Shown: positions 1 through 64,000 of the stretch, piece after piece
Layout: every line of letters starts with the position of its first letter
How positions within the stretch are numbered: the stretch's first letter is position 1
Source of the DNA: Streptacidiphilus jiangxiensis
GTDB lineage: Bacteria; Actinomycetota; Actinomycetes; Streptomycetales; Streptomycetaceae
Assembly: GCF_900109465.1 (NCBI RefSeq)
Contig: NZ_FOAZ01000003.1
Span: forward strand, 124,001-188,000
Length of the DNA stretch: 64,000 nt
Direction: 5' to 3'
The notes under the pieces: model-generated
Databases searched by the model: none
What the model was told of the DNA's origin: nothing
Seen by the model: only the letters and a program-made list of their open reading frames with translations
Translations under genes and position numbers: made by a program

Positions 1-624
1 GTCGGACTCGTGCTGGTCGCCCTGCCGGCGGCCGCGCTGGCCGGCCGGGAACGCGGTCTGCCCGCCATCGCGGGCGGCCTCGCCGTGGGCGAGCTCGGAC
101 TGCACACGCTGTTCCACCTCACCGTGCCCGCCGGCTCCACCGGCATGGCCGGGATGCCGGGCATGGCGGCCGGTTCCACCGACCCGATCGCACGCCTCGC
201 GGCCTCGCTGCTCTGCGGCCCGCTCCCGGCCAACACCTCCGCCTGGCAGATCGTGAGCGACGCGGGCCTCGACCCGCACCGCTACCTGGCCGCCGCGCCG
301 ATGCCCACCGGCAGCTCCCTGTGGGCGGCGCTGGGGCTGACCCCGGCCATGCTCGTGGGCCACCTGCTGGCCGCGCTGGTCGCCGGCTGGTGGCTGCGGC
401 GCGGCGAGGCGGCGCTGTTCCGGCTGCTCGGTCTCGCCCTGGAACCGCTGCGGGTGCTGGTGCGCCAACTCGTCGGCCTGCTCACGGCCGTCCTGGGCGC
501 CGACGCCGAGGCGTCCCGGCCCCGCGTCCCGCGCCGCTCGGACGAGCCGTGGCGCCTGCCCGGCCGCACCCATCTGCGGCACCAGCTGGTCCGGCGCGGC
601 CCGCCGCGCGCTCTCCCGGTCTGA
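1..624 (+). CDS. membrane protein of the copper cluster, 5' end cut off
   Basis: The reading frame is open from the first base, so the gene begins upstream and only its last ~207 codons are here. It encodes several hydrophobic stretches. Between them lies a short His/Met-rich loop (HTLFHL, then GMAGMPGM) of the kind seen in copper-binding extracytoplasmic loops. The C-terminus is basic and looks cytoplasmic. It precedes a run of copper-handling genes in the same direction, so a role in copper binding or transport is a reasonable inference from loop and context. I do not recognise the family, and the true start is outside the window. Confidence 0.6.
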   Translation, partial: VGLVLVALPAAALAGRERGLPAIAGGLAVGELGLHTLFHLTVPAGSTGMAGMPGMAAGSTDPIARLAASLLCGPLPANTSAWQIVSDAGLDPHRYLAAAPMPTGSSLWAALGLTPAMLVGHLLAALVAGWWLRRGEAALFRLLGLALEPLRVLVRQLVGLLTAVLGADAEASRPRVPRRSDEPWRLPGRTHLRHQLVRRGPPRALPV

Positions 625-669
625 CGTCCCCCGCCCACGGCGGCGACGCGGACCCCCTGCCTTCTGCAC

Positions 670-687
670 CGGGCCCCCACGGGCCCG
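670..687 (+). terminator. stem-loop after the first gene
   Basis: A perfect 7-bp inverted repeat (CGGGCCC, loop CCAC, GGGCCCG) lies 46 bases past the stop codon of the upstream gene and ahead of the DUF1775 gene. It has no T tract. It may be a terminator or a processing hairpin. A second weaker repeat (CGCCTG at 711-716, CAGGCG at 727-732) follows. Confidence 0.35.
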
Positions 688-773
688 CTACCCATGCCGT
701 CCGCGCGCGTCGCCTGTCACTCCTGTCAGGCGCGGCGGACCGGCGCACCAGGCTTGAGGAGAGATCCCACACC

Positions 774-1541
774 ATGCGTATGCGTACCGACCTTCGCACC
801 TCCGTCCGTCGTCCGGCCGTCCGCCGACTCGCTGTCCCGGCCGCGCTCGCCGCGGGTGGCGTGCTGCTGCTCGCCGGACCCGCCTCCGCGCACGTCACCG
901 TGCAGCCCGACGCCGCCACCGCCGGCGCCGCGGACCAGGTCTTCGCGTTCCGGGTGCCGAACGAGTCGGACACCGCCTCGACCGTCAAGGTCGACGTCTT
1001 CTTCCCCCCCACCCACCCCATCGCCTCCGCGCTGGTCGGTGCCGTGCCGGGCTGGACCAGCGAGGTGAAGACCACCAAGCTGGCCACCCCGATCCAGACC
1101 GACGACGGCCCGGTCACCGACGCCGTCTCGGAGATCGTCTGGACCGGCGGCAAGATCGCCCCCGGGCAGTACCAGGACTTCACCGTCGACTTCGGGCAGC
1201 TGCCCAAGGACACCAAGCAGCTGGTCTTCAAGACGCTGCAGACCTACTCGGACGGCAGCGTGGTCCGCTGGATCGACGCCCCGGCCACCTCCGGCGGCAC
1301 CGAGCCGCAGCACCCGGCGCCCACGCTGAACCTCACCGCGGCCGGCTCCGACGCGGGTTCCGGAAGCACCGACGCCAAGACGTCGGGCGGCAGCAGCAGC
1401 CAGACCGCGGCGAGCAGCACCGGCAGCGAGAGCGACACCGCGGCGCGCGTGCTCGCCGGCGTCGGCGTGGCCGTGGGCCTGGCCGGCGTCGCCCTGGGCT
1501 TCCTCGGCTGGCGTCGCGGCGGACGCGGCAGCGCCTCCTGA
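774..1541 (+). CDS. YcnI-like DUF1775 copper-binding membrane-anchored protein
   Basis: 255 residues. An N-terminal signal peptide ends at ASA with His40 as the first mature residue. This matches the YcnI/DUF1775 family, which binds Cu(II) through the N-terminal His. The body (about 40-180) is the DUF1775 beta-sandwich, with W and motif DFTVDFGQLP. A Ser/Thr/Gly linker leads to one C-terminal membrane helix (about 225-247) and a basic tail, so the domain sits outside the membrane. The ATG at 774 was chosen because GAGGAGAG lies just upstream and the signal peptide starts there; the frame is open further upstream but carries no signal. It heads the copper gene run with Sco, PCuAC and CopCD. 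Metallochaperone function is inferred from the family. Confidence 0.85.
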   Translation: MRMRTDLRTSVRRPAVRRLAVPAALAAGGVLLLAGPASAHVTVQPDAATAGAADQVFAFRVPNESDTASTVKVDVFFPPTHPIASALVGAVPGWTSEVKTTKLATPIQTDDGPVTDAVSEIVWTGGKIAPGQYQDFTVDFGQLPKDTKQLVFKTLQTYSDGSVVRWIDAPATSGGTEPQHPAPTLNLTAAGSDAGSGSTDAKTSGGSSSQTAASSTGSESDTAARVLAGVGVAVGLAGVALGFLGWRRGGRGSAS

Positions 1542-1617
1542 TCGGCGCCGATCCTCGCTGACCTGCGCTGATCGGCGCTGATCGGCGCTGACCCGCGCAG
1601 GTCCGCGCTGATCGCGC
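1540..1617. repeat. short-period tandem repeat between DUF1775 and sco genes
   Basis: The region begins with a perfect 14-bp palindrome, GATCGGCGCCGATC (1540-1553), overlapping the stop codon. About six imperfect copies of a 10-bp unit near CGCTGATCGG follow, with a strict 10-bp period. Units therefore fall on the same face of the helix. No gene is encoded here; the open frames are artefacts. Confidence 0.6.
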
Positions 1618-1703
1618 CGATCCGCCGGGCACGGCTCCGGTCGTGTCCGGCGGCCCGCCCGCAACGTTCCCTCCTCTTCTTCTCCCCCGGGAAGCCAAAC
1701 CTC

Positions 1704-2381
1704 ATGACCTCCTCCCTCCCGACCCGCCGCTCGCTCCTGCTCGGCGCGCTCGGCGGCGCCGCCGCCCTGCTGCTGACCGCCTGCGGCTCCTCCGGCTCCG
1801 CCACCGGCGCGTCCTCCGCGGACGGCAGCCAGATCACGCCCTCGATGCAGGCCCAGTCCGGCCCGTACCAGGGCGACTCGCTCGGCCGCACCTTCGACAA
1901 GCCCGCCGTCACCCTCACCGACACCAGCGGCAAGCCGTTCGACCTGGTCGCGGGCACCCGCGGCAAGGCCATGCTGCTCTACTTCGGCTACACGCACTGC
2001 CCCGACGTCTGCCCGACGACCATGGGCGACATCGCCGTGGCCGTCAGCAAGCTGCCCAAGGACCAGCAGAGCAAGGTCGACGTCGTCTTCGTCACCACCG
2101 ACCCCGCCCGGGACACCCCGAGCGAGATCCGCACCTGGCTCAACGCGTTCAACCCGAACTTCATCGGGCTCACCGGCGACATCGACACGATCATCGCGGC
2201 GGCCAAGTCCGTCGGCGTCTACGTCGCCGCCCCGGTCAAGGGTCAGGAGCCGGTGCACGGCGCGCAGACGCTCGGCTTCCTGCCCGCCGACGGCAAGGCG
2301 CACGTCCTCTACACCAGCGGCACCACCACGGCCGTCTTCGAGCACGACCTGCCGCTGCTGATCAAGGGCGTGACCCCGTGA
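1704..2381 (+). CDS. sco: Sco1/SenC family copper metallochaperone, lipoprotein
   Basis: 225 residues. It has a twin-arginine-like signal (TRRSLLLG) with lipobox LLLTAC (Cys27), so it is a lipoprotein facing outward. The thioredoxin-like Sco fold carries the copper-binding CPDVC pair at about residues 101-105 and the conserved His in PVHGAQTLGFL at about 184. Sco proteins deliver copper to the CuA site of cytochrome c oxidase, and in Streptomyces also to the extracytoplasmic radical copper oxidase pathway. Its stop codon overlaps the start of the PCuAC gene (GTGA), so the two are translationally coupled. Family length is normal and all metal ligands are present. Confidence 0.93.
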   Translation: MTSSLPTRRSLLLGALGGAAALLLTACGSSGSATGASSADGSQITPSMQAQSGPYQGDSLGRTFDKPAVTLTDTSGKPFDLVAGTRGKAMLLYFGYTHCPDVCPTTMGDIAVAVSKLPKDQQSKVDVVFVTTDPARDTPSEIRTWLNAFNPNFIGLTGDIDTIIAAAKSVGVYVAAPVKGQEPVHGAQTLGFLPADGKAHVLYTSGTTTAVFEHDLPLLIKGVTP

Positions 2382-2851
2382 GGCGCCGCGCCTCGGCGCT
2401 GGCGCTCGCGGCCGCGCTCCCGCTGGTGCTGGCCGGGTGCGGGTCCTCCGGCGGCCACGGCTCCGCCGACGCCGCCACCGGGGGCGCGCGGCTCAGCGTC
2501 ACCGGCGCGTACATACCGCTGCCGTCGATGCCGGACATGGCCGCCGGCTACTTCGTGCTGCACAACGACGGCGACCGGGCCGCCACGCTCACCGGCGTCA
2601 CCAGCCCGGACGCGCGGTCGGTCTCCATGCACCAGAGCACCGCGTCGACCATGGTCGACCTGCCGAACGTCCAGGTGCCCGCGCACGGCACGGTGACCTT
2701 CGCCCGGGACGGTCGGCACCTGATGCTGATGGGGCTGCACCCGGCGCCGAAGCTCGGCGCGCGGATCGAGCTGAACCTGCGCTTCGAGGGCGCCGCACCG
2801 GTTACCGTCCAGGCGACCGTGCAGCCGCTGACGTACCAGCCCGGCCAGTGA
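2378..2851 (+). CDS. PCu(A)C family periplasmic copper chaperone, lipoprotein
   Basis: 157 residues. The GTG start overlaps the sco stop by four bases. The signal ends in lipobox LVLAGC (Cys21). The DUF461/PCuAC domain shows the Met/His ligand pattern: MPDMAAGYFVLHN at about 50-62, then SMHQS, then HLMLMGLH. These proteins hand Cu(I) to Sco and CuA sites, which fits coupling to the gene immediately before. The next gene, copCD, starts 22 bases after the stop, so one transcript is likely. Confidence 0.9.
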   Translation: MRRRASALALAAALPLVLAGCGSSGGHGSADAATGGARLSVTGAYIPLPSMPDMAAGYFVLHNDGDRAATLTGVTSPDARSVSMHQSTASTMVDLPNVQVPAHGTVTFARDGRHLMLMGLHPAPKLGARIELNLRFEGAAPVTVQATVQPLTYQPGQ

Positions 2852-2873
2852 GCAGCGGGAGAGGAAGAACGCC

Positions 2874-4823
2874 GTGAGGAACCGATTCGCACGCCGGACG
2901 GCGGCGCTGCTGGCGCTGCTGGTCGCGCTGCTGCTCGGCGGCGCGGGCGTCGCCTCGGCGCACGCCGCGCTGCTGTCCACCGACCCCGCGCAGGGCAGCG
3001 TCGTGGCCGTGCCGCCGACGGCGGTGACGCTGCGCTTCAGCGAGTCGGTCACACTCGAGCCGGACGCTCTGCGGGTCTTCGACCCGAGCGGCAAGCGGGT
3101 CGACACCGGCACCGCCGGGCACGCGGGCGGCGACGCCTCGACGGCGCAGGTGCGGATCGACGGGAGCGCGGCGGCCGCGCAGGGCACCTACACCGTGGCG
3201 TGGCGGGTGATCTCCGCCGACACCCACCCCGTCGCGGGCGCCTACACCTTCTCCATCGGACGGACCTCGCCCCCGGCCACGCTGACCGGCGTCGCCGGGG
3301 TGGGCGCCGGCAGCGGGCCCACCGCACTGGGCACGCTCTACGGCGTCTCCCGGGCGGTGCAGTACGGGACGGTGGCGCTGCTGATCGGCTCGGTCGCGGC
3401 GGTGCTGCTGTGCTGGCCCGGCGGGCTGCGGCTGCGCGGCGTCCAGCGGCTGATGGTCGCCGGCTGGGCGGGACTGCTGCTCGCGACGCTCGCGGAGCTG
3501 CTGCTGCGCGGGACGTACGAGGCGGGGACGGGGCTCGGCCGGGTCTTCGACCTCTCCCTGCTGCGGCAGGTGCTCGGCGAGAAGCTGGGCGAGCTGTTGG
3601 CGGTGCGGGTGCTGCTGCTGGCCGGCGCCGGGGTGTTCCTGGCGCTGCTGGCCGGGCATGCGGCACCGGCCGGAACCGAAGCCGCGGACGAGAGCGGTGC
3701 TCTCCTCGTGGAGCGGCGTCGCCGTATCGGACTGGGTGTCACCGGAGCACTGCTCGCGATGGCGATCGCCCTGACCTGGCCGCTGGGCGACCACGCCTCC
3801 GTCGGCCTTCAGGTGCCGCTCGCCGTCACCCTCGACACCGTCCACATCCTGGCGATGTCCCTCTGGCTCGGCGGCCTGGCCACGGTCCTGGTCGGCCTGC
3901 GCTCCGCCGACCGCGCCGGCGGCATCGACGTGCGCGCCGTCGGCCGATTCTCGACTCTGGCCTTCTGGTGCGTCGCCGCGCTCACCGCGACCGGCGTCTA
4001 CCAGGCCTGGCGCGGCCTCGGCTCCTGGTCGGCGCTGACCGACACCACCTACGGCCGCCTGCTGCTGGTCAAGATCGGCGCCGTGGTCGTGATCCTGGCC
4101 GCCGCCTTCATCTCCCGCCGCTGGGTCGCCCTGCTCCGCACCAACGCGGCGGAGACGGAGACCTCGGAGGTGCCGGACGAGGTCCTCGCCGAGGTGCCCG
4201 TCGGCGCGAACAGCACCGCCGAGCAGTCCGACGGCGGCGACTCCGCGCACGACACCGAGCGCGCCGCCCAGCTCGCCCGGCAGGCCAAGGCCCGGGCCAA
4301 GGCGAGCGAGCGCAAGGCCCGTGAGGCCGCGCCCGCCCGCGGCATGCTGCTGCGCTCGGTCTCGCTGGAGGCCGTCTTCGCCGTCCTGGTGCTCGCGCTC
4401 ACCACCGCCCTCACCAACTCCCCGCCCGGCCGCGCCGTCGCGGAGCAGCAGGCGGTCGCCACGGCCGCCTCACGCGGGCCCGTCGACGTGACCCTCCCTT
4501 ACGACACCACCGGCACCACCCGCGGCGGCAAGGGCAAGGTCACCATCGACATCGACCCTGCCCGCACCGGCCAGAACAGCCTGCACGCCTACCTCTACGA
4601 CAGCACCGGCAAGCCCGTGGACGTCCCCGAGATCGACATCGCGCTCACGCTCAAGTCGAAGAACCTCGGCCCGCTCGCGGTCAAGCTCGACCACCTCGAC
4701 ATCGGCCACTACGGCGCGGCCGATCTCGAACTGCCGATGCCGGGCGAGTGGACCCTCGCGGTGACCGTCCGCTCCGACGACATCGACGAGGCCACGGTCA
4801 CCGCGCAGATCGCCGTGGGCTGA
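2874..4823 (+). CDS. CopC-CopD fusion copper resistance/import protein with C-terminal YtkA-like domain
   Basis: 649 residues. A signal peptide precedes the CopC domain, whose mature N-terminus begins with the Cu(II)-ligand His (ASAHAALLSTDP) and which carries the second site DTHPVAGAY at about 119-127. About eight hydrophobic helices follow, matching CopD/PcoD (about 150-520), with a charged cytoplasmic loop near 425-490. The last ~130 residues form an extracytoplasmic beta domain like YtkA/FixH. The GTG at 2874 was chosen for GGGAGAGG upstream and for the signal peptide. Fusions of this type occur in Gram-positive bacteria (YcnJ, YobA) and take up copper. It follows the PCuAC gene closely. 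Confidence 0.9.
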   Translation: MRNRFARRTAALLALLVALLLGGAGVASAHAALLSTDPAQGSVVAVPPTAVTLRFSESVTLEPDALRVFDPSGKRVDTGTAGHAGGDASTAQVRIDGSAAAAQGTYTVAWRVISADTHPVAGAYTFSIGRTSPPATLTGVAGVGAGSGPTALGTLYGVSRAVQYGTVALLIGSVAAVLLCWPGGLRLRGVQRLMVAGWAGLLLATLAELLLRGTYEAGTGLGRVFDLSLLRQVLGEKLGELLAVRVLLLAGAGVFLALLAGHAAPAGTEAADESGALLVERRRRIGLGVTGALLAMAIALTWPLGDHASVGLQVPLAVTLDTVHILAMSLWLGGLATVLVGLRSADRAGGIDVRAVGRFSTLAFWCVAALTATGVYQAWRGLGSWSALTDTTYGRLLLVKIGAVVVILAAAFISRRWVALLRTNAAETETSEVPDEVLAEVPVGANSTAEQSDGGDSAHDTERAAQLARQAKARAKASERKAREAAPARGMLLRSVSLEAVFAVLVLALTTALTNSPPGRAVAEQQAVATAASRGPVDVTLPYDTTGTTRGGKGKVTIDIDPARTGQNSLHAYLYDSTGKPVDVPEIDIALTLKSKNLGPLAVKLDHLDIGHYGAADLELPMPGEWTLAVTVRSDDIDEATVTAQIAVG

Positions 4824-4898
4824 CCCGGCGTCACCCCGCCGCACCCCCCGGCACGACCCGGCACCACCAGGCACCACCCGAACGACGAAAGCAGCACG

Positions 4899-6155
4899 AT
4901 GAGCACCGACGCCCCCCGCCCGCCGCTCTCCCGCCGCCGCCTCCTCGGCGCGGCGGGCGCGGGCGGCGCCGCGGGTCTCGCCCTCGGCGCGGGCGGCTAC
5001 GCCCTCGTCGGACAGCGCTCCGCGCCCGCGGCGGCCGCCGCACCCGCGCTGGGCGCCGCGTCCGTCCCGTTCCACGGCCCGCACCAGGCCGGGATCGTCG
5101 AGCCGATGCAGTCCGCCCTCCACGCGACCGCCTTCGACCTCACCCCCGGCACCGGGCGCCCGGGCCTGACCGCGCTGATGAAGCGCTGGTCCGCCGCCGC
5201 GGCGGCGATGGCCGAGGGCCGCACCCCGCCCGGCCTCAGCGACGACCAGGTCGCCCTCGACGCCGGTCCCAGCTCACTGACCGTCACCTTCGGCTTCGGC
5301 GCCCCGGTCTTCGCCAAGGCCGGCCTGACCGCGCAGCAGCCCGACCGGTTGGCACCCCTCCCGGCGTTCCCCGAGGACCGCCTCGACCGCGCCCGCAGCG
5401 ACGGCGACCTGTGGGTGCAGGTCTGCGCCGACGACCCCCTCGTCGCCTTCCACGCCATGCGCACTCTCCAGCGTCTCGCCGCCGGGCAGGCCGCCCCCCG
5501 CTGGCAGATGACCGGCTTCAGCCGCGCCCCCGGCGCGACGGCGCGCCCGATGACGGGCCGCAACCTGATGGGCCAGATCGACGGCACCAACAACCCCAAG
5601 CCGAGCGACGCGGACTTCGCCTCGCGCGTCTTCGTGCCCGCCGCCCCCGCGAGCGGACAGCCGGCGTGGATGGCGGGCGGCAGCTACGCCGTCTTCCGCC
5701 GGATCCGGATGCTGCTCGACACCTGGGACCTGCAGTCGCGGGAGGTGCAGGAACGCACGATCGGTCGCCGCAAGGGCGACGGCGCTCCGCTCTCGGGCGG
5801 CACCGAGACCACGCCCGTGGACCTCGCCAAGCAGAACCCCGACGGCTCCCTCGCCGTCCCCGGCGACGCGCACGTGCGCGTCGCCGCGCCGGCCTCCAAC
5901 CAGGGCGCGGCGATGCTGCGCCGCGGCTACTCGTACCACGACGGCCTCCGCCCCGACGGCTCCCCGGACGCGGGGCTCCTCTTCGTCTGCTTCCAGGCCG
6001 ACCCCCTCACGGGCTTCGTCCCGGTCCAACGCAAGCTCGCCCGCGGCGACGCGCTCTCGCGCTTCGTCGTCCACGAGTCCTCAGGGCTGTACGCCGTCCC
6101 CGGCGGCGCTCCGGCAGGCGGATACGTAGGGCAGGCGCTCCTGGAGAGTGCGTAG
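4899..6155 (+). CDS. dtpA: Tat-exported DyP-type heme peroxidase (DtpA/EfeB family)
   Basis: 418 residues. The N-terminus has a Tat signal (LSRRRLLGAAGAGGAAG). The DyP signature GxxDG appears as GQIDG at about 225, the proximal heme His lies in AHVRV at about 325, and MLRRGYSYHDG follows. DyP peroxidases oxidise dyes and aromatics with H2O2. In Streptomyces this protein, encoded next to sco and the copper chaperones, is needed for maturation of the copper radical oxidase GlxA, which explains its place here. The gene begins 75 bases after copCD. In S. coelicolor, as I recall, it lies next to pheA; here six other genes intervene. Confidence 0.92.
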   Translation: MSTDAPRPPLSRRRLLGAAGAGGAAGLALGAGGYALVGQRSAPAAAAAPALGAASVPFHGPHQAGIVEPMQSALHATAFDLTPGTGRPGLTALMKRWSAAAAAMAEGRTPPGLSDDQVALDAGPSSLTVTFGFGAPVFAKAGLTAQQPDRLAPLPAFPEDRLDRARSDGDLWVQVCADDPLVAFHAMRTLQRLAAGQAAPRWQMTGFSRAPGATARPMTGRNLMGQIDGTNNPKPSDADFASRVFVPAAPASGQPAWMAGGSYAVFRRIRMLLDTWDLQSREVQERTIGRRKGDGAPLSGGTETTPVDLAKQNPDGSLAVPGDAHVRVAAPASNQGAAMLRRGYSYHDGLRPDGSPDAGLLFVCFQADPLTGFVPVQRKLARGDALSRFVVHESSGLYAVPGGAPAGGYVGQALLESA

Positions 6156-6203
6156 GCCCCCAACCGCCCGACTTGGTCCAGGCATCAGCGAGCTGAGGCT
6201 AGG

Positions 6204-6722
6204 TCAAAAACCGGACCCATGCCCGGCAACGCCGAGCAGCAGGCCGAGGAACGTTGAAATCACGAAGACGGCCGATGCGAGCATTCCCCAGCGAATGAGC
6301 CGATACTTGAGTACCGCTATCTGAGACAGGATAAGCAGTTGACTCAAGTCCCGCTCCCCCGCGTCGGTACCGCGAAGAATCTCACCTAGTTCCTGCGCCG
6401 ACAGAATAGATGCGACATCGGCGAAGTAGTGCGCTCGCCCATTGACCGAAAGGCCCGGTCTCGGTGCAACCGCGAGGCCGAGCATGACCAGAGCTGGGAC
6501 CCACGCCGAACAGCCGAACCAGAAGAGGGCAGATGCAAACGCACCAAACGCAGCCGGAGTGACTCCACCCGCACCGGCAGTTGCCACGAGGGCGGCCAGG
6601 GCGGCGACAAGGGCGGAAAGGATGACTCCTGCCTTCTGGTCGGCCTTCGCCATTTCAGTGCGTGTCTCGGCGACGAGTGTGCGCGTCAGCGTCTCGAAAG
6701 GATCAGAGCTTCCCGATGCCAT
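6204..6722 (-). CDS. PycTM-like (DUF5706-type) membrane effector, last gene of the island
   Basis: 172 residues. An amphipathic start (ETRTEMAKADQKAG, 19-32) leads into helix 1 (31-50). Helix 2 follows (63-86), then a soluble loop with HYFADVASI (98-106) and SQIAVLKYRLIRWG (133-146), then helix 3 (147-167). This arrangement, with ETRxExAxADxKA before the first helix and an IAxxKYRxxR element before the last, is that of the PycTM effector domain of Pycsar antiphage systems. I assign it by pattern, not by search. ATG 6722 has AGGGGG upstream; GTG 6779, overlapping the stop of the preceding gene, is the alternative. It is convergent with the peroxidase gene, 48 bases away. Membrane disruption is inferred. 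Confidence 0.7.
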   Translation of the reverse strand: MASGSSDPFETLTRTLVAETRTEMAKADQKAGVILSALVAALAALVATAGAGGVTPAAFGAFASALFWFGCSAWVPALVMLGLAVAPRPGLSVNGRAHYFADVASILSAQELGEILRGTDAGERDLSQLLILSQIAVLKYRLIRWGMLASAVFVISTFLGLLLGVAGHGSGF

Positions 6723-6771
6723 GAGTGGGCCCCCCTGCGGTCGTCGCCTCTGAGCGCGGGTCTTCGAATGC

Positions 6772-8130
6772 TCATCCACCAGAGCCCACTCGCGTCAGCT
6801 CAGCCTCCAGCTCATTGACTGCCCTCGTGACCCTGATGTTCATGGCCGCAATGTGCTCACGACGGCTGGCGTCGAGCTCGGCCTTGCGATGCCGTACCCA
6901 TTGCTCCGTCTCAGCGCGCTCGATCTCCTCACGAGCCATCGCTTTCCGCTCCTCCGTGCGCGTGTGTTCGACATCGATGCGGATCGCACTGTGGCTCCGC
7001 TCCGTCAGGAGGCGGTCGTAACTGGTCGCCCCGCTGAGGAATTTCACCAACACAGGCAAGACGTCGATGACAACGAACAAGAGCCGGATCAACCACACGC
7101 CTATGAAAAGGACGGCATTCCCGTTGGCCAGCGAGTCCAGTGCGCTCATCCGTTCCAGCGCACCGATAGGTCCTTGTGCCGATGCGGCCTCCGCCATTCG
7201 CTGACTGATGAGCCGACTCCGGGAGATCGTGAAGGAGCTCTGCGAGGAGGCCAGGGACCCGGAAAGGGTAGAAATCCGGTTGTTGAGGGTTGTCAGCTGG
7301 GAGGCGTCTGCCGTGATGTCGTGCGTCGCACGGTAGTCATCCGCAACGATGCGCAGGCGCAGGCATTCCGACGAACGCTGCCAAAGCCTCGTTCCCGCGA
7401 TCGGGATCTGCTTCGCACACTCACTGCGAACCTGGTCGTCGATCGAGCTCAGCCGATCCTGCTCCTGCGTAACCTGCCGTTGCAGGACTGCCGCTTGGCT
7501 ACGGAGAGTTGAAAGTTCGCCTTGCTGGCCGCTCGGGGTCGCCGCGAAAGAGAGGAGGTAGCCCCCTGGAGCGCACTCCGAAGGGGCGGAGACGTTGCCT
7601 TGGGAGGGGTCTGGGTTGCACCGCAGCAGTTCGCTGCGTAGATGGTCCAGCGCCTGCTGCCGCCCCTGCTCCACGTTCTGCTCGATCGCAGTCTGGAACA
7701 CGCGAAGAACAAGTGGTTCGGCCACCACGGCGCCGATGAGCAGCGACACCGTCAGGCGAAGCAGCACCGGCGCGACACGACGCCGTGACTGTGCTTGCGG
7801 CGCAATCATCCACCGGTCCAGGAGCAGCACGAAAACTGCCCACAGTACAGCTGGGACAAGGGCGACTATGCTCGCTCGACCCAGCGCCTCGTTGACGAAG
7901 TTCCACATGGAAAACCCGGCAATGGTAGCCGTGCCAACCATGACTGCACCGAGCGCGGTGTGTCGGCTCCGCTCATACCGGACCACACGGAGCAGATCCT
8001 CGTCCACACCTGTCAGGATGCGGAGTCCGCGACCGACATCGAACGGAGCAGGAAGGGCTGCGCTCCAGTTCCTCCCAGCGGGGGCCTGCTTGTGGCTGTG
8101 GATCACACGAACAGGTTCGTCGCCATGCAT
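6772..8130 (-). CDS. DUF4407 coiled-coil membrane protein
   Basis: 452 residues. After a short cytoplasmic region with GVDEDLLRVVRYERSR come three membrane helices (about 59-80, 86-105 and 125-146, the last with GAVVAEPLVLRVF). A long, mostly helical region (150-335) with a cysteine pair near 165-185 follows. A fourth helix (about 338-368) and a charged coiled-coil tail rich in Arg/Glu end the protein. This is the DUF4407 plan; the biochemical role of the family is unknown to me. The ATG shares one base with the stop of the SPFH gene (TAATG), so the pair is translationally coupled and probably interacts. The stop codon lies 50 bases from the PycTM-like start. Confidence 0.75.
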   Translation of the reverse strand: MHGDEPVRVIHSHKQAPAGRNWSAALPAPFDVGRGLRILTGVDEDLLRVVRYERSRHTALGAVMVGTATIAGFSMWNFVNEALGRASIVALVPAVLWAVFVLLLDRWMIAPQAQSRRRVAPVLLRLTVSLLIGAVVAEPLVLRVFQTAIEQNVEQGRQQALDHLRSELLRCNPDPSQGNVSAPSECAPGGYLLSFAATPSGQQGELSTLRSQAAVLQRQVTQEQDRLSSIDDQVRSECAKQIPIAGTRLWQRSSECLRLRIVADDYRATHDITADASQLTTLNNRISTLSGSLASSQSSFTISRSRLISQRMAEAASAQGPIGALERMSALDSLANGNAVLFIGVWLIRLLFVVIDVLPVLVKFLSGATSYDRLLTERSHSAIRIDVEHTRTEERKAMAREEIERAETEQWVRHRKAELDASRREHIAAMNIRVTRAVNELEAELTRVGSGG

Positions 8131-9185
8131 TATGAGTACAGACCCTCTTCGTCATTGATGAAACCGTCTTGTGGACGCGAACCCTGCTGGGGCCTCCCAT
8201 CGTTGCGGTCGGCAGGCGTGGCACCGCCGGAACCCAGCTCGTGCGGCTCTTCAGCCGCAGACACTCCACCTCGTCCCAACACTTGGTGGAGCACGTCCTC
8301 GTAGTTGACGTAGGTGCCCGATGCGGCCAACTGGTCCAGCACCGCATGGACGAGCCGGGTCTCGGTCTCAAGCCTTCGAAGTGCCATCTCGTGGGCCCGC
8401 TCGAGCGCCAGAGCCTCCTGCTGCGCGCGAGCCACCTCGGCGTCGAGCTCCGCCTGACGGCGTCGATCGGCGAGCTCCGCCGGAGAGAGGCTGCCGTGGA
8501 CCAGCGCTTGGGCATCCGTCCATGCAGATCCCCGGCCGATCAGCGCAGCCGACTCCTCAACAAGACCGGCCTCGTAAGTGCCACGCCTCTTGGCCAACTC
8601 CTGCCGGCGAGCCTCCTCCATCAGCTTGCGCTCGTGCTCGCCCACATCGTGCGGTGTCAGCACTTCGATTGTCATGAACTCGATTGACAAGCCGTCGATG
8701 TCGGGCGGCGCGACCGCCATGGAAGCGTCCAATCGAGCTTTGACCTCGGCACGGACAGCATTGACGTCGGTCATTGCGTGGGCCGCTGCGATGCTGATCA
8801 ACTTGTAGTCCTGGCCCAGATAGGCAGAAAGCAGCGCCGAGACGTCGTTGATTCCCTCCCTGGCCACTGTTACCGCGTTGCTCACCTGGCAGCGGAAGGA
8901 GGCGCGCAGCGTGAAGGATGCCCCTTCACTGATCGAGGGCACGACCCGATCCACGGTCACCATGCGCCAGCGAGTATCCACCAAGCTGACCGACGAAGCA
9001 TCCAGGACGTCAGGATGCGTCGGGTCGAAGACGAGGTCACGCGGGTACTCGCGATAGTCACCGCCGACCCGGAACACGAAGACGGCGCCTGGCGGGAGCG
9101 CCGGAGTGTCCTCCCTCCGCGTTCGGCGAGGCCAACGGCTCTCGGGTCTGGCCAGGGTCTTCTCTAGGAGGATGGGGTAGTTCAC
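8130..9185 (-). CDS. SPFH/band-7-like scaffold protein
   Basis: 351 residues with no signal or membrane helix. The N-terminal half has the beta-rich pattern of SPFH (stomatin/prohibitin/flotillin) domains, including FTLRASFRCQVSNAVTVAREG and a helix with AVRAEVKARLDASM. The second half (about 185-300) is a charged helical stretch rich in Ala, Glu and Arg, typical of SPFH oligomerisation coils. GTG 9185 was chosen because AAGGAGAG lies upstream; the frame is open further but that part is not protein-like. SPFH proteins organise membrane microdomains. With DUF4407 coupled directly behind it, I infer a membrane-associated complex. Confidence 0.65.
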   Translation of the reverse strand: MNYPILLEKTLARPESRWPRRTRREDTPALPPGAVFVFRVGGDYREYPRDLVFDPTHPDVLDASSVSLVDTRWRMVTVDRVVPSISEGASFTLRASFRCQVSNAVTVAREGINDVSALLSAYLGQDYKLISIAAAHAMTDVNAVRAEVKARLDASMAVAPPDIDGLSIEFMTIEVLTPHDVGEHERKLMEEARRQELAKRRGTYEAGLVEESAALIGRGSAWTDAQALVHGSLSPAELADRRRQAELDAEVARAQQEALALERAHEMALRRLETETRLVHAVLDQLAASGTYVNYEDVLHQVLGRGGVSAAEEPHELGSGGATPADRNDGRPQQGSRPQDGFINDEEGLYS

Positions 9186-9262
9186 GAACACTCTCTCCTT
9201 GTCGATGATCCGAAGCTCTCTGCGATTGCACGCACGCCACGCGGGGCGTTCGGAGTGGTCAG

Positions 9263-11539
9263 TCAGGAACGGTCTCGGAGCAGGCCGAGCATGAAACGGG
9301 CCAACCGCTGGGTTTCGTCCTCCGCATAATCCGGATGGCTGAGCAAATGGAGCAGGTCGCGACGCAGGGCCTTCCACTGACGCTCAGTCATGGCTTCCTG
9401 CATGGAGCCGCCGAGGGAGCGAACTGTATGGGACAGATCCGGCTCATCCCGCAGAGCCGATAGCGTTGTGCACAGGGCATCAAGTGCGGCGCGGCGCCTA
9501 TTACTCAGCAGCAAGCGCGCCCAAAGCCTGCCCAAGGGCCCTGCCACCGGCGAACTGTTACGCAGCAAACCCGCAGCAAGGGGGCTCGAACCGTCCAAGC
9601 TGGGCCCGCTCAGCATCAGCATTGCCGCGGTGGCAGCTCGTGATTGCTCTCTGGGCTCGCGGGCCGTTTCCATCCTGGTTCGCACATAGCGAAGGGTCAG
9701 TGAAGCACTTCGCTCGTCGTCTTCAGCGGCAGCGAGGAGCAGATACAGGGAACTCCGTGCGGCCCATGCGACCCGTTCACCGCGCGCGCTGAGGTACCAA
9801 AGCCAGTTCAGTGACTCGAACTGATAAGGCCGACCCAGGCCAACCAGAGCCATGGCGGCCGTGACTGCGCGCACTGGCCCCCTCTTGTCGGCCCACTGCA
9901 AGGCCAGGTTGAGCGCGTGGGACGCCAACTGTGGGTCAGCCGACATAAATTGGACCGTCAACGCTGCAGTGACGCGTTGGCTGACGTAGCCCGCCGACCA
10001 CACATCCAGATGGTTCTCCTCCACCTCGGCGAGTGCGTAGCGAGCTAAGAGGGCCAACCCGGCCGCTATCTCCGTCCGAAGCTGAAGGTCCCCGTTCTGG
10101 GAAAGATGCGTGAGCCACTGCCGCAACGGCTGCCACAGCTGCAGCCCGTAGAGCTCATTGAGCTGCTCCAGAACGAGTTCCCTGATGCGAGGCGATACGA
10201 AGAAGACACAACGCTCGACTCTGATCTGATCGTCACTTGTGGAGTAGTCACGTCGTGCTTCTATGAGCCCAGTTGTTGTCACGCTCCATCGACTCCGGCT
10301 CTGCTCGATCCTGAGTTCGGGCAGCGCGGGTACCGCGGCCTCCACGGTCGCGCCAACCATGGTGTGTTCCCAGTTTCGAACAGCAAGGGTCAAGCCGAAC
10401 AGGACCTTCTCGAACGTACGCTCCGGAAGGCCTTCGGCGAAGGCCAGTGCTGCGACGGTCAGCGTGTCCTCCGCAGAACGCGTCGGGTCTCGGAACCATG
10501 CATGGACGCGCGCCCGTTCCCCACTGCGCAGGGACTCAAGCGAATGCTCGAGGCCGCGCTCCGCAAGCGTACGTGCGACAGCAACCACATCGTCGGGTCG
10601 CCGCAGCGTAGAGACCAGTGCGCGCAACTCATCCAGGCGCTCTGGATCGTAGGTCGTATCCGGCGACTCCTTGAGACAGTGATTGAAGAGCTCGCTCGGA
10701 TCAGGTGCCGACCACCTTACGCAGAAACTCTTCAGCGACTGAAGTCGAATCGCCTGCTCCGAGGAGGTGACGACAAGGAACGATCCGCTCTTGCGCAGCT
10801 GACTGCTCAGCCGTCGCATTTCGAACTCCTGCACGCCGGCGGACTGCACGTCGCCGACGTAGTCCAGGATTACGTAGCCGTGCCCGGGCTTGACGGCGCT
10901 GGAATCCGCAAGCTCCGCGAGAGATGTGGCGGGCGAGAGGCTCCGAATCTGCGCATGTCCACCGAGCACCTCCCGCAGCAGCGCGAACGCCGCAGCTCGG
11001 CGTCCGGTGCCATCCTGGCCCACCAGAGACACAACGTTTCGGGAAGTCAGGCGTTCCTGGGCGCTCGAGAAGTGCGGCTGCGGCGGCATGTAGAACTCAA
11101 GTGCCTTGTCGACCTCAGCAAGGTCGACCAGGCCGGGTGTCAGCCCGAGTCGGCTTGCCGTTCCGACGCCAAATACCGAACCCCCGGCATCCACCCGATC
11201 ATGAAAGTGATTGTTCACTACCTGGTGAATGACTTTGCGAAACTCGCCGTACCCATGTTCGTCCTGGTCCTGATCCGAACCCGACTCTCCGACAGGTATG
11301 GGAGCGAGTGCTGGGGCATCCTCGCTGGCTTCGTGCCCCGCAGCTTCCGGCGATTCTTCCGGGACTGTCGCCCTGGGGGACTGCTCACCGGCGACAGCCC
11401 CGTCGGCATTCGCTGTGGCACTGCCTGTGACGACTCGCCGGGCATCTTCCGGGTCGGACAGACGAGGCCCCGACGACTCAGCCGGTCCTTCGTGCTCAGG
11501 CAAGGGGACTCCCGAATCCGAAAACGCTGCCCCGGACAT
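9263..11539 (-). CDS. STAND-like P-loop NTPase with helical-repeat C-terminus and shared VFGxG motif
   Basis: 758 residues. The first ~100 are disordered and acidic. Residues 107-126 carry VVNNHFH followed by GGSVFGVG, a motif shared with the C-terminus of the cyclase-like protein upstream. A nucleotide-binding core follows, with a degenerate Walker A (GQDGTGRR, 174-181, Arg where Lys is usual), a Walker B-like YVILD (222-226) and a sensor-like FLVVTSS (254-260). The remaining ~450 residues look all-helical, as in superhelical sensor regions of STAND proteins. The assigned ATG overlaps the cyclase gene by 44 bases; a later start is possible. I do not recognise a named family. Signal-sensing switch function is inferred from architecture. 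Confidence 0.6.
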   Translation of the reverse strand: MSGAAFSDSGVPLPEHEGPAESSGPRLSDPEDARRVVTGSATANADGAVAGEQSPRATVPEESPEAAGHEASEDAPALAPIPVGESGSDQDQDEHGYGEFRKVIHQVVNNHFHDRVDAGGSVFGVGTASRLGLTPGLVDLAEVDKALEFYMPPQPHFSSAQERLTSRNVVSLVGQDGTGRRAAAFALLREVLGGHAQIRSLSPATSLAELADSSAVKPGHGYVILDYVGDVQSAGVQEFEMRRLSSQLRKSGSFLVVTSSEQAIRLQSLKSFCVRWSAPDPSELFNHCLKESPDTTYDPERLDELRALVSTLRRPDDVVAVARTLAERGLEHSLESLRSGERARVHAWFRDPTRSAEDTLTVAALAFAEGLPERTFEKVLFGLTLAVRNWEHTMVGATVEAAVPALPELRIEQSRSRWSVTTTGLIEARRDYSTSDDQIRVERCVFFVSPRIRELVLEQLNELYGLQLWQPLRQWLTHLSQNGDLQLRTEIAAGLALLARYALAEVEENHLDVWSAGYVSQRVTAALTVQFMSADPQLASHALNLALQWADKRGPVRAVTAAMALVGLGRPYQFESLNWLWYLSARGERVAWAARSSLYLLLAAAEDDERSASLTLRYVRTRMETAREPREQSRAATAAMLMLSGPSLDGSSPLAAGLLRNSSPVAGPLGRLWARLLLSNRRRAALDALCTTLSALRDEPDLSHTVRSLGGSMQEAMTERQWKALRRDLLHLLSHPDYAEDETQRLARFMLGLLRDRS

Positions 11540-12218
11540 CGCCGTGAATGTGGTTCACCACGGTCGGACTCGCCGCGTGGGCCTCGGCCCGGCCCGACTC
11601 AGATCGAAGAGCAGCTGTATCTCGGCCTGACGCCGGCACCGTACGCGGCGTCCAGAGCCACGCTGGCGCGGTGAACTCCTTCTTCCGGACCGACACCCGA
11701 CGAAACATGGTCGGCTCGTACGTGGTGTGCCCGGCACCGACTGTGGCCTGAAAGAGATCGTCAGAGAGAAGCAGAGCGAGATCGATGTCGGGGAGCGTCC
11801 TGAGTGCCTCGTACAGCGGATCGGCTGCCAGCAGACGGCATACGGCAACAACGGCGCCACCGGCGAAGCCGTTGTCAGCCAACTCCACGGGCCCGTGGTG
11901 AAGAGCGACGCGAAGTCGCATGCGATGGATGTCCCGGCGTTCTTCGTTGTAGATCCGTAGTTCCGACACCATGTGCCGGACCAGATCATCGACGTAACGC
12001 GGCTCGTTCTCGTCCTGCGGGATGAGAGCCACCTCGCCATCACCCTGCTGCTGCACCTTCCAACGTGAGCGATCGAGACCAGCCCCGCTTGCCGCCCTGG
12101 TGAGAAGTCGACGCAGGTCGTGTTGGATCTCAGACTGCCGTCGATCGTTGTTCGGGCCGTATCCTTCAGCGTCTAGGGCGATGCACGTACATGGGCGGAA
12201 CCCGGACCAGTCGGTCAC
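11496..12218 (-). CDS. class III nucleotidyl cyclase-like protein with C-terminal signalling motif
   Basis: 240 residues. Strand 1 has ALDAEGYG with Asp16 and the central hairpin has QQGDGEVAL with Asp60. These are the positions of the two metal-binding aspartates of class III adenylate/guanylate/pyrimidine cyclases. RLRVALHHGPVE (101-112) matches the strand before the dimer interface. GGAVVAVCRLLAADP keeps the Arg of the VNxAxRL element but not the Asn, so activity is uncertain. The last 21 residues end in HGDVRGSVFGFG. GTG 12218 was chosen for AGGAG seven bases upstream; ATG 12231-12233 is the alternative. It lies 79 bases behind the Crp-like gene and overlaps the NTPase gene. Confidence 0.7.
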   Translation of the reverse strand: MTDWSGFRPCTCIALDAEGYGPNNDRRQSEIQHDLRRLLTRAASGAGLDRSRWKVQQQGDGEVALIPQDENEPRYVDDLVRHMVSELRIYNEERRDIHRMRLRVALHHGPVELADNGFAGGAVVAVCRLLAADPLYEALRTLPDIDLALLLSDDLFQATVGAGHTTYEPTMFRRVSVRKKEFTAPAWLWTPRTVPASGRDTAALRSESGRAEAHAASPTVVNHIHGDVRGSVFGFGSPLA

Positions 12219-12297
12219 AGCCTCTCCTGTCATCAAACGGTGGCCACGGCGGGTGGGACGGCCAGGCTAGGCTTGGCACGCGGCTGTCGACCCCGTA

Positions 12298-12999
12298 TCA
12301 GTAGGGGTTTTGGGGGTCTACATGGGCGAACTGCATAAGGCGTGGCACGTCGTTCACCGTCACACTGCGGTAGTTCCGCTCCACTAAGCCGATCCGGGTC
12401 AATCCGGCCAGGGCCTTCTCGGCCGTCGCGAGCTTCAGGCCCGCCAGCGACGCCAGCTCCGACTGGGTCAGTGTCAAAGCAAGCACGCTCCGAGGGCGGC
12501 CTGGTTCCGTCAACCCGTACGAGTGCGAGAGTTCGACCAGCACACGAGCAAGTCGTGTCTCCGCGTCGTACGCCTGAAACTCGACGCGTCGCTGGTTCGC
12601 CCAACGCAGTCGAGCGCTCAGCATTCGGATGACGCCTCGCAGGGCATCCGGACGCGCGGCAAGAAATTGCTCCAACGCCTCCCGCTGGACAACCCTCGCC
12701 CGGACCTCGCCACAAGCGATCACAGAACCCGAGCGTGGCCGACTCTCGAAGGCGGCCATCTCACCGACAAGATCACCGCCAACGCGGACGGCCGCCAGCA
12801 TCTCGTACCCGGTCTCAGCATTCAGCAGCACCTTTACAAAGCCGCTGACCAGCAAGATGACGTGCGAGCCTTCCTCTCCCTGTCGCAAGATCCAGCGGTG
12901 GGCCGGATAGATCACCGGCGTACCGATCTCCAGAACGGCCTCCGCGGTGTCCGGCCTCAGCTGCCCCAGAAAGGTTGAAGGCGGCCACACGTTGCCCAT
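12298..12999 (-). CDS. Crp/Fnr family cyclic-nucleotide-binding transcription regulator
   Basis: 233 residues. The N-terminal beta-roll runs to about 125. Its phosphate-binding cassette GEMAAFESRPRSGS retains the Gly-Glu and Arg-Ser that contact cyclic nucleotide phosphate and ribose. A dimer helix follows, then a winged helix-turn-helix (about 170-215, LTQSELASLAGLKLATAEKAL). ATG 12999 was chosen for GGGAGG upstream. No Fe-S cysteines are seen, so it is closer to Crp than Fnr. As first gene of the operon it is a likely autoregulator. Its probable ligand is the product of the cyclase-like protein encoded next; that link is inferred. Confidence 0.85.
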   Translation of the reverse strand: MGNVWPPSTFLGQLRPDTAEAVLEIGTPVIYPAHRWILRQGEEGSHVILLVSGFVKVLLNAETGYEMLAAVRVGGDLVGEMAAFESRPRSGSVIACGEVRARVVQREALEQFLAARPDALRGVIRMLSARLRWANQRRVEFQAYDAETRLARVLVELSHSYGLTEPGRPRSVLALTLTQSELASLAGLKLATAEKALAGLTRIGLVERNYRSVTVNDVPRLMQFAHVDPQNPY

Positions 13000-13546
13000 G
13001 GAACCTCCCACGCGTCCGGGCGACGGCACCCTGATCGACTCTTTGTCCATCGGCCTCCCCCGGAGCGCTGAGAGCGGGAAGGCCCATCATGCCTCCGCTC
13101 CGTCTCCCTGAAACCTCACTTTCGCACTTTGGCTTGATATGATTGCCTATCAATTAGCCTTGATTGCTGAATGTTTGACACTTCGCCAGCCCAGAGGGCT
13201 CTTGGGGTGGGTCCCTATCGCAAGGCGGTCACCACTTCCGGCCATGCCCGCTCCCACTGACGTGCAGCGCCATCGGCCGGCCCTGCGCGGCTTCGATGTC
13301 TGCCGGGATCGTCGTCGGGTCTTCGACTTATGAAGACAAGCGTGCCTATCGTTCTGCGGCGAGTCACCACAGGGCCGCATCATTGATCGCAGACAGAGGT
13401 CCACTCACCCCGGAGGGACCTCAGCCCTCCGTCGCGAAGACGCGTCTGCCCTGCCTCCGTGCGTCCCACCTTGCAAGACCAGGAGTCTCGGCGCCGTGCG
13501 ACTCGTTAACGTTACGTCCGTGGCAAACGCAGCTTTGGAGGTCGCC
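13000..13546. other. intergenic region between the island and pheA
   Basis: Divergent promoter region of about 550 bases without a convincing gene. It contains the operator-like repeats at 13134-13164. It also holds a GTCTTC/GAAGAC inverted repeat (13319-13337) and a 7-bp hairpin CGGAGGG/CCCTCCG (13411-13431) that would lie in a pheA leader. No integrase, tRNA or flanking direct repeat marking an attachment site is visible. Confidence 0.5.
13134..13164. promoter_or_regulatory. overlapping inverted repeats upstream of the six-gene operon
   Basis: TTGATA (13134-13139), eight bases, then TATCAA (13148-13153) form a perfect inverted repeat. The second half also pairs with TTGAT at 13160-13164 as ATCAA-N6-TTGAT, the 5-N6-5 geometry of Crp-type sites. 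The stretch is strikingly AT-rich and lies 135 bases ahead of the regulator's start. It is the natural candidate for the operon's operator. No convincing -35/-10 pair could be fixed. Confidence 0.5.
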
Positions 13547-14479
13547 GTGTCCGCGAACCGATTCACCTACCTCGGTCCGGAGGGCACCTTCACCGAGGCC
13601 GCGCTGCGCACGCTCCCTGAGGCGGCCACGCGGGAGCTCGTGCCCGCCGTGTCCGTGCCCGCCGCGCTGGACGCGGTGCGCAACGGGGAGGCAGCCGCCG
13701 CGCTCGTACCGATCGAGAACTCCGTCGAGGGCGGGATCCGGCAGACCATGGACGAGCTCGCCCAGGGCGAGCCGCTGATGATCTACCGCGAGGTCCTGCT
13801 GCCGATCGCCTTCGCGCTGCTCGTGCGGCCCGGCACCAAGCTGGAGGACGTGAAGACCGTCACCGGCCACCCCGCGGCGCAGCCTCAGGTGCGGCACTGG
13901 ATGGCGGAGAACCTGCCGGACGCGCAGTGGGAGTCGGCCGCGTCCAACGCCGACGGTGCGCGGTTGGTGCAGGAGGGCCGGTACGACGGGGCCTTCGCGG
14001 GCGCCTTCGCCGCGCCGCTGTACCACCTGGAGCCGCTGGCGTCGGAGATCCACGACGCCGCGAACGCGACGACGCGCTTCGTGCTCGTCGGGCGGCCGGG
14101 GCGGCCGCCGGCTCCGACGGGGGCCGACAAGACCTCGGCGGTGTTCTGGCTGGCGGACGACCACCCGGGCGCGCTGCTGGAGCTGCTGCAGGAGTTCGCC
14201 GTGCGCGGGGTGAACCTGATGCGGATCGAGTCCCGCCCGACCGGCGAGGGGCTCGGCAAGTACTGCTTCGCCGCGGACGCGGAGGGCCACATCACGGACC
14301 ACCGGGTGGGCGAGGCGCTGATGGGCCTGCACCGGATCTGTCCCCAGGTGCGGCTGCTGGGCTCGTACCCGCGGGCGGACGCGGTGCCGGCGACGGTGCG
14401 TCCGGGCACGTCGGACACGGAGTTCGCCCGCGCCTCGGACTGGCTGTCCCGAGCTCTGGACGGTCGCGGGGAGCTGTAG
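13547..14479 (+). CDS. pheA: prephenate dehydratase
   Basis: 310 residues. Converts prephenate to phenylpyruvate in phenylalanine synthesis. The catalytic domain starts with YLGPEGTFTEAAL and contains VPIENSVEGGIRQTMDEL. The invariant TRF motif appears as NATTRFVLVG at about 180. A C-terminal ACT domain (about 210-285) with the regulatory motif ESRPTGEGLGKYCF binds phenylalanine for feedback control. GTG 13547 was chosen because GGAGG stands six bases upstream; an upstream GTG at 13496 lacks such a site and would add unmatched residues. It is a stand-alone enzyme without chorismate mutase, as usual in actinomycetes. Confidence 0.95.
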   Translation: MSANRFTYLGPEGTFTEAALRTLPEAATRELVPAVSVPAALDAVRNGEAAAALVPIENSVEGGIRQTMDELAQGEPLMIYREVLLPIAFALLVRPGTKLEDVKTVTGHPAAQPQVRHWMAENLPDAQWESAASNADGARLVQEGRYDGAFAGAFAAPLYHLEPLASEIHDAANATTRFVLVGRPGRPPAPTGADKTSAVFWLADDHPGALLELLQEFAVRGVNLMRIESRPTGEGLGKYCFAADAEGHITDHRVGEALMGLHRICPQVRLLGSYPRADAVPATVRPGTSDTEFARASDWLSRALDGRGEL

Positions 14480-14574
14480 TCCACAGCCGGCCGCGAGTTA
14501 TCCACAGGGGACTCGGTTATCCACAGCCTGGGGACACCGCGGGAGATCCGGCGAAACTCGCCTTGCCCAACAAA

Positions 14575-14593
14575 ACTTGCAGATCAGGCAAGT
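14575..14593 (+). terminator. small hairpin after pheA
   Basis: ACTTGC (14575-14580) and GCAAGT (14588-14593) form a 6-bp stem with a seven-base loop about 95 bases after pheA. It is weak and without a T tract; it may contribute to pheA termination. Confidence 0.3.
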
Positions 14594-14647
14594 CGGACAT
14601 AGGGGGATTCCGATGGCCAGTTTCCCCAAAGTCCCCTTCGCAGACCC

Positions 14648-14703
14648 AAAAAATCACGCCTCCGGCCGCAAACACGAGGTTTAGCGAGCTCAGAGGCGTG
14701 ATT
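14648..14703 (-). terminator. long stem-loop with T tract ending the deacetylase transcript
   Basis: On the minus strand, AATCACGCCTC (14703-14693) pairs with GAGGCGTGATT (14662-14652) around a 30-base loop. The second arm runs into a T tract (A6 on the plus strand at 14648-14653). It lies about 97 bases downstream of the minus-strand deacetylase stop and fits an intrinsic terminator, unusual in this GC-rich setting. Confidence 0.6.
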
Positions 14704-14799
14704 ACTCACAATCCACAGGCCATCGAGGCGGCCTGTGGATAAAGTCGGGATATCCACAGTCGCCGTCGGGCTTCGGGTCTTCTCAGGCGTCGGGTCTTC

Positions 14800-15591
14800 T
14801 CAGGCGTCCGGGAAGTTGATGGAGTAGCCCTGCTGGACCAGCCACGGCAGCAGCTGGGCCAGAGCGGCCACGGTCTGGCTCCGGTCCCCGCCGCCGTCGT
14901 GCATGAGAATGATCGAGCCCGGCTTCACTTCCTTCTTGACCGTGGCGACGATCGCGGCGACCCCGGGCCGCTTCCAGTCGTTGGTGTCCACGCTCCAGGC
15001 GAGCGGACGCAATCCGTTCTCCGCGGATATCTGCCGGATCTCCGGAGAGAAATCACCGCCGGGCGCACGGAACCAGCTGACCTGGGTCCCCTCGCCGCCG
15101 GCCTGCTCGATCATCTGCTTCGCGCCGACGATCTCATTCGTCTCATAGGCGAGACCGCGCTTGGACATCGCCTCGTTGTGGTGCACCGAGTGGTCGCACA
15201 GCCGGTCGCCGGCCGCCAGGACCTGCTTGACCGCGCCCGGGTTCGCGGTCGCGTTCGGGCCTATCTCACAGAACGTCGCATGCGCGTTGTACTTCGCCAG
15301 CTCGGCGAGGATCCGCGGCGTCCACGTCCCGCTCGGCCCGTCGTCGAAGGTCAGCGCGACCGTCTTCTCGCCGTTCGGGTGGGCGATGTAGTACTCCAGC
15401 TGCTTGCTGACCGTCTCGGTCCCGTTCGGGACGGTGTCGCCGGAGGTGCGCTTCGGGGCCGGGGAGGCGCTGGTGGCACCGCCCTTGGCCCCGCCGTCCG
15501 CCCCCTGCGCCCCGGTGCCCCCGCCGCACGCGGAGAGCGCCAGCACCGCCGCCAGCATCGCTCCCGCTGCCGCCACCGTGCGCGTCCTCAT
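14800..15591 (-). CDS. polysaccharide deacetylase, lipoprotein (CE4/NodB)
   Basis: 263 residues. The signal ends in lipobox LALSAC (Cys22), then a Gly/Ala/Ser linker. The NodB domain (about 75-260) has motif 1 TFDDGPSGTWTP with the catalytic base and metal Asp. Motif 2 appears as DHSVHHNEA with metal His residues, then RAPGGDFS and a late LMHDGGG. CE4 enzymes remove acetyl groups from peptidoglycan or other N-acetylated glycans on the cell surface. ATG 15591 was preferred over GTG 15603 because GAGAGGTGG then lies at normal spacing. The catalytic module closely resembles that of the fusion enzyme at 32928-35351. Confidence 0.88.
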   Translation of the reverse strand: MRTRTVAAAGAMLAAVLALSACGGGTGAQGADGGAKGGATSASPAPKRTSGDTVPNGTETVSKQLEYYIAHPNGEKTVALTFDDGPSGTWTPRILAELAKYNAHATFCEIGPNATANPGAVKQVLAAGDRLCDHSVHHNEAMSKRGLAYETNEIVGAKQMIEQAGGEGTQVSWFRAPGGDFSPEIRQISAENGLRPLAWSVDTNDWKRPGVAAIVATVKKEVKPGSIILMHDGGGDRSQTVAALAQLLPWLVQQGYSINFPDA

Positions 15592-15759
15592 GTCCTGTCC
15601 CACCTCTCGTTCGCTGTCCGCCCGCCAACTGTCGCAGCAGGAATGGCGTGTTCAGAGCGATCTCACAGGTTCGGGGTGGCCCCGGGACGAAGATGTGACA
15701 AACCAGACCCTGCGACTGTGAGTCCGCTCACCCCACCCCGGGCCCGGTAGGCTCGTACC

Positions 15760-17037
15760 GTGATTGACCTTCGCCTGCTTCGTATGGACCCGGACCGTGT
15801 GCGTGCCTCCCAGCGCGCCCGAGGTGAGGACGTCGAGCTCGTCGACGCCCTGCTCGCCGCCGACGAGCGGCAGCGATCGTCCAGTTCCCGCTTCGACGAA
15901 CTGCGCAACGAGCAGAAGCAGCTGGGCAAGCAGGTGGCCCAGGCCAAGGGCGACGAGAAGGCCGCGCTGCTGGAGCGCACCAAGCAGCTGGCCGCCGACG
16001 TCAAGACGGCCAACGCCGAGCAGTCCGAGGCCGAGGCCGAGGTGCAGCGTCTGCTGGGCGGGCTGGCCAACCTGCTCGACCCGGCCGCTCCGATCGGCGG
16101 CGAGGAGGACTTCGTCACCATCGAGGAGGTCGGCACCCCGCGCGACTTCGCCGCGGAGGGCTTCGAGCCCCGCGACCACGTCGAGTTGGGCAAGATCCTC
16201 GGCGCGATCGACACCGAGCGGGCCGCCAAGGTCTCCGGCTCGCGCTTCTACTACCTGACCGGCGTCGGCGCGCTGCTGGAGCTCGCCCTGGTCAACATGG
16301 CGATCGCGCAGGCCACCGAGGCCGGCTTCATCCCGATGATCACGCCCGCGCTGGTCAAGCCGCGCGCCATGGAGGGCACCGGCTTCCTCGGCCAGGCCGC
16401 GGAGAACGTCTTCCACCTCCCGGAGGACGACTTCTACCTGGTCGGCACGTCCGAGGTGCCGCTGGCCGCCTACCACATGGACGAGATCCTCGACGGGGAC
16501 CAGCTGCCGCTGCGCTACGCCGGCTTCTCGCCGTGCTTCCGCCGCGAGGCCGGCACCTACGGCAAGGACACCCGCGGCATCATCCGCGTCCACCAGTTCG
16601 ACAAGGTGGAGATGTTCTCCTACGTCGCACCGGAGGACGCCGAGGCCGAGCACAAGCGCCTGCTCCAGTGGGAGCGGGACTTCCTCGACAAGCTCGGGCT
16701 CGCCTACCGCGTCATCGACGTGGCCTCCGGCGACCTCGGTGCCTCCGCGATGCGCAAGTTCGACATCGAGGCGTGGATCCCCACCCAGGGCAAGTACCGC
16801 GAGCTCACCTCGACCTCCAACTGCGGTGAGTTCCAGGCCCGTCGCCTGGGCATCCGGATGCGCGGCGAGGAGGGCAACCGCCCGCTGGCCACGCTCAACG
16901 GCACGCTGTGCGCGGTGCCGCGCACCATCGTGGCGATCCTGGAGACGCACCAGCTGGCCGACGGCTCCGTCGTCGTCCCGGAGGCGCTGCGCCCCTACCT
17001 CGGCGGGCGCGAGGTGCTGACCCCGGTCGGCAAGTAA
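15760..17037 (+). CDS. serS: seryl-tRNA synthetase
   Basis: 425 residues. Charges tRNA-Ser in the cytoplasm. The N-terminal ~110 residues form the antiparallel coiled-coil arm (QQ/K/E-rich helices) that grips the long variable arm of the tRNA. The class II core carries motif 2 ([18 protein letters not shown], about 254-271) and motif 3 ([13 protein letters not shown], about 357-369), plus the serine-binding [10 protein letters not shown]. The GTG start agrees with the usual MIDLRLLR N-terminus. Length is normal, and the HAD gene follows after 32 bases. Confidence 0.97.
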
Positions 17038-17069
17038 GCCCTGCACGTCCTGAAAGAGAGTCAAACCAC

Positions 17070-17885
17070 GTGAGCTCCGCCCCCCGGCCGTTCGACCTGA
17101 TCGCGACCGACCTGGACGGGACGCTGTTGCGCGAGGACCACACGGTCTCGTCGCGCACGCAGCGGACCCTGGAGGCCGCGAAGGCCGCGGGGGCGCAGCA
17201 CATCGTGGTGACCGGGCGGACCGCCGCCTGGACGCGGCCGACGCTGGACGCGATCGGCTACACCGGGCTCGCCGTCTGCGGGCAGGGCGGCCAGCTCTAC
17301 GATGCGGGCGCGCACCGGGTGGTGACCTCGGTCACGCTCGATCGTCAGGTGGCCGGTCTTGCCCTCGCCAAGGCGGAGGCACAGGTCGGTCCGATGGCCA
17401 TCTCGGTGGTCCAGGACGGCCTGGAGGGCGAGGTGCTCTTCTCGTCCGACTACGAGATGCCTGGCGCCGGCGAGGGCCGCGGCAAGGCCGTGGCCGACAT
17501 CACGGAGCTGTGGGCCAAGCCGCTGAGCCGGGTGCTGGTGCAGCACAAGACCCTCTCCGACGACGAGCTGGCGGCCGCGGTGAGCCAGGCCGGGGCCGGT
17601 CTGGTGACGGTGGTTCTGGCCGGACAGGGCTTCGTGGAGCTGCTGCCGCTGGGCCTCTCCAAGGCGACGGGCCTGGCCCTCGCCTCGGCGCGGTTGGGGA
17701 CCACCAAGGACCGGACCGTCGCCTTCGGCGACATGCCGAACGACGTGCCGATGTTCCGCTGGGCCGGGCACGCGGTGGCGATGGCCAACGCGCACCCCGA
17801 ACTCAAGGCCGTCGCGGACGAGATCACGCTCAGCAACGAGGAGGACGGCGTCGCCGTCGCCCTGGAGCGAATTTTCCACCTCTGA
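17070..17885 (+). CDS. Cof-type HAD family phosphatase
   Basis: 271 residues. Motif I is DLDGTLL near residue 12, motif II is VVTGR, motif III is the Lys in LSKATGLA, and motif IV is FGDMPNDVPMF. The Cof-like C2 cap lies between motifs II and III. These enzymes dephosphorylate sugar phosphates or nucleotide-like substrates; the substrate cannot be told from sequence. GTG 17070 was chosen for GAAAGAGAG upstream and because the domain begins right after it. It probably shares a transcript with serS. A paralogue is encoded at 41438-42241. Confidence 0.88.
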   Translation: MSSAPRPFDLIATDLDGTLLREDHTVSSRTQRTLEAAKAAGAQHIVVTGRTAAWTRPTLDAIGYTGLAVCGQGGQLYDAGAHRVVTSVTLDRQVAGLALAKAEAQVGPMAISVVQDGLEGEVLFSSDYEMPGAGEGRGKAVADITELWAKPLSRVLVQHKTLSDDELAAAVSQAGAGLVTVVLAGQGFVELLPLGLSKATGLALASARLGTTKDRTVAFGDMPNDVPMFRWAGHAVAMANAHPELKAVADEITLSNEEDGVAVALERIFHL

Positions 17886-17934
17886 TCCTTGTTAGCATGG
17901 GGTGGATACCTCACTGGGAAGGCAAGGCGGAGCA

Positions 17935-18018
17935 ATGGCGATGGGCGGAACGGTCGACACCGTGCTCATCGATCTCGCCTCCCTGATCGACGCGAACATC
18001 AAGCGTCCGGAGAGCTGA
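17935..18018 (+). CDS. possible 27-residue peptide between HAD and MFS genes
   Basis: A short frame (MAMGGTVDTVLIDLASLIDA, then NIKRPES) with AAGGCGGAG eight bases before its ATG. A TAGCAT -10-like element lies at 17893-17898. Amino-acid composition is protein-like, with an amphipathic helix, but there is no run of one residue that would mark an attenuator leader. It could be a real small protein, a leader for the MFS gene 66 bases downstream, or chance. Confidence 0.3.
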   Translation: MAMGGTVDTVLIDLASLIDANIKRPES

Positions 18019-18083
18019 GGCCGCGCGCCCTCGTGCGCCGTCCGGCCCTCTCCCTTTCGCATCCTTTGCTTCGAGGCTCTCCC

Positions 18084-19358
18084 ATGTCCCGCTCTGTCCT
18101 TGACACGCCCGTTTCGTATGCCTCCGCACCTTCTGCGACCTCGCGGCTGGGCCGCGCCCTCGCCCACCCGGCGACGGCGCTGGTCGGAATCCTGCTCGTC
18201 TCGCTGAACATGCGCGCCGCGGTCTCCGCCGTCTCCCCGCTGCTCGGCGACATCACCGGCCGCTACGGCCTCTCCTCGACGGCCGGCGGCCTGCTGACGA
18301 CCATCCCCGTCCTGATGATGGGCTCGGTCGCGCCGCTCGCGGCCCGGCTCAACCGGAAGGTCGGCCCCGAGCGCGTGGTCGCCCTGGCCCTGGTGACGCT
18401 CGTCGCCGGGATCGTCCTGCGCGTCCTGCCGGGCGTCGCAGCCCTGTTCGCAGGCTCGCTGGTGCTGGGCGCGGCGATCGCCCTGCTCAACGTCACCATG
18501 CCGGGCCTGGTCAAGCGTGACTTCCCGGAGCGGGCGGCGGCGATGACGGGCGTCTACACCACGTCGATGATCGTCGGCGCGACGCTGGCCGCCGCACTGA
18601 GCGTCCCGCTGGAGCACGCCTTCGGCGGCTGGGGCGGCTCGCTCGCCTCCTGGTCGGTGCTGGCGGCGTTCGCCTTCCTGGCCTGGCTCCCGCAGCTCGC
18701 CGCCGCCAAGCGACCGGCTCCCGCGGCGAACGCCGCGTCCTCGGCCACCGCAACCGACCCGACAACCGCCCCCGCCAAGCCCGCCGGACTGTGGAAGCAC
18801 CCGCTGGCCTGGCAGCTCGCGGTCTTCATGGGCGTCCAGTCGCTGCTCTCCTACACGCTGATCGCCTGGCTGCCGACGATCCTCACCACCCAGGGCATGG
18901 ACCGCGGCACCGCCGGCGCCGTCTTCGCCGTCAGCTCGCTGGTGCAGATCCCGGCGGCGTTCTTCGTGCCGCTGGCCGCCGGGCGTACCACCAACCAGCG
19001 GGCGCTGGTGGCCCTGATGGTCGGCTCGATGGCCACCGGCGTCGCCGGACTGCTGATCGCGCCGACGGCCGCCGCGTGGCTGTGGGCGATCCTGATCGGC
19101 GTCGCGCAGGGCGGCGGCTTCGGTCTGGCCATGGCGATGATCGTGCTGCGCAGCGGCTCGGCGCAGGTCGCCGCGCAGCTGAGCGGAATGTCGCAGCTGG
19201 TCGGCTACTTCATCGCGGCCGTCGGTCCGGTCGGCTTCGGCGCGCTGCACCAGGCCACCGGCGGCTGGGTGCTGCCGCTGGCGATGCTCCTCGGCTGCTG
19301 CGCGATCGGCCTGACCGCCGGGCTCGGCGCGGGCCGCAGGCTCGTCCTCTCCGCCTGA
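18084..19358 (+). CDS. MFS transporter of the CynX/NimT type
   Basis: 424 residues, about 12 membrane helices. The first helix contains LVSLNMRAAVSAVSPLLGDI, typical of the cyanate/2-nitroimidazole (CynX/NimT) branch of the major facilitator superfamily. A cytoplasmic Ala/Thr/Pro-rich loop separates the two halves (about 205-235). Substrate is unknown. ATG 18084 has GAGG eight bases upstream. A 13-bp hairpin follows the stop. Confidence 0.85.
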   Translation: MSRSVLDTPVSYASAPSATSRLGRALAHPATALVGILLVSLNMRAAVSAVSPLLGDITGRYGLSSTAGGLLTTIPVLMMGSVAPLAARLNRKVGPERVVALALVTLVAGIVLRVLPGVAALFAGSLVLGAAIALLNVTMPGLVKRDFPERAAAMTGVYTTSMIVGATLAAALSVPLEHAFGGWGGSLASWSVLAAFAFLAWLPQLAAAKRPAPAANAASSATATDPTTAPAKPAGLWKHPLAWQLAVFMGVQSLLSYTLIAWLPTILTTQGMDRGTAGAVFAVSSLVQIPAAFFVPLAAGRTTNQRALVALMVGSMATGVAGLLIAPTAAAWLWAILIGVAQGGGFGLAMAMIVLRSGSAQVAAQLSGMSQLVGYFIAAVGPVGFGALHQATGGWVLPLAMLLGCCAIGLTAGLGAGRRLVLSA

Positions 19359-19371
19359 CGCCTGTCCCGCG

Positions 19372-19403
19372 GCTTCGGCTCGCCCTCTTCGGCGAGCCGA
19401 AGC
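19372..19403 (+). terminator. 13-bp stem-loop terminator after the MFS gene
   Basis: GCTTCGGCTCGCC and GGCGAGCCGAAGC form a perfect 13-bp stem with loop CTCTTC, starting 13 bases past the stop codon. There is no T tract, as is common in Streptomyces terminators. Confidence 0.7.
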
Positions 19404-19435
19404 GCCGAAAGCGCGCCGCCGGTCGAGGCTGAGGC

Positions 19436-20815
19436 ATGACCTTGATGAGCGCGGCCCGCAGACTCGTCGACGCCGCCCGCATATCCGCGGCCGCGCCCGG
19501 GCCCGTGGCCCGACCGGTCCGCCGCCTCACTCCGGCGGTGCTGCTGCTCGGCCTGCTCGTGTTCGGTGCGGCGCTCACGGAGTACGCCCGGGTCGTCCAG
19601 GCCCACCCGGGGCGGCTCTGGTCGCCCATCGATCTGCACGTGTACTACTGGGGCGGCACCACGGCCCGCCACAGCCACGACGTCTACGACCTGGACTACC
19701 ACCTGGGCCGTCTCGGACTGCCGTTCACCTACACGCCGTTCGCACTCGGGGTGTTCAAGGCCCTCTCCCACCTGGACGAGCACAGCCTGCAGTGGCTGGT
19801 CGCCTGCGGCAGCATCTCCGCACTGGTCGCCTCCACCTGGGTGGCCTGGGGGCTGGCCGGATACCGTCGCGGCCTCGGCCGCCTGGGCGCCGCGCTCACC
19901 GTCGCCGGGCTCGCGCTGTGGACCGAGCCGATCCAGCAGAACCTGTCGTTCGGCCAGGTCAACGTCTTCCTGATGCTGGTCGTGCTGGTGGACTTCGCCC
20001 AACCGCACCGCTGGTGGAGCAAGGGCGTCGGTATCGGCCTCGCCGCCGGCTTCAAGCTGGTCCCGGCGATCTTCATCGTCCATCTGCTGGTGACGGGGCG
20101 TCTGCGCGCCGCCGCCGTCGCCACCGGGACGCTCGTGGCCACCGTGGTCGGCGGGTTCGTACTGCTGCCGCAGGAGGCACACCGGTACTGGATCGACGGC
20201 CTCTTCGCCGACTCCTCCCGCGTCGGCGGCATCAACTACGTCGGCAACCAGTCACTCCAGGGAGTGCTGGCCCGCACCCTCGGGCTCGACGCGCGCGGAG
20301 TCGAGCCGTACTGGCTGGCTGCCGTGCTGCTCGCCGCCGCGATCGCGATCCCGCTGGCGGCGCGGGCGTACCGGCGCGGGGAGGAGCTGCTCGGCATCGC
20401 CGCCACCGCGCTGCTGGGGCTGCTGGCCTCGCCCATCTCCTGGTCGCACCACTGGGTCTGGATCGCGGTGTTCCTCACCGCCGGCGGCTACCTGCTGCAC
20501 AGCCGGCGCGCACCCTGGTGGGCGTGGCTGACGGCCCTCGCGGTGTACCTGCTCTGGTTCGCCTGGCCGATCGTCGCCCACGCCGACCGCGGGCCGCACG
20601 CCGTCAGGCTGCCGGCCGGCCTCCTGTGGACGGTTCCGTACGACAACAACGCCGAGAACGGCTGGACGGGCCTCCAGCTCGTGGTCGGAAACCTGTATCC
20701 GCTGCTCGGCGTCCTGCTCCTGGCGAGCCTCGGCGTGTTGCTGTGGATCCAGGGGCGCGGGGCGGAGCCCCGCGCCCCCGAGGTCACTCCTCGCCGGCCA
20801 ACGTCAGCCGGGTGA
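19436..20815 (+). CDS. GT87 (DUF2029) polyprenyl-phosphate-dependent membrane glycosyltransferase
   Basis: 459 residues, about ten membrane helices. The first extracytoplasmic loop has PIDLHVYYWGG with the acidic residue expected of GT-C catalysis. NLSFGQVNVFLMLVVLVDF (about 177-195) is the GT87 hallmark, followed by GLAAGFKLVPAIF. GT87 enzymes transfer mannose or related sugars from polyprenyl-phosphate donors on the outer face, as in mannolipid synthesis. The donor and acceptor here are not known. The 3' end overlaps the convergent ABC permease gene by 32 bases, with a hairpin inside its last codons. Confidence 0.87.
   Translation: MTLMSAARRLVDAARISAAAPGPVARPVRRLTPAVLLLGLLVFGAALTEYARVVQAHPGRLWSPIDLHVYYWGGTTARHSHDVYDLDYHLGRLGLPFTYTPFALGVFKALSHLDEHSLQWLVACGSISALVASTWVAWGLAGYRRGLGRLGAALTVAGLALWTEPIQQNLSFGQVNVFLMLVVLVDFAQPHRWWSKGVGIGLAAGFKLVPAIFIVHLLVTGRLRAAAVATGTLVATVVGGFVLLPQEAHRYWIDGLFADSSRVGGINYVGNQSLQGVLARTLGLDARGVEPYWLAAVLLAAAIAIPLAARAYRRGEELLGIAATALLGLLASPISWSHHWVWIAVFLTAGGYLLHSRRAPWWAWLTALAVYLLWFAWPIVAHADRGPHAVRLPAGLLWTVPYDNNAENGWTGLQLVVGNLYPLLGVLLLASLGVLLWIQGRGAEPRAPEVTPRRPTSAG
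20752..20778. terminator. hairpin embedded in the 3' end of the GT87 gene
   Basis: GGGGCGCGGGGC and GCCCCGCGCCCC form a perfect 12-bp stem with a three-base loop. It lies wholly inside the GT87 coding region and just beyond the stop codon of the convergent permease gene. It can work as a bidirectional terminator for two tail-overlapping genes. Confidence 0.6.
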
Positions 20816-21500
20816 GGCGGGCGGAGGCGAGCCACGCCCCGCCCAGCGACGCCACCAGCAACAGCGGAACCGCCGTCGGGAGGTGGACGGAGGAGCTGAT
20901 CACACCCGGGGAGGCGATCTTCTCGCCGATCGACAGCGCCCACTGGTGCACGCTCAGCGTCTGCGCGCCCGGGACGTACGCGCCGACGACCGTCTCCCAC
21001 AGGAGGGCGTACATCAGGCCCCAGACCACGGCGTGGCGGGAGACCACGCCCAGCAGCAGGAAGATCGCGCTGTAGGCGACGCCCGCGATCAGTGCCGCGA
21101 CCGTGTAGCCGAGGGTCAGGTTCTGGTAGGTACCGAAGAGGATCAGCCCGGCGAAGTACGTCGGCAGCGCGGCGAAGACGACCGAGCAGCCGATCGCGAC
21201 GACCAGCTTCGAGGTGATGATCTTCCACCGCGGCTGGGGCTTGGACAGCAGGTAGATGATCGAGCCGTCGTCGATCTCGGGGCCGATGGCCCCGGTACCG
21301 GCGACGAGGCCGACCAGCGGGACCATCGTGCCGAGGGCGAGGCCGCCGAGGATGTTGGAGGCGGTGCCCTCGTCCTGGCCCGCGATGGCGCGGATCAGCG
21401 CGGAGAGCGCGAGCAGCAGGACGGGGAGCGCCAGCAGGAGGAGGCCCCGGCGACGGCCGAGCAGGCCGCGCGCGGTCAGCCGGGCGACGGTGACGTTCAT
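20784..21500 (-). CDS. ABC-2 type transporter permease
   Basis: 238 residues, six predicted membrane helices. The N-terminus (ARLTARGLLGRRRGLLLL) and the EIDDGSIIYLLSKPQPRW segment are typical of ABC-2 permeases of the NatB/DUF3533-like kind. It pairs with the ATPase gene just upstream on the same strand (27-base gap). Last gene of the four-gene exporter operon. Substrate unknown. Confidence 0.85.
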   Translation of the reverse strand: MNVTVARLTARGLLGRRRGLLLLALPVLLLALSALIRAIAGQDEGTASNILGGLALGTMVPLVGLVAGTGAIGPEIDDGSIIYLLSKPQPRWKIITSKLVVAIGCSVVFAALPTYFAGLILFGTYQNLTLGYTVAALIAGVAYSAIFLLLGVVSRHAVVWGLMYALLWETVVGAYVPGAQTLSVHQWALSIGEKIASPGVISSSVHLPTAVPLLLVASLGGAWLASARLTRLTLAGEE

Positions 21501-21527
21501 GAGAGGTCTTGGCCTTCCCTAGCGTGG

Positions 21528-22448
21528 CTACTTGGCGGCGACGAGGTAGGAGAAGACACTCTCCAACGACTCGTCGGCCGGGGAGACGGTCAGCAGGCGG
21601 ATGCCTGCCTCCTTGGCGACGCGCGGCACCAACTCGGTGAACCGGTAGAAGTCGATCGCCTGAATCTGCAGCGCCCGCTCCTTGTAGTCCAGCTCGATGC
21701 CGGCCGTGGACGGGTCCGCGATCAGCGCCGCGGCCAGCGCACGGTCGTCGCTGGAGCGGACGGTGTAGCGGTGCGGGCGGTCCGTCATCAGGCGGCGGAT
21801 CTTGCGGTAGTCGCCGGAGGCGGCGTGACGGCCGGCCACGATCACCTCGATGTGGCGGGCGAGCTGCTCGACCTCCTCCAGGATGTGCGAGGAGAAGAGC
21901 ACCGTGCGGCCCTCCGCGCCGAACCGGCGCAGCAGCTCCATCAGCTGCATCCGCTGGCGCGGGTCCATGCCGTTGAAGGGCTCGTCCAGCAGCAGCACGG
22001 CCGGGTCGTGGACGAGGGCCGAGGCCATCTTCACGCGCTGCTTCATGCCCTTGGAGTACGTGGAGACCTGCCGGTCCTGCGCGTACTCCATCTCGACCGT
22101 GGCCAGCGCGCGCTGCGCCGCCGCGCCCGGATCGGGCAGGCCGTGCAGCTCGGCGTTGGCGAGGACGAAATCCCAGCCGGTGAGGAAGTCGTACATGGCC
22201 TCGCGCTCGGGGACCAGCCCGATCTGCTTGTAGGCCTGCTGGTTCTTCCAGATCGGCGTGCCGTCGAGGGTGACCGAGCCGGAGGAGGGCGGCAGGAAGC
22301 CGCTCATCATGTGGATCAGGGTGGACTTGCCGGCGCCGTTCGGGCCGAGCAGGCCCGTCACACCGGGCTCGATCGTCATGGAGACGTCGTTGACCGCGAC
22401 GACGTTGCCGAACCAGCGGGACGCCCGGTCGATGCTGATGGTGGTCAT
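21528..22448 (-). CDS. ABC transporter ATP-binding protein
   Basis: 306 residues. Walker A GPNGAGKST near 36-44, Q-loop region, signature here degenerate as YSKGMKQR, Walker B VLLLDEPFNG, and H-loop FSSH. The C-terminal ~80 residues after the nucleotide domain are the extension common in exporters driving ABC-2 permeases. ATG 22448 was chosen for GAGGAGGCAG upstream and a normal domain start (MTTISIDRASRWFG). It energises the adjacent permeases. Confidence 0.92.
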   Translation of the reverse strand: MTTISIDRASRWFGNVVAVNDVSMTIEPGVTGLLGPNGAGKSTLIHMMSGFLPPSSGSVTLDGTPIWKNQQAYKQIGLVPEREAMYDFLTGWDFVLANAELHGLPDPGAAAQRALATVEMEYAQDRQVSTYSKGMKQRVKMASALVHDPAVLLLDEPFNGMDPRQRMQLMELLRRFGAEGRTVLFSSHILEEVEQLARHIEVIVAGRHAASGDYRKIRRLMTDRPHRYTVRSSDDRALAAALIADPSTAGIELDYKERALQIQAIDFYRFTELVPRVAKEAGIRLLTVSPADESLESVFSYLVAAK

Positions 22449-22459
22449 GTGCTGCCTCC

Positions 22460-23353
22460 TCAGATCTTCCGGTAGCGGCGGACGAGCAGGAAGAAGGTGC
22501 CGGCGGCGAGGACGGCGATCTCGACGAGGAACGCGATGCCGCCGATCGTCGTCGGCATCTCCGCGACGTTGCCGCGCAGCGGCAGGTTGAACATCCACGA
22601 CACGGTGGAGTCGATCAGGAAGCCGGGGTTCAGCATGGCGACCCAGAACGACGCAGCCTGGTGGCCGGTGACGTGCATGACGCCGCGCAGCGCGCCGGAG
22701 ACGCCCGCCGAGACCATGAACAGCGCGATGATCGCGGCGACGCCGAAGCCGCGGCGCGGCGTGAGCGAGGCGATCAGCAGGCCGAGGCCGGCGTAGACGA
22801 GCGAGTAGAACGCGGCCGCGACGACGCCGTAGGCGAAGTGCTGGGTGTTGTAGCCGAAGTCCATCGAGCCCAGCATCGAGCCGATCCACATGATCAGCAT
22901 CGGCATCAGGGTGAGGATGAAGACGGCGGAGACCATCGCCGCGTACTTGGCCCGCACGTAGTCGCTGGAGCGCAGCGGGCGGGAGAAGTAGAGCGGGACC
23001 GTCATGAACCGCAGGTCGCGCGAGAGCAGCACCGGCGCCTGGGCGGCGGTGAAGACGGCCGTGACGAACTGCAGGTTGGTGAGGTACTGCGGGTAGTCGA
23101 CGGGCAGCTTGCCCATCTTCACGTAGATCGAGACCGCGACGATGATCAGGGCGGGGACCGCCATGATCACAGCCATGGCCATCGGCAGGATCTTGGACTT
23201 GCCGGAGCGGCCCAGACCGAACGCGCCGCGCAGGCTGGAGGTGTACAGCGAGCGGGTGGCGTAGCCGATGCCCAGCCGCGGGCCCTCGTAGTGGCGGTAG
23301 CCGATGTCGTGGATGACGTCCTGGCGGTTGTCCGGCACACGCGTCTCAGACAT
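22460..23353 (-). CDS. ABC-2 type transporter permease
   Basis: 297 residues, six membrane helices. The N-terminal IHDIGYRHYEGPRLG segment before the first helix and LRFMTVPLYFSRPLRSSDYVRAK in the cytoplasmic loop are common to actinobacterial ABC-2 exporters. ATG 23353 follows GAGGAG and overlaps the stop of the upstream ATPase gene by eight bases, so translation is coupled. Eleven bases separate it from the second ATPase gene. Confidence 0.88.
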   Translation of the reverse strand: MSETRVPDNRQDVIHDIGYRHYEGPRLGIGYATRSLYTSSLRGAFGLGRSGKSKILPMAMAVIMAVPALIIVAVSIYVKMGKLPVDYPQYLTNLQFVTAVFTAAQAPVLLSRDLRFMTVPLYFSRPLRSSDYVRAKYAAMVSAVFILTLMPMLIMWIGSMLGSMDFGYNTQHFAYGVVAAAFYSLVYAGLGLLIASLTPRRGFGVAAIIALFMVSAGVSGALRGVMHVTGHQAASFWVAMLNPGFLIDSTVSWMFNLPLRGNVAEMPTTIGGIAFLVEIAVLAAGTFFLLVRRYRKI

Positions 23354-24296
23354 GGGCGGGCTCCTCGACAACGGTGTCCACGGAGAACACCTCGGAGATG
23401 TGGTGCCGGCGCTGCTCCAGCCGGATCAGGCCGACGCCCAGCTCCGCCACCGCGTCGCGGATGGCGTCGTAGACCTCGTCCCCCGTCAGCTCGACCAGCA
23501 GCACGTGGCCGCCGTCGGCCGTCACCGTCAGCCCGGCCTCCGTCAGCCGGGCCAGCAGCGCCGCGTCCGCGTCGAAGGACGGATCGCCCTGGCGCTCCGT
23601 CACCTCCACGGCCAGCAGCGAGGTGGCCGCCGTCAGGTCAGCGGTGGAGGAGCTGCGCAGCAGCTTGCCTCCGTCGATGACGACGACGTGGTCGCAGGTG
23701 CGCTCCAGCTCGCCGAGCAGGTGCGAGGTGACCAGCACGGAGATGCCGAACTCGCGGTGGACCCGCCGGATCAGCTCCAGCATGTCGTCACGGCCGACCG
23801 GGTCCAGCCCGTTGGTCGGCTCGTCGAGCAGCACCAGCTGCGGGTCGTGCACGAGGGCCTGCGCCAACTTGACGCGCTGCTTCATGCCCGTGGAGTACGT
23901 GCCGATCGGGCGGTAGCGCTCCTCGTACAGGCCGACGTGGCGCAGGATGTCCGCGGTGCGCTCGCGCGCGGCGGTGGCGGGCAACCCCGACATCCGGGCC
24001 ATGTGGACGACGAACTCCGTGGCGGACACGTCCGGCGGGAGACAGTCGTGCTCGGGCATGTACCCGACGTGCTCACGGATCGCGCCGCCCTGGGTGGCGA
24101 CGTCGAGCCCGAGCACGCGGGCGGAGCCCTCCGTGGCCGGGGCGAGCCCCAGCAGAATCTTGATCAGAGTGGACTTACCCGCGCCGTTCGCCCCGACCAG
24201 ACCGACCACTCCGGGCTGCACCTCGACGGAGAGGTGGTCCAGAGCGGTGACCCGGGGGAACCTCTTGGTGAGGTTATCCGTAGTGATGACTGCCAC
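23346..24296 (-). CDS. ABC transporter ATP-binding protein, first gene of the exporter operon
   Basis: 316 residues. Walker A GANGAGKST near 34-42, signature YSTGMKQRVKLAQAL, Walker B LVLLDEPTNGLDP, H-loop VTSH. A ~95-residue C-terminal regulatory extension follows. It is a paralogue of the ATPase at 21528-22448. The set ATPase-permease-ATPase-permease suggests a heteromeric exporter or two linked exporters. The GTG start is used; no alternative with a better site was seen. Confidence 0.92.
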   Translation of the reverse strand: MAVITTDNLTKRFPRVTALDHLSVEVQPGVVGLVGANGAGKSTLIKILLGLAPATEGSARVLGLDVATQGGAIREHVGYMPEHDCLPPDVSATEFVVHMARMSGLPATAARERTADILRHVGLYEERYRPIGTYSTGMKQRVKLAQALVHDPQLVLLDEPTNGLDPVGRDDMLELIRRVHREFGISVLVTSHLLGELERTCDHVVVIDGGKLLRSSSTADLTAATSLLAVEVTERQGDPSFDADAALLARLTEAGLTVTADGGHVLLVELTGDEVYDAIRDAVAELGVGLIRLEQRRHHISEVFSVDTVVEEPAHV

Positions 24297-24375
24297 AGGA
24301 CGACCCTAGTCACCCAGTGGCCCCCGTCACATCAGGTTGGCGGCTGACTTTTCCCTAGCCCTGGGATGTATGCGC

Positions 24376-24405
24376 GGGGGTGTTTCCCCTAGGGGATCCA
24401 CCCCC
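24376..24405 (-). terminator. stem-loop ending the eight-gene membrane protein operon
   Basis: GGGGGTG (24376-24382) and CACCCCC (24399-24405) enclose the palindrome CCCCTAGGGG. It lies 12 bases past the stop of the last gene of the block, in the 121-base gap before the ABC operon start. Confidence 0.55.
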
Positions 24406-24417
24406 ACGGCATCAGGG

Positions 24418-25266
24418 TCACCCGCCCAGGAGCTCCATCTGCAGGGTCAGCGCCTGCTTGAAGTCGACCGGGTTGACCGCCTTCGGGTTGGTCATCACCA
24501 GCAGACCGTTGATGTCCGCGTCGGAGAAGACCGTCACGCGCAGGGCGGGGCCGTCCTTCCCGGCCGGTCGGCTCGCCGTGTCGGCGACGGCCAGCGGCAC
24601 CGAGGAGTCCGTGGTGGACAGGTCGAGCTGCGGCGCGGCGGCCAGGTACATGCCCATCTCGCTGTTGAAGGCCGCCTGGCTGGTGACACCGCTGCGGAAG
24701 GCGAGGAGGTAGACGGTGACGTGCGTACCGTCCGGCATCCGCCAGCCGGTGGCCGCGACGTGCCGGGCCCCGTTCTCGCCCAGCACCTCGGCCAGGTCGT
24801 CAGGGCTGGTGAACAGCTTGGCGAAGTCACCGAGGGGCACGAACCCGCGAGCGCCGGGGAGGGTGGAATCGGTGACCGCGCCGACCGGGTGCGGCAGCAG
24901 CAGTTGCCGCACGTCCGCGGCGTGCGGCACCGTCCCACCGGGCGCCCCGCTCGGCGCACCGCCGGCCGACGGACCGACCGCGCCCGGCGGGAGCTGGGGC
25001 AGTTGCAGCGTCGGGTAGGTGTAGCGGCCGTCCGCCGCCGTCGCCAGCCCCGGGATGTCGGTGCGCCTCGGGGCCATGACCGCGACCGCCGTCGCCGCGC
25101 CGAGCCCCAGGCACAGCACCGTCGCGATGCTCCAGCGCGCGACGGTCCGCCCGCGCGGTCCGGGCCGCAGGAACGAACGCCGCGCCTTCGGCTCGGCGGT
25201 GGGCTCCGGCGTCGGCTCGGTCGGGTCGGCGACGGGCGCATGGTCGATCTGGTCGTCGTCGCTCAT
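24418..25266 (-). CDS. single-pass membrane protein, cassette copy 1, family D
   Basis: 282 residues. An acidic Pro-rich cytoplasmic N-terminus and basic stop (RRSFLRPGPRGR) precede one membrane helix (about 43-64). The outside has TDIPGL, a Pro-rich linker, then the block-wide motif VRQLLLPHPVGA (119-130) and GARHVAATGWRMPDGTHVTVY. The start codon overlaps the stop of family C (ATGA). It aligns by eye with 27793-29214, sharing HVAATGW-MPDGTH and TDIPGL. No catalytic motif is visible. Function unknown; an extracytoplasmic binding or sensing domain is plausible. Confidence 0.75.
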   Translation of the reverse strand: MSDDDQIDHAPVADPTEPTPEPTAEPKARRSFLRPGPRGRTVARWSIATVLCLGLGAATAVAVMAPRRTDIPGLATAADGRYTYPTLQLPQLPPGAVGPSAGGAPSGAPGGTVPHAADVRQLLLPHPVGAVTDSTLPGARGFVPLGDFAKLFTSPDDLAEVLGENGARHVAATGWRMPDGTHVTVYLLAFRSGVTSQAAFNSEMGMYLAAAPQLDLSTTDSSVPLAVADTASRPAGKDGPALRVTVFSDADINGLLVMTNPKAVNPVDFKQALTLQMELLGG

Positions 25267-26021
25267 ATCTGGGCCGCCGGGATCGCGAGTCGGGACAGTT
25301 GCAGTTCCAGCAGGCTCGCCACCGACTGCTGGTCGAGCGGGGCCGGACCGTAGGCGTCGACGTGGACCAGCATGTCGCCGACGTAGTCGTCGCAGTCCAT
25401 CTGGTCCAGCGGGTCGTTCGGAGACGCCGGCAACAGGTAGCAGTGGGCCTCCGGGTGGCCGGGGATGCTCGGTCCGGCCCGGAAGGCGCCGGTGCTGTCG
25501 GCCAGGAACTTGCCCAGGGTCGCCATGGACTTGGCCGTCTGCTGGTTCTCCTGCACCAGGCTGACCTCGACCACGAGGGCGTTGCCGTCGGTGTAGGTGC
25601 GCAGCGCGTAGCCGAGGACGTGGTCGAGATCGAGGTCGGTGCGGAGCTTGTCGCGCTCGGAGGTCCTGAGGACCGCGAAGTCGCTGTTGAACTTCTTCAC
25701 GTACTGGTCGTGCGTCAGCACCGTGTTGTCACCGAGGTCCGCGTCGTCCGGACCGTAGTCGTAGCCGCCGGGAAGCGGGAGCAGCAGGTCGCTGAGGGAG
25801 CCGAAGTGGTCCCCGTCGCTGTGGGCGCCGTAGGCCGGCCCGGCGTGGGCCGCCGCCTTGGCGACCGGCTGAGCGGCACGGTTGTCCCGCAGGCCGTAGT
25901 AGCCCACGGCGGTGCCGACCCCGACGGCGGACAGGACGAAGGCCGCGCCCAACGCGACGAGCCCGGGCAGGCGCCCCGTCCGCCGCTGCGGCGCCGGGGC
26001 GACGGCGTGGTCATCGGTCAC
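25263..26021 (-). CDS. single-pass membrane protein, cassette copy 1, family C
   Basis: 252 residues. A short Pro/Arg N-terminus is followed by one helix (about 20-42) and then an external domain. This holds LSDLLLPLPGG (76-86), LGYALRTYTDGNALVVEVSLVQEN and a Cys pair (CYLL, DCDD) that could form a disulfide. GTG 26021 overlaps the previous stop by four bases (GTGA). Its counterpart is 29211-30017, which shares GYALRTY-DG, AHCY, RCDD/DCDD-GD and LSRLA-PAAQ. Function unknown. Confidence 0.75.
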   Translation of the reverse strand: MTDDHAVAPAPQRRTGRLPGLVALGAAFVLSAVGVGTAVGYYGLRDNRAAQPVAKAAAHAGPAYGAHSDGDHFGSLSDLLLPLPGGYDYGPDDADLGDNTVLTHDQYVKKFNSDFAVLRTSERDKLRTDLDLDHVLGYALRTYTDGNALVVEVSLVQENQQTAKSMATLGKFLADSTGAFRAGPSIPGHPEAHCYLLPASPNDPLDQMDCDDYVGDMLVHVDAYGPAPLDQQSVASLLELQLSRLAIPAAQI

Positions 26022-26866
26022 AGTCGCTCCATCTGGTTCTGCAGCTCCGTCATCAGCGGCTTGGCGTCGACGGGGTTCGGCGAGAAGACGAGGATCTGCA
26101 CGCACAGGTCCCCGTGCGCGGCGAAGCCGTAGCCGCGGTAGTAGGTCGACCCGTCGCTGCGGGTGAGCGCCTTGGTGCCCGCGTACACGCCGTACTGACC
26201 GGCGGTGTGCGGGAGCATCTGCAGTTGCGCCGCGGCGTCCTGGCGCGCGTAGTTCTCCCCGTCCAGCACGAACTGGTTCGGCGCGGTCTCGTCGTTGTGG
26301 CGGTACTGGATCACGTCCACCTCGTAGGAGACGCTGCCCTGCATCCACGTCTGCACGGCGGCACGACGGAAGCCGTGGGAGAGCTCGTACCTCATCTCCG
26401 CGTCCGGCTTGGTGTAGTCCGAGGACAGGCTGTAGAGGTCGAGCCAGCCGTCGTTGCCCGCGGGGGTATCCCAGGGCTTGGCACCGGAGGGGATGGGCAC
26501 CAGCAGCTTGGTCAGGTCGCCGTCGGTCTTGACCATGTCGTCCTGCGCGGCGGTGAGCGCAGGCGCGACGCGGTGCGCGGACGGGTAGGTTGGCTGGGTG
26601 ACGGCCAGCGGCGGCAGCGGCGTCGGCGTCCGGGCGGCCTGCACGGCGTAGCCGGTGCCGGCCCCGCCGAGGACGCCGAGCACCACGGCGGCGGCCATGA
26701 TCTTCGCGGTCCGGCCGCGAGGCCGGGGCTTCGGCTCGGGCTCGTGCTCGGGCACGAGGTCGGGCACGAGGTCGGGTTCGGTCACGGGCTCGGGAGCCGG
26801 TTCGGTCACCGCCGGGACTTCGGCCGCTGCCTCCGGGCCCGGCTCGGCGGGCGGGGGAGTGCTCAC
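26018..26866 (-). CDS. single-pass membrane protein, cassette copy 1, family B
   Basis: 282 residues. A Glu/Pro-rich cytoplasmic tail is followed by a basic stop, one helix (about 55-75) and an external domain with DGDLTKLLVPIPSGAKPW (116-133). HGFRRAAVQTWMQGSVSYEV and a GYGFAAHGDL segment come later. GTG 26866 was chosen for GGAGGAAGA directly upstream; a longer frame would overlap family A. Counterpart is 30014-30856 with shared GDLT-LLVP-PSG-KPW and GFRRAA. Function unknown. Confidence 0.75.
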   Translation of the reverse strand: MSTPPPAEPGPEAAAEVPAVTEPAPEPVTEPDLVPDLVPEHEPEPKPRPRGRTAKIMAAAVVLGVLGGAGTGYAVQAARTPTPLPPLAVTQPTYPSAHRVAPALTAAQDDMVKTDGDLTKLLVPIPSGAKPWDTPAGNDGWLDLYSLSSDYTKPDAEMRYELSHGFRRAAVQTWMQGSVSYEVDVIQYRHNDETAPNQFVLDGENYARQDAAAQLQMLPHTAGQYGVYAGTKALTRSDGSTYYRGYGFAAHGDLCVQILVFSPNPVDAKPLMTELQNQMERL

Positions 26867-26885
26867 TCTTCCTCCAGGTCTGTGG

Positions 26886-27767
26886 TCAGCGGCCGGTGCT
26901 GAGCAGCTTTTCCTCACGCTGCATCAGCGGCGTGAGCAGGGAGTGGGCCAGGCTTCCGGTCCCCGAGACGTCGATCTCGTACTCGACGTCGCCGACGTGC
27001 GAGATGCCCATCAACGTGCCGACGCCGGTGCTGTCCGACGGATTGATCGCCAGGCCCTTGGCGTCGGAGATGCCGGAGACGTCGAAGCTGTCGCCGTGCC
27101 CGAAGGTGAGCCCCGACACCCAGTCAGCGGCGTGGCCGGAGCTGTCGAAGTGGATGAGCTTCGCGGTCACCGTGTACTGGCCGTCGTTCGTCCGGTAGAT
27201 CCGGTAGGCCCCGCCCGAGCAGCCGAGCTGCTGCAGGATGCTCTTGCTCGTCGAGGAGTTGTCCATCTCCTTGGCGATGTCGGACAGCGACTCCGTGGTG
27301 CCGTCGGTGTCCCCGTACGCCTCGGCGGTGTCGGGGACCGGCAACAGGAAGAAGCGCAGGTCGCCGCTGTGGCTGCTGCCGCTGACGTAGCCCTTGACGG
27401 TGGAACTCGGGCTGGGCGAGGGCGTCGTCGGGGCGGCCGACGGCAGCGTCGGCGCGGCCGAGACGGAGACGACGGGGCTGGGCGTCGCCTGTGCGACGGC
27501 GCCGCCGCCTCCGCCGCTGCCGGTGTTGGCGGCGATCGCCGCCGACACGCCGGCGATGGCGAGCCACGCCGTGGCAGCCACGGCGATCGTGACGCCACGC
27601 CGCCGCGCACGCGGCGCGGAGACGGAGGCGTCCACGGGCTCAGGCCCGGGCGCAGGCTCCGGCTCCGGCTCGGGCTCGGGCTCGGGTATCGGCGCAGGCT
27701 CAGGCTCAGGCGCAACCTCGGGCACCGACTCCACAGCATCGGAGCCGGGCACGTCTTCGGATTCCAC
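26886..27767 (-). CDS. single-pass membrane protein, cassette copy 1, family A
   Basis: 293 residues. A Glu-Pro repeat tail (about 19-44), a basic stop (RARRR) and one helix (about 58-80) lead to a Ser/Thr/Pro linker. The external domain has SGDLRFFLLPVP (134-145), KEMDNSSTS, LGCSGGAYR, DWVSGLTF and SHVGDVEYEIDVSG. GTG 27767 follows GGAGGAACC. The counterpart is 30910-31689, which shares long stretches including HADWVSGLTF-like and VGDVEYE-DV. It is the best-conserved pair in the block. Function unknown. Confidence 0.78.
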   Translation of the reverse strand: MESEDVPGSDAVESVPEVAPEPEPAPIPEPEPEPEPEPAPGPEPVDASVSAPRARRRGVTIAVAATAWLAIAGVSAAIAANTGSGGGGGAVAQATPSPVVSVSAAPTLPSAAPTTPSPSPSSTVKGYVSGSSHSGDLRFFLLPVPDTAEAYGDTDGTTESLSDIAKEMDNSSTSKSILQQLGCSGGAYRIYRTNDGQYTVTAKLIHFDSSGHAADWVSGLTFGHGDSFDVSGISDAKGLAINPSDSTGVGTLMGISHVGDVEYEIDVSGTGSLAHSLLTPLMQREEKLLSTGR

Positions 27768-27792
27768 GGTTCCTCCGGGGAACGCTCTTGGG

Positions 27793-29214
27793 TCAGGCGG
27801 TGAGCAGGCGGTTCTCCAGCAACATGACCTGCTGGAAGTCGACCACCGGCACCCGCTTCGGGTTGCTCATCACGACGAGAAGCTCGGTGTCGCCGATCGG
27901 CAAGTACGCGTACGTCACGGCCGGGTGACCACTTGCGGCCAGGGCCGAGCGGACAGTGGCCGACGACAGGCTGCCGAGATCGCCGGCGCCACCCGAGACG
28001 GCGTCGGGCGCCGCGCTCAGGTAACCGCTGATGCTCTCGGCCGTGTCCGCCTGGGTCGCCGTGGCGGACGAGCGGAACTGCTGCAGGTAGATCTCGGTGT
28101 GCGTGCCGTCCGGCATGGTCCAGCCGGTCGCGGCGACGTGTCGGAGACCCGCGTCCTGCAGGGCGTTCTTGATCTGGACGAGGCCCGACGAGGCGAACAG
28201 GCCCAGCAGGCTGCTGGTCGGGTACCAGCCGCCGGCTCCGGGCAGCCCGGCCTCGACGGTGGCGCCGGCCGGCGCGGGCAGCAGCAGGGACCGCAGGTCC
28301 ACGCGGTGCACGTGCTCGGCGGACGCATCGCTCGGACCGTTGCCCGGCGGCAGCGTCGGCAGGGTCAGCGCCGGGAAGGACCAGCGACCGTCCGTCGGCG
28401 TCTTCAGCCCCGGAATGTCCGTCCGCGCCGGCGCGGCCACCAGGGCGGCCGTCACCGACCCGACGACCGCCAGCACGCCGACGGCCGTGGCCCAGCGCCC
28501 GAACGTCCGCAGCCACGGCCGCTCCTTGCGCACCTTCGGCGCGTACTGCGGCGGCAGCGCCCAGTACGTCGGCGCCTGCGCCGCCGGGGCGACCGCCTCG
28601 CCGTAGGGGTGCGGCACCCCCGGCTGCGGCGGCACCATCCCCAGCGGCAACGGCGGCGCGGGCGCGGCAGGAGCCGCTGGGGCCGGCTCGGCCGCCGCAA
28701 GGACGAGCGTGGGCTCGGGCGCGCCTGCGGCGACGGCCGGCTCCTCCGCCGCCGGCTCAGTGACCGGCTCCGCCTCACGGGCCATCAGCAGTCGCGGATC
28801 CGGCGCAACGCCCGGGACCGCGTCCCGCGACGCGGGCGCTGACGTGGGCACGGGCACAGGCTCGGGCTCGGTCCCGACCTCGGCCTCGGGCGTGGCCGCC
28901 GCCTCGGCCGGCTGCGCGGCGGCGACCGCCGGCACTGCATCCGCCGGGACCGCATCCTGCGGCACGGGCACCGCCTCCGACGTGGGCACGGCATCGGGCT
29001 CGGACACGGTCCCGGCCTCGGGCGTGGCCGCCGCCTCGGCCGACTGCGCGGCGGCGACCGCCGGCACTGCATCCGCCGGGACCGCGTCCTGCGGCACGGC
29101 ACCGCGCTCAGGCTCGGGCGTGGCCACCGCCTCGTCCGCCGGCACCGCGTCCGTCGGAACGGGGACGGGTTCCGGGGTCGACGGGTCGGGCTGGGGGGCT
29201 TCGGAGGTCGTCAT
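27793..29214 (-). CDS. single-pass membrane protein, cassette copy 2, family D, with long repetitive N-terminus
   Basis: 473 residues, about 190 longer than its copy-1 counterpart. The extra length is an Ala/Pro/Val/Glu-rich cytoplasmic region (1-230). It contains a 29-residue unit starting PQDAVPADAVPAVAAAQ repeated at 41-69 and 85-113. One helix (about 241-262) is followed by TDIPGL and the motif VDLRSLLLPAPAGA (305-318). HVAATGWTMPDGTHTEIY comes after. ATG 29214 overlaps the family C stop (ATGA). The repetitive tail looks like a recently expanded disordered tether. Function unknown. Confidence 0.75.
   Translation of the reverse strand: MTTSEAPQPDPSTPEPVPVPTDAVPADEAVATPEPERGAVPQDAVPADAVPAVAAAQSAEAAATPEAGTVSEPDAVPTSEAVPVPQDAVPADAVPAVAAAQPAEAAATPEAEVGTEPEPVPVPTSAPASRDAVPGVAPDPRLLMAREAEPVTEPAAEEPAVAAGAPEPTLVLAAAEPAPAAPAAPAPPLPLGMVPPQPGVPHPYGEAVAPAAQAPTYWALPPQYAPKVRKERPWLRTFGRWATAVGVLAVVGSVTAALVAAPARTDIPGLKTPTDGRWSFPALTLPTLPPGNGPSDASAEHVHRVDLRSLLLPAPAGATVEAGLPGAGGWYPTSSLLGLFASSGLVQIKNALQDAGLRHVAATGWTMPDGTHTEIYLQQFRSSATATQADTAESISGYLSAAPDAVSGGAGDLGSLSSATVRSALAASGHPAVTYAYLPIGDTELLVVMSNPKRVPVVDFQQVMLLENRLLTA
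28881..29099. repeat. in-frame 132-bp-offset direct repeat
   Basis: An 87-bp unit (28881-28967 and 29013-29099) is repeated with only a few substitutions at an offset of exactly 132 bases (44 codons), inside the 27793-29214 gene. It encodes the PQDAVPADAVPAVAAAQ unit of the cytoplasmic tail. Confidence 0.85.
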
Positions 29215-30017
29215 ACCTGGGCCGCCGGGGTCGCGAGTCGGGACAGTTGGTTGCGGAAGAAGTCCGCCGCCGCGGACTGGGCGAGCGGGCTGACGCCGTC
29301 GACCTGCATGCTGACCAGGAGGTCGCCCTCGACGTCGTCGCAGCGCATCAGGTCGAGCGAGGAGCCGTACGGGTCGGCCGGCTGGTAGCAGTGGGCGTGC
29401 GGGAAGCCCGACACCTGCGGGCCGGCGCGCAGCCCGGAGGTGGCCGAGTCGAGGGTCTTCAGGCCCTGCTGGAGCCCGCCGACGTGCGCGGCGTTCTCCT
29501 GGATCAGGGTGATCTGGATGAAGAGGCCGTCGTCCCCGTCCGCGTAGGTGCGCAGGGCGTAGCCCTTGACCTCCGACAGGCCAAGCTCCGACTGGAGCGA
29601 GGACCGCGCGCCGCTGCTGAGGAAGCGGAACTCGCGCTGGAACAGGGCCGCGTAGCGGTCCGGGGTCAGCACGGTGTCGTTGCCGAAGTCGGCCACGTCC
29701 GCGCCGGGGGCGTCGGTGCCGGGAACGGGCAGCAGCAGTTGGTCCAGCGGGCCGAAGTGGCTGCCGTCCGCCTCGACGCCGAACGTGGGCGCGGCCTGCG
29801 GCGCCTGCGCCGACGTCGTGGACCGGGCCGGAGCGGAGGCCGCACGCGCGGCCAGGATCAGGCCGCCCGTCACACCTCCGACGGCGACCGCGGACAGGAC
29901 GAAGGCGACCGCCCCGGCGGTGAACCGGCGGCTCCGACGCGGCGCGGAGCCGTCCGGCTGCGGCCCCGGCTGCGGTCCCGGCGCGGCCTGGGGCTGCGGG
30001 ACGGCCTCGGCGTTCAC
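29211..30017 (-). CDS. single-pass membrane protein, cassette copy 2, family C
   Basis: 268 residues. A Pro/Gln-rich tail, a basic stop (PRRSRR) and one helix (about 33-56) precede an external domain. It holds LDQLLLPVPG (91-100), VKGYALRTYADGDDGLFIQ, AHCYQPA and MRCDDVEGDL. GTG 30017 overlaps the previous stop by four bases and ATGA joins it to family D, so three genes are coupled. Paralogue of 25263-26021. Confidence 0.75.
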   Translation of the reverse strand: MNAEAVPQPQAAPGPQPGPQPDGSAPRRSRRFTAGAVAFVLSAVAVGGVTGGLILAARAASAPARSTTSAQAPQAAPTFGVEADGSHFGPLDQLLLPVPGTDAPGADVADFGNDTVLTPDRYAALFQREFRFLSSGARSSLQSELGLSEVKGYALRTYADGDDGLFIQITLIQENAAHVGGLQQGLKTLDSATSGLRAGPQVSGFPHAHCYQPADPYGSSLDLMRCDDVEGDLLVSMQVDGVSPLAQSAAADFFRNQLSRLATPAAQV

Positions 30018-30856
30018 AGGCGCTCCAACTGGCTCTGGAGGACGGACATGACGGACGACGCGGAGATCTGACCGGGGCCCGTGGCGTAGACCTCGACGAG
30101 GATGTCGCCGTGCTGGACGAACCCGCGGCCCTGGTAGTAGCTGTTGCCGCCGGAGTCGGTGTGGGAGTTCGTGCCGGCGTAGACGACGCCGGCCGCGGTG
30201 CCGGGAACGGTGACCTGGTCCCCGCCGCAGAACGACTTCGCATAGCCCTGCTGGGCCGTCAGCTCCGTGGCCGCGTTGGCCTCGTGTTGCTTCTGGAACT
30301 GCGTCAGGACGACCTGGTAGCTGGTGTCTCCCTGGATCCACTCGGCCTCGGCGGCGCGGCGGAAGCCGTTCTCCAGCAGCCAGCGGAACTCGCTGTCGGG
30401 CTTCTTGTAGCCCACGGCGAAGCCGGCCGGGGACAGCCAGCCGTCGGGTGTGTCCGGCTGCTCCCACGGCTTGCTGCCGGAGGGCGCGGGCACGAGCAAC
30501 GCCGTCAGGTCGCCGTCGGTCCGCACGGCGTCGTCCTGGTTCGCGGGCAGCGGCGCGGGCGAGGCGGTGGCGTGCGCGAGCGGGTAGTGCAGCCGGTCGC
30601 CGGCCAGTGGCGGCAGCGGCGTCGGCGGGCGTCCCGCCTGGATGTCGTAGCCGATGCCGCCACCTCCCAGCACACCGAGCACCGCGGCACCGCCGATGAG
30701 CAGCGCGAGGCGGCCGCGGGACCAGCGCCGACGCACGCGGCCCGGCTGCTCCTGCGGTGGCCCGTCCACTGCCTCTGCCTGCGGCGGCTGCGGCAGCAGT
30801 GGCTGCGGCTGCGCCGGAAAGGGCGCCGTGGGCCCCGGCTCGGGTGTCGTCGTCAC
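30014..30856 (-). CDS. single-pass membrane protein, cassette copy 2, family B
   Basis: 280 residues. A Pro/Gln-rich tail, a basic stop (RVRRRWSRGR), one helix (about 49-72) and then RPPTPLPPLAGD. The external domain has DGDLTALLVPAPSGSKPW (114-131), NGFRRAAEAEWIQGDTSYQV and GRGFVQHGDILVEV. GTG 30856 follows GGAGAAGAC. Paralogue of 26018-26866; the PTPLPPLA segment after the helix is also shared. Confidence 0.75.
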   Translation of the reverse strand: MTTTPEPGPTAPFPAQPQPLLPQPPQAEAVDGPPQEQPGRVRRRWSRGRLALLIGGAAVLGVLGGGGIGYDIQAGRPPTPLPPLAGDRLHYPLAHATASPAPLPANQDDAVRTDGDLTALLVPAPSGSKPWEQPDTPDGWLSPAGFAVGYKKPDSEFRWLLENGFRRAAEAEWIQGDTSYQVVLTQFQKQHEANAATELTAQQGYAKSFCGGDQVTVPGTAAGVVYAGTNSHTDSGGNSYYQGRGFVQHGDILVEVYATGPGQISASSVMSVLQSQLERL

Positions 30857-30909
30857 GTCTTCTCCTGGTGCGGTCGCTGCGGCGGCGGCAGCGTCGGCGG
30901 CGTGGGGGC

Positions 30910-31689
30910 TCACACGCCGGTGGTGAGGCGCTGTTCCTGGCGCTGCATCAGCTGCGTGAGCAGCGAGCGGCTCGGGGATCCGGCACCGGTGACGTCGACC
31001 TCGTACTCCACGTCGCCGACGTGCGAGACACCGATGAGCAGTCCGTTCCCGCCGTTGGAGCTGCTGGGGTCGATCGACTGGCCCGTCGCGTCGGAGATGC
31101 CCGAGACGTGGAAGGAGTGCCCGTTGGCGAAGGTCAGCCCGGAGACCCAGTCGGAGGCGTGGCCGGAGCCGTCGAAGTGGATGAGGTGCACGGTGACGGT
31201 CCACACGCCGTCGTTGGTGACGAAGCTGCGGTAGGCGCCGCCCTGACAGCCGAGGTCGTTCAGGATCCTGCGGCTGGTGCTGGGGTTGTCCATCTCCTTG
31301 GCGACGTCACCGAGGCTCTGCGCGACGCCGTTCGGGTCGCCCTCGACCTGGTCGCCGTCGGGGACGGGCAGCAGGAAGTAGCGCAGGTCGCCGCTGTGGG
31401 TGTTGCCGCTGACGCTGCCCTTGACGGTCGCCGAGGGGCTCGGCGTCGGGCTCGCCGTGGTCGGCGAGGGCGAGGGCGTCACCGACGCCTTCGCACCGCC
31501 GGTGGGGCGCGCGGCACTCGGGCTCGCGGCCGGGTCGGCGACGGTGCGCGGGGAGCCGCCGCTGCCGACCGCCACGACCGCCCCGGCGGTCGCGGCTGCG
31601 AGGACGAGCCACCCGGCGACCGCCAGCGCGACCGTTCCGGCACGACGGCGCGGAGCAGGCTCGGGCGTACCCGGGTATTCGGGATTCAC
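30910..31689 (-). CDS. single-pass membrane protein, cassette copy 2, family A, first gene of the block
   Basis: 259 residues. A short tail with a basic stop (PRRR), one helix (about 18-42) and a Ser/Pro/Thr linker (50-90). The external domain starts with SGDLRYFLLPVPDGD (99-113), then AKEMDNPSTS, LGCQGGAYRS, SDWVSGLTF and GVSHVGDVEYEVDVTG. GTG 31689 is taken with GGGGGA upstream; the frame is open for 22 more codons without protein-like features. It heads the eight-gene transcript. Paralogue of 26886-27767. Confidence 0.75.
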   Translation of the reverse strand: MNPEYPGTPEPAPRRRAGTVALAVAGWLVLAAATAGAVVAVGSGGSPRTVADPAASPSAARPTGGAKASVTPSPSPTTASPTPSPSATVKGSVSGNTHSGDLRYFLLPVPDGDQVEGDPNGVAQSLGDVAKEMDNPSTSRRILNDLGCQGGAYRSFVTNDGVWTVTVHLIHFDGSGHASDWVSGLTFANGHSFHVSGISDATGQSIDPSSSNGGNGLLIGVSHVGDVEYEVDVTGAGSPSRSLLTQLMQRQEQRLTTGV

Positions 31690-31814
31690 GACAATTCCCC
31701 CACAGCGCGCACTATTCGATGCAGGGTGGCGACCGGTGCGGACCGGAGGCCTCAACCAGGCCTGCGAGCTGCGAGTATGCCGTGATCCACAGGTAATTCC
31801 AAAGTTCTTTATGC

Positions 31815-31836
31815 GATCGATACCTGCGGATCGATC
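31815..31836. promoter_or_regulatory. 7-N8-7 inverted repeat upstream of the eight-gene block
   Basis: GATCGAT (31815-31821) and ATCGATC (31830-31836) are perfect inverted arms eight bases apart. They sit in an unusually AT-rich stretch about 125 bases ahead of the first start codon of the block. Likely an operator or part of the promoter. The 266-base gap 31690-31955 holds nothing else I can name. Confidence 0.4.
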
Positions 31837-31955
31837 ACACTGCTGATTACCTCTCCGATTGCCCCCGGGAGACGCTTCCGACCCTGGCGGAATTCCCGGA
31901 AAGTCCGAATATCACGGCACATGCGTCCCACCCGGGGGCACGGATCGACAGCGCG

Positions 31956-32843
31956 TCAGCCGAGCTGGGCGAGGCCCTCGGTGGCGATCCGCTCGAAGAC
32001 GGCGAGGTCGTTCTCGAAGATCGAGTCCGGCACCGGCCAGTGGACGACCAGTTCGTCGATGCCGAGGTCGCGGTAGGTGCCCGCCCACTCGACGAAGGCG
32101 TCCAGGGAGGCGAGCGGCTTCTCTGCGGTCGAGCCCTGCAGCAGCACCTTGTTCAGATCGGCGGCGTCACGGCCCTGGGCCGCACAGGCCGCCTGCAGCT
32201 TGGCGAGCTGCGCCTCGATCACCGCGGGGGCCTGGTTGACGGGCACGTCGCCGGGGCCGCGCGGGTCGCCGTAGGTGACCCAGCCCTGGCCGTACTCGGC
32301 AGCGAGCTTCAGCCCGCGCGGGCCGGTGGCCGCGACGTAGAACGGGACGCGCGGCTCCTGGACGCAACCGGGGATCCCACGGGCCTCGACGGCGGAGTAG
32401 AAGCGCCCCTCCTCCGTGGTGGCCTCCTGCGTCAGCAGCTTGTCCAGCAGCGGCAGGAACTCGTCGAACCGGTCCGCCCGCTCGCGCGCGCCCCACGGCT
32501 CCTGGCCGAACGCGGTGGCGTCGAAGCCCGTCCCACCGACCCCGATGCCGACGGTGATCCGGCCCTGCGAGATGTCGTCGAGGGTCATCAGCTCCTTGGC
32601 CAGCGTCACCGGGTGCCGGAAGTTCGGCGAGGTGACCAGCGTGCCCAGCCGCAGCCGCTCGGTCGCGCAGGCAGCGGCCGTCAACGTCGGCACCGCGCCG
32701 AACCAGGGATCGTCCTGGAAGGACCGCCAGGTGAGGTGGTCGTAGGTGTAGGCGGCGTGGAAACCGAGTTCCTCGGCCCGCTGCCAGATCTTCTGTCCCT
32801 CGCTCCACCGGTGGATGGGGAGGATCACCGTGCTCAGACGCAT
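31956..32843 (-). CDS. LLM-class F420-dependent oxidoreductase
   Basis: 295 residues. A luciferase-like TIM barrel with AAYTYDHLTWRS near the start, RLRLGTLVTSPNFRHPVTLAKE (about 65-86) and GRITVGIGVGG. GTGFDATAFG and the late FERIATEGLAQLG are as in actinobacterial F420-dependent LLM proteins. These reduce or oxidise small substrates with coenzyme F420; the substrate is unknown. ATG 32843 was chosen because the family begins at MRLSTVIL; the upstream 11 codons of open frame are unlikely. It stands alone. Confidence 0.85.
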   Translation of the reverse strand: MRLSTVILPIHRWSEGQKIWQRAEELGFHAAYTYDHLTWRSFQDDPWFGAVPTLTAAACATERLRLGTLVTSPNFRHPVTLAKELMTLDDISQGRITVGIGVGGTGFDATAFGQEPWGARERADRFDEFLPLLDKLLTQEATTEEGRFYSAVEARGIPGCVQEPRVPFYVAATGPRGLKLAAEYGQGWVTYGDPRGPGDVPVNQAPAVIEAQLAKLQAACAAQGRDAADLNKVLLQGSTAEKPLASLDAFVEWAGTYRDLGIDELVVHWPVPDSIFENDLAVFERIATEGLAQLG

Positions 32844-32927
32844 ACCGTCGACCCTACGCGAGAACGCGCAACGCACCCTGGATCTGACTGCTCCCGGGAG
32901 ATGAGGTGGGGCCTTCCGTCGCCCCGG

Positions 32928-35351
32928 TCAGACTCGTCGGTCCCCCGGGTCGGCCGGCCGCTCGTCCCGGTAGTCGTAGGCGGTGTAGGGGTAGTTCGGC
33001 TGCTCGTAGGCGTACGCGGAGTGGTCCGCCCGGGCGGCCTCGGCCAGCCAGGAGTCGGCGAGCGGGGGGCCTGCCTGGTGCTGGGAGGGGATCGGGATGT
33101 TGGTCAGCTGCACGCCCGCGGTGTAGCCGGTGTAGCCGGCGACGGGTGCGCCGAGGCCGGTCGGGGCCTGGAGGGAGCCGTAGCGTTCCATGCGCTGCCA
33201 GCGCAGGCGCGCCCCCGCGACCGCGGTGACCGTGGACTGGATCACCACCAGGTACATCAACTGCCGGTAGACGAACTGCTGGAGCGGCAGGCTCCACAAC
33301 GGTCCCGGGCTCTCCCCGTCCAGGCGGAACGCGTACAGGCCCATCCCCAGCTGCAGCAGCATGAAGCCGAGCCAGAGGCCGATCACGTGCAGGGGGTCGA
33401 GGAAGACCAGTCCGTACAGCGCGAAGATGTCCACGACCGGTGCCAGCAGCGGCAGCAGCACCTGGAAGAGCAGCAGGTAACCGAGGCCGCGGCGACCCAG
33501 CTTGCCCGCCGGGCCCCGCTGGAGCATTGCACCGCGGTGCTTCCACATCGCCTGCATGGTGCCGTAGCACCACCGGTAGCGCTGCTTCCACAGGGCGCCG
33601 AGCGAGGCGGGAGCCTCGGTCCAGGCGACCGCGCCCTCCTCGTAGACGACGCGCCAGCCGTCGCGGCACAGCGCCATGGTGAGGTCGGTGTCCTCGGCGA
33701 GCGTGTCCTCCGCCAGGCCGCCGACGCGCATCAGGGCCTCCTTGCGGAAGCCGCCCACCGCGCCCGGGACCGTCGGCATGCACTCGGCCAGGTCGAACAG
33801 GCGCCGGTCGAGGTTGAAGCCGACCACGTACTCGATGTGCTGCCAGCGGCCCAGCAGGCCGCCTCGGTTGACCACCTTGGCGTTGCCGGAGACCGCGCCG
33901 ACCTCCGGGTCCGCGAACGGCTGGATCAGCTTGCGCACCGCGTCCGGCTCGAAGACGGTGTCGCCGTCGACCATCACCAGCAGGTCGAACGAGGAGTTGG
34001 CGATGCCCGTGTTGAGCGCGGACGGCTTGCCGCCGTTCTCCTTGCGGATCACCCGGACGCCCGGCAGGCCCAGCGACTCGGCGATGTCGGCCGTGCCGTC
34101 CGAGGAGCCGTCGTCCACGACGAGGATCTCCACCGGGTGGTCCTGGGCGACCAGCGAGCGGACGGCCGCCTCGATGCCGGCGCTCTCGTTGTAGGCGGGG
34201 ACGATGACGGTGGCCGGTTCGGTCACCGGCTCACCCCATCCGTGCTGGGCCATCCGCTTGTGCCGTCGCGCCGCGATGACGGAGACGACCGCGCGCAGCA
34301 CGCTCAGCACACCTGCGGCGATCATGAACCAGCCGATGACGGTCAGCAGCCAGTGGCTCAGCAGCAGCACCCAGATCAGGGCCAGGCCCATCCAGTGGTC
34401 CGTCGCGGACGCCTTGGTCATCGGCGCGGACAGGCCGGTCGTCGCGCTGACCGTGCCGACGGTCAGACCCTCCTGCTGGTACTCGGTCAGCAGCTGGTCC
34501 AGCGCGGCCACCGACTGCGAGCGGTCACCACCGGCGTCGTGCATCAGCACGACCTGACCGGCGGGCAGCTTCCTCGGGTTGACGCGGACACCTGGCACCG
34601 TGCCCGGAACCGCACCGTTGCTGATGATCTTCTCGACGCCCGGACGCTGCCAGTCCTCGGTGTCCTGCGTCGTCAGGACCGTCAGGTAGCCCTCGCGGCC
34701 GGCCTGCTGGATGGCTGTCCAGTCGGCGTCGTCGACGGAGTCGTTGCCGGAGGAGTAGGGCGGACGCAGCAGCGTCGTGGTGTCGCCGGTGGCGCCGGCG
34801 ATGGCCAACTGGGCCTCGCGCAGCTGCAGCGTGCGCTGCCAGGCCGGGATCAGGCCGAGGTTGGGGTGGGTGAACGTGTGCACGCCGAGCTCGTTGCCGT
34901 CGGCGACGATCTGCGCGGTCACACCCGGGTTGGCGGTGACGTTCTCACCGATGACGAAGAAGGTCGCGTGGACGCCGTGCTTGCGCAGCACCTCGAGGAT
35001 CTGCGGGGTCCACTGCGCGCTCGGGCCGTCGTCGAAGGTCAGCGCGACGGTGCCGGGCCGCGGCCGGGCCGTACGGGGCGCGCCACCCGCGCCGCCCTGC
35101 GGGGATATGACCGGGCCGCCGTTGCTCACCGCACTCGGCACCGCCCCCGACGGGCCCTGCACCATGCCGGCTCCGTCGGGCGTGCTGCCGAACATGTGCT
35201 GGGTGTAGCCCTCGATCAGCAGAGCCAGGGTGAGGGTGACCACGAGGGTGCCGAGCAGCAGCCAGTGGGTCCGCAGCGGGACCTGGCGGACCGCCCCGCG
35301 ACGGCCGCGACGCGCCCGGCCGGAGCGGGAGGGGGAGGAGTCCTTGCTCAT
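32928..35351 (-). CDS. bifunctional polysaccharide deacetylase / family 2 glycosyltransferase
   Basis: 807 residues. A basic N-terminus and one helix (about 28-48) export a CE4/NodB deacetylase domain (about 95-310). It has TFDDGPSAQWTP, HTFTHPN, LRPPYSSGND and LMHDAGGDRSQS. Two helices (about 340-390) bring the chain back. A cytoplasmic GT2 domain (about 400-650) follows with VPAYNES, VVDDGSSDGT, VMVDGDTVFEP, DTDLTM and the processive signature QRYRWCYG, like N-acetylglucosaminyl synthases. C-terminal helices form a channel. Polymer synthesis inside and deacetylation outside, as in PgaB/PgaC-like surface glucan, is inferred. The ATG shares a base with the stop of the small upstream gene (TGATG). 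Confidence 0.9.
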   Translation of the reverse strand: MSKDSSPSRSGRARRGRRGAVRQVPLRTHWLLLGTLVVTLTLALLIEGYTQHMFGSTPDGAGMVQGPSGAVPSAVSNGGPVISPQGGAGGAPRTARPRPGTVALTFDDGPSAQWTPQILEVLRKHGVHATFFVIGENVTANPGVTAQIVADGNELGVHTFTHPNLGLIPAWQRTLQLREAQLAIAGATGDTTTLLRPPYSSGNDSVDDADWTAIQQAGREGYLTVLTTQDTEDWQRPGVEKIISNGAVPGTVPGVRVNPRKLPAGQVVLMHDAGGDRSQSVAALDQLLTEYQQEGLTVGTVSATTGLSAPMTKASATDHWMGLALIWVLLLSHWLLTVIGWFMIAAGVLSVLRAVVSVIAARRHKRMAQHGWGEPVTEPATVIVPAYNESAGIEAAVRSLVAQDHPVEILVVDDGSSDGTADIAESLGLPGVRVIRKENGGKPSALNTGIANSSFDLLVMVDGDTVFEPDAVRKLIQPFADPEVGAVSGNAKVVNRGGLLGRWQHIEYVVGFNLDRRLFDLAECMPTVPGAVGGFRKEALMRVGGLAEDTLAEDTDLTMALCRDGWRVVYEEGAVAWTEAPASLGALWKQRYRWCYGTMQAMWKHRGAMLQRGPAGKLGRRGLGYLLLFQVLLPLLAPVVDIFALYGLVFLDPLHVIGLWLGFMLLQLGMGLYAFRLDGESPGPLWSLPLQQFVYRQLMYLVVIQSTVTAVAGARLRWQRMERYGSLQAPTGLGAPVAGYTGYTAGVQLTNIPIPSQHQAGPPLADSWLAEAARADHSAYAYEQPNYPYTAYDYRDERPADPGDRRV

Positions 35352-35887
35352 CAGAGGTGCGCTTTGGCCTTCTTGGTCGGGTGGTGCGAGGCCCCGGGCG
35401 GGGAGGCGGTGTGCGTGCTGTGGCCGTGGGTGACGCCCGGCCCGGGCTGGGTCGCTCCCGGGGTGGGCACCGCGGAGGTCGAGACGCCCGGCGTCGGGTT
35501 GGACCCGCCGGTGCCGGTGCCCGTGCCGACGGTCGTCCCGGTTCCGGTGCCGGTCCCGTTGGCGCCGCCCTGACCCGTGCCGTTCGCACCGGGGTGAGCC
35601 CCTGGATGCGTGTGCACGCCGTGGCCCTGGCTCTGGCTCGACTGGGGCGGGGCGGGGAGCGGGAGGAAGGGGCTGTTGATGGTCGGGCCGCCGAGCAGCG
35701 TGCTCACCAGGAGCCCGACATACCCGATCGCGGGCACGACGAGGATCCGACCGATCCGCCGGACCCGCCGCTGTCGACGCCCGCTCGCGTCGACGAAGAC
35801 CGGACGTTCCGGTACCCGCCGATCGGGGGGTACCGGCACCATCTCGACCGTCTCGTCGGCCGCCGTCGAACCCGTCTGCACGAGCAC
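35351..35887 (-). CDS. small single-pass membrane protein with Gly/Thr-rich tail, partner of the synthase
   Basis: 178 residues. A cytoplasmic start with RRQRRVRRIGR, one helix (about 48-65) and an external tail. The tail has His-rich, Gly/Thr-rich (GTGTGTGTTVGTGTG) and Pro-rich low-complexity segments. No domain is recognised. Its stop overlaps the start of the deacetylase/glycosyltransferase gene, so it is co-translated and probably works with it as an anchor or cell-wall tether. The His-rich ends (GHGVHTHPGAH, HGHSTH) might bind metal. Confidence 0.65.
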   Translation of the reverse strand: MLVQTGSTAADETVEMVPVPPDRRVPERPVFVDASGRRQRRVRRIGRILVVPAIGYVGLLVSTLLGGPTINSPFLPLPAPPQSSQSQGHGVHTHPGAHPGANGTGQGGANGTGTGTGTTVGTGTGTGGSNPTPGVSTSAVPTPGATQPGPGVTHGHSTHTASPPGASHHPTKKAKAHL

Positions 35888-36012
35888 GGACCCTAGCGTT
35901 CCCGGGGCCGTTTGACCACGCTTGGCCGTCTCGGCCCGAGGAACGAGACCGGGCCGTCATCCCCCTGACCGGTGGGACGACGACCCGAAGAACGGCGGGG
36001 ATCCCGCCGGTG

Positions 36013-37599
36013 TCACACGACCGTCACGGGAGCGGCGGGCGTCGACTCCGTGCCCCGCTCCCCCTCCGCCTCGGCACTCTCCTCCGCGATGACCGCCGGG
36101 ACGCCCCGCAGGCGGCCGACCACCAGGCCCGTGCCGAGCAGCAGCACCACGCCGCCCGCTGCGACGACGGCGTGGAAGCCGTCGACGAACGCGTGCTGGG
36201 ACGCCGCCGTCAGCACGTGCCCGAGCGGTGCCGGGAGCGTGTGCGCCGCCGCGACCGCGCCACCGATCGACTCGTGCGCGGCGGACTCCGCCTGCGCCCC
36301 GATCCCCGCCGGAGGCGTCATCCGGTTCCGGTAGACCGCCGTCAGCAGGCTGCCCAGCACCGCGATCCCGAGTGCGCCGCCCAGCTCCGTCGCGGTCGAC
36401 TCCACGGCGCTCGCCGCGCCGGCCCGCTCCTTGGGCGCGCTCGCCAGCATCGTGTCGCCGCCGATCCCGAAGACCAGACCGATGCCCAGACCGGAGACGA
36501 ACATGACCGCGCCCATCACCCAGTAATCCGTGGCCACGCCCACCAGCAGGTAGCCGAAGCAGGACACCGCCATCAGCACCAGCCCGAGGCCGACGGCCCT
36601 GGCCCGGCCCAGCGCCTTCACCGCGACCGGGCAGAGCGGACCCGTCACCATCGCCCCGAGCGGACCGAGCAGCAGGGCGAAGCCGGTGCCCATCGGCGAG
36701 TAGCCGCGCACGTCCTGGAAGTAGAGCGAGGCGGCGAGCGACTGCGCGGCGAGGGCGAAGATGCTGAGCGTGTTCGCGGCGATCGCCCCGGAGAAGCCGC
36801 GGCTGCGCAGCAGGTCCACGTCGACCAGGGGGTTCGCGACGCGACGCTGACGCAGCACGAAGCCCGTCAGCAGCACGACGCCGAGCGCGGCGGCGATCCA
36901 CACCGCGGGCCGGTCCAGCCCGTCCCGGGCGGCGGTCTTCAGCGCGTAGACGGTCGCGACCATGCCCAGGCAGGAGAGCGGCACGCTGCGCCAGTCGATC
37001 CGGCCCGGGTTCGGGTTGCGGGACTCCACCAGCACGAAGCCGCCCACGGCCAGGACCAGCGCCATCACCGGAACGTTGATCAGGAAGACCGAGCCCCACC
37101 AGAAGTGGTCCAGCAGCGGCCCGCCGACGACCGGCCCCAGCGCGAAGCCGGCGGCGCCGACGCCCCCGGCGATCCCCATCGCCATGGTGCGCTCCTTCGG
37201 GTCGGTGAAGGCGTTGCGCACCAGCGACAGCGTCGACGGCATCAGCGTCGCCCCCGCGACGCCCTGCAGTGCCCGGGCCGCGATCAGCCAGCCGGCGCTG
37301 GGCGCCTCGGCGGTCAGCGCGGAGGCCAACGCGAAGCCGGCTCCGCCGAGGAGCAGCAGCCGCTTGCGTCCGAAACGGTCGCCGAGCGATCCCATGACGA
37401 TCACCAGCCCGCCGAGGGCGAAGCCGTAGGCGTCGGCGATCCACAGCAGCTGGGTGCTGCTCGGGTCCATGTCCCGCACCAGGTGCGGGAAGGCGAGGTT
37501 GACGACGGTGTTGTCGATCCCGAGGACGAGGGATGCGACGCAGCAGATCGCGAGCGTGCCCCACTTGCGGGCGGCGGAGAGGTTCCGTGTGGAGGTCAT
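36013..37599 (-). CDS. DHA2-family (EmrB/QacA) drug MFS exporter, 14 helices
   Basis: 528 residues with 14 predicted helices. Helix 1 has LVLGIDNTVVNLAFPHL, with the acidic residue of the DHA2 family. Motif A is GSLGDRFGRKRLLL, then ARALQGVAGATLMPSTLSLV and motif C GFALGPVVGG. These proteins export cationic or amphipathic drugs with proton antiport. ATG 37599 starts the normal N-terminus; upstream codons in frame belong to the intergenic repeat. No regulator sits next to it apart from the AfsR-like gene behind the repeat. Confidence 0.9.
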   Translation of the reverse strand: MTSTRNLSAARKWGTLAICCVASLVLGIDNTVVNLAFPHLVRDMDPSSTQLLWIADAYGFALGGLVIVMGSLGDRFGRKRLLLLGGAGFALASALTAEAPSAGWLIAARALQGVAGATLMPSTLSLVRNAFTDPKERTMAMGIAGGVGAAGFALGPVVGGPLLDHFWWGSVFLINVPVMALVLAVGGFVLVESRNPNPGRIDWRSVPLSCLGMVATVYALKTAARDGLDRPAVWIAAALGVVLLTGFVLRQRRVANPLVDVDLLRSRGFSGAIAANTLSIFALAAQSLAASLYFQDVRGYSPMGTGFALLLGPLGAMVTGPLCPVAVKALGRARAVGLGLVLMAVSCFGYLLVGVATDYWVMGAVMFVSGLGIGLVFGIGGDTMLASAPKERAGAASAVESTATELGGALGIAVLGSLLTAVYRNRMTPPAGIGAQAESAAHESIGGAVAAAHTLPAPLGHVLTAASQHAFVDGFHAVVAAGGVVLLLGTGLVVGRLRGVPAVIAEESAEAEGERGTESTPAAPVTVV

Positions 37600-37650
37600 G
37601 CCCCTACGCTCGCGGTCGCCACGCACCGCGCACTGACCGGACGCTGACCG

Positions 37651-37860
37651 CACCACCCCAGGGGCGCGAGGCTCTGCTGATGTGCGGCTCCGCCGCGCGG
37701 GCGCGAGTGGGTCGGTGACGCTCCCGCATGCGGTTGCACCACCCCAGGGGCGCGAGGCTCTGCGCGAGCAACCACCCTGCGCGGATGGCCCTGGTCGTTC
37801 GGTCTGCCTGCTGCGTGGGTGGCTTGTCGCGCAGTTCCCCGGGCCCCCGGGTAGTGCAAC
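37651..37860. repeat. intergenic stem-loop repeat, copy 1, with a solo half copy
   Basis: The full element (37733-37860) has terminal arms GTTGCAC and GTGCAAC and inner arms CTGCGCGA/TCGCGCAG and CCACCC/GGGTGG. Read on the minus strand it begins with the TAG stop codon of the AfsR-like gene followed by TTGCAC. A partial left end (CACCACCCCAGGGGCGCGAG) is repeated at 37651-37670. The other copies are at 58727-58852 and 63903-64000. A role as terminator is likely. Confidence 0.75.
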
Positions 37861-40800
37861 TACAGGTCGGCCGTCACCAGGTCCGTCACGAAGGCGACCG
37901 CTTCCCGGGGGTTGCGGGCGGCGCCGCGGGTGAAGGCGGGGTTGGTCGGGGCGGGGTTCGGGCGGGGTGCCAGGACCGAGGCCGTGCCGAGCAGCTCCGC
38001 CGCCAGGTCGGCCTCGCCCTCCAGCAGCGCCAGCTCCGCGAGCACGGTGGCCAGCTCGCCGTAGGTGGGCAGGTTCCGGCCGCCGCGCAGGATCGACTCG
38101 ACCTCGCGCAGGCGGGCGCGGACCGCGGCGGCGCGGGACTGCGCGAGATCGACGCGGGCGAGCTCCAACTGCACCGACGCCTGGATGCCCTCGCCGCTGG
38201 ACCAGCCGACCAGTCGGCTGGCCAGGGCCTGCGCGCACAGCTCCTCGGCCTGCGCGAACGCGCCCCGGCGGCGGGCGACCTGGGCCAGGCCCAGCCGCGC
38301 GGAGGCGAGGTTGTCGCTGACGCCGAAGGGTTCGACCAGCGCGACCGCACGCCGCAGGTCCGCCTCCGCCGAGGCCAGATCACCCGCCTGCAGGCTCAGC
38401 TCGGAGCGGCTCCACAGCAGTTCGGCCATGTCCTCCGGCGAGTCCAGCTCGGCGGCGAGCTCCAGCGCCCGGTCGGTGTGCACGGAGGCGCCGGACCGGT
38501 CGCCCTGGCGGCCTCGGGCGCGGGCCAGCTCCATCAGGGACATCACCATGCCCCACCGGTCGCCCTCCTGCTCGAAGCCCTGGAGGCCCTGTGTCAGCTC
38601 CCGCTCGGCGGAGGCCGCGTCGGCATGGAGGAACCAGTGCTGGAAGGCGAGGCCGAAGTGGAGCAACGCCCGGTACCAGGGATCGGTCAGAAGCTCGTCG
38701 GCGAGCCGGTTCTGTTCGACCATCGAGACGTCGTCCGGGACGCCGACGAACGGCGCCCACAGCACCACCAGGAACGGGAACCGCAGCGGGTGCTCGAACA
38801 TCAGCCGGTCCATCACCGGGCGACAGGTCTCGATGTAGCCGATCAGCTCCGGGGTGTCCATGCCGCCGGAGATCGCGGCCAGGACCGCCAGCGCGAACTG
38901 CTGCTCGCGCCCCGGCGGCACCTCGCCGCCGATCGCCGCGAGCAGCCGCTGCGCGGGGACGCGGCCCTCGGTGCGCAGACCGCGCAGCATCCAGTAGCTG
39001 GACAGGCAGGCCAGCAGGTCCAGGGCCCGGTCGGTGTCGGTGGCGGTGGCGTGGCGCAGGGCGGCGTTGAGGTTGTCGTGGTCGGCGGCGAGCAGGGCGA
39101 GCCAGTCGAGCTGGTCGGCGGTGCGCAGCAGCGGCTCGGCAGTCTCGGCCAGACGCAGGAAGTGGTCCAGGTGGACGTCGGCGCGTTCACGCTGCTCGTC
39201 GGCGGCGGCGAGCTGATCGGCGGCGTAGGCGCGGACTGTCTCCAGCATCCGGTAGCGCATCTCGCCGACGCTGTCCGGCTGGTACGCGACGACGAGGGAC
39301 TTGTCGACGAGCGCACCGAGCAGGTCCAGCGTCTCCGGCCCCGTCCCGCAGACCGCCTCGGCGGCGGGGAGCGACCAGCCGCCGGCGAAGACGGAGACCC
39401 GGCGCAGCATCGTCCGCTCGGCCTCGGGCAACAGGTCCCAGCTCCAGGCGACGACGGCCCTCAGGGTCTGCTGGCGCGGTTGGGCGGTCCGGCTGCCCCC
39501 GGTGAGCAGGCGGAACCGGTCGTCGAGTCGGTCGGCGATCTGGCGCGGGGTCAGCAGCCGCAGGCGCGCCGCCGCGAGCTCGATGGCGAGCGGCAGGCCG
39601 TCGAGGCGGCGGCAGATCTCGGCGACGGCGGCCGCGTCGTCGGGGGCCTGCGTCCGCGGGTCGAACCCGGGACGCACCGCCGCCGCGCGCTCGGCGAAGA
39701 GCCGCAGCGCCTCGGGACCGGGCAGCGGCTCCAACGGGCGGACGTGCTCGCCGGGCACGGCGAGCGGCTCGCGACTGGTGGCCAGGATGCGCAGCTGCGG
39801 GCACGCGAGCAGCAGGCGCTCGGCGAGGGCCGCTGCCTCGGCGACGATCTGCTCGCAGTTGTCGAGCACGAGCAACAGCTCGCCGCGGCGGGCGAGCGCG
39901 GGCGCGAGCCGGTCGGCGGCGTCACCCCCGCCCGGGCCGGCGGCGGCGAGCACGCCCGCCTCGCGCACACCCAGTGCGCCCAGCAGTGCGGCGTCGAGCG
40001 TCGCCGCATCGACGACGCGGGACAGGTCGGCGAAGCAGGCGCCTCCGGCACCGGGGTGCCGGGCGGCGGTCTCCAGCGCGAGCCTGGTCTTGCCGGTCCC
40101 GCCCGGCCCGGTCAGCGTCACCAGCCGGCCGTGCGCGAGCGCGGCCGCGAGCCCGTCGATGTCGGCCTCCCGACCGACGAAGCTGGTCAGCGGCCTGGGG
40201 AGGACGATCGGGACCTCGACGACACCAAGATCACCAAATGCGTCACGTGGAACATTTGACGATCTTGGTCCGCCCTCGACGCTCGCGGGGGCGTGGTCGG
40301 CGTCGAAGCCGGGGCTGGAGGCGCCGGCGCCTGCGCCTGCGGCGGCACCCGGGTCGGGGCCGCCGACGGCAGAGCCGGGCGCGCCCGCGGCCCCACGGCC
40401 GCCCAAGCCCTGCCGAAGCCCAGAACCGGGGGCCGCAGCACCAGGCGCGCCGAAGGCCGCGCCAGGGCCGCCGCCCGGTGCCGCGGATCCCGCCAGGCCA
40501 GGCGCGCCGAAGGCCGCGCCGGGGCCGGCGCCCGGAGCGGCGTCCGGCCCGGCTGCGCCCGCGGCCGCGCCCGCGTCGCGGCGCGGAGCGCGCAGCGTGG
40601 GGTCCGCGCGGAGGATGGAGAGGTGGAGGTCGGCGAGCTCCGGGCTCGGGTCCGCGCCGAGGGAGTCGGCGAGGGTCTCGCGGAGGGCCGCGAACGCGGC
40701 CAACGCGTCCGAGGGGCGGTCGGCGGCGTAGAGGGCGCGCATCAGCAGGGCCGTCAGCGGTTCCCGCAGCGGCTCCTCCGCCACCGCTGACCGCAGCTCC

Positions 40801-41354
40801 GCGATCAGCTCGCGGGCGCGGCCCAGTGCCAGCCCGGCCTCCGCGCGGGCCTCGACCGCGGTCAGCCGCAGCTCCGCGAGGCGGACCACCTGACCGGCCG
40901 CGAACGGCGCGCCGCCCACGTCGGAGAGCGGTTCGCCGCGCCACAGACCGAGCGCCGCGGTCAGCGCGGTGAAGGCCTGCGCCGCGTCCGTGCGGGCGAG
41001 CGCGGCCTCGCCGTCGGCGACCAGGCGGGAGAAGGCGTGCGCGTCCACCTCGTCAGGCGCGGTCAGCGCCCGGTAGCCGCCGGGGCCGCCCTCGATGCCG
41101 ACGCCGACCGGCCGCAGCGTCGTGCGCAGCCGGGAGACCTGCGACTGCAGGGCGTTGCCGACGTTGCCGGGCGGCTCCTCCCCGTACAGGCCGTCGATCA
41201 GCCGCTCGGTGGTGACCGTCCGGCCCGCGTCCAGCAGCAACAGCGCCAGCAGCGCGCGGCGGCCGGGGCCGCCGAGCGGAAGCTCGCCGCCGTCGTCGGT
41301 CCAGGCCTGGGTCGTCCCGAGAATGCCGAATCTCACCTGGCGATTCTGACCCAT
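37860..41354 (-). CDS. AfsR-like SARP regulator with NB-ARC ATPase and TPR-like domains
   Basis: 1164 residues. An OmpR-type DNA-binding domain (about 7-95) and BTAD domain (about 100-250) are followed by a low-complexity Gly/Ala/Pro linker (about 260-365). This contains GPGAAFGAPG twice. Then comes LTSFVGRE, an NB-ARC ATPase with P-loop GPGGTGKTR near 415, Walker B LLLVLDNCEQ and ILATSREPL. A long helical TPR-like C-terminus follows. Such proteins activate antibiotic clusters. Start is uncertain: ATG 41354 is used, while GTG 41336 gives the classic MRFGILG beginning. The gene runs divergently from the HAD gene. A 46-bp palindrome lies in the linker-coding part. Confidence 0.9.
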   Translation of the reverse strand: MGQNRQVRFGILGTTQAWTDDGGELPLGGPGRRALLALLLLDAGRTVTTERLIDGLYGEEPPGNVGNALQSQVSRLRTTLRPVGVGIEGGPGGYRALTAPDEVDAHAFSRLVADGEAALARTDAAQAFTALTAALGLWRGEPLSDVGGAPFAAGQVVRLAELRLTAVEARAEAGLALGRARELIAELRSAVAEEPLREPLTALLMRALYAADRPSDALAAFAALRETLADSLGADPSPELADLHLSILRADPTLRAPRRDAGAAAGAAGPDAAPGAGPGAAFGAPGLAGSAAPGGGPGAAFGAPGAAAPGSGLRQGLGGRGAAGAPGSAVGGPDPGAAAGAGAGASSPGFDADHAPASVEGGPRSSNVPRDAFGDLGVVEVPIVLPRPLTSFVGREADIDGLAAALAHGRLVTLTGPGGTGKTRLALETAARHPGAGGACFADLSRVVDAATLDAALLGALGVREAGVLAAAGPGGGDAADRLAPALARRGELLLVLDNCEQIVAEAAALAERLLLACPQLRILATSREPLAVPGEHVRPLEPLPGPEALRLFAERAAAVRPGFDPRTQAPDDAAAVAEICRRLDGLPLAIELAAARLRLLTPRQIADRLDDRFRLLTGGSRTAQPRQQTLRAVVAWSWDLLPEAERTMLRRVSVFAGGWSLPAAEAVCGTGPETLDLLGALVDKSLVVAYQPDSVGEMRYRMLETVRAYAADQLAAADEQRERADVHLDHFLRLAETAEPLLRTADQLDWLALLAADHDNLNAALRHATATDTDRALDLLACLSSYWMLRGLRTEGRVPAQRLLAAIGGEVPPGREQQFALAVLAAISGGMDTPELIGYIETCRPVMDRLMFEHPLRFPFLVVLWAPFVGVPDDVSMVEQNRLADELLTDPWYRALLHFGLAFQHWFLHADAASAERELTQGLQGFEQEGDRWGMVMSLMELARARGRQGDRSGASVHTDRALELAAELDSPEDMAELLWSRSELSLQAGDLASAEADLRRAVALVEPFGVSDNLASARLGLAQVARRRGAFAQAEELCAQALASRLVGWSSGEGIQASVQLELARVDLAQSRAAAVRARLREVESILRGGRNLPTYGELATVLAELALLEGEADLAAELLGTASVLAPRPNPAPTNPAFTRGAARNPREAVAFVTDLVTADL
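40224..40269. repeat. 46-bp imperfect palindrome inside the AfsR-like gene
   Basis: Arms ACCAAGATC-AC-CAAATG (40224-40240) and CATTTG-AC-GATCTTGGT (40253-40269) match at 15 of 17 positions around a 12-base centre containing CACGTG. It is far more AT-rich than the flanking coding DNA. It encodes the linker just before LPRPLTSFVGRE (residues ~362-377). Confidence 0.85.
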
Positions 41355-41437
41355 CGTCGGGCGGGCATGCGGCGATTCGATCACCGAAAGTGCGACGAAT
41401 GCGCGGGCGGGGACGACCGGGATGTGAGGATGTACCC

Positions 41438-42241
41438 GTGATCCCCACCCTCATCGCCACCGATCTCGACGGCACGCTGCTGCGCGGCGACGGCACCGTC
41501 TCCGCCCGTACCGAAGAGGCGCTGCGCCGAGCGGAGGAGGCGGGCGTCTGCATCGTCTTCGTCACCGGACGCCCGCCGCGCTGGATGGGCGCGGTCACCA
41601 AGGCGATCGGCCCGCACGGGATCGCCATCTGCTCCAACGGCGGCGCGCTCTACGACGTGCGACGGCAAGAGCTGCTGGAGACCTACCCCATGCGCGCGGA
41701 CGACGCCCTCGTCGCGGTGCTGGCGCTGCGCGCCGCCCTGCCCGAGGTGAGCTTCGCCTTCGAGTACCCGAACGGGTTCTCCCACGAGCCCGCCTACCCG
41801 CGCACCCTGTGGGACATGGACGCGGCCGACGAGGTCGCTCCGGCCGAGGAGATCCTCGCGGGCCCGGCCGGCCACCAGGTCTTCAAGCTGCTGGCGAAGC
41901 ACCCGAGCCTGGACCCCGACGAGTTCCTGCGGCTCGGCCGCGAGCTGGTGGGCGAGTACGGCGAGGTGACCCGCTCCGCCGCGGTGGCGATGCTGGAGAT
42001 CAGCGCGCCCGGCGTCAGCAAGGCGAGCGCGCTCGCGCGCTGGTGCGCGGAGCGGGAGATCCCGGCCGAGCACGTGGTCGCCATCGGCGACATGCCCAAC
42101 GACCTGCCGATGCTGGCCTGGGCCGGCACCGCCTACGCGGTCGCCAACGCGCACCCGGAGGTGCTGGCGGCGACCTCCCGCCACACCGCCGGCCACGAGG
42201 ACGACGGTGTCGCGCAGGTCATCGAGTCGCTGCTGGACTGA
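41438..42241 (+). CDS. Cof-type HAD family phosphatase
   Basis: 267 residues. Motif I is ATDLDGTLLRGDG at the start, motif II is VFVTGRPPRWM, motif III is the Lys in GVSKASALARW, and motif IV is IGDMPNDLPMLAWAG. The C2 cap lies between. It resembles the protein at 17070-17885, including AVANAHPEV near the end, so the two are paralogues. GTG 41438 has GAGGA upstream. It is divergent from the AfsR-like gene with only 83 bases between starts. Substrate unknown. Confidence 0.88.
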   Translation: MIPTLIATDLDGTLLRGDGTVSARTEEALRRAEEAGVCIVFVTGRPPRWMGAVTKAIGPHGIAICSNGGALYDVRRQELLETYPMRADDALVAVLALRAALPEVSFAFEYPNGFSHEPAYPRTLWDMDAADEVAPAEEILAGPAGHQVFKLLAKHPSLDPDEFLRLGRELVGEYGEVTRSAAVAMLEISAPGVSKASALARWCAEREIPAEHVVAIGDMPNDLPMLAWAGTAYAVANAHPEVLAATSRHTAGHEDDGVAQVIESLLD

Positions 42242-42253
42242 ACACGGGCTCCG

Positions 42254-42865
42254 TCACTGGGCGCCGGGGCAGCCGCCCCAGACCGTGGCGAGGGCCTTCG
42301 GCACCTGGGCGATGCAGCCGCCCATGTCGGGGAATCCGGCACTGCCGAGCACGGTCCAGCTGCCGCCCGCGGTGAGCGAGAAGTACTTGCGGGTGCTGCC
42401 GTCGTCCTGCGCGGCGACCTGGTCGTTGTAGGTCGCGCCGGGGGTGAGCTCGAACGCGGTCGCGGCGTAGGTGGTACCGCCGCACTCGCCGTAGAGGAAC
42501 CGGTGCGGGAGCGGCGTGATGTGGCCGCGGTGGCTCTCCGCCTCGTACGCCTGGGTGACCGCGGCCTTGACCGCGTCGGTGGCGACCAGGTTCCGGCAGC
42601 CCGCGGCGGCAGCCGTCGCCCCGCCGGTTCCGGACGTGGAGCCGGAGGTGGTTCCCTGTGTGGACGAGCCACTCCCGCCCGAGGTCGACCCCCCGCCCGA
42701 CCCGCCCGAGGTCGACCCTCCGCCCGATCCGCCCGAGGGCGCGGACGTGGAGGCGGTGGAGCCGCCGGTGGTCGAACCGCCGCCGGAGTTGCAGGCGGTG
42801 AGCAGCAGCGCGGACGTGAGGACGAGAGCGGCCGAGGCGGCGGCACGGCGTGTGGTGGAGCGCAT
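42254..42865 (-). CDS. secreted lipoprotein with Gly/Ser repeat linker and Cys-containing domain
   Basis: 203 residues. The signal ends in lipobox LLLTAC (Cys25). A linker of about 60 residues is built on GGSGGGSTS repeats, then a small domain (about 88-203) with three cysteines (GCRNLV, YGECGG, GGCIAQ) and a late GGCPG. The pattern CxN-TDAVKAAVTQAY and QDDGS-KYF resembles small DUF4232-like or other actinobacterial surface domains, but I cannot name it. ATG 42865 follows GGGGGA. It is convergent with the HAD gene with only 12 bases between stops. Confidence 0.75.
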   Translation of the reverse strand: MRSTTRRAAASAALVLTSALLLTACNSGGGSTTGGSTASTSAPSGGSGGGSTSGGSGGGSTSGGSGSSTQGTTSGSTSGTGGATAAAAGCRNLVATDAVKAAVTQAYEAESHRGHITPLPHRFLYGECGGTTYAATAFELTPGATYNDQVAAQDDGSTRKYFSLTAGGSWTVLGSAGFPDMGGCIAQVPKALATVWGGCPGAQ

Positions 42866-43039
42866 GGGATTCCCCCAGGTGTGGCATGGCATACGCGACG
42901 GGGACCGGCGAGCCGTGCCGGTCGGGATGACGGAAATGTAGCGATGCGCGCGCAACACCCCGTCGGCCGCCTCGCTACAGACTCGCAACAACCCGACCGT
43001 CCGTCAGGGCCCACGCCCGGTGTGCCCCGGACGACACCC

Positions 43040-44782
43040 CTAGAGCCCCGCCGTCCAGAAGACCCGCGTGCCCCGGCCGTCGAGGCCGGGCGCGAACCAG
43101 GCGTCGCCACCGAGGTTGCGCGCCCGGTCCGCGAGGTTGCGCAGGCCGCTGCGGCGACCCCCCTCGGGGATGCCGACGCCGTCGTCGCTGACGGTCAGCA
43201 CGACCGCGGGCCGGCCCTTTCCCGCGATGAGCCGCCCCTCCAGGTCGATGTGGGCGGAGCAGTCGACGACCACGTCCACCCGCGAGGCCTCGGCATGCCG
43301 GGCCGCGTTGGAGAGCATCTCGCGCAGCGCGGCGACCAGCTGACGGACGATCGACTCGCCGGTCATCACCTCGACCGGACCGACGAAGGTCACCGACGGC
43401 TTGAACCCCAGCGGCCCGGAGGCCTGCGCGCACTCGCGCAGCACACGCTTGCGCAGGTCCTCACCGCCCTCGGGGGTGTCCTCGTGCTGGAGGGCGTAGA
43501 TGGTGGTGCGGACCTCCTGGATGGTGGCATCCAGCTCGTCGACGGCCTTGGAGATCCGGACCTTCACCTCCGGCACCTCGGCGAGCCGCGCGGCGCTCTC
43601 CATCATCATCCCGGTGGCGAAGAGCCGCTGGATGACCAGGTCGTGCAGGTCGCGGGCGATCCGGTCGCGGTCCTGGTAGACGGCGAGACGCTGCTGGTTC
43701 TGCTGCCCCTCCACCAGCCGCAGGGCGAGCGCCGCCTGCGCGGCGAAGCCCTCCGCGAGCTCGCGCTCGGCCTCGGTGAAGGGGGGCATGTCCCGTCCCC
43801 GCCAGACGCTGACCGCGCCGAGGACCCGTCCCGAGCTCTGCAGCGGCAGCGCCATACTGGGGCCGAAGGACTGGCGGATGTCGGCGCGGATGTCCGAGTC
43901 GGTGCGCATGTCGGCGATCATCACGGTGTCGCCCGCGAGCAGCTGCCGCACCCGCTCGGTCCGCGGTACCGGCTCCCCGATCAGCAGGTCCGCGGCCTCG
44001 CCGGAGGCGTGGGCCACGCGCATGCCGCCGTCCTCGGTGGGCAGCAGGATCATGCCGAGCGCGGCCCCGGCGAGGTCGCGCAGCAGCTCCGCGGTGGTGG
44101 TCAGGGAGACGGCGGCGTCCTCGGCGGTGAGCATCACGTTCGTGACCTCGCGGGACGCGGCGATCCACCGCTCGCGTCGGCGGCCCTCCTCGTACAGCCG
44201 CGCGTTCTCGATGGCCACGCCGGCGGCCGCCGCCAACGCCTCGACGACCTGCTGGTCGGCGCCGGAGAAGTGCCGCCCGTTGTGCTTCTCGGCGAGGTAC
44301 AGGGTGCCGAAGAAGTGTCCGCGGACCCGGACCGGGACGCTGAGGAAGGTGTGCATCACGGGGTGCCCGTGCGGGAACCCGACGGCGCTGGGGTGCTTGG
44401 TCAGGTCCTCCAGCCGCAGCGGCTCCGGGTGCTCGGTCACGTACCCCAGCAGCCCGAGGCCGCAGGGCGGCCCGCCGATCTCCAACTCCTGCTCGGAGGT
44501 GATCCCCACCTGGATGAAGTCGGACAGCCCGTGCGTGTGCGGGGCGAGCACCCCGACGGCGGCGTACTCGGCGTCGACGAGATCCGCAGCGGCGGACGCG
44601 ATCCGCTGCAAGGTCGCATGCAGGTTCAGCCCGGAGCTGACCGCGACGACGGCTTCGAGCAGCTCCCGCATCCGGTCGTTGACGGCGGCGACGGCGTGGA
44701 GCCGCTCGGCCACCTCGGAAACCAGGTCGTCGACCTCGAGCGAACCCAGGTCGGGAATGAAGTGCGCGTCACCGGTGGCCAT
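43040..44782 (-). CDS. DevS/DosT-like histidine kinase with two GAF domains, orphan
   Basis: 580 residues, soluble. GAF1 spans about 55-200 (SDFIQVGITSEQELEIGGPPCGLGLLGYV, given here only as position 87-115) and GAF2 about 225-370. The HisKA_3 dimerisation helix carries DRIARDLHDLVIQRLFATG with phospho-His near 381. HATPase_c (about 470-580) has LSNAARHAEAS and DDGVGIP-GRRSGLRNL. GAF1 matches the heme-binding GAF of DevS/DosT redox and oxygen sensors, with a candidate proximal His. No response regulator is adjacent, so its partner is elsewhere. ATG 44782 is the natural start. Confidence 0.88.
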   Translation of the reverse strand: MATGDAHFIPDLGSLEVDDLVSEVAERLHAVAAVNDRMRELLEAVVAVSSGLNLHATLQRIASAAADLVDAEYAAVGVLAPHTHGLSDFIQVGITSEQELEIGGPPCGLGLLGYVTEHPEPLRLEDLTKHPSAVGFPHGHPVMHTFLSVPVRVRGHFFGTLYLAEKHNGRHFSGADQQVVEALAAAAGVAIENARLYEEGRRRERWIAASREVTNVMLTAEDAAVSLTTTAELLRDLAGAALGMILLPTEDGGMRVAHASGEAADLLIGEPVPRTERVRQLLAGDTVMIADMRTDSDIRADIRQSFGPSMALPLQSSGRVLGAVSVWRGRDMPPFTEAERELAEGFAAQAALALRLVEGQQNQQRLAVYQDRDRIARDLHDLVIQRLFATGMMMESAARLAEVPEVKVRISKAVDELDATIQEVRTTIYALQHEDTPEGGEDLRKRVLRECAQASGPLGFKPSVTFVGPVEVMTGESIVRQLVAALREMLSNAARHAEASRVDVVVDCSAHIDLEGRLIAGKGRPAVVLTVSDDGVGIPEGGRRSGLRNLADRARNLGGDAWFAPGLDGRGTRVFWTAGL

Positions 44783-44868
44783 GGCCCGAGCGTAGTTTGT
44801 CCGGTTTTACCACGACAGTGGACACGCGTTCAGGCCCGCGAAGGGACAGGGCAGGTGTCCCGCAGGCC

Positions 44869-44949
44869 GTGCGCACCGGCATCAACCCGCAGATCGGCGT
44901 CGAGACCACGACCCGCACGGCCTACGAGCTCGGCCACGACGTCGTGCTC
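44869..44949 (+). pseudogene. remnant of an isochorismatase-like hydrolase
   Basis: In the 215-base gap between the kinase start and the cydDC stop, the plus strand encodes VRTGINPQIGVETTTRTAYE and then LGHDVVL. This resembles the cysteine-hydrolase core (G-xTxxCVExTxRxAxxxGxxV), with Ile where the nucleophile Cys should be. No rest of the domain follows; the frame runs into the cydDC 3' end. It looks like a decayed gene end. Chance similarity is possible. Confidence 0.35.
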
Positions 44950-44997
44950 CCGACCCGGAGTCGGCTTCCGCCACGGTCTCCCCGGTGCGGAACCGGC

Positions 44998-47900
44998 TCA
45001 GGGAACGCGGACCGCTTCGCCCTCCCGCTCCCGCGCCCACAGGTCGCGGAGCAGCCCGTCCGTCGCGACGAGCTCGTCCCAGGTGCCGCGCTGGGCGACC
45101 TGCCCGGCGTCCAGGACGAGGATCTCGTCCACCGTGTCCAGGCCGGCCAGGCGGTGGGTGATCAGAACCGTCGCCCGGCCCTGCGTGGCGGTGAGGAGGT
45201 CGGCGGTGAGGGCGTCGGCCGTCGGGAGGTCGAGGTGTTCGGCGGGCTCGTCGAGGACCAGGACCGGGAAGTCGGCCAGGAGGGCACGGGCCAGGGCCAG
45301 GCGTTGGCGCTGACCGCCGGAGAGGGCCGCGCCGTGCTCGCCGACCATGGTGTCGAGGCCGTCGGGCAGGGCCCGGACGAACTCCGCGAGACGGGCGCTG
45401 GTGAGGGCGTCGAAGAGCTCGGCGTCCGTGGCGCCCGGACGGGCCAGCCGCAGGTTCTCCCGGAGGCTGCTGTCGAAGACGTGGGCGTCCTGCGCGCACA
45501 GCCCCACCGCGCGCCGGACGTCGTCGCCGGCGAGCGTGCGGGTGTCGGTCCCCGCCAGGGTGACGCTCCCCGAGACCGGGTCGAGGAACCGCAGCAGCGC
45601 GTGGGCCAGCGTGGTCTTGCCGGAACCGCTCGGCCCGACGACGGCGATGCGGCGACCCGGCGTCAGGTCGAGCGAGACACCCCGCAGCGCGGGCTCGGTA
45701 CGGCCGGCGTGGACGACGGTGAGGTCGCGGACGCGCAACGGCAAGGGGTCGGCCGGGAGGGCCGCCGGGGTGGCGGGTTCGACGACCGGCTCGGGCGCCT
45801 CGGCGAGCTCGGCCAGGCGCGCGGCCGAGCGCAGGCCGCGTCGGCGGGTCTGGACCGCGGCCGTCAGTCCGGTCACACCCTCGAACGCCGCCAGCGGCGT
45901 CAGCAGCAGCACGGCCAGCCAGACGCCGTGCAGGTGACCGGCGGTCACCGCGGCGATGCCGGCTGCGCCACAGGCCACGGCCGTCAGGCCGGTCAGCGCG
46001 GTGGTGAGCCCGGTGCCGAGCCCGAGGCCCGCGGCGGACCTGCGCTGCATCCCCGTCAGCTCCGCGTCCAGCGCGCGCAGCGCGCCGAGGCGGGCGGGGA
46101 GAGCGCCGCTGACGGTCAGCTCGGCGGCGCCGTCCAGCAGGCCGACGACCTCGCCGGTCAGCCGACCACGCGTCTCCGCCTGCGCATGCTCGGCGCGGAT
46201 CGAGAGCCGCAGGGCCAGCCACGGCACGAGCGCACCGGCCAGCAGCAGCCCGAGCGCGAGCAGCAGGCCGGCGAGCGGCAGCAGCCAGGCGACGACGCCG
46301 ACGGTGAGCGCACCCGCGAGCGCCGTCGAGGCCAGCGGGAGGCGGTAGCGGAGGTAGTGGTCCTGCATGGCGTCCACGTCGGCGACCATCCGGGCGAGCA
46401 GGTCCCCGCGCCGGAAGGTCGCGCCGAGGCCCGCCGGCGCCAGCCGCTCCAGGCGGCCGTAGACGGCGGTGCGCAGCGCGCCGAGGCTGCGCAGGACCGC
46501 GTCGTGGCTGACCAGACGCTCGGCGTAGCGCAGCGCGGAACGACCGATGCCGAAGGCGCGCGTGGCCGTGACGGCGACCATCAGGTAGAGCACCGGCGGC
46601 TGCTGCGAGGCCCGGGAGATGAGCCAGCCCGAGGTGCCCATCAGCGCGGTGGCGCAGATCAGCGCGAGCGCGCCGAGGACGATCGCGAGCCCGAGCCGCG
46701 GCCTGGGCCAGGAGGCCCAGCCACGGCCGGCGTCCACCGGGACGGCGCGATCACCGGCGGCGCGCCGCCGGGCCGCGAGGGCCGGACCGTCAGTCAGCAC
46801 CGGCTCCGGCTCCGCGGAGCCGCCCGCCGCACCGCCGGGCTGCGCCGGCACCTGCGCGACAGTGCCGTGCTGCGCTCCGCCCGCGGCGGGCGTGGACGGA
46901 AGCCTCGAGGTGGCACCCGCGACCGGCACTCCGGCCATGGCGGCGACGGCCACTCCGGTGTCCGCACCCAGCGCCGAGGACTCGGCGTCCGGCTGCGCCG
47001 GCACCCGTGCGTCCCCACACTGCCCCTCGACGCCGCCCGGCGTCACGCCGCCCGCCACCGGCACCGACGACAGCACGGCCGCAGCGTTCGCCGACGGTCG
47101 CTCCCCATCGCTCCGCCCGCTCGCGTCGGTCGGCACCTGGCCTGCGAGGGACACAACCCGGTCGGCCAAGGGCAGCAGCGCCGGGCGGTGCGAGGTGAGG
47201 ACGACCGTGCGACCGACCGCCAGCTCGCGGATGGCCGCGACGACCGCGGCCTCGTGCTCGTTGTCCAGGCCCGCCGTGGGCTCGTCGAGCAGGACCAGTT
47301 CGCGGTCGGCGAGGAAGGCCCGGGCGAGAGCGACCCGGCGGCGCTGACCGGCGGAGAGTCCGGTGCCGGAGTCGCCGAGCACGGTCTGCGTGCCGTCCGG
47401 CAGCGCGGTGACGAACTCCCAGGCCTGGGCTGCGACCAGGGCGGTCCGCAGCTGCTCCTCGGTGGCGTCGGGACGCGACAACCGCACGTTGTCGGCGATC
47501 GTCCCGGCGAAGAGGTAGGGGTGCTGCGGCACCCAGGCGATCCGGTCATGGGCGGGCGCGGCCACGGAACCCGCCGCGGCCGGGACGAAGCCCAGCAACG
47601 CGGCCAGCAGCGTCGACTTGCCCGCGCCGGACGGGCCGGTGACGGCGACGGTCTCCCCCGGCGCGACGTGGAGGGAGACGTCCGACAGCGCGGGGTGTTC
47701 GCGGCCCTCGTAGCGGACCGTCAGGCCGTCCACCCGGAGGCCGCCTGCGGGGTCCGGCGCGGCGACGGGGGAGTCGGCGACGGGCGTCTCCAGGACGGAG
47801 AAGATCTGCTCCGCCGCCGCCAGGCCCTCGACGCTGGCGTGGTAGTGCGTGCCGACCTGACGGATCGGCAGGTACGCCTCCGGGGCGAGGACCAGCACCA

Positions 47901-48735
47901 CCAACCCCGTGTAGAGGTCGAGGCCCCCGTCCACGAGCCGCATGCCGATGCTGACCGCGACCAGCGCGACCGACAGCGTCGACAGCAGCTCCAGCGCGAA
48001 CGACGACACGAAGGCGACGCGCAACGTGCGCAGCGTGGCCCGCCGGTACTGGTCGGTGATCTTCCGGATCGACTCGGCCTGGGCCTTGGCCCGGCCGAAG
48101 ACCTTGAGCGTCGGCAGCCCGGCGACCACGTCGAGGAAGTGATGGGAGAGACGCCCGAGCGTGCGCCACTGACGGTCCATCCGGCTCTGGGTGGCCATGC
48201 CGATCAGCACCATGAAGACCGGGATCAGCGGCAGCGTCGCCACGATGATGACCGCCGAGACCCAGTCGGCGAGGACGATCCGGGCCAGCACCGCGATCGG
48301 CACGATCACCGACAGCGCCAGCTGCGGGAGGTAGCGGGCGAAGTAGTCGTCGAGCGCGTCGACACCGCGGGTGGCCAGGGTGACCAGCTCGCCGCTGCGC
48401 TGCCGGGCGAGCCAACCGGGACCGAGCCCCGCCGCCCGGGCCAACAACTGCTCGCGCAGCTGTGACTTGACCGTCGCCGCGGCCCGGTGGGCGACGGCCT
48501 CCGTCGCCCAGGCGACGGCGCCGCGTCCCAGCGAGACGGCCGCGAGCGCGGCCAGAGGCCCGGCCAGACGGCCGAGCCCCTGCCCGTGCTGGAAGCAGCC
48601 GACGACGATCTGCGCCACCAACAGCGCCTGCGCGATGACCAGCCCGGCACCCAGCGCACCCAGCGCCACCGAGGCCAGCAGGAATATCCGGGTTGCTCGG
48701 GCGTGGCGCAGCAGGCGCGGATCGACGGGCTTCAC
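44998..48735 (-). CDS. cydCD: fused CydD-CydC thiol/heme ABC exporter
   Basis: 1245 residues, two full ABC exporter half-transporters in one chain. The first (1-580) has six helices, Walker A GPSGAGKST and Walker B LVLLDEPTAGLD. A ~110-residue Ala/Gly/Pro linker follows. The second (about 690-1245) has six helices, Walker A GPSGSGKTT, signature LSGGQRQR and Walker B VLVLDEPAEHLD. CydDC exports glutathione/cysteine or an analogue and is required to assemble cytochrome bd. The fusion is normal for Streptomyces. GTG 48735 follows AGAGGAC and is 17 bases behind cydB. In the first half the signature appears as LSAGQRRR. Confidence 0.95.
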   Translation of the reverse strand: MKPVDPRLLRHARATRIFLLASVALGALGAGLVIAQALLVAQIVVGCFQHGQGLGRLAGPLAALAAVSLGRGAVAWATEAVAHRAAATVKSQLREQLLARAAGLGPGWLARQRSGELVTLATRGVDALDDYFARYLPQLALSVIVPIAVLARIVLADWVSAVIIVATLPLIPVFMVLIGMATQSRMDRQWRTLGRLSHHFLDVVAGLPTLKVFGRAKAQAESIRKITDQYRRATLRTLRVAFVSSFALELLSTLSVALVAVSIGMRLVDGGLDLYTGLVVLVLAPEAYLPIRQVGTHYHASVEGLAAAEQIFSVLETPVADSPVAAPDPAGGLRVDGLTVRYEGREHPALSDVSLHVAPGETVAVTGPSGAGKSTLLAALLGFVPAAAGSVAAPAHDRIAWVPQHPYLFAGTIADNVRLSRPDATEEQLRTALVAAQAWEFVTALPDGTQTVLGDSGTGLSAGQRRRVALARAFLADRELVLLDEPTAGLDNEHEAAVVAAIRELAVGRTVVLTSHRPALLPLADRVVSLAGQVPTDASGRSDGERPSANAAAVLSSVPVAGGVTPGGVEGQCGDARVPAQPDAESSALGADTGVAVAAMAGVPVAGATSRLPSTPAAGGAQHGTVAQVPAQPGGAAGGSAEPEPVLTDGPALAARRRAAGDRAVPVDAGRGWASWPRPRLGLAIVLGALALICATALMGTSGWLISRASQQPPVLYLMVAVTATRAFGIGRSALRYAERLVSHDAVLRSLGALRTAVYGRLERLAPAGLGATFRRGDLLARMVADVDAMQDHYLRYRLPLASTALAGALTVGVVAWLLPLAGLLLALGLLLAGALVPWLALRLSIRAEHAQAETRGRLTGEVVGLLDGAAELTVSGALPARLGALRALDAELTGMQRRSAAGLGLGTGLTTALTGLTAVACGAAGIAAVTAGHLHGVWLAVLLLTPLAAFEGVTGLTAAVQTRRRGLRSAARLAELAEAPEPVVEPATPAALPADPLPLRVRDLTVVHAGRTEPALRGVSLDLTPGRRIAVVGPSGSGKTTLAHALLRFLDPVSGSVTLAGTDTRTLAGDDVRRAVGLCAQDAHVFDSSLRENLRLARPGATDAELFDALTSARLAEFVRALPDGLDTMVGEHGAALSGGQRQRLALARALLADFPVLVLDEPAEHLDLPTADALTADLLTATQGRATVLITHRLAGLDTVDEILVLDAGQVAQRGTWDELVATDGLLRDLWAREREGEAVRVP

Positions 48736-48752
48736 GGCGTCCTCTTCGGCGT

Positions 48753-49748
48753 TCAGGCGGGGATGTTCTGCACGCCGATACGGCGGCGGAACACCCAGTA
48801 GGTCCAGCCCTGGTAGACGAGCACCACCGGGGTCATGATGCCCGCCACCCACGTCATGATCTTCAGCGTGTAGTCCGAGGCGGACGCGTTGCTGACGGTC
48901 AGCGACCAGGCCGGGTTCAGCGTGGACGGCATGACGTTCGGGAAGAGCGAGAGGAAGAGCATCGCCACGGCCGCGACGATGGTCACGCCGGAGAGGATGA
49001 AGGCCCATCCCTCACGGCCCAGCTGGTTCATCACCAGGGCGCCGACCAGGGCGAGCGCGGCGACGACCATGGCCGCGAAGGTCCAGCTGTCGCCGTTGTG
49101 GACCTGGGTCCAGATCAGGAAGGCCAGCGCCGCCAGCGCGGTGACGACACCGACCTTGAGCGCGAAGGCGCGGGCCCGCTCGCGGATCTCCCCGGTGGTC
49201 TTCAGCGCGGTGAAGACGGAACCGTGGAAGGTGAACAGGGTCAGCGTCACCACGCCGCCGAGCAGCGCGTAGGGATTCAGCAGGTCGAGGAAGTTGCCCA
49301 CGTACTCGAAGTGCGCGTCGATCTTGGTCCCGTGGACGATGTTGCCGAAGGCGACGCCCCACAGGAAGGCCGGGATCAGCGAGCACCAGAAGATCGCGTG
49401 GTCCCAGTTCCGCCGCCACCGCGCGTCGTCGCGCTTGCCCCGGTACTCGAAGGCCACGCCGCGGACGATCAGGGCGACCAGGATGATCAGCAGGGCCAGG
49501 TAGAAGCCGCTGAACAGGGTGGCGTACCACTCGGGGAAGGCCGCGAAGGTCGCGCCGCCGGCGGTCAGCACCCAGACCTCGTTGCCGTCCCAGACCGGTC
49601 CGATGGTGTTGATCAGGACGCGGCGCTCGCGCTCGTCCCGGGCGAGCGCCTTGGTGAGGATCCCGACACCGAAGTCGAAGCCCTCGAGGAAGAAGTACCC
49701 GGTCCACAGGACCGCGATCAGCACGAACCAGACGTCGTGGAGTTGCAT
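48753..49748 (-). CDS. cydB: cytochrome bd oxidase subunit II
   Basis: 331 residues, about nine helices. WFVLIAVLWTGYFFLEGFDFGVG at the start (positions 7-29) and GPVWDGNEVWVLTAGGATFAAFPEWYATLFSG, here cited by positions 50-81, are the CydB hallmarks. With CydA it forms the quinol oxidase that reduces O2 at high affinity. ATG 49748 was chosen; the in-frame codons before it lie in the cydA end. It is 13 bases behind cydA. Confidence 0.96.
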   Translation of the reverse strand: MQLHDVWFVLIAVLWTGYFFLEGFDFGVGILTKALARDERERRVLINTIGPVWDGNEVWVLTAGGATFAAFPEWYATLFSGFYLALLIILVALIVRGVAFEYRGKRDDARWRRNWDHAIFWCSLIPAFLWGVAFGNIVHGTKIDAHFEYVGNFLDLLNPYALLGGVVTLTLFTFHGSVFTALKTTGEIRERARAFALKVGVVTALAALAFLIWTQVHNGDSWTFAAMVVAALALVGALVMNQLGREGWAFILSGVTIVAAVAMLFLSLFPNVMPSTLNPAWSLTVSNASASDYTLKIMTWVAGIMTPVVLVYQGWTYWVFRRRIGVQNIPA

Positions 49749-49761
49749 GGCGTCGGTCTCC

Positions 49762-51309
49762 TCAGTACGCGAAGGCGAAGGGCTTGTCGGCGTCCTCGGA
49801 GCCCGCCGGGGGACCGCCGAGGCGGGGGTCCTCACGTGGCGGTTCCTCGTCCGTCGGTCCGGCCTTGGCGTACTTGACCATCAGCTTGACCTCGACGACC
49901 GCGAGAATTCCGTAGAGCAGGGTGAGCACGACGAGCGAGGTCCACTGCTCGCCGATGGAGACACCGGGGGAGACCGCGTCGGCGGTGGTCATCAGGCCGT
50001 AGACGACCCACGGCTGACGGCCCATCTCGGTGAAGATCCAGCCCCAGGAGCAGGCGATCAGCGGGAAGGCCAGGGTCCAGATGCCGCCCCGCCAGACCCA
50101 CTTGGTCAGCGTCGGGCCGAGCTGCCTGGTCTTCGTCAGCATGAACAGCGGCACCTCGTCGCCGGCCCGTCGGTACTCGGGGGCGAGCCAGAAGCGACGG
50201 CGGGTGAACCAGAGCCCCACCAGGGCGACCACGAAGGACGTCATGCCGAAGCCGATCATCCAGCGGAAGGCCCAGAAGGTGGTGGGGATGTTCGGCCGGT
50301 AGTCGCCGTTGCGGGCCTTGTCGCCGAACTTGGCCCGCTCGGCGGCGTTGGTGTCGTTGATGCCGGGCACCGGCGAGCTGAAGTCGCCCTTGGCCAGGAA
50401 GGACAGCAGGCCGGGGACCGTGATCTCGACGGTGTTGTGGCCCTTGGAGACGTCGCCGTAGGCGAAGATCGAGAAGGGCGCGGGGGACTCGGTGTCCCAC
50501 AGGGCCTCGGCGGCGGCCATCTTCATCGGCTGCTGCTCGAACATGACCTTGCCGAGCGCGTCACCGCTGACCGCGGTGCCGAGGCCGGCCACCAGGCAGG
50601 CCACCAGGCCGAGTCGGAGTGAGGTCACCATCGAGGCGACCTTGACGGGGTTCCGGTCCTCCGCGGCGACGCGCGAGGACTTGCGCAGTTGGTAGGCCGC
50701 GATGCCGATCAGGAACGCGCCGCCGACCAGGAACGCCGCGGTGATGGTGTGGAAGACGACGACCAGGGTGGTGTTCTGGAAGAGCACCTTGGGGAAGTCG
50801 GTCAGCTGCGCCCGGCCGTTCTTGAGCTCGTAGCCGACCGGGTGCTGCATCCACGAGTTGGCCGCGAGGATGAAGTAGGCGGAGAGGGTGGTGCCGATCG
50901 CGACCATCCAGATCGACAGCAGGTGCAGCTTCTTGGGCAGCCGGTCCCAGCCGAAGATCCACAGTCCGATGAAGGTGGACTCGAAGAAGAAGGCGATCAG
51001 TGCCTCGAAGGCGAGCGGGGCGCCGAAGATGTCGCCGACGAAGCGGGAGTAGTTCGACCAGCTCATGCCGAACTGGAACTCCTGCACGATGCCGGTGACC
51101 ACACCCATCGCCATGTTGATCAGGAAGAGCTTGCCCCAGAACTTCGTGGCCTTGAAGTACTTCTCGCGGCCCGTCCGCACCCAGGCCGTCTGCAGCCCCG
51201 CGACGAACGCGGAGAGCGAGATCGTCAGGGGCACGAAGAGGAAGTGGTAGACGGTGGTGATGCCGAACTGCCATCGCGCCATCGTCTCGTGAGCGAGCGC
51301 GAGCTCCAC
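49762..51309 (-). CDS. cydA: cytochrome bd oxidase subunit I
   Basis: 515 residues. The N-terminal ARWQFGITTVYHFLFVPLTI has the heme-ligand His. The quinol-binding Q-loop region lies near 240-340 and GDYRPNIPTTFWAFRWMIGFG carries the Met ligand zone (cited by positions about 329-349). It binds hemes b558, b595 and d. It has the shorter Q-loop of the Gram-positive type. GTG 51309 follows GGAGGAGAACC. It is the first gene of cydA-cydB-cydCD, with a Rex-like site upstream, so expression should rise when NADH/NAD is high or O2 is low. Confidence 0.95.
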   Translation of the reverse strand: MELALAHETMARWQFGITTVYHFLFVPLTISLSAFVAGLQTAWVRTGREKYFKATKFWGKLFLINMAMGVVTGIVQEFQFGMSWSNYSRFVGDIFGAPLAFEALIAFFFESTFIGLWIFGWDRLPKKLHLLSIWMVAIGTTLSAYFILAANSWMQHPVGYELKNGRAQLTDFPKVLFQNTTLVVVFHTITAAFLVGGAFLIGIAAYQLRKSSRVAAEDRNPVKVASMVTSLRLGLVACLVAGLGTAVSGDALGKVMFEQQPMKMAAAEALWDTESPAPFSIFAYGDVSKGHNTVEITVPGLLSFLAKGDFSSPVPGINDTNAAERAKFGDKARNGDYRPNIPTTFWAFRWMIGFGMTSFVVALVGLWFTRRRFWLAPEYRRAGDEVPLFMLTKTRQLGPTLTKWVWRGGIWTLAFPLIACSWGWIFTEMGRQPWVVYGLMTTADAVSPGVSIGEQWTSLVVLTLLYGILAVVEVKLMVKYAKAGPTDEEPPREDPRLGGPPAGSEDADKPFAFAY

Positions 51310-51405
51310 GGTTCTCCTCCTCGTCGGGCGGCCATCGTGCCCATCAACGCACTTTTTGTCCCACTTGTGTGGGAGATGCCTGTTGAACACGAAATGCTCG
51401 TGAGC

Positions 51406-51429
51406 TTGTGAACGTGAACACGATCACAA
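51406..51429. promoter_or_regulatory. Rex-like operator upstream of cydA
   Basis: TTGTGA (51406-51411) and TCACAA (51424-51429) are perfect inverted arms. Read on the minus strand, TGTGATCGTGTTCACG matches the Streptomyces Rex site TGTGAAC-N3-TTCACA at 11 of 13 fixed positions. A second TTCACA overlaps it. It stands about 100 bases before cydA. A separate palindrome TCCCAC-TTGT-GTGGGA lies at 51359-51374. Confidence 0.65.
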
Positions 51430-51506
51430 GCTATTATCACCATGTCGGTTCGGAGAGACTGACAGGGGGGTGGGGTGAGTCGACAGCGCCGTTCGGCACA
51501 GTCTGA

Positions 51507-51540
51507 CCAGGGCGAATCGACAGTTCGTCGATTGCCCTGG
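51507..51540 (-). terminator. long hairpin ending the kinase operon
   Basis: CCAGGGC-G-AATCGAC (51507-51521) pairs with GTCGATTGCCCTGG (51527-51540), a 14-bp stem with one bulged G and a five-base loop. It is 57 bases past the stop of the minus-strand kinase gene. A second palindrome CCCGTCT-C-AGACGGG is at 51543-51557. Confidence 0.6.
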
Positions 51541-51597
51541 GGCCCGTCTCAGACGGGTGTCAGACCTGCGGAGTGGCGGGAGTCACTCCGGCCGGTT

Positions 51598-53118
51598 TCA
51601 GGCGCCGGGGAGGAAGATCCGGAAGACGGCCCCCGCACCGGGAGCGGTCTGCAGCTCCACCCGGCCACCGTGAGCCTGCGTCAGCGCGGAGACGATCGCG
51701 AGGCCGAGCCCCGCTCCCCCGCCGTCGCGCCGACTGCGCGAGGCGTCGACGCGGTAGAAGCGCTCGAACACCCGCGCCGACTGCTCCATCGTCAGCCCCG
51801 GGCCCTCGTCGCCGACCTCGATGACGCCCTCGCCGCCCACCGTCCCGACGCCGATCCGCACCGGGGTGCCGGCCGGGGTGTGCTTGACGGCGTTGCCGAC
51901 CAGGTTGGTCACCACCTGGCGCAGCCGCGCCTCGTCGCCCAGCACCAGCGCCGCGCCCGGCGTCGTCGCACCGGCCGCGCCGGTCAGGCTGACCGGACGG
52001 GTGGGGTCGAGCGCGGTGGTGTCGTGCAGCGCGTCCGCGGCCAGGGTGCGCAGGTCCATCGGGGCGAGTTCGAGCGGGCGCTGCTCGTCGAGGCGGGCCA
52101 GCGTCAGCAGGTCCTCGACCAGGCCGCTCATCCGCACGGCCTCACTCTCGATCCGGCTCATGGTCCGCTTGACGTCCGCCTCGTCCGGCAGCGCGCCCAT
52201 CCGGTAGAGCTCGGCGAAACCGCGGATGCCGGACAGAGGGGTGCGCAGCTCGTGGCTGGCGTCGGCGACGAAGCGGCGCATCCGGTCCTCCGACTCGGTG
52301 CGCGCGGCGAAGCCCGCCTCGATCTGCTCCAGCATCGAGTTGAGCGAGCGGGCCAGCGAGCCCACCTCGGTGCGGGCGTCCGCGTCGGCCCCCGGCACCC
52401 GGTGGGTGGGCGGCTGGCCGGCCGCGGTCTGCTCGGCGATCTGGTGCGCGGCCTGCTCGATCCGCTGCAGCGGGCCGAGGCCCGCCCGCACCGCGAAGAA
52501 CCCGGCGACGGTGAGCACCAGCAGCACGCCGCCGCCGATGGCGAGGAAGCCCTCGTTCAGCTTGGACAGCATCGCGTCGGTGTCGTCGAGCGACGCCGCG
52601 ACCACGACGCCCCGGCCGCTCCCGTCGGCGACCGGCCTTATCAACACCCGCCAGCTGCCACCGCCGTGGTCGGCCGGGACGGTGAACGGGTGGTTCATCC
52701 GCGCGGCCAACTGGGCCGCGTCGAGCTCGGGGAACGCCGGGAGCGGGTCACCCTGCTCGACCGGCTGGGTCAGCAGCGAGCTGTAGTGACCGGAGGCGTC
52801 GACCTGCGTCACCACGTACTGGCTGGGCAGCCAGGTCCGACGGTAGCCACCGGCGGCCACCGGCACGAGCGGCCGCTTGGAGTCCACGGAGCGGTGGACG
52901 GCGGTGTCACCGAAGCGCTGCAGTTGTGTGTCCACGCGCTGCACCAACTGGTTGCGCACGCTTCCGAGCACAAGCGTGTCGCTGACCACCAACCCGAGCA
53001 CGACCAGGGCGATCGCGAGCGCCAGCAGCCTGACACGCAGGGAGAAGCGACCACGTTTGGGGGCGCGGGGCCCTGAGGCCGTCCGCAGGCGGCTACGCAG
53101 CCGGGCGGCGAAGGACAT
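51598..53118 (-). CDS. membrane sensor histidine kinase (OmpR-partner type)
   Basis: 506 residues. Helix 1 at about 29-52, an extracytoplasmic sensor (about 53-190), helix 2 at about 190-212, HAMP to about 285. HisKA has DASHELRTPLSGIRG with phospho-His near 290. HATPase_c has N box NLVGNAVKHTP and G boxes EVGDEGPGL and GGGAGLGLAI. The ATG overlaps the response regulator gene by 26 bases, so the pair is coupled. Given the exporter genes upstream on the same strand, it probably senses the substrate of that exporter or envelope stress. Confidence 0.93.
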   Translation of the reverse strand: MSFAARLRSRLRTASGPRAPKRGRFSLRVRLLALAIALVVLGLVVSDTLVLGSVRNQLVQRVDTQLQRFGDTAVHRSVDSKRPLVPVAAGGYRRTWLPSQYVVTQVDASGHYSSLLTQPVEQGDPLPAFPELDAAQLAARMNHPFTVPADHGGGSWRVLIRPVADGSGRGVVVAASLDDTDAMLSKLNEGFLAIGGGVLLVLTVAGFFAVRAGLGPLQRIEQAAHQIAEQTAAGQPPTHRVPGADADARTEVGSLARSLNSMLEQIEAGFAARTESEDRMRRFVADASHELRTPLSGIRGFAELYRMGALPDEADVKRTMSRIESEAVRMSGLVEDLLTLARLDEQRPLELAPMDLRTLAADALHDTTALDPTRPVSLTGAAGATTPGAALVLGDEARLRQVVTNLVGNAVKHTPAGTPVRIGVGTVGGEGVIEVGDEGPGLTMEQSARVFERFYRVDASRSRRDGGGAGLGLAIVSALTQAHGGRVELQTAPGAGAVFRIFLPGA

Positions 53119-53800
53119 AGCCGACTCCGCGCACGGTGTGGATGAGCTTGGGCACGCCGTCCGCGCCCGAGTCCATCTTGCGGCGCAGGTAGGAGATGTA
53201 GGACTCGACGATGCTGAGGTCGCCGCCGAAGTCGTAGGCCCAGACGTGGTCGAGGATCTGCATCTTCGACACCACTCGGCCGGTGTTCGTCATCAGGTAC
53301 TCGAGCAGCTTGAACTCGGTCGGCGAGAGCGAGACCGGCCGGCCGGCCCGGTGGACCTGGTGACCCACCAGGTCCAGCTCCAGGTCGGCGACGACCAGGC
53401 GACCGTCGTCCGCGGGACCGCCCGTTCGACGCAGGATCGCGCGGATCCGCGCGATCAGCTCCTCCAGGCTGAACGGCTTGGTGACGTAGTCGTCGCCACC
53501 CGCCGTCAGTCCGTTGATCTTGTCGTCGACGCCGTCCTTGGCGGTCAGGAAGATGACCGGGATCTTGTCCCGGTCGCTGTCGTCCCTCAGCCGCTTGACC
53601 AGGGCGAACCCGTCGACGTCCGGGAGCATCACGTCCAGCACCACCAGGTCCGGGCGCGTCCGCTGGACGTACGCGACGGCCTCGGCCCCGGTCGCCGCCG
53701 AGGCGACGCGGAAGCCGGCGAAGCGGAGCGAGGCGGAGAGCAGCTCTCGGATGTTCGGCTCGTCGTCGACGACGAGCAGGCTGGCCTCGGCGGTGTCCAT
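53093..53800 (-). CDS. OmpR/PhoB-family response regulator
   Basis: 235 residues. The receiver has VVDDEPN, phospho-Asp56 in VVLDVMLPDVDGF, and Lys in FLTAKDG. The winged helix (about 135-232) has LSPTEFKLLEYLM, SKMQILDHVWAYDFGGD and YLRRKMD-VRGVGYVLR. ATG 53800 was chosen because the receiver starts at once; the longer frame lacks a site. It follows the small membrane protein gene by 84 bases and likely shares its transcript. Presumed target is the exporter operon itself. Confidence 0.95.
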   Translation of the reverse strand: MDTAEASLLVVDDEPNIRELLSASLRFAGFRVASAATGAEAVAYVQRTRPDLVVLDVMLPDVDGFALVKRLRDDSDRDKIPVIFLTAKDGVDDKINGLTAGGDDYVTKPFSLEELIARIRAILRRTGGPADDGRLVVADLELDLVGHQVHRAGRPVSLSPTEFKLLEYLMTNTGRVVSKMQILDHVWAYDFGGDLSIVESYISYLRRKMDSGADGVPKLIHTVRGVGYVLRRPAA

Positions 53801-53884
53801 GGGCGCCCCCGGTGAGTACGGATCTGGCTGCGGCAGGTTAGTCGCCGTAGATGAGGAGTTCATGAGTGAACCCTGTGCGCGGGC

Positions 53885-54517
53885 TCAGCCTCCCACCTGG
53901 GTGACCGTCGTGGCAGCCACATTGCCGTTGGCGTCGGTGGTGCCGCGTACGGTGACCGTCGCGCCCGGCTTGAGCTGGCTGACCTTGCCCGACTGGGCGA
54001 TGCTGACCTTGGTCGAGCCACCGGTGGTGATCTTGACGATGTTGCCGGAGGTGTCGGTGACGTAGATGGTCGAGCCGTCGACCAGCTTGACCGTGCCGAT
54101 GGTCGCCCCGCCGCCCGCGCCGCCGCCGAAACCGCCGCCGCCGAAGCCGCCCGACCCGAAGCCACTGGTGCCCGTGCGGCCGGAGCCGCCGGTGCCGGTG
54201 CCGGTGCCGGTCCGTCCGGAGGCGCTGAACGAGCGGCCCGTTCCGCCGGACGTGCCCTGGTTCTTCTCCACCAGCACGCCGCCGACGAAGCCGAGGCCCG
54301 CGACCAGGCCGCCGGCCAGCAGCAGCGTCAGCCACGGCAGCTTGCGGCGCGGCGGGGCGGCCAGCTCGGCGCTGATGTCCAGCGAGTCCGGCGGCTCGGC
54401 CAGGATCTCCTCGGGCGACGGCAGGGCCTCGTACGGGACCGGCTCGGACGGGTGGGCCAGCTCGAGGTCCACGGCTTCCTCCTGGGTGGTCACGTGGGTG
54501 GGAACGATGTCACTCAT
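53885..54517 (-). CDS. single-pass membrane protein with Gly-rich linker and DUF5666-like domain
   Basis: 210 residues. An acidic cytoplasmic segment (1-55), one helix (about 60-82) and a Gly/Ser/Thr/Phe linker (GFGSGGFGGGGFGGGAGGG). The C-terminal beta domain (about 138-210) has GTVKLVDGSTIYVTDTSGN and LKPGATVTVRGTTDANGNVAATTVTQ, cited in parts. That last pattern is of the DUF5666/OB-like type. Its start overlaps the permease stop by eight bases. It likely forms part of, or is regulated with, the exporter; function unknown. Confidence 0.75.
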   Translation of the reverse strand: MSDIVPTHVTTQEEAVDLELAHPSEPVPYEALPSPEEILAEPPDSLDISAELAAPPRRKLPWLTLLLAGGLVAGLGFVGGVLVEKNQGTSGGTGRSFSASGRTGTGTGTGGSGRTGTSGFGSGGFGGGGFGGGAGGGATIGTVKLVDGSTIYVTDTSGNIVKITTGGSTKVSIAQSGKVSQLKPGATVTVRGTTDANGNVAATTVTQVGG

Positions 54518-55724
54518 GGCGCAGCGCCTCGATCGGTCGCAGGCTCGCCGCCCGGCTGGCCGGGTAGCTGCCGAAGAAGAGGCCGATCGCCACCGCGATC
54601 CCGAACGCGCCCCAGACCGAGGCCGGGATCACCACGGGCTTGATACCGGCGATGGTGAAGTGCGCGCCGACCAGCGCGGTCACCACCCCGAGCCCGGCAC
54701 CGGCCAGGGACAACAGCGTCGACTCGGCCAGGAACTGGCTGAGGATGACGCCCTTGGGCGCGCCGATGGCCTTGCGGATGCCGATCTCCCGGGTCCGCTC
54801 GGTCACCGTCACCAGCATGATGTTGGTGATGCCGATGCCGCCGACCAGCAGCGAGATCGCCGCGACCGCGCCGAGCAGCACGGTGAAGGTCTGCGTGGTG
54901 GAGCTGCGGGTGGACAGCAGCGTGGTCTGGCTGCCGACGCGGAAGTCGACCGCGGTCGGGTCCGTGATGCCGTGCGTGCCCATCAGGACCGTGGTGATCT
55001 CGTTCTGCGCCTGTGTGGTGGTGTCGGCGGAGGTCGCCTCGACCAGGATCTGACTGAGCGAGCCGAAGCCGGTGTAGGCGTTCTGCACGGTCGGCAGCGG
55101 CGCGATGACCACGTCGTCCGGGTCGTTGAAGCCGGTGCCGCTGCCCTTGGTGGCCAGCTCGCCGACGACGGTCAGCGGGGTGCCGCCGAGCACGATCTTC
55201 TTGCCGATGGGGGAGGCGGTGCCGAACAGGTCGGCCGCCGTGGTCGAGCCGATCACCGCGACCTTGCGGGAGGCCAGCACGTCGTCGGCGCTGAAGTAGT
55301 CCCCCAGCGTCACCTTGCTGTTGGACGCCTCGAAGTAGGCCGGGTAGGTGCCGATCACGGAGCTGACCGTGTGCGAGGTGCCCTGGTACAGGGCCGTCTG
55401 CGAGGTCTGCACCTCGGGCGCGACGCCCTTGATGTCGGGGGCCTGGCTCGGGTCGGCGAGCGCGCGGGCGTCGGCGACGGTCAGCGGCTTGGTGCTGGTG
55501 GCCGTCGACTGCGCGCCGAATCCGGCGCCGGAGCTGACGGTCAGGGCGTTGGTGCCGAGCGCGTCGATCGAGTCCTTGACCGCCTGCGAGGAGCCGTTGC
55601 CGACCGCCAGCAACAGGATGACGGCGGCGACGCCGATCAGGATGCCGAGCATGGTCAGGCCCGACCGGACCTTGTTGGCGGCCAGGCCCAGCGCCGCGAA
55701 GCGCAACGTCTCGAACGGGTTCAT
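54510..55724 (-). CDS. MacB/FtsX-type ABC permease
   Basis: 404 residues. One N-terminal helix (about 20-42, with KVRSGLTMLGILIGVAAVI) is followed by a large extracytoplasmic MacB_PCD domain (about 45-265). Three C-terminal FtsX helices follow with TERTREIGIRKAIGAPKGVI. This mechanotransmission design couples ATP hydrolysis in the cytoplasm to work outside. ATG 55724 overlaps the ATPase stop by four bases. Confidence 0.92.
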   Translation of the reverse strand: MNPFETLRFAALGLAANKVRSGLTMLGILIGVAAVILLLAVGNGSSQAVKDSIDALGTNALTVSSGAGFGAQSTATSTKPLTVADARALADPSQAPDIKGVAPEVQTSQTALYQGTSHTVSSVIGTYPAYFEASNSKVTLGDYFSADDVLASRKVAVIGSTTAADLFGTASPIGKKIVLGGTPLTVVGELATKGSGTGFNDPDDVVIAPLPTVQNAYTGFGSLSQILVEATSADTTTQAQNEITTVLMGTHGITDPTAVDFRVGSQTTLLSTRSSTTQTFTVLLGAVAAISLLVGGIGITNIMLVTVTERTREIGIRKAIGAPKGVILSQFLAESTLLSLAGAGLGVVTALVGAHFTIAGIKPVVIPASVWGAFGIAVAIGLFFGSYPASRAASLRPIEALRHE

Positions 55725-56539
55725 CGCACTCCTCCCTGGGTGAGCTCGCCATGGGCGGGCCCCGCGGCGGCGGCCTCCAGCGCGGGCGGCGGGCCGGCCA
55801 CCGGGGCCTGCCGCACGTCACTCACGATCAGGCCGTCCACCAGCCGGATCACCCGCTTGGCGTGGTGCGCGACCTCGTCCTCGTGGGTGATCAGCACGAC
55901 GGTGCGGCCGGAGGCGTTGAGCCGGTCCACGATGCCGAGGACCTCCTTGGTGCTGTGGCTGTCCAGGTTGCCGGTGGGCTCGTCGGCGAGCAGCATCGCG
56001 GGCGAGGTCACCAGCGCGCGGGCCACGGCGACGCGCTGCTGCTGGCCGCCGGAGAGCTCGTTGGGCTTGTGCTCCGCGCGGTCCGCGAGCCCCACCATGG
56101 TCAGCGCGGCCATCGCCCGGCGCCGCCGCTCGGCGGCCTTGACGCCCGCGTAGGCGAGCGGCAGCTCGACCTGGGCGACCGCGGTGGTGCGCGGCACCAG
56201 GTTGAACGACTGGAAGATGAAGCCGATCTTGCGGTTGCGCACGAGCGACAGTTGCCGCTCGTCCAGCCCGCCGACGTCGATGCCGTCGAGCAGGTAGCGG
56301 CCGGTGGTCGGCACGTCCAGGCAGCCGAGGATGTTCATCAGCGTCGACTTGCCGGAGCCCGAACTGCCCATGATCGCGACGTAGTCGCCCACCTCGACCG
56401 TCAGGTCCACGCCGGCCAGGGCGTGCACGACGGCGTCGCCCATGCCGTAGGTCTTCACCAGCCGCCGGGCCGCGATGACAGGCGCGGGACCGCGCCCGTC
56501 AGAAGTCGCGCCGGAGAGCGGGCCGGGGGTGAGGGTCAT
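55721..56539 (-). CDS. MacB-type ABC ATPase
   Basis: 272 residues. Walker A GSSGSGKST near 58-66, signature LSGGQQQRVAVARAL, Walker B MLLADEPTGNLDS and H-loop LITHEDEVA, the LolD/MacB subfamily pattern. A Pro/Ala-rich C-terminal tail (about 248-272) is extra. It is joined by four-base overlaps to both the adaptor and permease genes, so stoichiometric synthesis is likely. Confidence 0.94.
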   Translation of the reverse strand: MTLTPGPLSGATSDGRGPAPVIAARRLVKTYGMGDAVVHALAGVDLTVEVGDYVAIMGSSGSGKSTLMNILGCLDVPTTGRYLLDGIDVGGLDERQLSLVRNRKIGFIFQSFNLVPRTTAVAQVELPLAYAGVKAAERRRRAMAALTMVGLADRAEHKPNELSGGQQQRVAVARALVTSPAMLLADEPTGNLDSHSTKEVLGIVDRLNASGRTVVLITHEDEVAHHAKRVIRLVDGLIVSDVRQAPVAGPPPALEAAAAGPAHGELTQGGVR

Positions 56540-57909
56540 CCCCTGCTCCCGCCGCCACCACCGGTGCCGCGACCGCCGCCACCGCCGCCGAAGCCACCGC
56601 CACCGCCGAACCCGCTGCGCCCGCTGCCGCCACCGAAGCCGCCGGGGAAGCCGGTGCTCGGGAAGCCGTTGCTGCCGGAGGAGGAGACGACGGTGATCGC
56701 GACCTTGTCGCCCGCGATCACGCCGGTGACGATCTGGTCGTCGCTGTCGCCCTGCACACCGAGCGTGACCGGGGTGCGCTTGGTGGTGCCGTCGGCCTGG
56801 ACGACGTTGACGCTGGCGTTGGCGCCGGTGCCGTTGATCGCCGAGGTCGGCAGGTAGAGCGCGCCGGAGGCCTCGCCGGTGACGACCTGCACGCTGGCGC
56901 TGAGGCCGGTGCGCAGGTTGGAGGTGTCACCGGAGATCGCCAGCAGCGCGGCGTACTGCACCGCGCCGGACGAACTGCTGCCGCTGCCGGAGCTGCTGAC
57001 CGGCAGCGAACTGATCGACACGACCTTGGCGTTGAGCACCTGGGTGGTGTCGGCGTTCAGCGTCACGGTCGCCGCCTGGCCGGACTTGAGCTTCAGCGCG
57101 TCGCTCTCGGAGAAGTCGGCGCTGACCTCCATCCCGGACGGGTTGGTGATCACGACGAAGCCGGAGAGGCTGCTGGACGAGCTGGAGGAGCTCGACGAGG
57201 ACCCGCCGCTACCGCTACCGCCCGAGCCGGAGCCCGAGCCGCCGGTGCCGGAGACGGTGTCGCCGACCTTGCCGCTGACCGAGGCGACCGTGCCGGAGAC
57301 CGGAGCCTTCAGCACCGTCCCGTCGACCGCGCGCTGGGCGGCTGCCACGGAGTTCTCCGCGGAGGTCACCTGCTGCTCGGCGCTGGCGAGCTGGGCCTGG
57401 TTGACGGTGGGGGTGGGGCTCGGCGTGGGCGTCGGGGTGGAGGACGCGGCACCGCCACGACCACCGGTGGACCCACCGCCGCCGGAGCCGCCGCCGTTGT
57501 TGGAGCTCGCGGCCGGGGTGGTCCCGGCCTCGACCTGGGTCAGGTTGGCCTGGGCGGAGGACAGCTGCGCCTGGGCGTTGGCGAGGGTCTCGTCGGCCGA
57601 GGTGGCGTCGACCTTGCCCAGCACCTGGCCGGCCGTGACCTTCTGACCGGCCTTCACGTCGACCTCGGTCAGCGTGCCACCGGTGAAGAAGTTCACCCCG
57701 GCGTCCGACGGGGAGGTCAGTGTGCCCGACCCGGAGACCGTCGCGAGGACCGTGCCACGCTGGACTGTCGCGGTGCGCGTGGTGGCGGAGCCGGTGCTGC
57801 TGGAGCCCTGCGCCACGGTCGCCCACGCGATGCCGCCGGTGGCCAGCAGCGCCGTGGCGAGCACGGAGTTCAACAGGACGGCCTTACGCCGTCGTGGAAG
57901 CACCTTCAT
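56536..57909 (-). CDS. membrane-fusion (HlyD/MacA-like) adaptor of the exporter
   Basis: 457 residues. One signal anchor (about 10-32). A lipoyl-like half starts with ATVQRGTVLATVSGSGTL. The helical hairpin (about 100-235) is interrupted by a Gly/Ser/Thr/Pro low-complexity insert (about 143-180). The second lipoyl half has VLKAPVSGTVASVSGKVGDTV, cited by positions about 212-232. A Ser-rich loop, beta-barrel and a Gly/Phe-rich tail follow. ATG 57909 was preferred over ATG 57996 because AAGGTG lies upstream and the anchor starts there. First gene of the exporter operon. Confidence 0.88.
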   Translation of the reverse strand: MKVLPRRRKAVLLNSVLATALLATGGIAWATVAQGSSSTGSATTRTATVQRGTVLATVSGSGTLTSPSDAGVNFFTGGTLTEVDVKAGQKVTAGQVLGKVDATSADETLANAQAQLSSAQANLTQVEAGTTPAASSNNGGGSGGGGSTGGRGGAASSTPTPTPSPTPTVNQAQLASAEQQVTSAENSVAAAQRAVDGTVLKAPVSGTVASVSGKVGDTVSGTGGSGSGSGGSGSGGSSSSSSSSSSSLSGFVVITNPSGMEVSADFSESDALKLKSGQAATVTLNADTTQVLNAKVVSISSLPVSSSGSGSSSSGAVQYAALLAISGDTSNLRTGLSASVQVVTGEASGALYLPTSAINGTGANASVNVVQADGTTKRTPVTLGVQGDSDDQIVTGVIAGDKVAITVVSSSGSNGFPSTGFPGGFGGGSGRSGFGGGGGFGGGGGGRGTGGGGGSRG

Positions 57910-58101
57910 GGCGGACACCTTGACGGGGCCCGCCCAGCGGGCTCTGGGAGCAGTCTGGGAGTTCTCTGGGAGCAGATAGCTGGCAAAGTCCGACATAAGG
58001 GACCTAAGCCCCTCCCGGTGCCGCCACGTCGATCGCCGTTCCCAGCGGATTCGAAGAATTCACCCAGGCGGTCCGCATGGCTGTGGGGTTCCTTCGAGTC
58101 C

Positions 58102-58671
58102 ATGACGACTCACCGCAACGGCGCTCGCGCGCGGGCCGCAGCGGCCGCCGGCCTCATCGGCGCCTCCGCACTGCTGCTGTCCGCCTGTGGCTCCTCCGGC
58201 TCGACGAACGCCTCGGGGACCCAGGCCTCCCCCTCGTCGTCCGCGCGAGGCGCGGCGATGCAGGCCTACCGCACCTGCCTCAGCCAGCACGGCGTGAACC
58301 TCCCGACCGGTCGCCCCTCCGGCCGTCCCTCCGGGGGTTACGGCGGCGGCAACGGCGGCGGTTACGGTGGCGGCGGTGGCTTCGGCTTCGGCGGCGCGTC
58401 GGCGAACCCGACCATGCAGGCCGCGATGCAGGCCTGCGCGTCGCTGCGCCCCAAGGGCGGCTTCGGCGGTGGCCGCGGCGGCTTCAACTCCACCGCGATG
58501 GCGGCGTTCACCAGCTGCCTCAAGGACCACGGCGTGACCCTCCCGACCACCGGTGGCCTGCGCGCGCTGAACACGACCGACCCGAAGACCGCGGCCGCGT
58601 ACAACACCTGCAAGCCCCTGCTCCCCACCCGCTCCCCGGGCGCGGCAGCGCCGTCGCCGTCCGCCTCCTGA
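58102..58671 (+). CDS. secreted lipoprotein with duplicated CLxxHGV motif
   Basis: 189 residues. The signal ends in lipobox LLLSAC (Cys29). Two half-repeats, YRTCLSQHGVNLPTGR (about 53-68) and FTSCLKDHGVTLPTTGG (about 135-151), flank a Gly-rich region. Each is followed by a further Cys (MQACASLRP, YNTCKPLLP). The result is a pair of two-Cys helical units. It is divergent from the adaptor gene (192 bases between starts) and shares the Gly/Phe-rich style of the adaptor and small membrane protein, so it may belong to the same exporter system. ATG 58102 was chosen for the signal peptide. Confidence 0.75.
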   Translation: MTTHRNGARARAAAAAGLIGASALLLSACGSSGSTNASGTQASPSSSARGAAMQAYRTCLSQHGVNLPTGRPSGRPSGGYGGGNGGGYGGGGGFGFGGASANPTMQAAMQACASLRPKGGFGGGRGGFNSTAMAAFTSCLKDHGVTLPTTGGLRALNTTDPKTAAAYNTCKPLLPTRSPGAAAPSPSAS

Positions 58672-58726
58672 GAGCGGACGTCGCCGCCGCATGGGCGCGA
58701 CCGGGTCAGTGCTGCTCCCGCCTCTG

Positions 58727-58852
58727 GCTGCACCATCAGGGGCGCGGGGAACCGCGCGACAAGCCACCGGTGTGGTGAGTCGCTCAGCGAGCAGGGCCAT
58801 CCGCACAGGATGGTTGCTCGCGCAGCTCCCCGCGCCCTGACGCTTGCAGCTA
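58727..58852. repeat. intergenic stem-loop repeat, copy 2, between convergent genes
   Basis: Left arm CAGGGGCGCGGGGAACCGCG (58737-58756) pairs with CGCGCAGCTCCCCGCGCCCTG (58819-58839, cited by ends) over about 20 positions. ACAAGCCACC pairs with GGTTGCT loosely. On the minus strand it starts with the TAG stop of hisC followed by CTGCA. It probably acts as a bidirectional terminator. Confidence 0.75.
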
Positions 58853-59950
58853 CAGGCTCTTGCGGAACAGCTCCGCGGCCTGCAGGAACAGGTCGTTCGC
58901 CTCGGTCTCGCCGATCGTGATGCGCGCGCCCTCCCCCGCGAACGGGCGGACGACGACGCCCGCCGCCTCGGACGCCGCAGCGAAGTCCATGGTCCGGTCG
59001 CCGAGGCGCAGCCAGACGAAGTTGGCCTGCGTCGTCGCCACCGTCCAGCCCTGGGCGACCAGCGCGGAGACGACCCGCTCGCGCTCGGCGACCAGCGCGG
59101 CCACGCGCTCCAGGAGCGCGTCCTCCGCCCGCAGCGAGGCGACCGCCGCGTCCTGCGCGAGCTGGCTCACCCCGAAGGGGACGGCCGTCTGCCGCAGGGC
59201 CTGGGCGACCGGCTCGTGGGCGATGCAGAAGCCGACCCGCAGGCCGGCCAGGCCGTACGCCTTGGAGAAGGTCCGCAGCACGCAGACGTTCGGGCGGTCG
59301 CGGTAGACGTCGACGCCGTTGGGGACCTCGACGTCGCGGACGAACTCGTTGTAGGCCTCGTCCAGGACGACCAGGATGTCGCTCGGCACCGCGTCGAGGA
59401 AGCGCTCCAGCTCCTCGCCGTGGACGACCGTGCCGGTCGGGTTGTTCGGGTTGCAGACGAAGATCAGGCGCGTGCGCGGCGTGATCGCGGCCAGCATCGC
59501 GTCGAGGTCGTGGGTCTCGTCGGCCTTCAGCGGGACGCGCACGGACGTGGCGCCGCTGATCTGGGTGATGATCGGGTAGGCCTCGAAGGAGCGCCAGGCG
59601 AAGATCACCTCGTCGCCCGGACCGGAGGTCGCCTGCAGCAGCGACTGGGCGACGCCCACCGAACCGGTGCCGGTGGCGACGTGCGTCTCCGGAACGCCGA
59701 AGCGCTCCGCGATCTCGGAGATCAGGCCCGCGCAGGCCATGTCGGGGTAGCGGTTGAACGAGGCGGCGGCGGCCGTCGCCGCTTCCAGTACGCCCGGGAG
59801 CGGCGGGTAGGGGTTCTCGTTGGAGGAGAGCTTGAAGGCGGGGGCGCCGTCGGCGCCCTGCGCCGGCTTGCCGGGCTTGTAGGCGGGGATGCCCTTCAGG
59901 GCCTCGCGCAGGCGCGGGCCGTTCACGCCGGGGGTCGTTTCGCTGCTCAC
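58850..59950 (-). CDS. hisC: histidinol-phosphate aminotransferase family (HisC-like)
   Basis: 366 residues, fold-type I PLP enzyme. [18 protein letters not shown] marks the N-terminus, then [14 protein letters not shown] binds the cofactor phosphate. [19 protein letters not shown] and [15 protein letters not shown] with the Schiff-base Lys (about 225) follow. It transaminates histidinol phosphate or, as some paralogues do, aromatic keto acids such as phenylpyruvate. It is not in a his operon, so the second activity is possible. GTG 59950 has GGAGG upstream at wide spacing. Its stop codon lies in the repeat. Confidence 0.9.
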
Positions 59951-60062
59951 CGTGGTCGTCCTCCAGAGAATCGCGACGTCGTCGCGCCCCGCAGGATCAC
60001 TGCTCGCGCGGCCTTGTCGCCGTAACCGGTCGAGATCACCATACGAGCCGATCGCGAGAACC

Positions 60063-60078
60063 TCACCCATGCGGGTGA
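60063..60078. promoter_or_regulatory. palindrome in the hisC/lacI divergent region
   Basis: TCACCC-ATGC-GGGTGA is a perfect 6-N4-6 palindrome in the 321-base gap between hisC and the LacI-type gene. LacI-family operators are often palindromes of this size, so it may be the regulator's own site. The rest of the gap holds no gene; GCAAGGAGAA at 60170-60179 is a stray ribosome-site-like sequence. Confidence 0.35.
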
Positions 60079-60271
60079 CATGTGCCGATTGCGGCCCCCG
60101 CAGACTCGCTGGGCGACACCGTGAGTGCATGACCAAAACGCAGGCGATCAGGGGTGAAACGGTCGTTGGTGCAAGGAGAAAACGCGCGAATGGTCATGGA
60201 GAAACGTATCTCCGACTCATCCGGACAGACCATCCCCTTCCGACAGTTCCGCGCCATACGATCGGCCAGAC

Positions 60272-61471
60272 ATGACAGCTGCAGCGAATCACCACGGCCG
60301 GCGGACCACCACCCGCACCCGGCGCCTGGAGCGTGCCGGGATCAGGGACGTGGCGGCAGCCGCCGGGGTCTCCATCACCACGGTCTCCGACGCGCTCAAC
60401 GGCAAGGGTCGGCTGCCCGACGAGACGCGCACCAAGGTCCGCGAGGTCGCCGAACGGCTGGGCTACCGCCCGTCCGCCGCCGCGCGCACCCTGCGCACCG
60501 GCCGCTCCGGCCTGATCGGGCTGACGGTCACCACCTACGGCCAGGAGCCGTTCACCTTCACGGAGTTCGCCTACTTCGCCGAGATGGCCCGGGCGGCGAC
60601 CTCGGCCGCGCTCAACCGCGGCTACGCCCTGGTCGTGCTGCCCGCCTCGTCCCGGCACGACGTGTGGAGCAACGTCGCACTGGACGGCACGGTGGTGATC
60701 GACCCGTCCGACCACGACCCGATGGTGGCCGACCTCTACCGGCAGGGCCTCCCGGTGGTCAGCGACGGCAAACCGGGCAACTGCCCCGTCACGGCCTGGG
60801 TCGACAACGACCACCACGCCGCCGTGCTCGGCATCCTGGAGCACCTGGCCCAGGCCGGCGCCCGCCGGATCGGCCTGCTGACCGGCACCAGCACGGACAC
60901 GTACACGCGGCTCAGCACCGAGGCCTACCTGGGCTGGTGCCGGTCCGTGGGCCAGGAGCCGCTGTACGAGGCCTACCCGGCCCACGACCCGTGCGCGGGC
61001 GCCGTCGCCGCCGACCGGCTGCTGGCCCGCCCGGACCGTCCGGACGCCGTCTACGGCCTGTTCGACCCCAATGGCACGGACCTGCTGGCCGCCGCCCGCC
61101 GCTACCACCTGCGGGTCCCCGACGACCTGTTGCTGGTCTGCTGCAGCGAGAGCGACGTCTACGCCACCACCGAGCCGCCGATCACCACGCTCTCGCTCAA
61201 GCCGCGCCGGATCGGCACCACCGTGGTCAACCTGCTGATCGACGCGATCGAGGGCCAGGCCTCGGCCAACCGCGTTCCGACAGGCCAGGCCGCGAACGAC
61301 TCGGCGTCGGCTGATCCGACCGTGCCCGACCAGGGCGGGCCCGACCAGACACCGGCCGACCAGAGCGTCTCCGGTCAGCTGATGCCGACGGAGCTGATCG
61401 TCCGACGCTCGTCCCAGCGCCGTTCCCCGCGCACCACGGTCGCCGCGCCGAGGCCGCCGGGAGAGACGTGA
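60272..61471 (+). CDS. LacI family transcription regulator
   Basis: 399 residues, about 50 longer than the family norm. Helix-turn-helix RDVAAAAGVSITTVSDALNG (about 25-44) with hinge helix YRPSAAARTLRTGRSGLIG. A periplasmic-binding-like effector domain follows (about 85-335). A low-complexity insert with DQGGPDQTPADQ (about 335-370) interrupts before the final strand ELIVRRSS. Effector unknown. In the S. coelicolor core, as I recall, it also sits beside hisC. It may control hisC across the divergent gap. Confidence 0.9.
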   Translation: MTAAANHHGRRTTTRTRRLERAGIRDVAAAAGVSITTVSDALNGKGRLPDETRTKVREVAERLGYRPSAAARTLRTGRSGLIGLTVTTYGQEPFTFTEFAYFAEMARAATSAALNRGYALVVLPASSRHDVWSNVALDGTVVIDPSDHDPMVADLYRQGLPVVSDGKPGNCPVTAWVDNDHHAAVLGILEHLAQAGARRIGLLTGTSTDTYTRLSTEAYLGWCRSVGQEPLYEAYPAHDPCAGAVAADRLLARPDRPDAVYGLFDPNGTDLLAAARRYHLRVPDDLLLVCCSESDVYATTEPPITTLSLKPRRIGTTVVNLLIDAIEGQASANRVPTGQAANDSASADPTVPDQGGPDQTPADQSVSGQLMPTELIVRRSSQRRSPRTTVAAPRPPGET

Positions 61472-61611
61472 GCCTGGGCGGACCGCCGCCCGGGCCGGTC
61501 TGACCTGCCCTTTTTGTCCCTCGTTGCTCCGCCTTGCCCCTTCGATCCGTGAACGAATTCCCCCCGCTGATCCCTCCCAGGTGCGGACGCCGGGAAGGGC
61601 GGCTTTATACG

Positions 61612-62784
61612 ATGGGCTTCATGACACCCGTGGACCGTCCCGCCTGGCCTGACCAGCCGGACCCTGGGCCGCACGCCGCGCAGGCAGCGGACGGGTCCAC
61701 GCAGTTCGACTTCTTCTCCCCATCGCCCGTGCCCGGGCCGGTGCCCGCGTCGGCACCGATGCCCGCGTCGGCACCGATGCCCGCACCATCGCCCGTGCCG
61801 GTCGGGTTCGGGGCGCCGACGGTCCCGGCCACCCCGGCCGTCGCGCCGCCGATGCCCGCCGTCCCGCCGCAGGACCCGCCCACGCTCGAACTGGGCGCGC
61901 CCCTCGTCCCGGGCGTCGTCCCCGCCCCGGCGCCCGCGCCCGCGCTCGACTCGCTGCCCAGCGGCCCCGAGGGCCCGCTCTACGTGATCGGCGACGTCCA
62001 CGGCTACCTCCAGGACCTGCTGGACGGTCTGCACGCGCAGGGCCTGATCGACGCCGAGGGCCACTGGAGCGCCGGACGCTCCCGGCTCTGGTTCCTCGGC
62101 GACTTCACCGACCGCGGCCCCGACGGCATCGGCGTGATCGACCTGGTGATGCGCCTGGCCGCCGAGGCGGCCGCGGACGGCGGCTACTGCCGCGCCCTGA
62201 TGGGCAACCACGAACTGCTGCTGCTCGGCGCCGACCGCTACGGCGAGGAGCCCGTCCACTCCAGCGCCGGCACCGCCTCCTTCCTGGCCGCCTGGCGCCT
62301 CAACGGCGGCCAGCCGCACGACATGGAGCGGCTGGAGGACCACCACGTCGCCTGGCTCTCCCGGCTGCCCGCGATGGCGATCGAGGACGACCACCTGCTG
62401 GTCCACTCCGACACCACCGCCTACCTGGAGTACGGCGACTCCGTCGACGGGGTCAACGACGCGATCCGCGAGGTGCTCGGCCACGGCGACGCGGACGAGT
62501 GGTGGGACTGCTTCCGCCGGATGACCAAGCGCTTCGCCTTCCGGGGCGAGGGGGGCCCCGAGGCCGCACGCGAGCTGCTCGCGGCCTTCGGCGGCCACCG
62601 GATCGTCCACGGCCACAGCCCCATCCCGTACCTGCTCGGCGAGGCACCGACGGAGGACGGCCACTCGGGCGTGCAGGTCAGCGGCCCGCACGTGTACGCG
62701 GACGACCTGGCCGTGGCCATGGACGGCGGCGTGACCATGGAGGGCGAGGGGCGACTGCTGATCGCCCGACTGCCGCTGGACTGA
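61612..62784 (+). CDS. calcineurin-like metallophosphoesterase with Pro/Ala-rich N-terminus
   Basis: 390 residues. The first ~120 are Pro/Ala-rich with ASAPMP repeats. The phosphoesterase domain has VIGDVHGYLQDL, FLGDFTDRGPDG, LMGNHELLLLG, LLVHSD and VHGHSPIPYL. All metal ligands (D, H, D, N, H, H) are present, so it is a competent di-metal enzyme, similar to PrpE/ApaH-type phosphatases. ATG 61612 was chosen because GAAGGGCGG lies nine bases upstream; ATG 61621 is an alternative. Substrate unknown. Confidence 0.88.
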   Translation: MGFMTPVDRPAWPDQPDPGPHAAQAADGSTQFDFFSPSPVPGPVPASAPMPASAPMPAPSPVPVGFGAPTVPATPAVAPPMPAVPPQDPPTLELGAPLVPGVVPAPAPAPALDSLPSGPEGPLYVIGDVHGYLQDLLDGLHAQGLIDAEGHWSAGRSRLWFLGDFTDRGPDGIGVIDLVMRLAAEAAADGGYCRALMGNHELLLLGADRYGEEPVHSSAGTASFLAAWRLNGGQPHDMERLEDHHVAWLSRLPAMAIEDDHLLVHSDTTAYLEYGDSVDGVNDAIREVLGHGDADEWWDCFRRMTKRFAFRGEGGPEAARELLAAFGGHRIVHGHSPIPYLLGEAPTEDGHSGVQVSGPHVYADDLAVAMDGGVTMEGEGRLLIARLPLD

Positions 62785-62805
62785 CCTGGCCGCAGGGGCG
62801 TCGGA

Positions 62806-62831
62806 TTGCTTCGGGCAATTGCCAGAAGCAA
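62806..62831. terminator. 26-bp near-perfect palindrome after the phosphoesterase gene
   Basis: TTGCTTC (62806-62812), central GGCAATTGCC (62814-62823) and GAAGCAA (62825-62831) give 24 of 26 palindromic positions. It lies 21 bases after the stop and 150 before the next start. A terminator stem without a proper loop or a dimer-protein operator are both possible. TTTCGCGAAA at 62855-62864 is a second short palindrome. Confidence 0.5.
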
Positions 62832-62981
62832 CGCGGGCCACTCCAGACGCGGAATTTCGCGAAACCGACTGTCGGTGTGTCAGTCCTCGCGCCTAGCATG
62901 TTGCGTTAACAGCCCGTAACCCCCGGCCGGTTTGGCCCGGCAGCCCTGAACGGCCGTCACTTCCACGGGGGGAGCAGAACC

Positions 62982-63905
62982 ATGGACATCACCTCGCAGC
63001 TGCTGGCCGAGGACAAGCCCGACTACGTGCGGATCCTGGACGAGGCCCTGCAGACCCCGCACATCCGGGACGCCCTGCGCGCCACCCGGGGTGCCATCAC
63101 GACCGAGGAGCTGCGCGCGCGCGGAATGCGCGAGCTGCCCGAGGTCGGCGCCGCCGCGGCGCCCGAGTACGCGCGCTACCGCGAGCTGCGCGAGCAGCTG
63201 GCCCAGGTCGGCGCGGGCCCCGACACCGACCGCCTCGGCAGCACCGATCCGGCCCAGTGGGTCGAGCCCGGCACCGCGCTGGACGCGAGCCGCCAGGCGG
63301 GCCTCGGCCCGATGGCCGCGGTGCTCGCCCCGGTCCTCGCCTGGACCAGCGCGCTGGTCCTGTGGCTGGTCGGCCTGGCCGTCCGCGCGGGCGCTCCGTC
63401 CGCTTCGCTCGGCCGCTCCCTGATCACCGCGGCCGGGGTGCTGGCCGCGGTGGGCGGCGCGGCGCTGGTCGTCGCCACGGTCGCCCTGGTGCAGACCGCG
63501 AAGCGCGATGCGGCGACCGTGCCCGAACGCCCCCAGCCGGAGCTGGCGGCGGAGGTCGCCAAGGCCCGCGAGGCGTGGCGCGCGGCGCTGCGCTCGCGCG
63601 GGCTGCTGCCGTTCCTCGAGGCCGAGCTGGCCGCGCGCAGCGCGGAGATCGCCACGGAGGCGGCGCAGCGCCGCACCCGTGTGGACCTGGTCCGCCGCAA
63701 CCCGAAGCTCGGTTTCACCAGCCCGGGCTTCACCAGCCCCGGCGTCGAGGGCATCACCGACGGCCACGGCCACGAGAAGCCGGAGGAGGAGCGGGAGGAC
63801 GAGATCTACTTCTCCTCACCCGGGTTCTCCTCGCCCGACTTCACCAGCCCCGACTACGACGGCGAGGAACACCTGAGCCGGTTCCTGCCGAACGCCGACG
63901 AGTAG
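62982..63905 (+). CDS. two-helix membrane protein with C-terminal F-[TS]-S-P repeats
   Basis: 307 residues. A cytoplasmic helical N-terminus (1-105) is followed by two membrane helices (about 110-133 and 146-168) and a helical cytoplasmic domain (about 180-240). The tail carries pentapeptides FTSPG, FTSPG, FSSPG, FSSPD, FTSPD (about 246-290) in two groups around an acidic stretch. The repeats resemble short linear binding or phosphorylation motifs. No family recognised. ATG 62982 has GGGGGGAG upstream. Its TAG stop is provided by the intergenic repeat. Confidence 0.75.
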   Translation: MDITSQLLAEDKPDYVRILDEALQTPHIRDALRATRGAITTEELRARGMRELPEVGAAAAPEYARYRELREQLAQVGAGPDTDRLGSTDPAQWVEPGTALDASRQAGLGPMAAVLAPVLAWTSALVLWLVGLAVRAGAPSASLGRSLITAAGVLAAVGGAALVVATVALVQTAKRDAATVPERPQPELAAEVAKAREAWRAALRSRGLLPFLEAELAARSAEIATEAAQRRTRVDLVRRNPKLGFTSPGFTSPGVEGITDGHGHEKPEEEREDEIYFSSPGFSSPDFTSPDYDGEEHLSRFLPNADE

Positions 63906-64000
63906 TTGCACGACCCAGGGGCGCAAGGAACTGCGCGACAAGCCACCCTCATGCGGATGGTCCTCACTGAACAGGGCCATCCGCACAGGTGGTTGCTCGC
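63903..64000. repeat. intergenic stem-loop repeat, copy 3, cut by window end
   Basis: Begins with the TAG stop of the preceding gene, then TTGCAC, CCAGGGGCGCAAGGAACTGC and GCGACAAGCCACCC, matching copies 1 and 2. The second arm starts at GGCCATCCGCACAGGTGGTT and is truncated at the end of the window. Confidence 0.8.

What the first reader, a model, noticed from the sequence alone, without database searches (positions are those of the whole stretch)
11162..11561. Cyclase C-terminus and NTPase N-terminus share an NHxH...GSVFGxG motif
The last 21 residues of the cyclase-like protein (VVNHIHG ... GSVFGFG) and residues 107-126 of the NTPase (VVNNHFH ... GGSVFGVG) are nearly the same in otherwise unrelated proteins. 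Each lies beside a disordered stretch. Short shared motifs of this kind between an NLR/STAND protein and its partner are the signature of bacterial amyloid signalling sequences (BASS), including RHIM-like ones in multicellular actinobacteria. VFGxG would stand in for the VQxG core. The motif codons of the cyclase also overlap the NTPase start.
Basis: partly seen in the sequence, partly recalled or inferred. Interest (0 to 1): 0.82.

Follow-up and report, generated by a model that had tools for sequence, protein, structure and literature searches.

The report
Shared peptide linking bacterial sensor and cyclase
In this Streptomyces-type genome, a sensor protein resembling animal and plant immune receptors and the neighbouring second-messenger enzyme carry the same short sticky-looking peptide, and across relatives the peptide changes type in both partners together, which suggests that matching, possibly amyloid-forming, tags switch the enzyme on during a defence response.

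Summary
The cyclase tail (11499-11561) and the NTPase N-terminal region (11162-11221) share a motif of about 20 residues beyond chance: shuffle p = 2.5e-4, and the NTPase is the best of the 523 other ORFs in the window. A motif model run on 121 genomes finds the two carriers in each genome with a close relative of this operon, and no third strong carrier.

The two genes lie in a compact operon, Crp / class III cyclase / STAND-like protein / Band-7 / DUF4407 / PycTM, in a low-GC island. In 100 related loci the cyclase tail matches its own neighbourhood far better than others (permutation p <= 5e-5), including among cyclases linked at 55% identity or more. Motif types differ completely between systems but match within them (VFGxG, GDxxxGDK, FAVxxGxQ, SAIVVGxG and others). 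One branch has small two-motif proteins that would bridge receptor and cyclase.

Best reading: a BASS-like homotypic motif couples an NLR-like sensor to a Pycsar-like cyclase, probably by proximity-driven cyclase dimerisation. "RHIM-like" is not supported for this motif, amyloid formation is untested, and the NTPase probably starts at TTG 11503, so it overlaps the cyclase by 8 nt, not across the motif. New variant of a known kind.

The parts
11499..11561 (-). C-terminal motif of the cyclase, VVNHIHGDVRGSVFGFGSPLA
   Evidence: read directly; conserved as xVxNxxxGxVDARGAVFGFG in 14 relatives while the linker before it varies
11162..11221 (-). N-terminal motif of the STAND-like protein, VVNNHFHDRVDAGGSVFGVG
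   Evidence: read directly; 20-residue block mean conservation 0.79 against 0.23-0.52 in the disordered stretch before it; pLDDT < 50 in the model
11496..12236 (-). class III nucleotidyl cyclase-like protein with disordered tail (TTG start at 12236 uncertain; relatives align from residue 7)
   Evidence: profile hits to solved class III cyclases, Foldseek 3mr7 E 2.6e-8, D22, D66 and R134 invariant in 45 homologues
9263..11503 (-). STAND/NLR-like protein: disordered N-terminus with motif, P-loop-type domain with degenerate Walker A, winged-helix-like strands, alpha-repeat C-terminus; TTG start at 11503 favoured over ATG 11539
   Evidence: AlphaFold2 model, Foldseek best SAMD9, Avs5, AVAST5, Avs4, weak nSTAND3, start codon by comparison
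8130..9377 (-). SPFH/Band-7-like protein of the operon
   Evidence: Pfam Band_7 E 0.023, below cut-off; relative L082 E 1.3e-4; relatives found in 58 of 100 loci
6772..8130 (-). DUF4407 membrane protein of the operon
   Evidence: Pfam DUF4407 E 1e-51
6204..6779 (-). PycTM (Pycsar effector) family membrane protein, likely second-messenger effector
   Evidence: Pfam PycTM E 2.7e-9 above cut-off; PADLOC PycTM E 5.2e-13
12298..13050 (-). Crp/Fnr-type cyclic-nucleotide-binding regulator upstream of the cyclase
   Evidence: Pfam cNMP_binding E 3.2e-16 and HTH_Crp_2 E 8.2e-12

Best explanation
The two segments are matching halves of a homotypic signalling tag in an NLR-like, second-messenger defence operon. 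Proposed steps: (1) the STAND-like protein, with its alpha-repeat C-terminus as the likely sensor, oligomerises on an unknown trigger (inferred); (2) its crowded N-terminal VFGxG motifs stack as beta strands and nucleate an ordered, BASS/HET-s-like assembly (inferred); (3) this recruits the cyclase through the same motif on its flexible C-terminal tail (specific pairing supported by co-variation; physical contact inferred); (4) the concentrated cyclases form the head-to-tail dimers whose interfaces hold class III active sites and make a cyclic nucleotide (fold and metal aspartates shown, activity inferred); (5) the nucleotide opens the PycTM membrane effector and is read by the Crp-type regulator, giving growth arrest or death of the compartment and changed operon expression (inferred from the families). 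The motif type is exchangeable between systems, so it acts as an address that keeps paralogous systems apart.
For: Shared motif beyond chance and confined to the pair. Cognate tail/N-terminus similarity exceeds non-cognate: 59 loci p <= 5e-5; within one cyclase-core cluster of 16 loci p <= 5e-5; 100 loci, cognate mean z 5.7 against 2.0, p <= 5e-5, own neighbourhood in the top 10% for 47 loci where 10 are expected. Different motif types matched within systems: L084 SGDGSAIVVGNG/SGEGSAIVVGDG with a TPR protein that has a weak nSTAND5 match, L105/L106, L115, L114, L120, L150, L163. The same genome's second system carries another type, YNGGVAGRDQITVSG/FHGGMAGRDQTTVSG. Two-motif small proteins join receptor-type and cyclase-type motifs. 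Class III cyclase fold with invariant D22, D66 and R134. STAND-like fold, nearest solved structures SAMD9, Avs5, AVAST5, Avs4. PycTM in the window operon and in at least 52 of 100 loci, Crp in 81. Motifs lie in low-confidence, likely disordered segments and are conserved above the adjoining disordered stretches. The active site at the dimer interface is documented for Pycsar cyclases (PMC11224242).
Against: Nothing here shows amyloid, physical contact, cyclase activity or a defence phenotype. The STAND-like protein has a degenerate Walker A (GQDGTGRR; Arg for Lys), so nucleotide-driven oligomerisation is not assured. The ribose-orienting Asn of class III cyclases is Val here (V130), so catalysis is uncertain. 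Within the window's own clade the residue-level co-variation is modest (p = 0.002) and confounded by shared descent. About half the loci do not rank their own partner in the top 10%. Permutation tests do not fully remove relatedness.
Confidence: 0.62

Rival explanations
1. The motifs form a conventional short beta-strand docking pair (1:1 or small oligomer) holding cyclase and STAND protein in a pre-formed complex, without amyloid-type polymerisation or templating.
For: All co-variation and specificity data fit equally well; motifs are single copies of about 20 residues; no amyloid evidence exists.
Against: The layout (receptor N-terminus, effector C-terminus, disordered linkers, adjacent genes, many interchangeable sequence types, multicellular actinobacteria) is that of amyloid signalling motifs (PMC7889193, PMC9815663). 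A rough scale from memory gives the core a hot spot above that of a BASS3 peptide that stains with Congo Red, which is weak evidence.
Confidence: 0.25
2. Both motifs are parallel address tags for the same third protein (for example the Band-7 or DUF4407 scaffold, or a membrane site) and do not touch each other.
For: Band-7 relatives lie in 58 of 100 loci and DUF4407 relatives in 31.
Against: No third carrier of the motif in 121 genomes; only 31 of 100 loci have a DUF4407 relative although matched pairs are more widespread; in one branch the bridging partner carries the motifs themselves.
Confidence: 0.08
3. The similarity is chance, low-complexity convergence or an effect of overlapping reading frames and has no function.
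For: Each motif is short and Gly-rich; single-pair p is only 2.5e-4.
Against: Conserved on both sides in 14 relatives at 42-57% NTPase identity; the two motifs are encoded about 280 bp apart in different frames; motif types co-vary family-wide.
Confidence: 0.03

Closest known systems
BASS (bacterial amyloid signalling sequences; Dyrka et al. 2020, described in PMC7889193, PMC9815663 and PMC8086366)
   Same: Motif of about 20 residues shared by the N-terminus of an NLR/STAND protein and the C-terminus of its neighbour, disordered surroundings, many motif families, multicellular actinobacteria.
   Different: The partner is a class III cyclase instead of a Bell, CHAT or TIR effector; the motif core is VFGxG; not shown to match any BASS1-10 profile; amyloid untested; the receptor's Walker A is degenerate.
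Pycsar (PycC cyclase with PycTM or PycTIR; PMC11224242)
   Same: Cyclase of the class III fold encoded near a PycTM-family membrane protein, likely cyclic-nucleotide-driven abortive response.
   Different: No PADLOC PycC hit for the cyclase; extra STAND-like receptor, Band-7, DUF4407 and Crp genes; cyclase regulated in trans by a motif tail.
Avs/AVAST STAND defence proteins and SAMD9
   Same: Nearest solved structures to the predicted STAND-like protein.
   Different: In Avs5 (SIR2-STAND) the effector domain is part of the same chain; here the presumed effector is a separate protein joined by a shared motif. Low TM-scores, so this is similarity of architecture only.
Kaur et al. 2020 conflict systems with cNMP cyclases (PMC7159879)
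   Same: cNMP cyclase domains, Band-7, Crp-like regulators and STAND proteins in multicellular bacteria.
   Different: Those are defined by MoxR-vWA-VMAP or iSTAND ternary cores, none of which is in this operon; no shared short motif reported in the passages read.

Membership tests
BASS amyloid signalling pair | same short motif at receptor N-terminus and at C-terminus of the product of the adjacent gene | tested here: met
BASS amyloid signalling pair | receptor is an NLR/STAND protein | tested here: met
   predicted architecture and Foldseek hits; Walker A degenerate
BASS amyloid signalling pair | partner is a Bell-domain (or CHAT/TIR) effector | tested here: not met
   partner is a class III cyclase
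BASS amyloid signalling pair | matches a BASS1-10 profile | not testable with these tools
   profiles are in supplements that could not be opened; only single BASS3-type peptides were available
BASS amyloid signalling pair | motif forms amyloid or prion-like foci | not testable with these tools
   needs peptides or GFP fusions
BASS3 / RHIM-like motif | VQxG-type core and similarity to BASS3 | tested here: not met
   p = 0.17 (cyclase) and 0.38 (NTPase) against the Frankia BASS3 peptide
Pycsar | class III cyclase with two metal-binding Asp | tested here: met
   D22 and D66 invariant in 45; fold
Pycsar | PycTM or PycTIR effector encoded nearby | tested here: met
   PF18967 E 2.7e-9 above cut-off
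Pycsar | cyclase recognised by PycC models | tested here: not met
   no PADLOC hit for the cyclase
Pycsar | makes cUMP or cCMP | not testable with these tools
   needs biochemistry
VMAP/iSTAND ternary conflict systems | MoxR and vWA genes in the operon | tested here: not met
   no such domain in the six operon products

The most novel reading that the evidence does not exclude
Streptomycetes hold a large, unrecognised family of innate-immune relays in which NLR-like receptors switch on second-messenger cyclases through interchangeable, amyloid-templating peptide tags. Some of them use small two-tag adaptors (receptor motif A, cyclase motif B) that translate one tag into another, so amyloid signalling feeds a Pycsar-like cyclic-nucleotide pathway.
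Probability: 0.45. Interest if true: 0.88.

Novelty: new variant of a known kind. Interest (0 to 1): 0.72.

Why it matters
Known bacterial amyloid signalling pairs are described with Bell, CHAT or TIR partners. A cyclase partner would join NLR-type sensing to cyclic-nucleotide immunity and would suggest how cyclases lacking a sensor domain of their own are turned on. The many mutually exclusive tag types give a natural test of signalling orthogonality, and the two-tag adaptors resemble adaptor logic of animal innate immunity. The tail-swap experiment is simple and could be run in laboratory Streptomyces or E. coli.

Tried and rejected
Pfam, NCBIfam and PADLOC on the cyclase: no hit; the fold had to come from profile and structure searches. 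Profile search of the STAND-like protein against PDB sequences gave nothing meaningful. RecA fusion hits are repeat-summation artefacts. NTPase search with the full 758 aa failed twice on the server; a 304-aa stretch starting just before the motif was used. DNA pattern GSVFGxG in the own genome: 32 sites against 20 for the reversed control; the sites read in frame other than the two motifs show no related flanks. Ungapped 15-mer test with a low-complexity filter masks the Gly-rich core of the window clade and undercounts it. A first cognate test on 13 clusters with only 32 tail residues missed motifs further from the end, such as L120, and was repeated with 50. The original BASS paper is not in the library. 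AGGRESCAN-type scores used a scale from memory and are not relied on. The iSTAND ternary system was considered and dropped: no MoxR or vWA, and it is reported as nearly absent in actinobacteria.

Full report
Observation. The cyclase-like protein (11496-12236, minus strand) ends TVVNHIHGDVRGSVFGFGSPLA, and the following gene product contains VVNNHFHDRVDAGGSVFGVG at residues 107-126 of the 758-aa frame. The best local alignment of the last 22 cyclase residues to the STAND-like protein scores 46; shuffled tails reach that in 2.5 of 10,000 trials, and the NTPase is the best match among the 523 other ORFs of the window. A profile of the motif run through 121 whole genomes in six frames returned two strong sites in each genome that carries a close relative of this operon (G000, G062, G009, G032, G103), one in each gene. 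Outside those genomes only one site in G036, which holds the sister version of the system, fell below 1e-4, and the next best was E = 0.009. The model contains these sequences, so their recovery is by construction; the absence of a third carrier is the informative part.

A correction on the gene start. With the ATG at 11539 the two genes would overlap by 44 nt across the cyclase motif. In all 14 close relatives the downstream gene has ATG or GTG exactly 8 nt before the end of the cyclase stop codon; in this genome that position reads TTG (11503). The protein is therefore most likely 746 aa, the overlap is the common 8 nt, and there is no motif-over-start overlap to explain.

What the proteins are. 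The cyclase has no Pfam, NCBIfam or PADLOC hit. A profile of 45 homologues matches solved class III cyclases (3mr7, E 3.7e-5; 5d0g, E 2.6e-4). The AlphaFold2 model (pLDDT 87, core above 90) matches the same fold (3mr7 E 2.6e-8, mycobacterial Ma1120, Cya2, and others). The two metal-binding aspartates (D22, D66) and R134 are invariant in all 45, while the position of the ribose-orienting asparagine is mostly valine (residue roles from general knowledge of class III cyclases). The tail from residue 200 is modelled with low confidence. The downstream protein is modelled as a disordered stretch (1-73), a helix, the motif (97-120, pLDDT < 50), a P-loop-type alpha/beta domain, winged-helix-like strands and alpha repeats. 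Its nearest solved structures are SAMD9, Avs5, AVAST5 and Avs4, all STAND-type; TM-scores are low, as expected for a flexible multidomain model. Its Walker A is degenerate (GQDGTGRR).

Context. The operon reads Crp-type regulator, cyclase, STAND-like protein, Band-7-like protein, DUF4407, PycTM. It lies in a stretch of 63.5% G+C between flanks of 75% and 70%. The closest relative (L062) has the same six genes, and L066 the same block, with other neighbours. In a sample of 395 genomes of the same family 254 encode a relative of the cyclase. In a phylum-wide sample of 296, 7 do, five of which are in the same family. Among 100 loci examined, Crp relatives occur in at least 81, PycTM in 52, Band-7 in 58 and DUF4407 in 31, all lower bounds because flanks were limited.

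Co-variation. In the window's clade (15 loci) the last ~20 cyclase residues and the STAND motif are both conserved, next to disordered stretches that are not: 20-residue block means are 0.72-0.76 for the cyclase tail against 0.54 for its linker, and 0.79 for the STAND motif against 0.23-0.52 for the N-terminus before it. Residue-level matching inside the clade is better for true pairs than for shuffled ones (10.4 against 9.7 identities, p = 0.002), a modest effect that shared descent can explain. The strong evidence is at family level. Systems carry entirely different motif types, yet the two partners agree. Examples: SLHSGDGSAIVVGNG/YLRSGEGSAIVVGDG in L084, whose partner is a 1766-aa TPR protein with a weak nSTAND5 match; FGSGDAAKTMHKKYY/FGSGDAAGTIYKNYF in L105; GVVHGDQFTGGKHYH/ESVGGDQFTGGKHYH in L115; NVFNVVGTNMVFDRS/NLFNVRGTNLFFDKS in L120; GATVNGGVFGGTNHGIGGGTFSGDIRL/GAQVGGGVFGGTNHGIGGGTFYGDILL in L150. 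The second system of the same genome (L081) uses YNGGVAGRDQITVSG/FHGGMAGRDQTTVSG. Permutation tests: 59 loci p <= 5e-5; inside one cluster of 16 loci linked at >= 55% cyclase-core identity p <= 5e-5; 100 loci, mean cognate z 5.7 against 2.0, p <= 5e-5, own neighbourhood in the top tenth for 47 loci where 10 are expected. Cyclase core similarity therefore does not predict motif type; the partner does.

Adaptors. In one branch the STAND-like gene is divergent, and a 70-110-aa protein carries motif A near its N-terminus (GDVSGTFIVGDNNRVTNT; the STAND protein has GDVSGTVVVGSHNTVNN) and motif B near its C-terminus (AVFAVEHGTMHVTYN; the cyclase tail has GTVFAVGRGDQYIRHN, and a third protein of about 140 aa ends in GEVFAVQHGSQHFAF). 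This was seen in L107, L109 and L110 and in five further loci (L229, L231, L232, L233, L239). The simplest reading is a relay: receptor A to A adaptor B to B cyclase. It strengthens the view that these motifs are homotypic connectors.

Mechanism. Class III cyclases form head-to-tail dimers with active sites at the interface (documented for Pycsar cyclases, PMC11224242), so concentrating cyclases through a tail is a plausible way to switch them on. The most likely pathway is trigger, STAND oligomer, motif assembly, cyclase recruitment and dimerisation, cyclic nucleotide, PycTM membrane effect and Crp-type feedback. Shown here: shared, specific, co-varying motifs; the folds; the gene context. 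Inferred: trigger, assembly, contact, activity, product, defence. The amyloid form of the assembly rests on analogy with BASS, HET-s and RHIM systems and is not shown.

Comparison. By layout this works like a BASS pair (PMC7889193, PMC9815663), but the partner is a cyclase, the motif shows no significant similarity to a BASS3 peptide, and BASS1-10 profiles could not be applied. It works like Pycsar downstream, but the cyclase is not recognised by PycC models. I file it as a new variant: a BASS-like motif coupling a STAND-like receptor to a cyclase. Searches of the open literature found no report of this combination; the key BASS paper itself could not be read, so a prior mention there is possible.

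Noticed in passing
L109:10929-11147, L110, L107, L229, L231, L232, L233, L239: Small (70-110 aa) proteins with two different motifs: motif A also at the N-terminus of the divergent STAND-like gene, motif B also at the cyclase C-terminus and at the end of a third protein of about 140 aa. They look like bridging adaptors; motif A (GDVSGTFIVGDNN) is the more RHIM/BASS3-like one by eye.
   Followed up: partly
L081 (own genome, G000:C70:170500-182300): A second, divergent Crp/cyclase/STAND-like system with a nearby 2TM-type protein in the same genome, with a different matched motif pair (YNGGVAGRDQITVSG / FHGGMAGRDQTTVSG).
   Followed up: partly
L084:3944-10047: Cyclase with tail GSLHSGDGSAIVVGNG next to a 1766-aa TPR protein (weak nSTAND5) starting MTENPGPSVNYLRSGEGSAIVVGDG: a motif of RHIM/BASS3-like appearance in a classic NLR-like architecture.
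   Followed up: partly
window 6204-13050: The six-gene operon is an island of 63.5% G+C between flanks of 70-75% beside pheA/serS-like genes; relatives carry the same block with other neighbours, suggesting a transferable module.
   Followed up: partly
L072:3995-7080: The STAND-like gene appears frameshifted in this relative although the motif and the rest of the operon are kept; sequencing error or decay not resolved.
   Followed up: no
L076, L087, L098: Cyclases of the same family sit next to a 1460-1515-aa protein (NACHT/NPHP3-type in L098); shared stretch GTVVGVDI-like, weaker than other pairs and located after residue 100 of the partner.
   Followed up: no
L093, L099, L100, L103, L104, L108: A branch with tail VQHGVHGTAVQGVIHGSIVH has no relative of the STAND-like gene nearby; downstream are about 248-, 102- and 370-aa proteins and no clear motif partner was found.
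   Followed up: no

What the first reader, a model, noticed from the sequence alone, without database searches (positions are those of the whole stretch)
14477..14759. DnaA-box cluster away from oriC, built into palindromes
Three perfect and three near boxes in 282 bases, the right-hand ones within two nested long palindromes. No dnaA/dnaN nearby. In S. coelicolor a high-affinity cluster, D78, limits replication initiation, and this gene neighbourhood lies at about the right distance from oriC. The palindromic arrangement of opposing boxes could place DnaA dimers face to face.
Basis: partly seen in the sequence, partly recalled or inferred. Interest (0 to 1): 0.7.

Follow-up and report, generated by a model that had tools for sequence, protein, structure and literature searches.

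The report
D78-type DnaA-box cluster near replication origin
This is a family-wide conserved cluster of binding sites for the replication initiator DnaA, 118 kb from the replication origin; it is very probably the Streptacidiphilus version of the known Streptomyces 'D78' brake on DNA replication.

Summary
In detail: three perfect and three near DnaA boxes lie in 282 bp between pheA and a polysaccharide-deacetylase gene of a Streptacidiphilus genome (chance about 5e-6 per genome). dnaA lies 117.6 kb away. The cluster follows pheA in all 52 Streptomycetaceae loci tested and all 14 genomes of the genus; 22 pheA loci of other actinomycetes have no perfect box. In 26 genomes it sits 78-171 kb from dnaA. 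In a genome of the S. coelicolor group, found through a published SCO3961 sequence, the pheA-serS gap holds four perfect boxes, one of only two non-oriC clusters there. I conclude it is the D78 orthologue, though the D78 paper itself could not be read. Most likely it titrates DnaA. New detail: 51 of 52 loci hold a convergent strong/weak box pair spaced exactly 25 bp; in Streptomyces such a pair stands at both ends in mirror image, in the window only the right arm keeps it. A published EMSA-confirmed ScbR2 site (butyrolactone-receptor homologue) lies midway between the arms in S. coelicolor, not in the window's genus. The long hairpin at 14649-14706 looks like a terminator, not a DnaA site.

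The parts
14477..14485 (+). near DnaA box TAGTCCACA (1 mismatch), overlaps the pheA stop codon
   Evidence: present also in L013, not in L010/L011/L014
14498..14506 (+). perfect DnaA box TTATCCACA
   Evidence: conserved in the close relatives L010-L014
14517..14525 (+). perfect DnaA box TTATCCACA, 19 bp after the previous one (tandem left arm)
14529..14537 (-). weak opposing box GTGTCCCCA (2 mismatches), counterpart of TTGTCCCCA in the Streptomyces left arm
14649..14706 (-). long hairpin followed by a T-run on the - strand: probable intrinsic terminator of the deacetylase gene; no DnaA box in it
   Evidence: (RNA fold of 14630-14770, z -5.2, 0 of 200 shuffles); the tool's short-loop terminator scan did not list it; largely conserved in close Streptacidiphilus only
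14709..14717 (+). weak box CAATCCACA (2 mismatches), partner in the right-arm convergent pair
   Evidence: invariant in 7 Streptacidiphilus
14734..14742 (-). perfect DnaA box TTATCCACA on the - strand, 25 bp start-to-start from 14709
   Evidence: 25-bp spacing in 51 of 52 loci
14750..14758 (+). near box ATATCCACA (1 mismatch), 16 bp after 14734
   Evidence: also in the other 13 genomes of the genus
14711..14740 (.). inverted repeat ATCCACAGGCC-8-GGCCTGTGGAT holding the opposing boxes
14731..14761 (.). second inverted repeat GCCTGTGGATA-9-TATCCACAGTC, overlapping the first
13496..14479 (+). pheA, prephenate dehydratase (PDT + ACT); start probably at 13547
14800..15603 (-). polysaccharide deacetylase lipoprotein gene, between the cluster and serS in the close Streptacidiphilus relatives
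15760..17037 (+). serS, seryl-tRNA synthetase

Best explanation
The stretch 14477-14759 is the Streptacidiphilus orthologue of the Streptomyces D78 DnaA-box cluster: a high-affinity sink for DnaA near oriC. Strong boxes, each with an opposing weak box or a close tandem neighbour, load DnaA cooperatively. Because the site is duplicated soon after a round of replication starts, it takes up free DnaA and so delays the next initiation. Shown here: the boxes, their non-random clustering, conservation across the family, the restricted distance from dnaA, and the exact 25-bp convergent spacing. Inferred: DnaA binding, cooperativity and the titration effect, all carried over from published work on S. 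coelicolor. Whether DnaA is only held or also converted between its ATP and ADP forms is open.
For: Three perfect boxes in 245 bp, chance about 5e-6 per genome. All 52 Streptomycetaceae pheA loci have 2-6 perfect boxes within 620 nt of the pheA stop, against 0 in the last 620 nt of pheA itself; 14 of 14 genomes of the genus; no perfect box in 22 pheA loci of other actinomycete families. Distance to dnaA 78-171 kb in 26 genomes. Convergent pair at exactly 25 bp in 51 of 52 loci; both arms in 39 of 52. A genome with the exact published S. coelicolor SCO3961 sequence has four perfect boxes between pheA and serS, and only one other non-oriC cluster of three or more. S. coelicolor numbering: pheA = SCO3962 (PMC6585502), serS = SCO3961 (PMC4595836), dnaA = SCO3879 (PMC6344877). 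Reviews state that an S. coelicolor cluster close to oriC represses untimely initiation (PMC5742627; PMC4585315).
Against: The D78 paper (10.1128/JB.00528-06) is not held; that D78 equals the pheA-serS gap rests on synteny, elimination and my memory of cosmid names. No binding or replication data exist for this genus. The high-affinity Streptomyces box is quoted as TTGTCCACA (PMC4285127), while the perfect boxes here are TTATCCACA. Distance to oriC may be conserved only because gene order near the origin is conserved.
Confidence: 0.75

Rival explanations
1. The site is not a passive sink but a converter of DnaA: convergent, head-to-head DnaA pairs promote nucleotide exchange or hydrolysis, in the manner of DARS (opposed boxes) or datA.
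For: Opposed boxes at a fixed spacing are the hallmark of the DARS core, with head-to-head contacts (PMC5742627). Here the convergent 25-bp pair is nearly invariant, and a second, Streptomyces-only perfect pair with the same spacing lies about 10 kb away.
Against: The S. coelicolor cluster is reported to repress initiation, the opposite of a DARS. No counterpart of the required IHF/Fis sites was identified. My scan did not recover the E. coli DARS core boxes well enough to compare spacings.
Confidence: 0.15
2. The boxes regulate transcription of a neighbour (serS, pheA or the deacetylase gene) through DnaA as a transcription factor.
For: In most relatives the cluster lies upstream of serS. DnaA acts as a transcription factor elsewhere (general knowledge).
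Against: In the window and its close relatives a gene on the opposite strand lies between the cluster and serS, yet the cluster is kept; there it is downstream of both convergent genes. No sigma-70-like promoter was found.
Confidence: 0.08
3. The palindromes are transcription terminators and the box-like sequence is incidental.
For: The hairpin 14649-14706 with its T-run is a good terminator for the deacetylase gene.
Against: That hairpin holds no DnaA box. Box sequences and their spacing are conserved in genomes that lack the deacetylase gene and the hairpin at this place.
Confidence: 0.02

Closest known systems
D78 DnaA-box cluster of Streptomyces coelicolor (Smulczyk-Krawczyszyn et al. 2006)
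   Same: Cluster of DnaA boxes in a noncoding gap near oriC; by synteny the same pheA-serS gap; 118 kb from dnaA here, 78-96 kb in most Streptomyces measured.
   Different: Left arm is a tandem of two perfect boxes instead of a strong/weak convergent pair; a deacetylase gene lies before serS; the ScbR2 site of S. coelicolor is absent.
datA of E. coli
   Same: A noncoding DnaA-box cluster outside oriC that lowers active DnaA; reviewers call the S. coelicolor cluster analogous.
   Different: Essential datA boxes all point the same way and need IHF; here the conserved feature is opposed boxes, with no IHF site known.
DARS1/DARS2 of E. coli
   Same: Opposed boxes at a fixed spacing.
   Different: DARS raise ATP-DnaA, whereas the S. 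coelicolor cluster represses initiation; a three-box core was not recognised here.
Other Streptomycetaceae clusters: upstream of dnaB and beside crgA (presumably H24 and H69)
   Same: Convergent perfect boxes near oriC, same family range for the crgA one.
   Different: Spacing 31-35 bp rather than 25; the crgA element has its own conserved core TTATCCACAGATCTTCCGACCTTTTCCCCACTGTGGATAA.

Membership tests
D78 cluster | Several DnaA boxes clustered in a noncoding gap away from oriC | tested here: met
D78 cluster | Same chromosomal place as in S. coelicolor (pheA SCO3962 / serS SCO3961) | tested here: inconclusive
   The orthologous gap in a genome carrying the exact published SCO3961 sequence holds the cluster; published D78 coordinates could not be read
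D78 cluster | Close to oriC | tested here: met
   117.6 kb from dnaA; 78-171 kb in 26 genomes
D78 cluster | Binds DnaA more strongly than oriC does | not testable with these tools
   needs purified protein
D78 cluster | Deletion raises initiation frequency | not testable with these tools
   needs a mutant
datA | Essential boxes in one direction plus an IHF site | tested here: not met
   conserved pairs are opposed; definition
DARS | Core of three boxes, box I opposed to II and III, fixed spacing | tested here: inconclusive
   opposed pair with fixed spacing found; E. coli core spacing not recovered
oriC | Lies beside dnaA, between dnaA and dnaN | tested here: not met
   dnaA is 117.6 kb away, and a dense array of boxes directly follows it at C57:257 kb

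The most novel reading that the evidence does not exclude
In Streptomyces the D78 element is a signal-gated switch: the butyrolactone-receptor homologue ScbR2 sits between its two mirror-image DnaA arms and controls how much DnaA they hold, coupling antibiotic and developmental signalling to chromosome replication. The 25-bp convergent DnaA pair would be its basic unit. In Streptacidiphilus the DnaA part is kept without the ScbR2 site.
Probability: 0.15. Interest if true: 0.75.

Novelty: new member of a known kind. Interest (0 to 1): 0.5.

Why it matters
It shows that a regulatory DnaA sink described in one model species is present in every Streptomycetaceae pheA locus examined, with an exact internal geometry that can be tested by mutation. 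It also links a published but unexplained ScbR2 binding event at serS, where expression did not change, to a replication control site.

Tried and rejected
Rfam: no match at gathering score, the weak ones are clear chance. AdpA consensus TGGCSNGWWY at 14614: 7 in the window against 7.3 expected, and not conserved in relatives. D78 paper and cosmid names in the literature: not found. E. coli DARS/datA spacing comparison: not decisive. Side of dnaA as a conserved feature: rejected, as Kitasatospora-group and some Streptacidiphilus genomes have the locus on the other side. ScbR2 site in the window: match only at the level of shuffled queries.

Full report
Observation. The window lies in a Streptacidiphilus genome (nearest named relatives S. 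neutrinimicus, S. melanogenes, S. anmyonensis, S. pinicola), contig C57:124001-188000. Between pheA (13496-14479, +) and a polysaccharide-deacetylase gene (14800-15603, -), with serS at 15760, there are three perfect boxes TTATCCACA (14498+, 14517+, 14734-), two with one mismatch (14477+, 14750+) and one with two (14709+). The genome has 51 perfect TTRTCCACA against 9 for the reversed control. Three within 283 bp is expected about 5e-6 times per genome.

Place in the genome. dnaA is at C57:256052, so the cluster is 117.6 kb away. In this genome three places outside oriC have at least three perfect boxes close together: this one, one upstream of dnaB (C57:219960-220047) and one between a rhomboid gene and a gene I read as crgA (C57:270749-270928). 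From memory, the S. coelicolor study described three clusters, named after cosmids H69, H24 and D78; the match in number and position is suggestive.

Conservation. In 51 related loci and the window, 2-6 perfect boxes lie within 620 nt after the pheA stop, against none in the last 620 nt of pheA. All 14 genomes of the genus have at least two. In 22 pheA loci of other actinomycete families there is no perfect box in up to 1.5 kb either side. The feature therefore belongs to Streptomycetaceae. In 26 genomes its distance from dnaA is 78-171 kb: 5' of dnaA in the Streptomyces measured, 3' in the Kitasatospora-group genomes and some Streptacidiphilus. Only the distance, not the side, is kept; symmetric inversions about the origin would do this.

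Architecture. In Streptomyces the consensus is GTTATCCACAGG-N13-CTGGGGACAAGTCGACA on the left and, on the other strand, GTTATCCACAGG-N13-CTGTGGA on the right: two copies of one strong/weak convergent pair, facing each other across about 235 bp. A convergent pair with exactly 25 bp start-to-start is in 51 of 52 loci; no other convergent spacing exceeds 25 loci and no divergent spacing exceeds 7. Both arms are recognisable in 39 of 52. In the window the right arm keeps it (14709/14734), while the left arm is a tandem pair 19 bp apart. The two palindromes at the right are these opposed boxes; they overlap rather than nest.

The hairpin. 14649-14706 folds into a long stem whose - strand ends in a T-run (z -5.2 for the surrounding 141 nt). 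It lies about 100 nt beyond the stop of the deacetylase gene and is best read as its terminator.

Comparison with S. coelicolor. The D78 paper is not held. Reviews say that S. coelicolor has a DnaA-box cluster near oriC that represses untimely initiation. A ChIP/EMSA study (PMC4595836) lists SCO3961 (serS) as an ScbR2 target with the possible site AGGCCACCCTTCGTCCACCTGTTTCTTG and no change of serS expression (0.947). That string occurs exactly in one of 395 searched genomes, G335. There the pheA-serS gap holds boxes at 1387+, 1400+, 1425-, 1660-, 1690- of L128, with the ScbR2 site at 1501-1528, midway between the arms. That genome has only one other non-oriC cluster of three or more perfect boxes. 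pheA is SCO3962 and dnaA SCO3879. This makes the pheA-serS gap the natural candidate for D78. The ScbR2 paper mentions neither DnaA nor replication. The ScbR2 site is recognisable in roughly a third of the Streptomyces loci and not in Streptacidiphilus.

Mechanism. Most likely titration: a high-affinity sink replicated early in each round. Titration near the origin has recent direct support in E. coli (PMC12371093). A converting role (DARS- or datA-like) is less likely but not excluded; the strict opposed spacing is a point in its favour. Membership: D78 by synteny and structure; not datA by box direction; DARS undecided; not oriC.

Verdict. The finding is a new member of a known kind, with two details worth a test: the exact 25-bp convergent pair, and the ScbR2 site inside the Streptomyces element.

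Noticed in passing
G335:C1:4171049-4171076 (L128:1501-1528): The published ScbR2 site of SCO3961 lies midway between the two DnaA arms of the pheA-serS cluster in a genome of the S. coelicolor group; the source paper does not connect it with replication.
   Followed up: partly
G021:C1:4415483-4415516 (L121:1484-1517) and about 30 other Streptomyces genomes: A perfect convergent DnaA-box pair with the same 25-bp spacing (TTGTCCACAG-N14-CTGTGGATAA), about 8-13 kb origin-proximal of the cluster in most genomes checked, just upstream of an RNA 2'-phosphotransferase (KptA) gene in G021; only in genus g9 (33 of 200 family genomes), absent in the window's genus.
   Followed up: partly
L005:16877-16929 (C57:270876-270928): DnaA element beside a CrgA-like gene, TTATCCACAGATAGTCGGGGTTTTTCCCCACTGTGGATAA; conserved in most genera of the family, usually with 31-bp spacing.
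   Followed up: partly
L004:6995-9937 (-): dnaB of this genome carries an intein with a LAGLIDADG domain, inserted at the Walker A site; a DnaA-box cluster lies just upstream.
   Followed up: partly
window 14649-14706: Long hairpin with a T-run on the - strand, shared by close Streptacidiphilus relatives, probably a terminator of the deacetylase gene.
   Followed up: partly
G071, G098, G142, G113, G011, G001, G012: The pheA locus lies on the other side of dnaA at a similar distance, as after inversion about the origin.
   Followed up: no
window 9263-11539 (-) and 11496-12236 (-): Two ORFs beside a Crp-like ORF (12298-13050) without any Pfam match.
   Followed up: no
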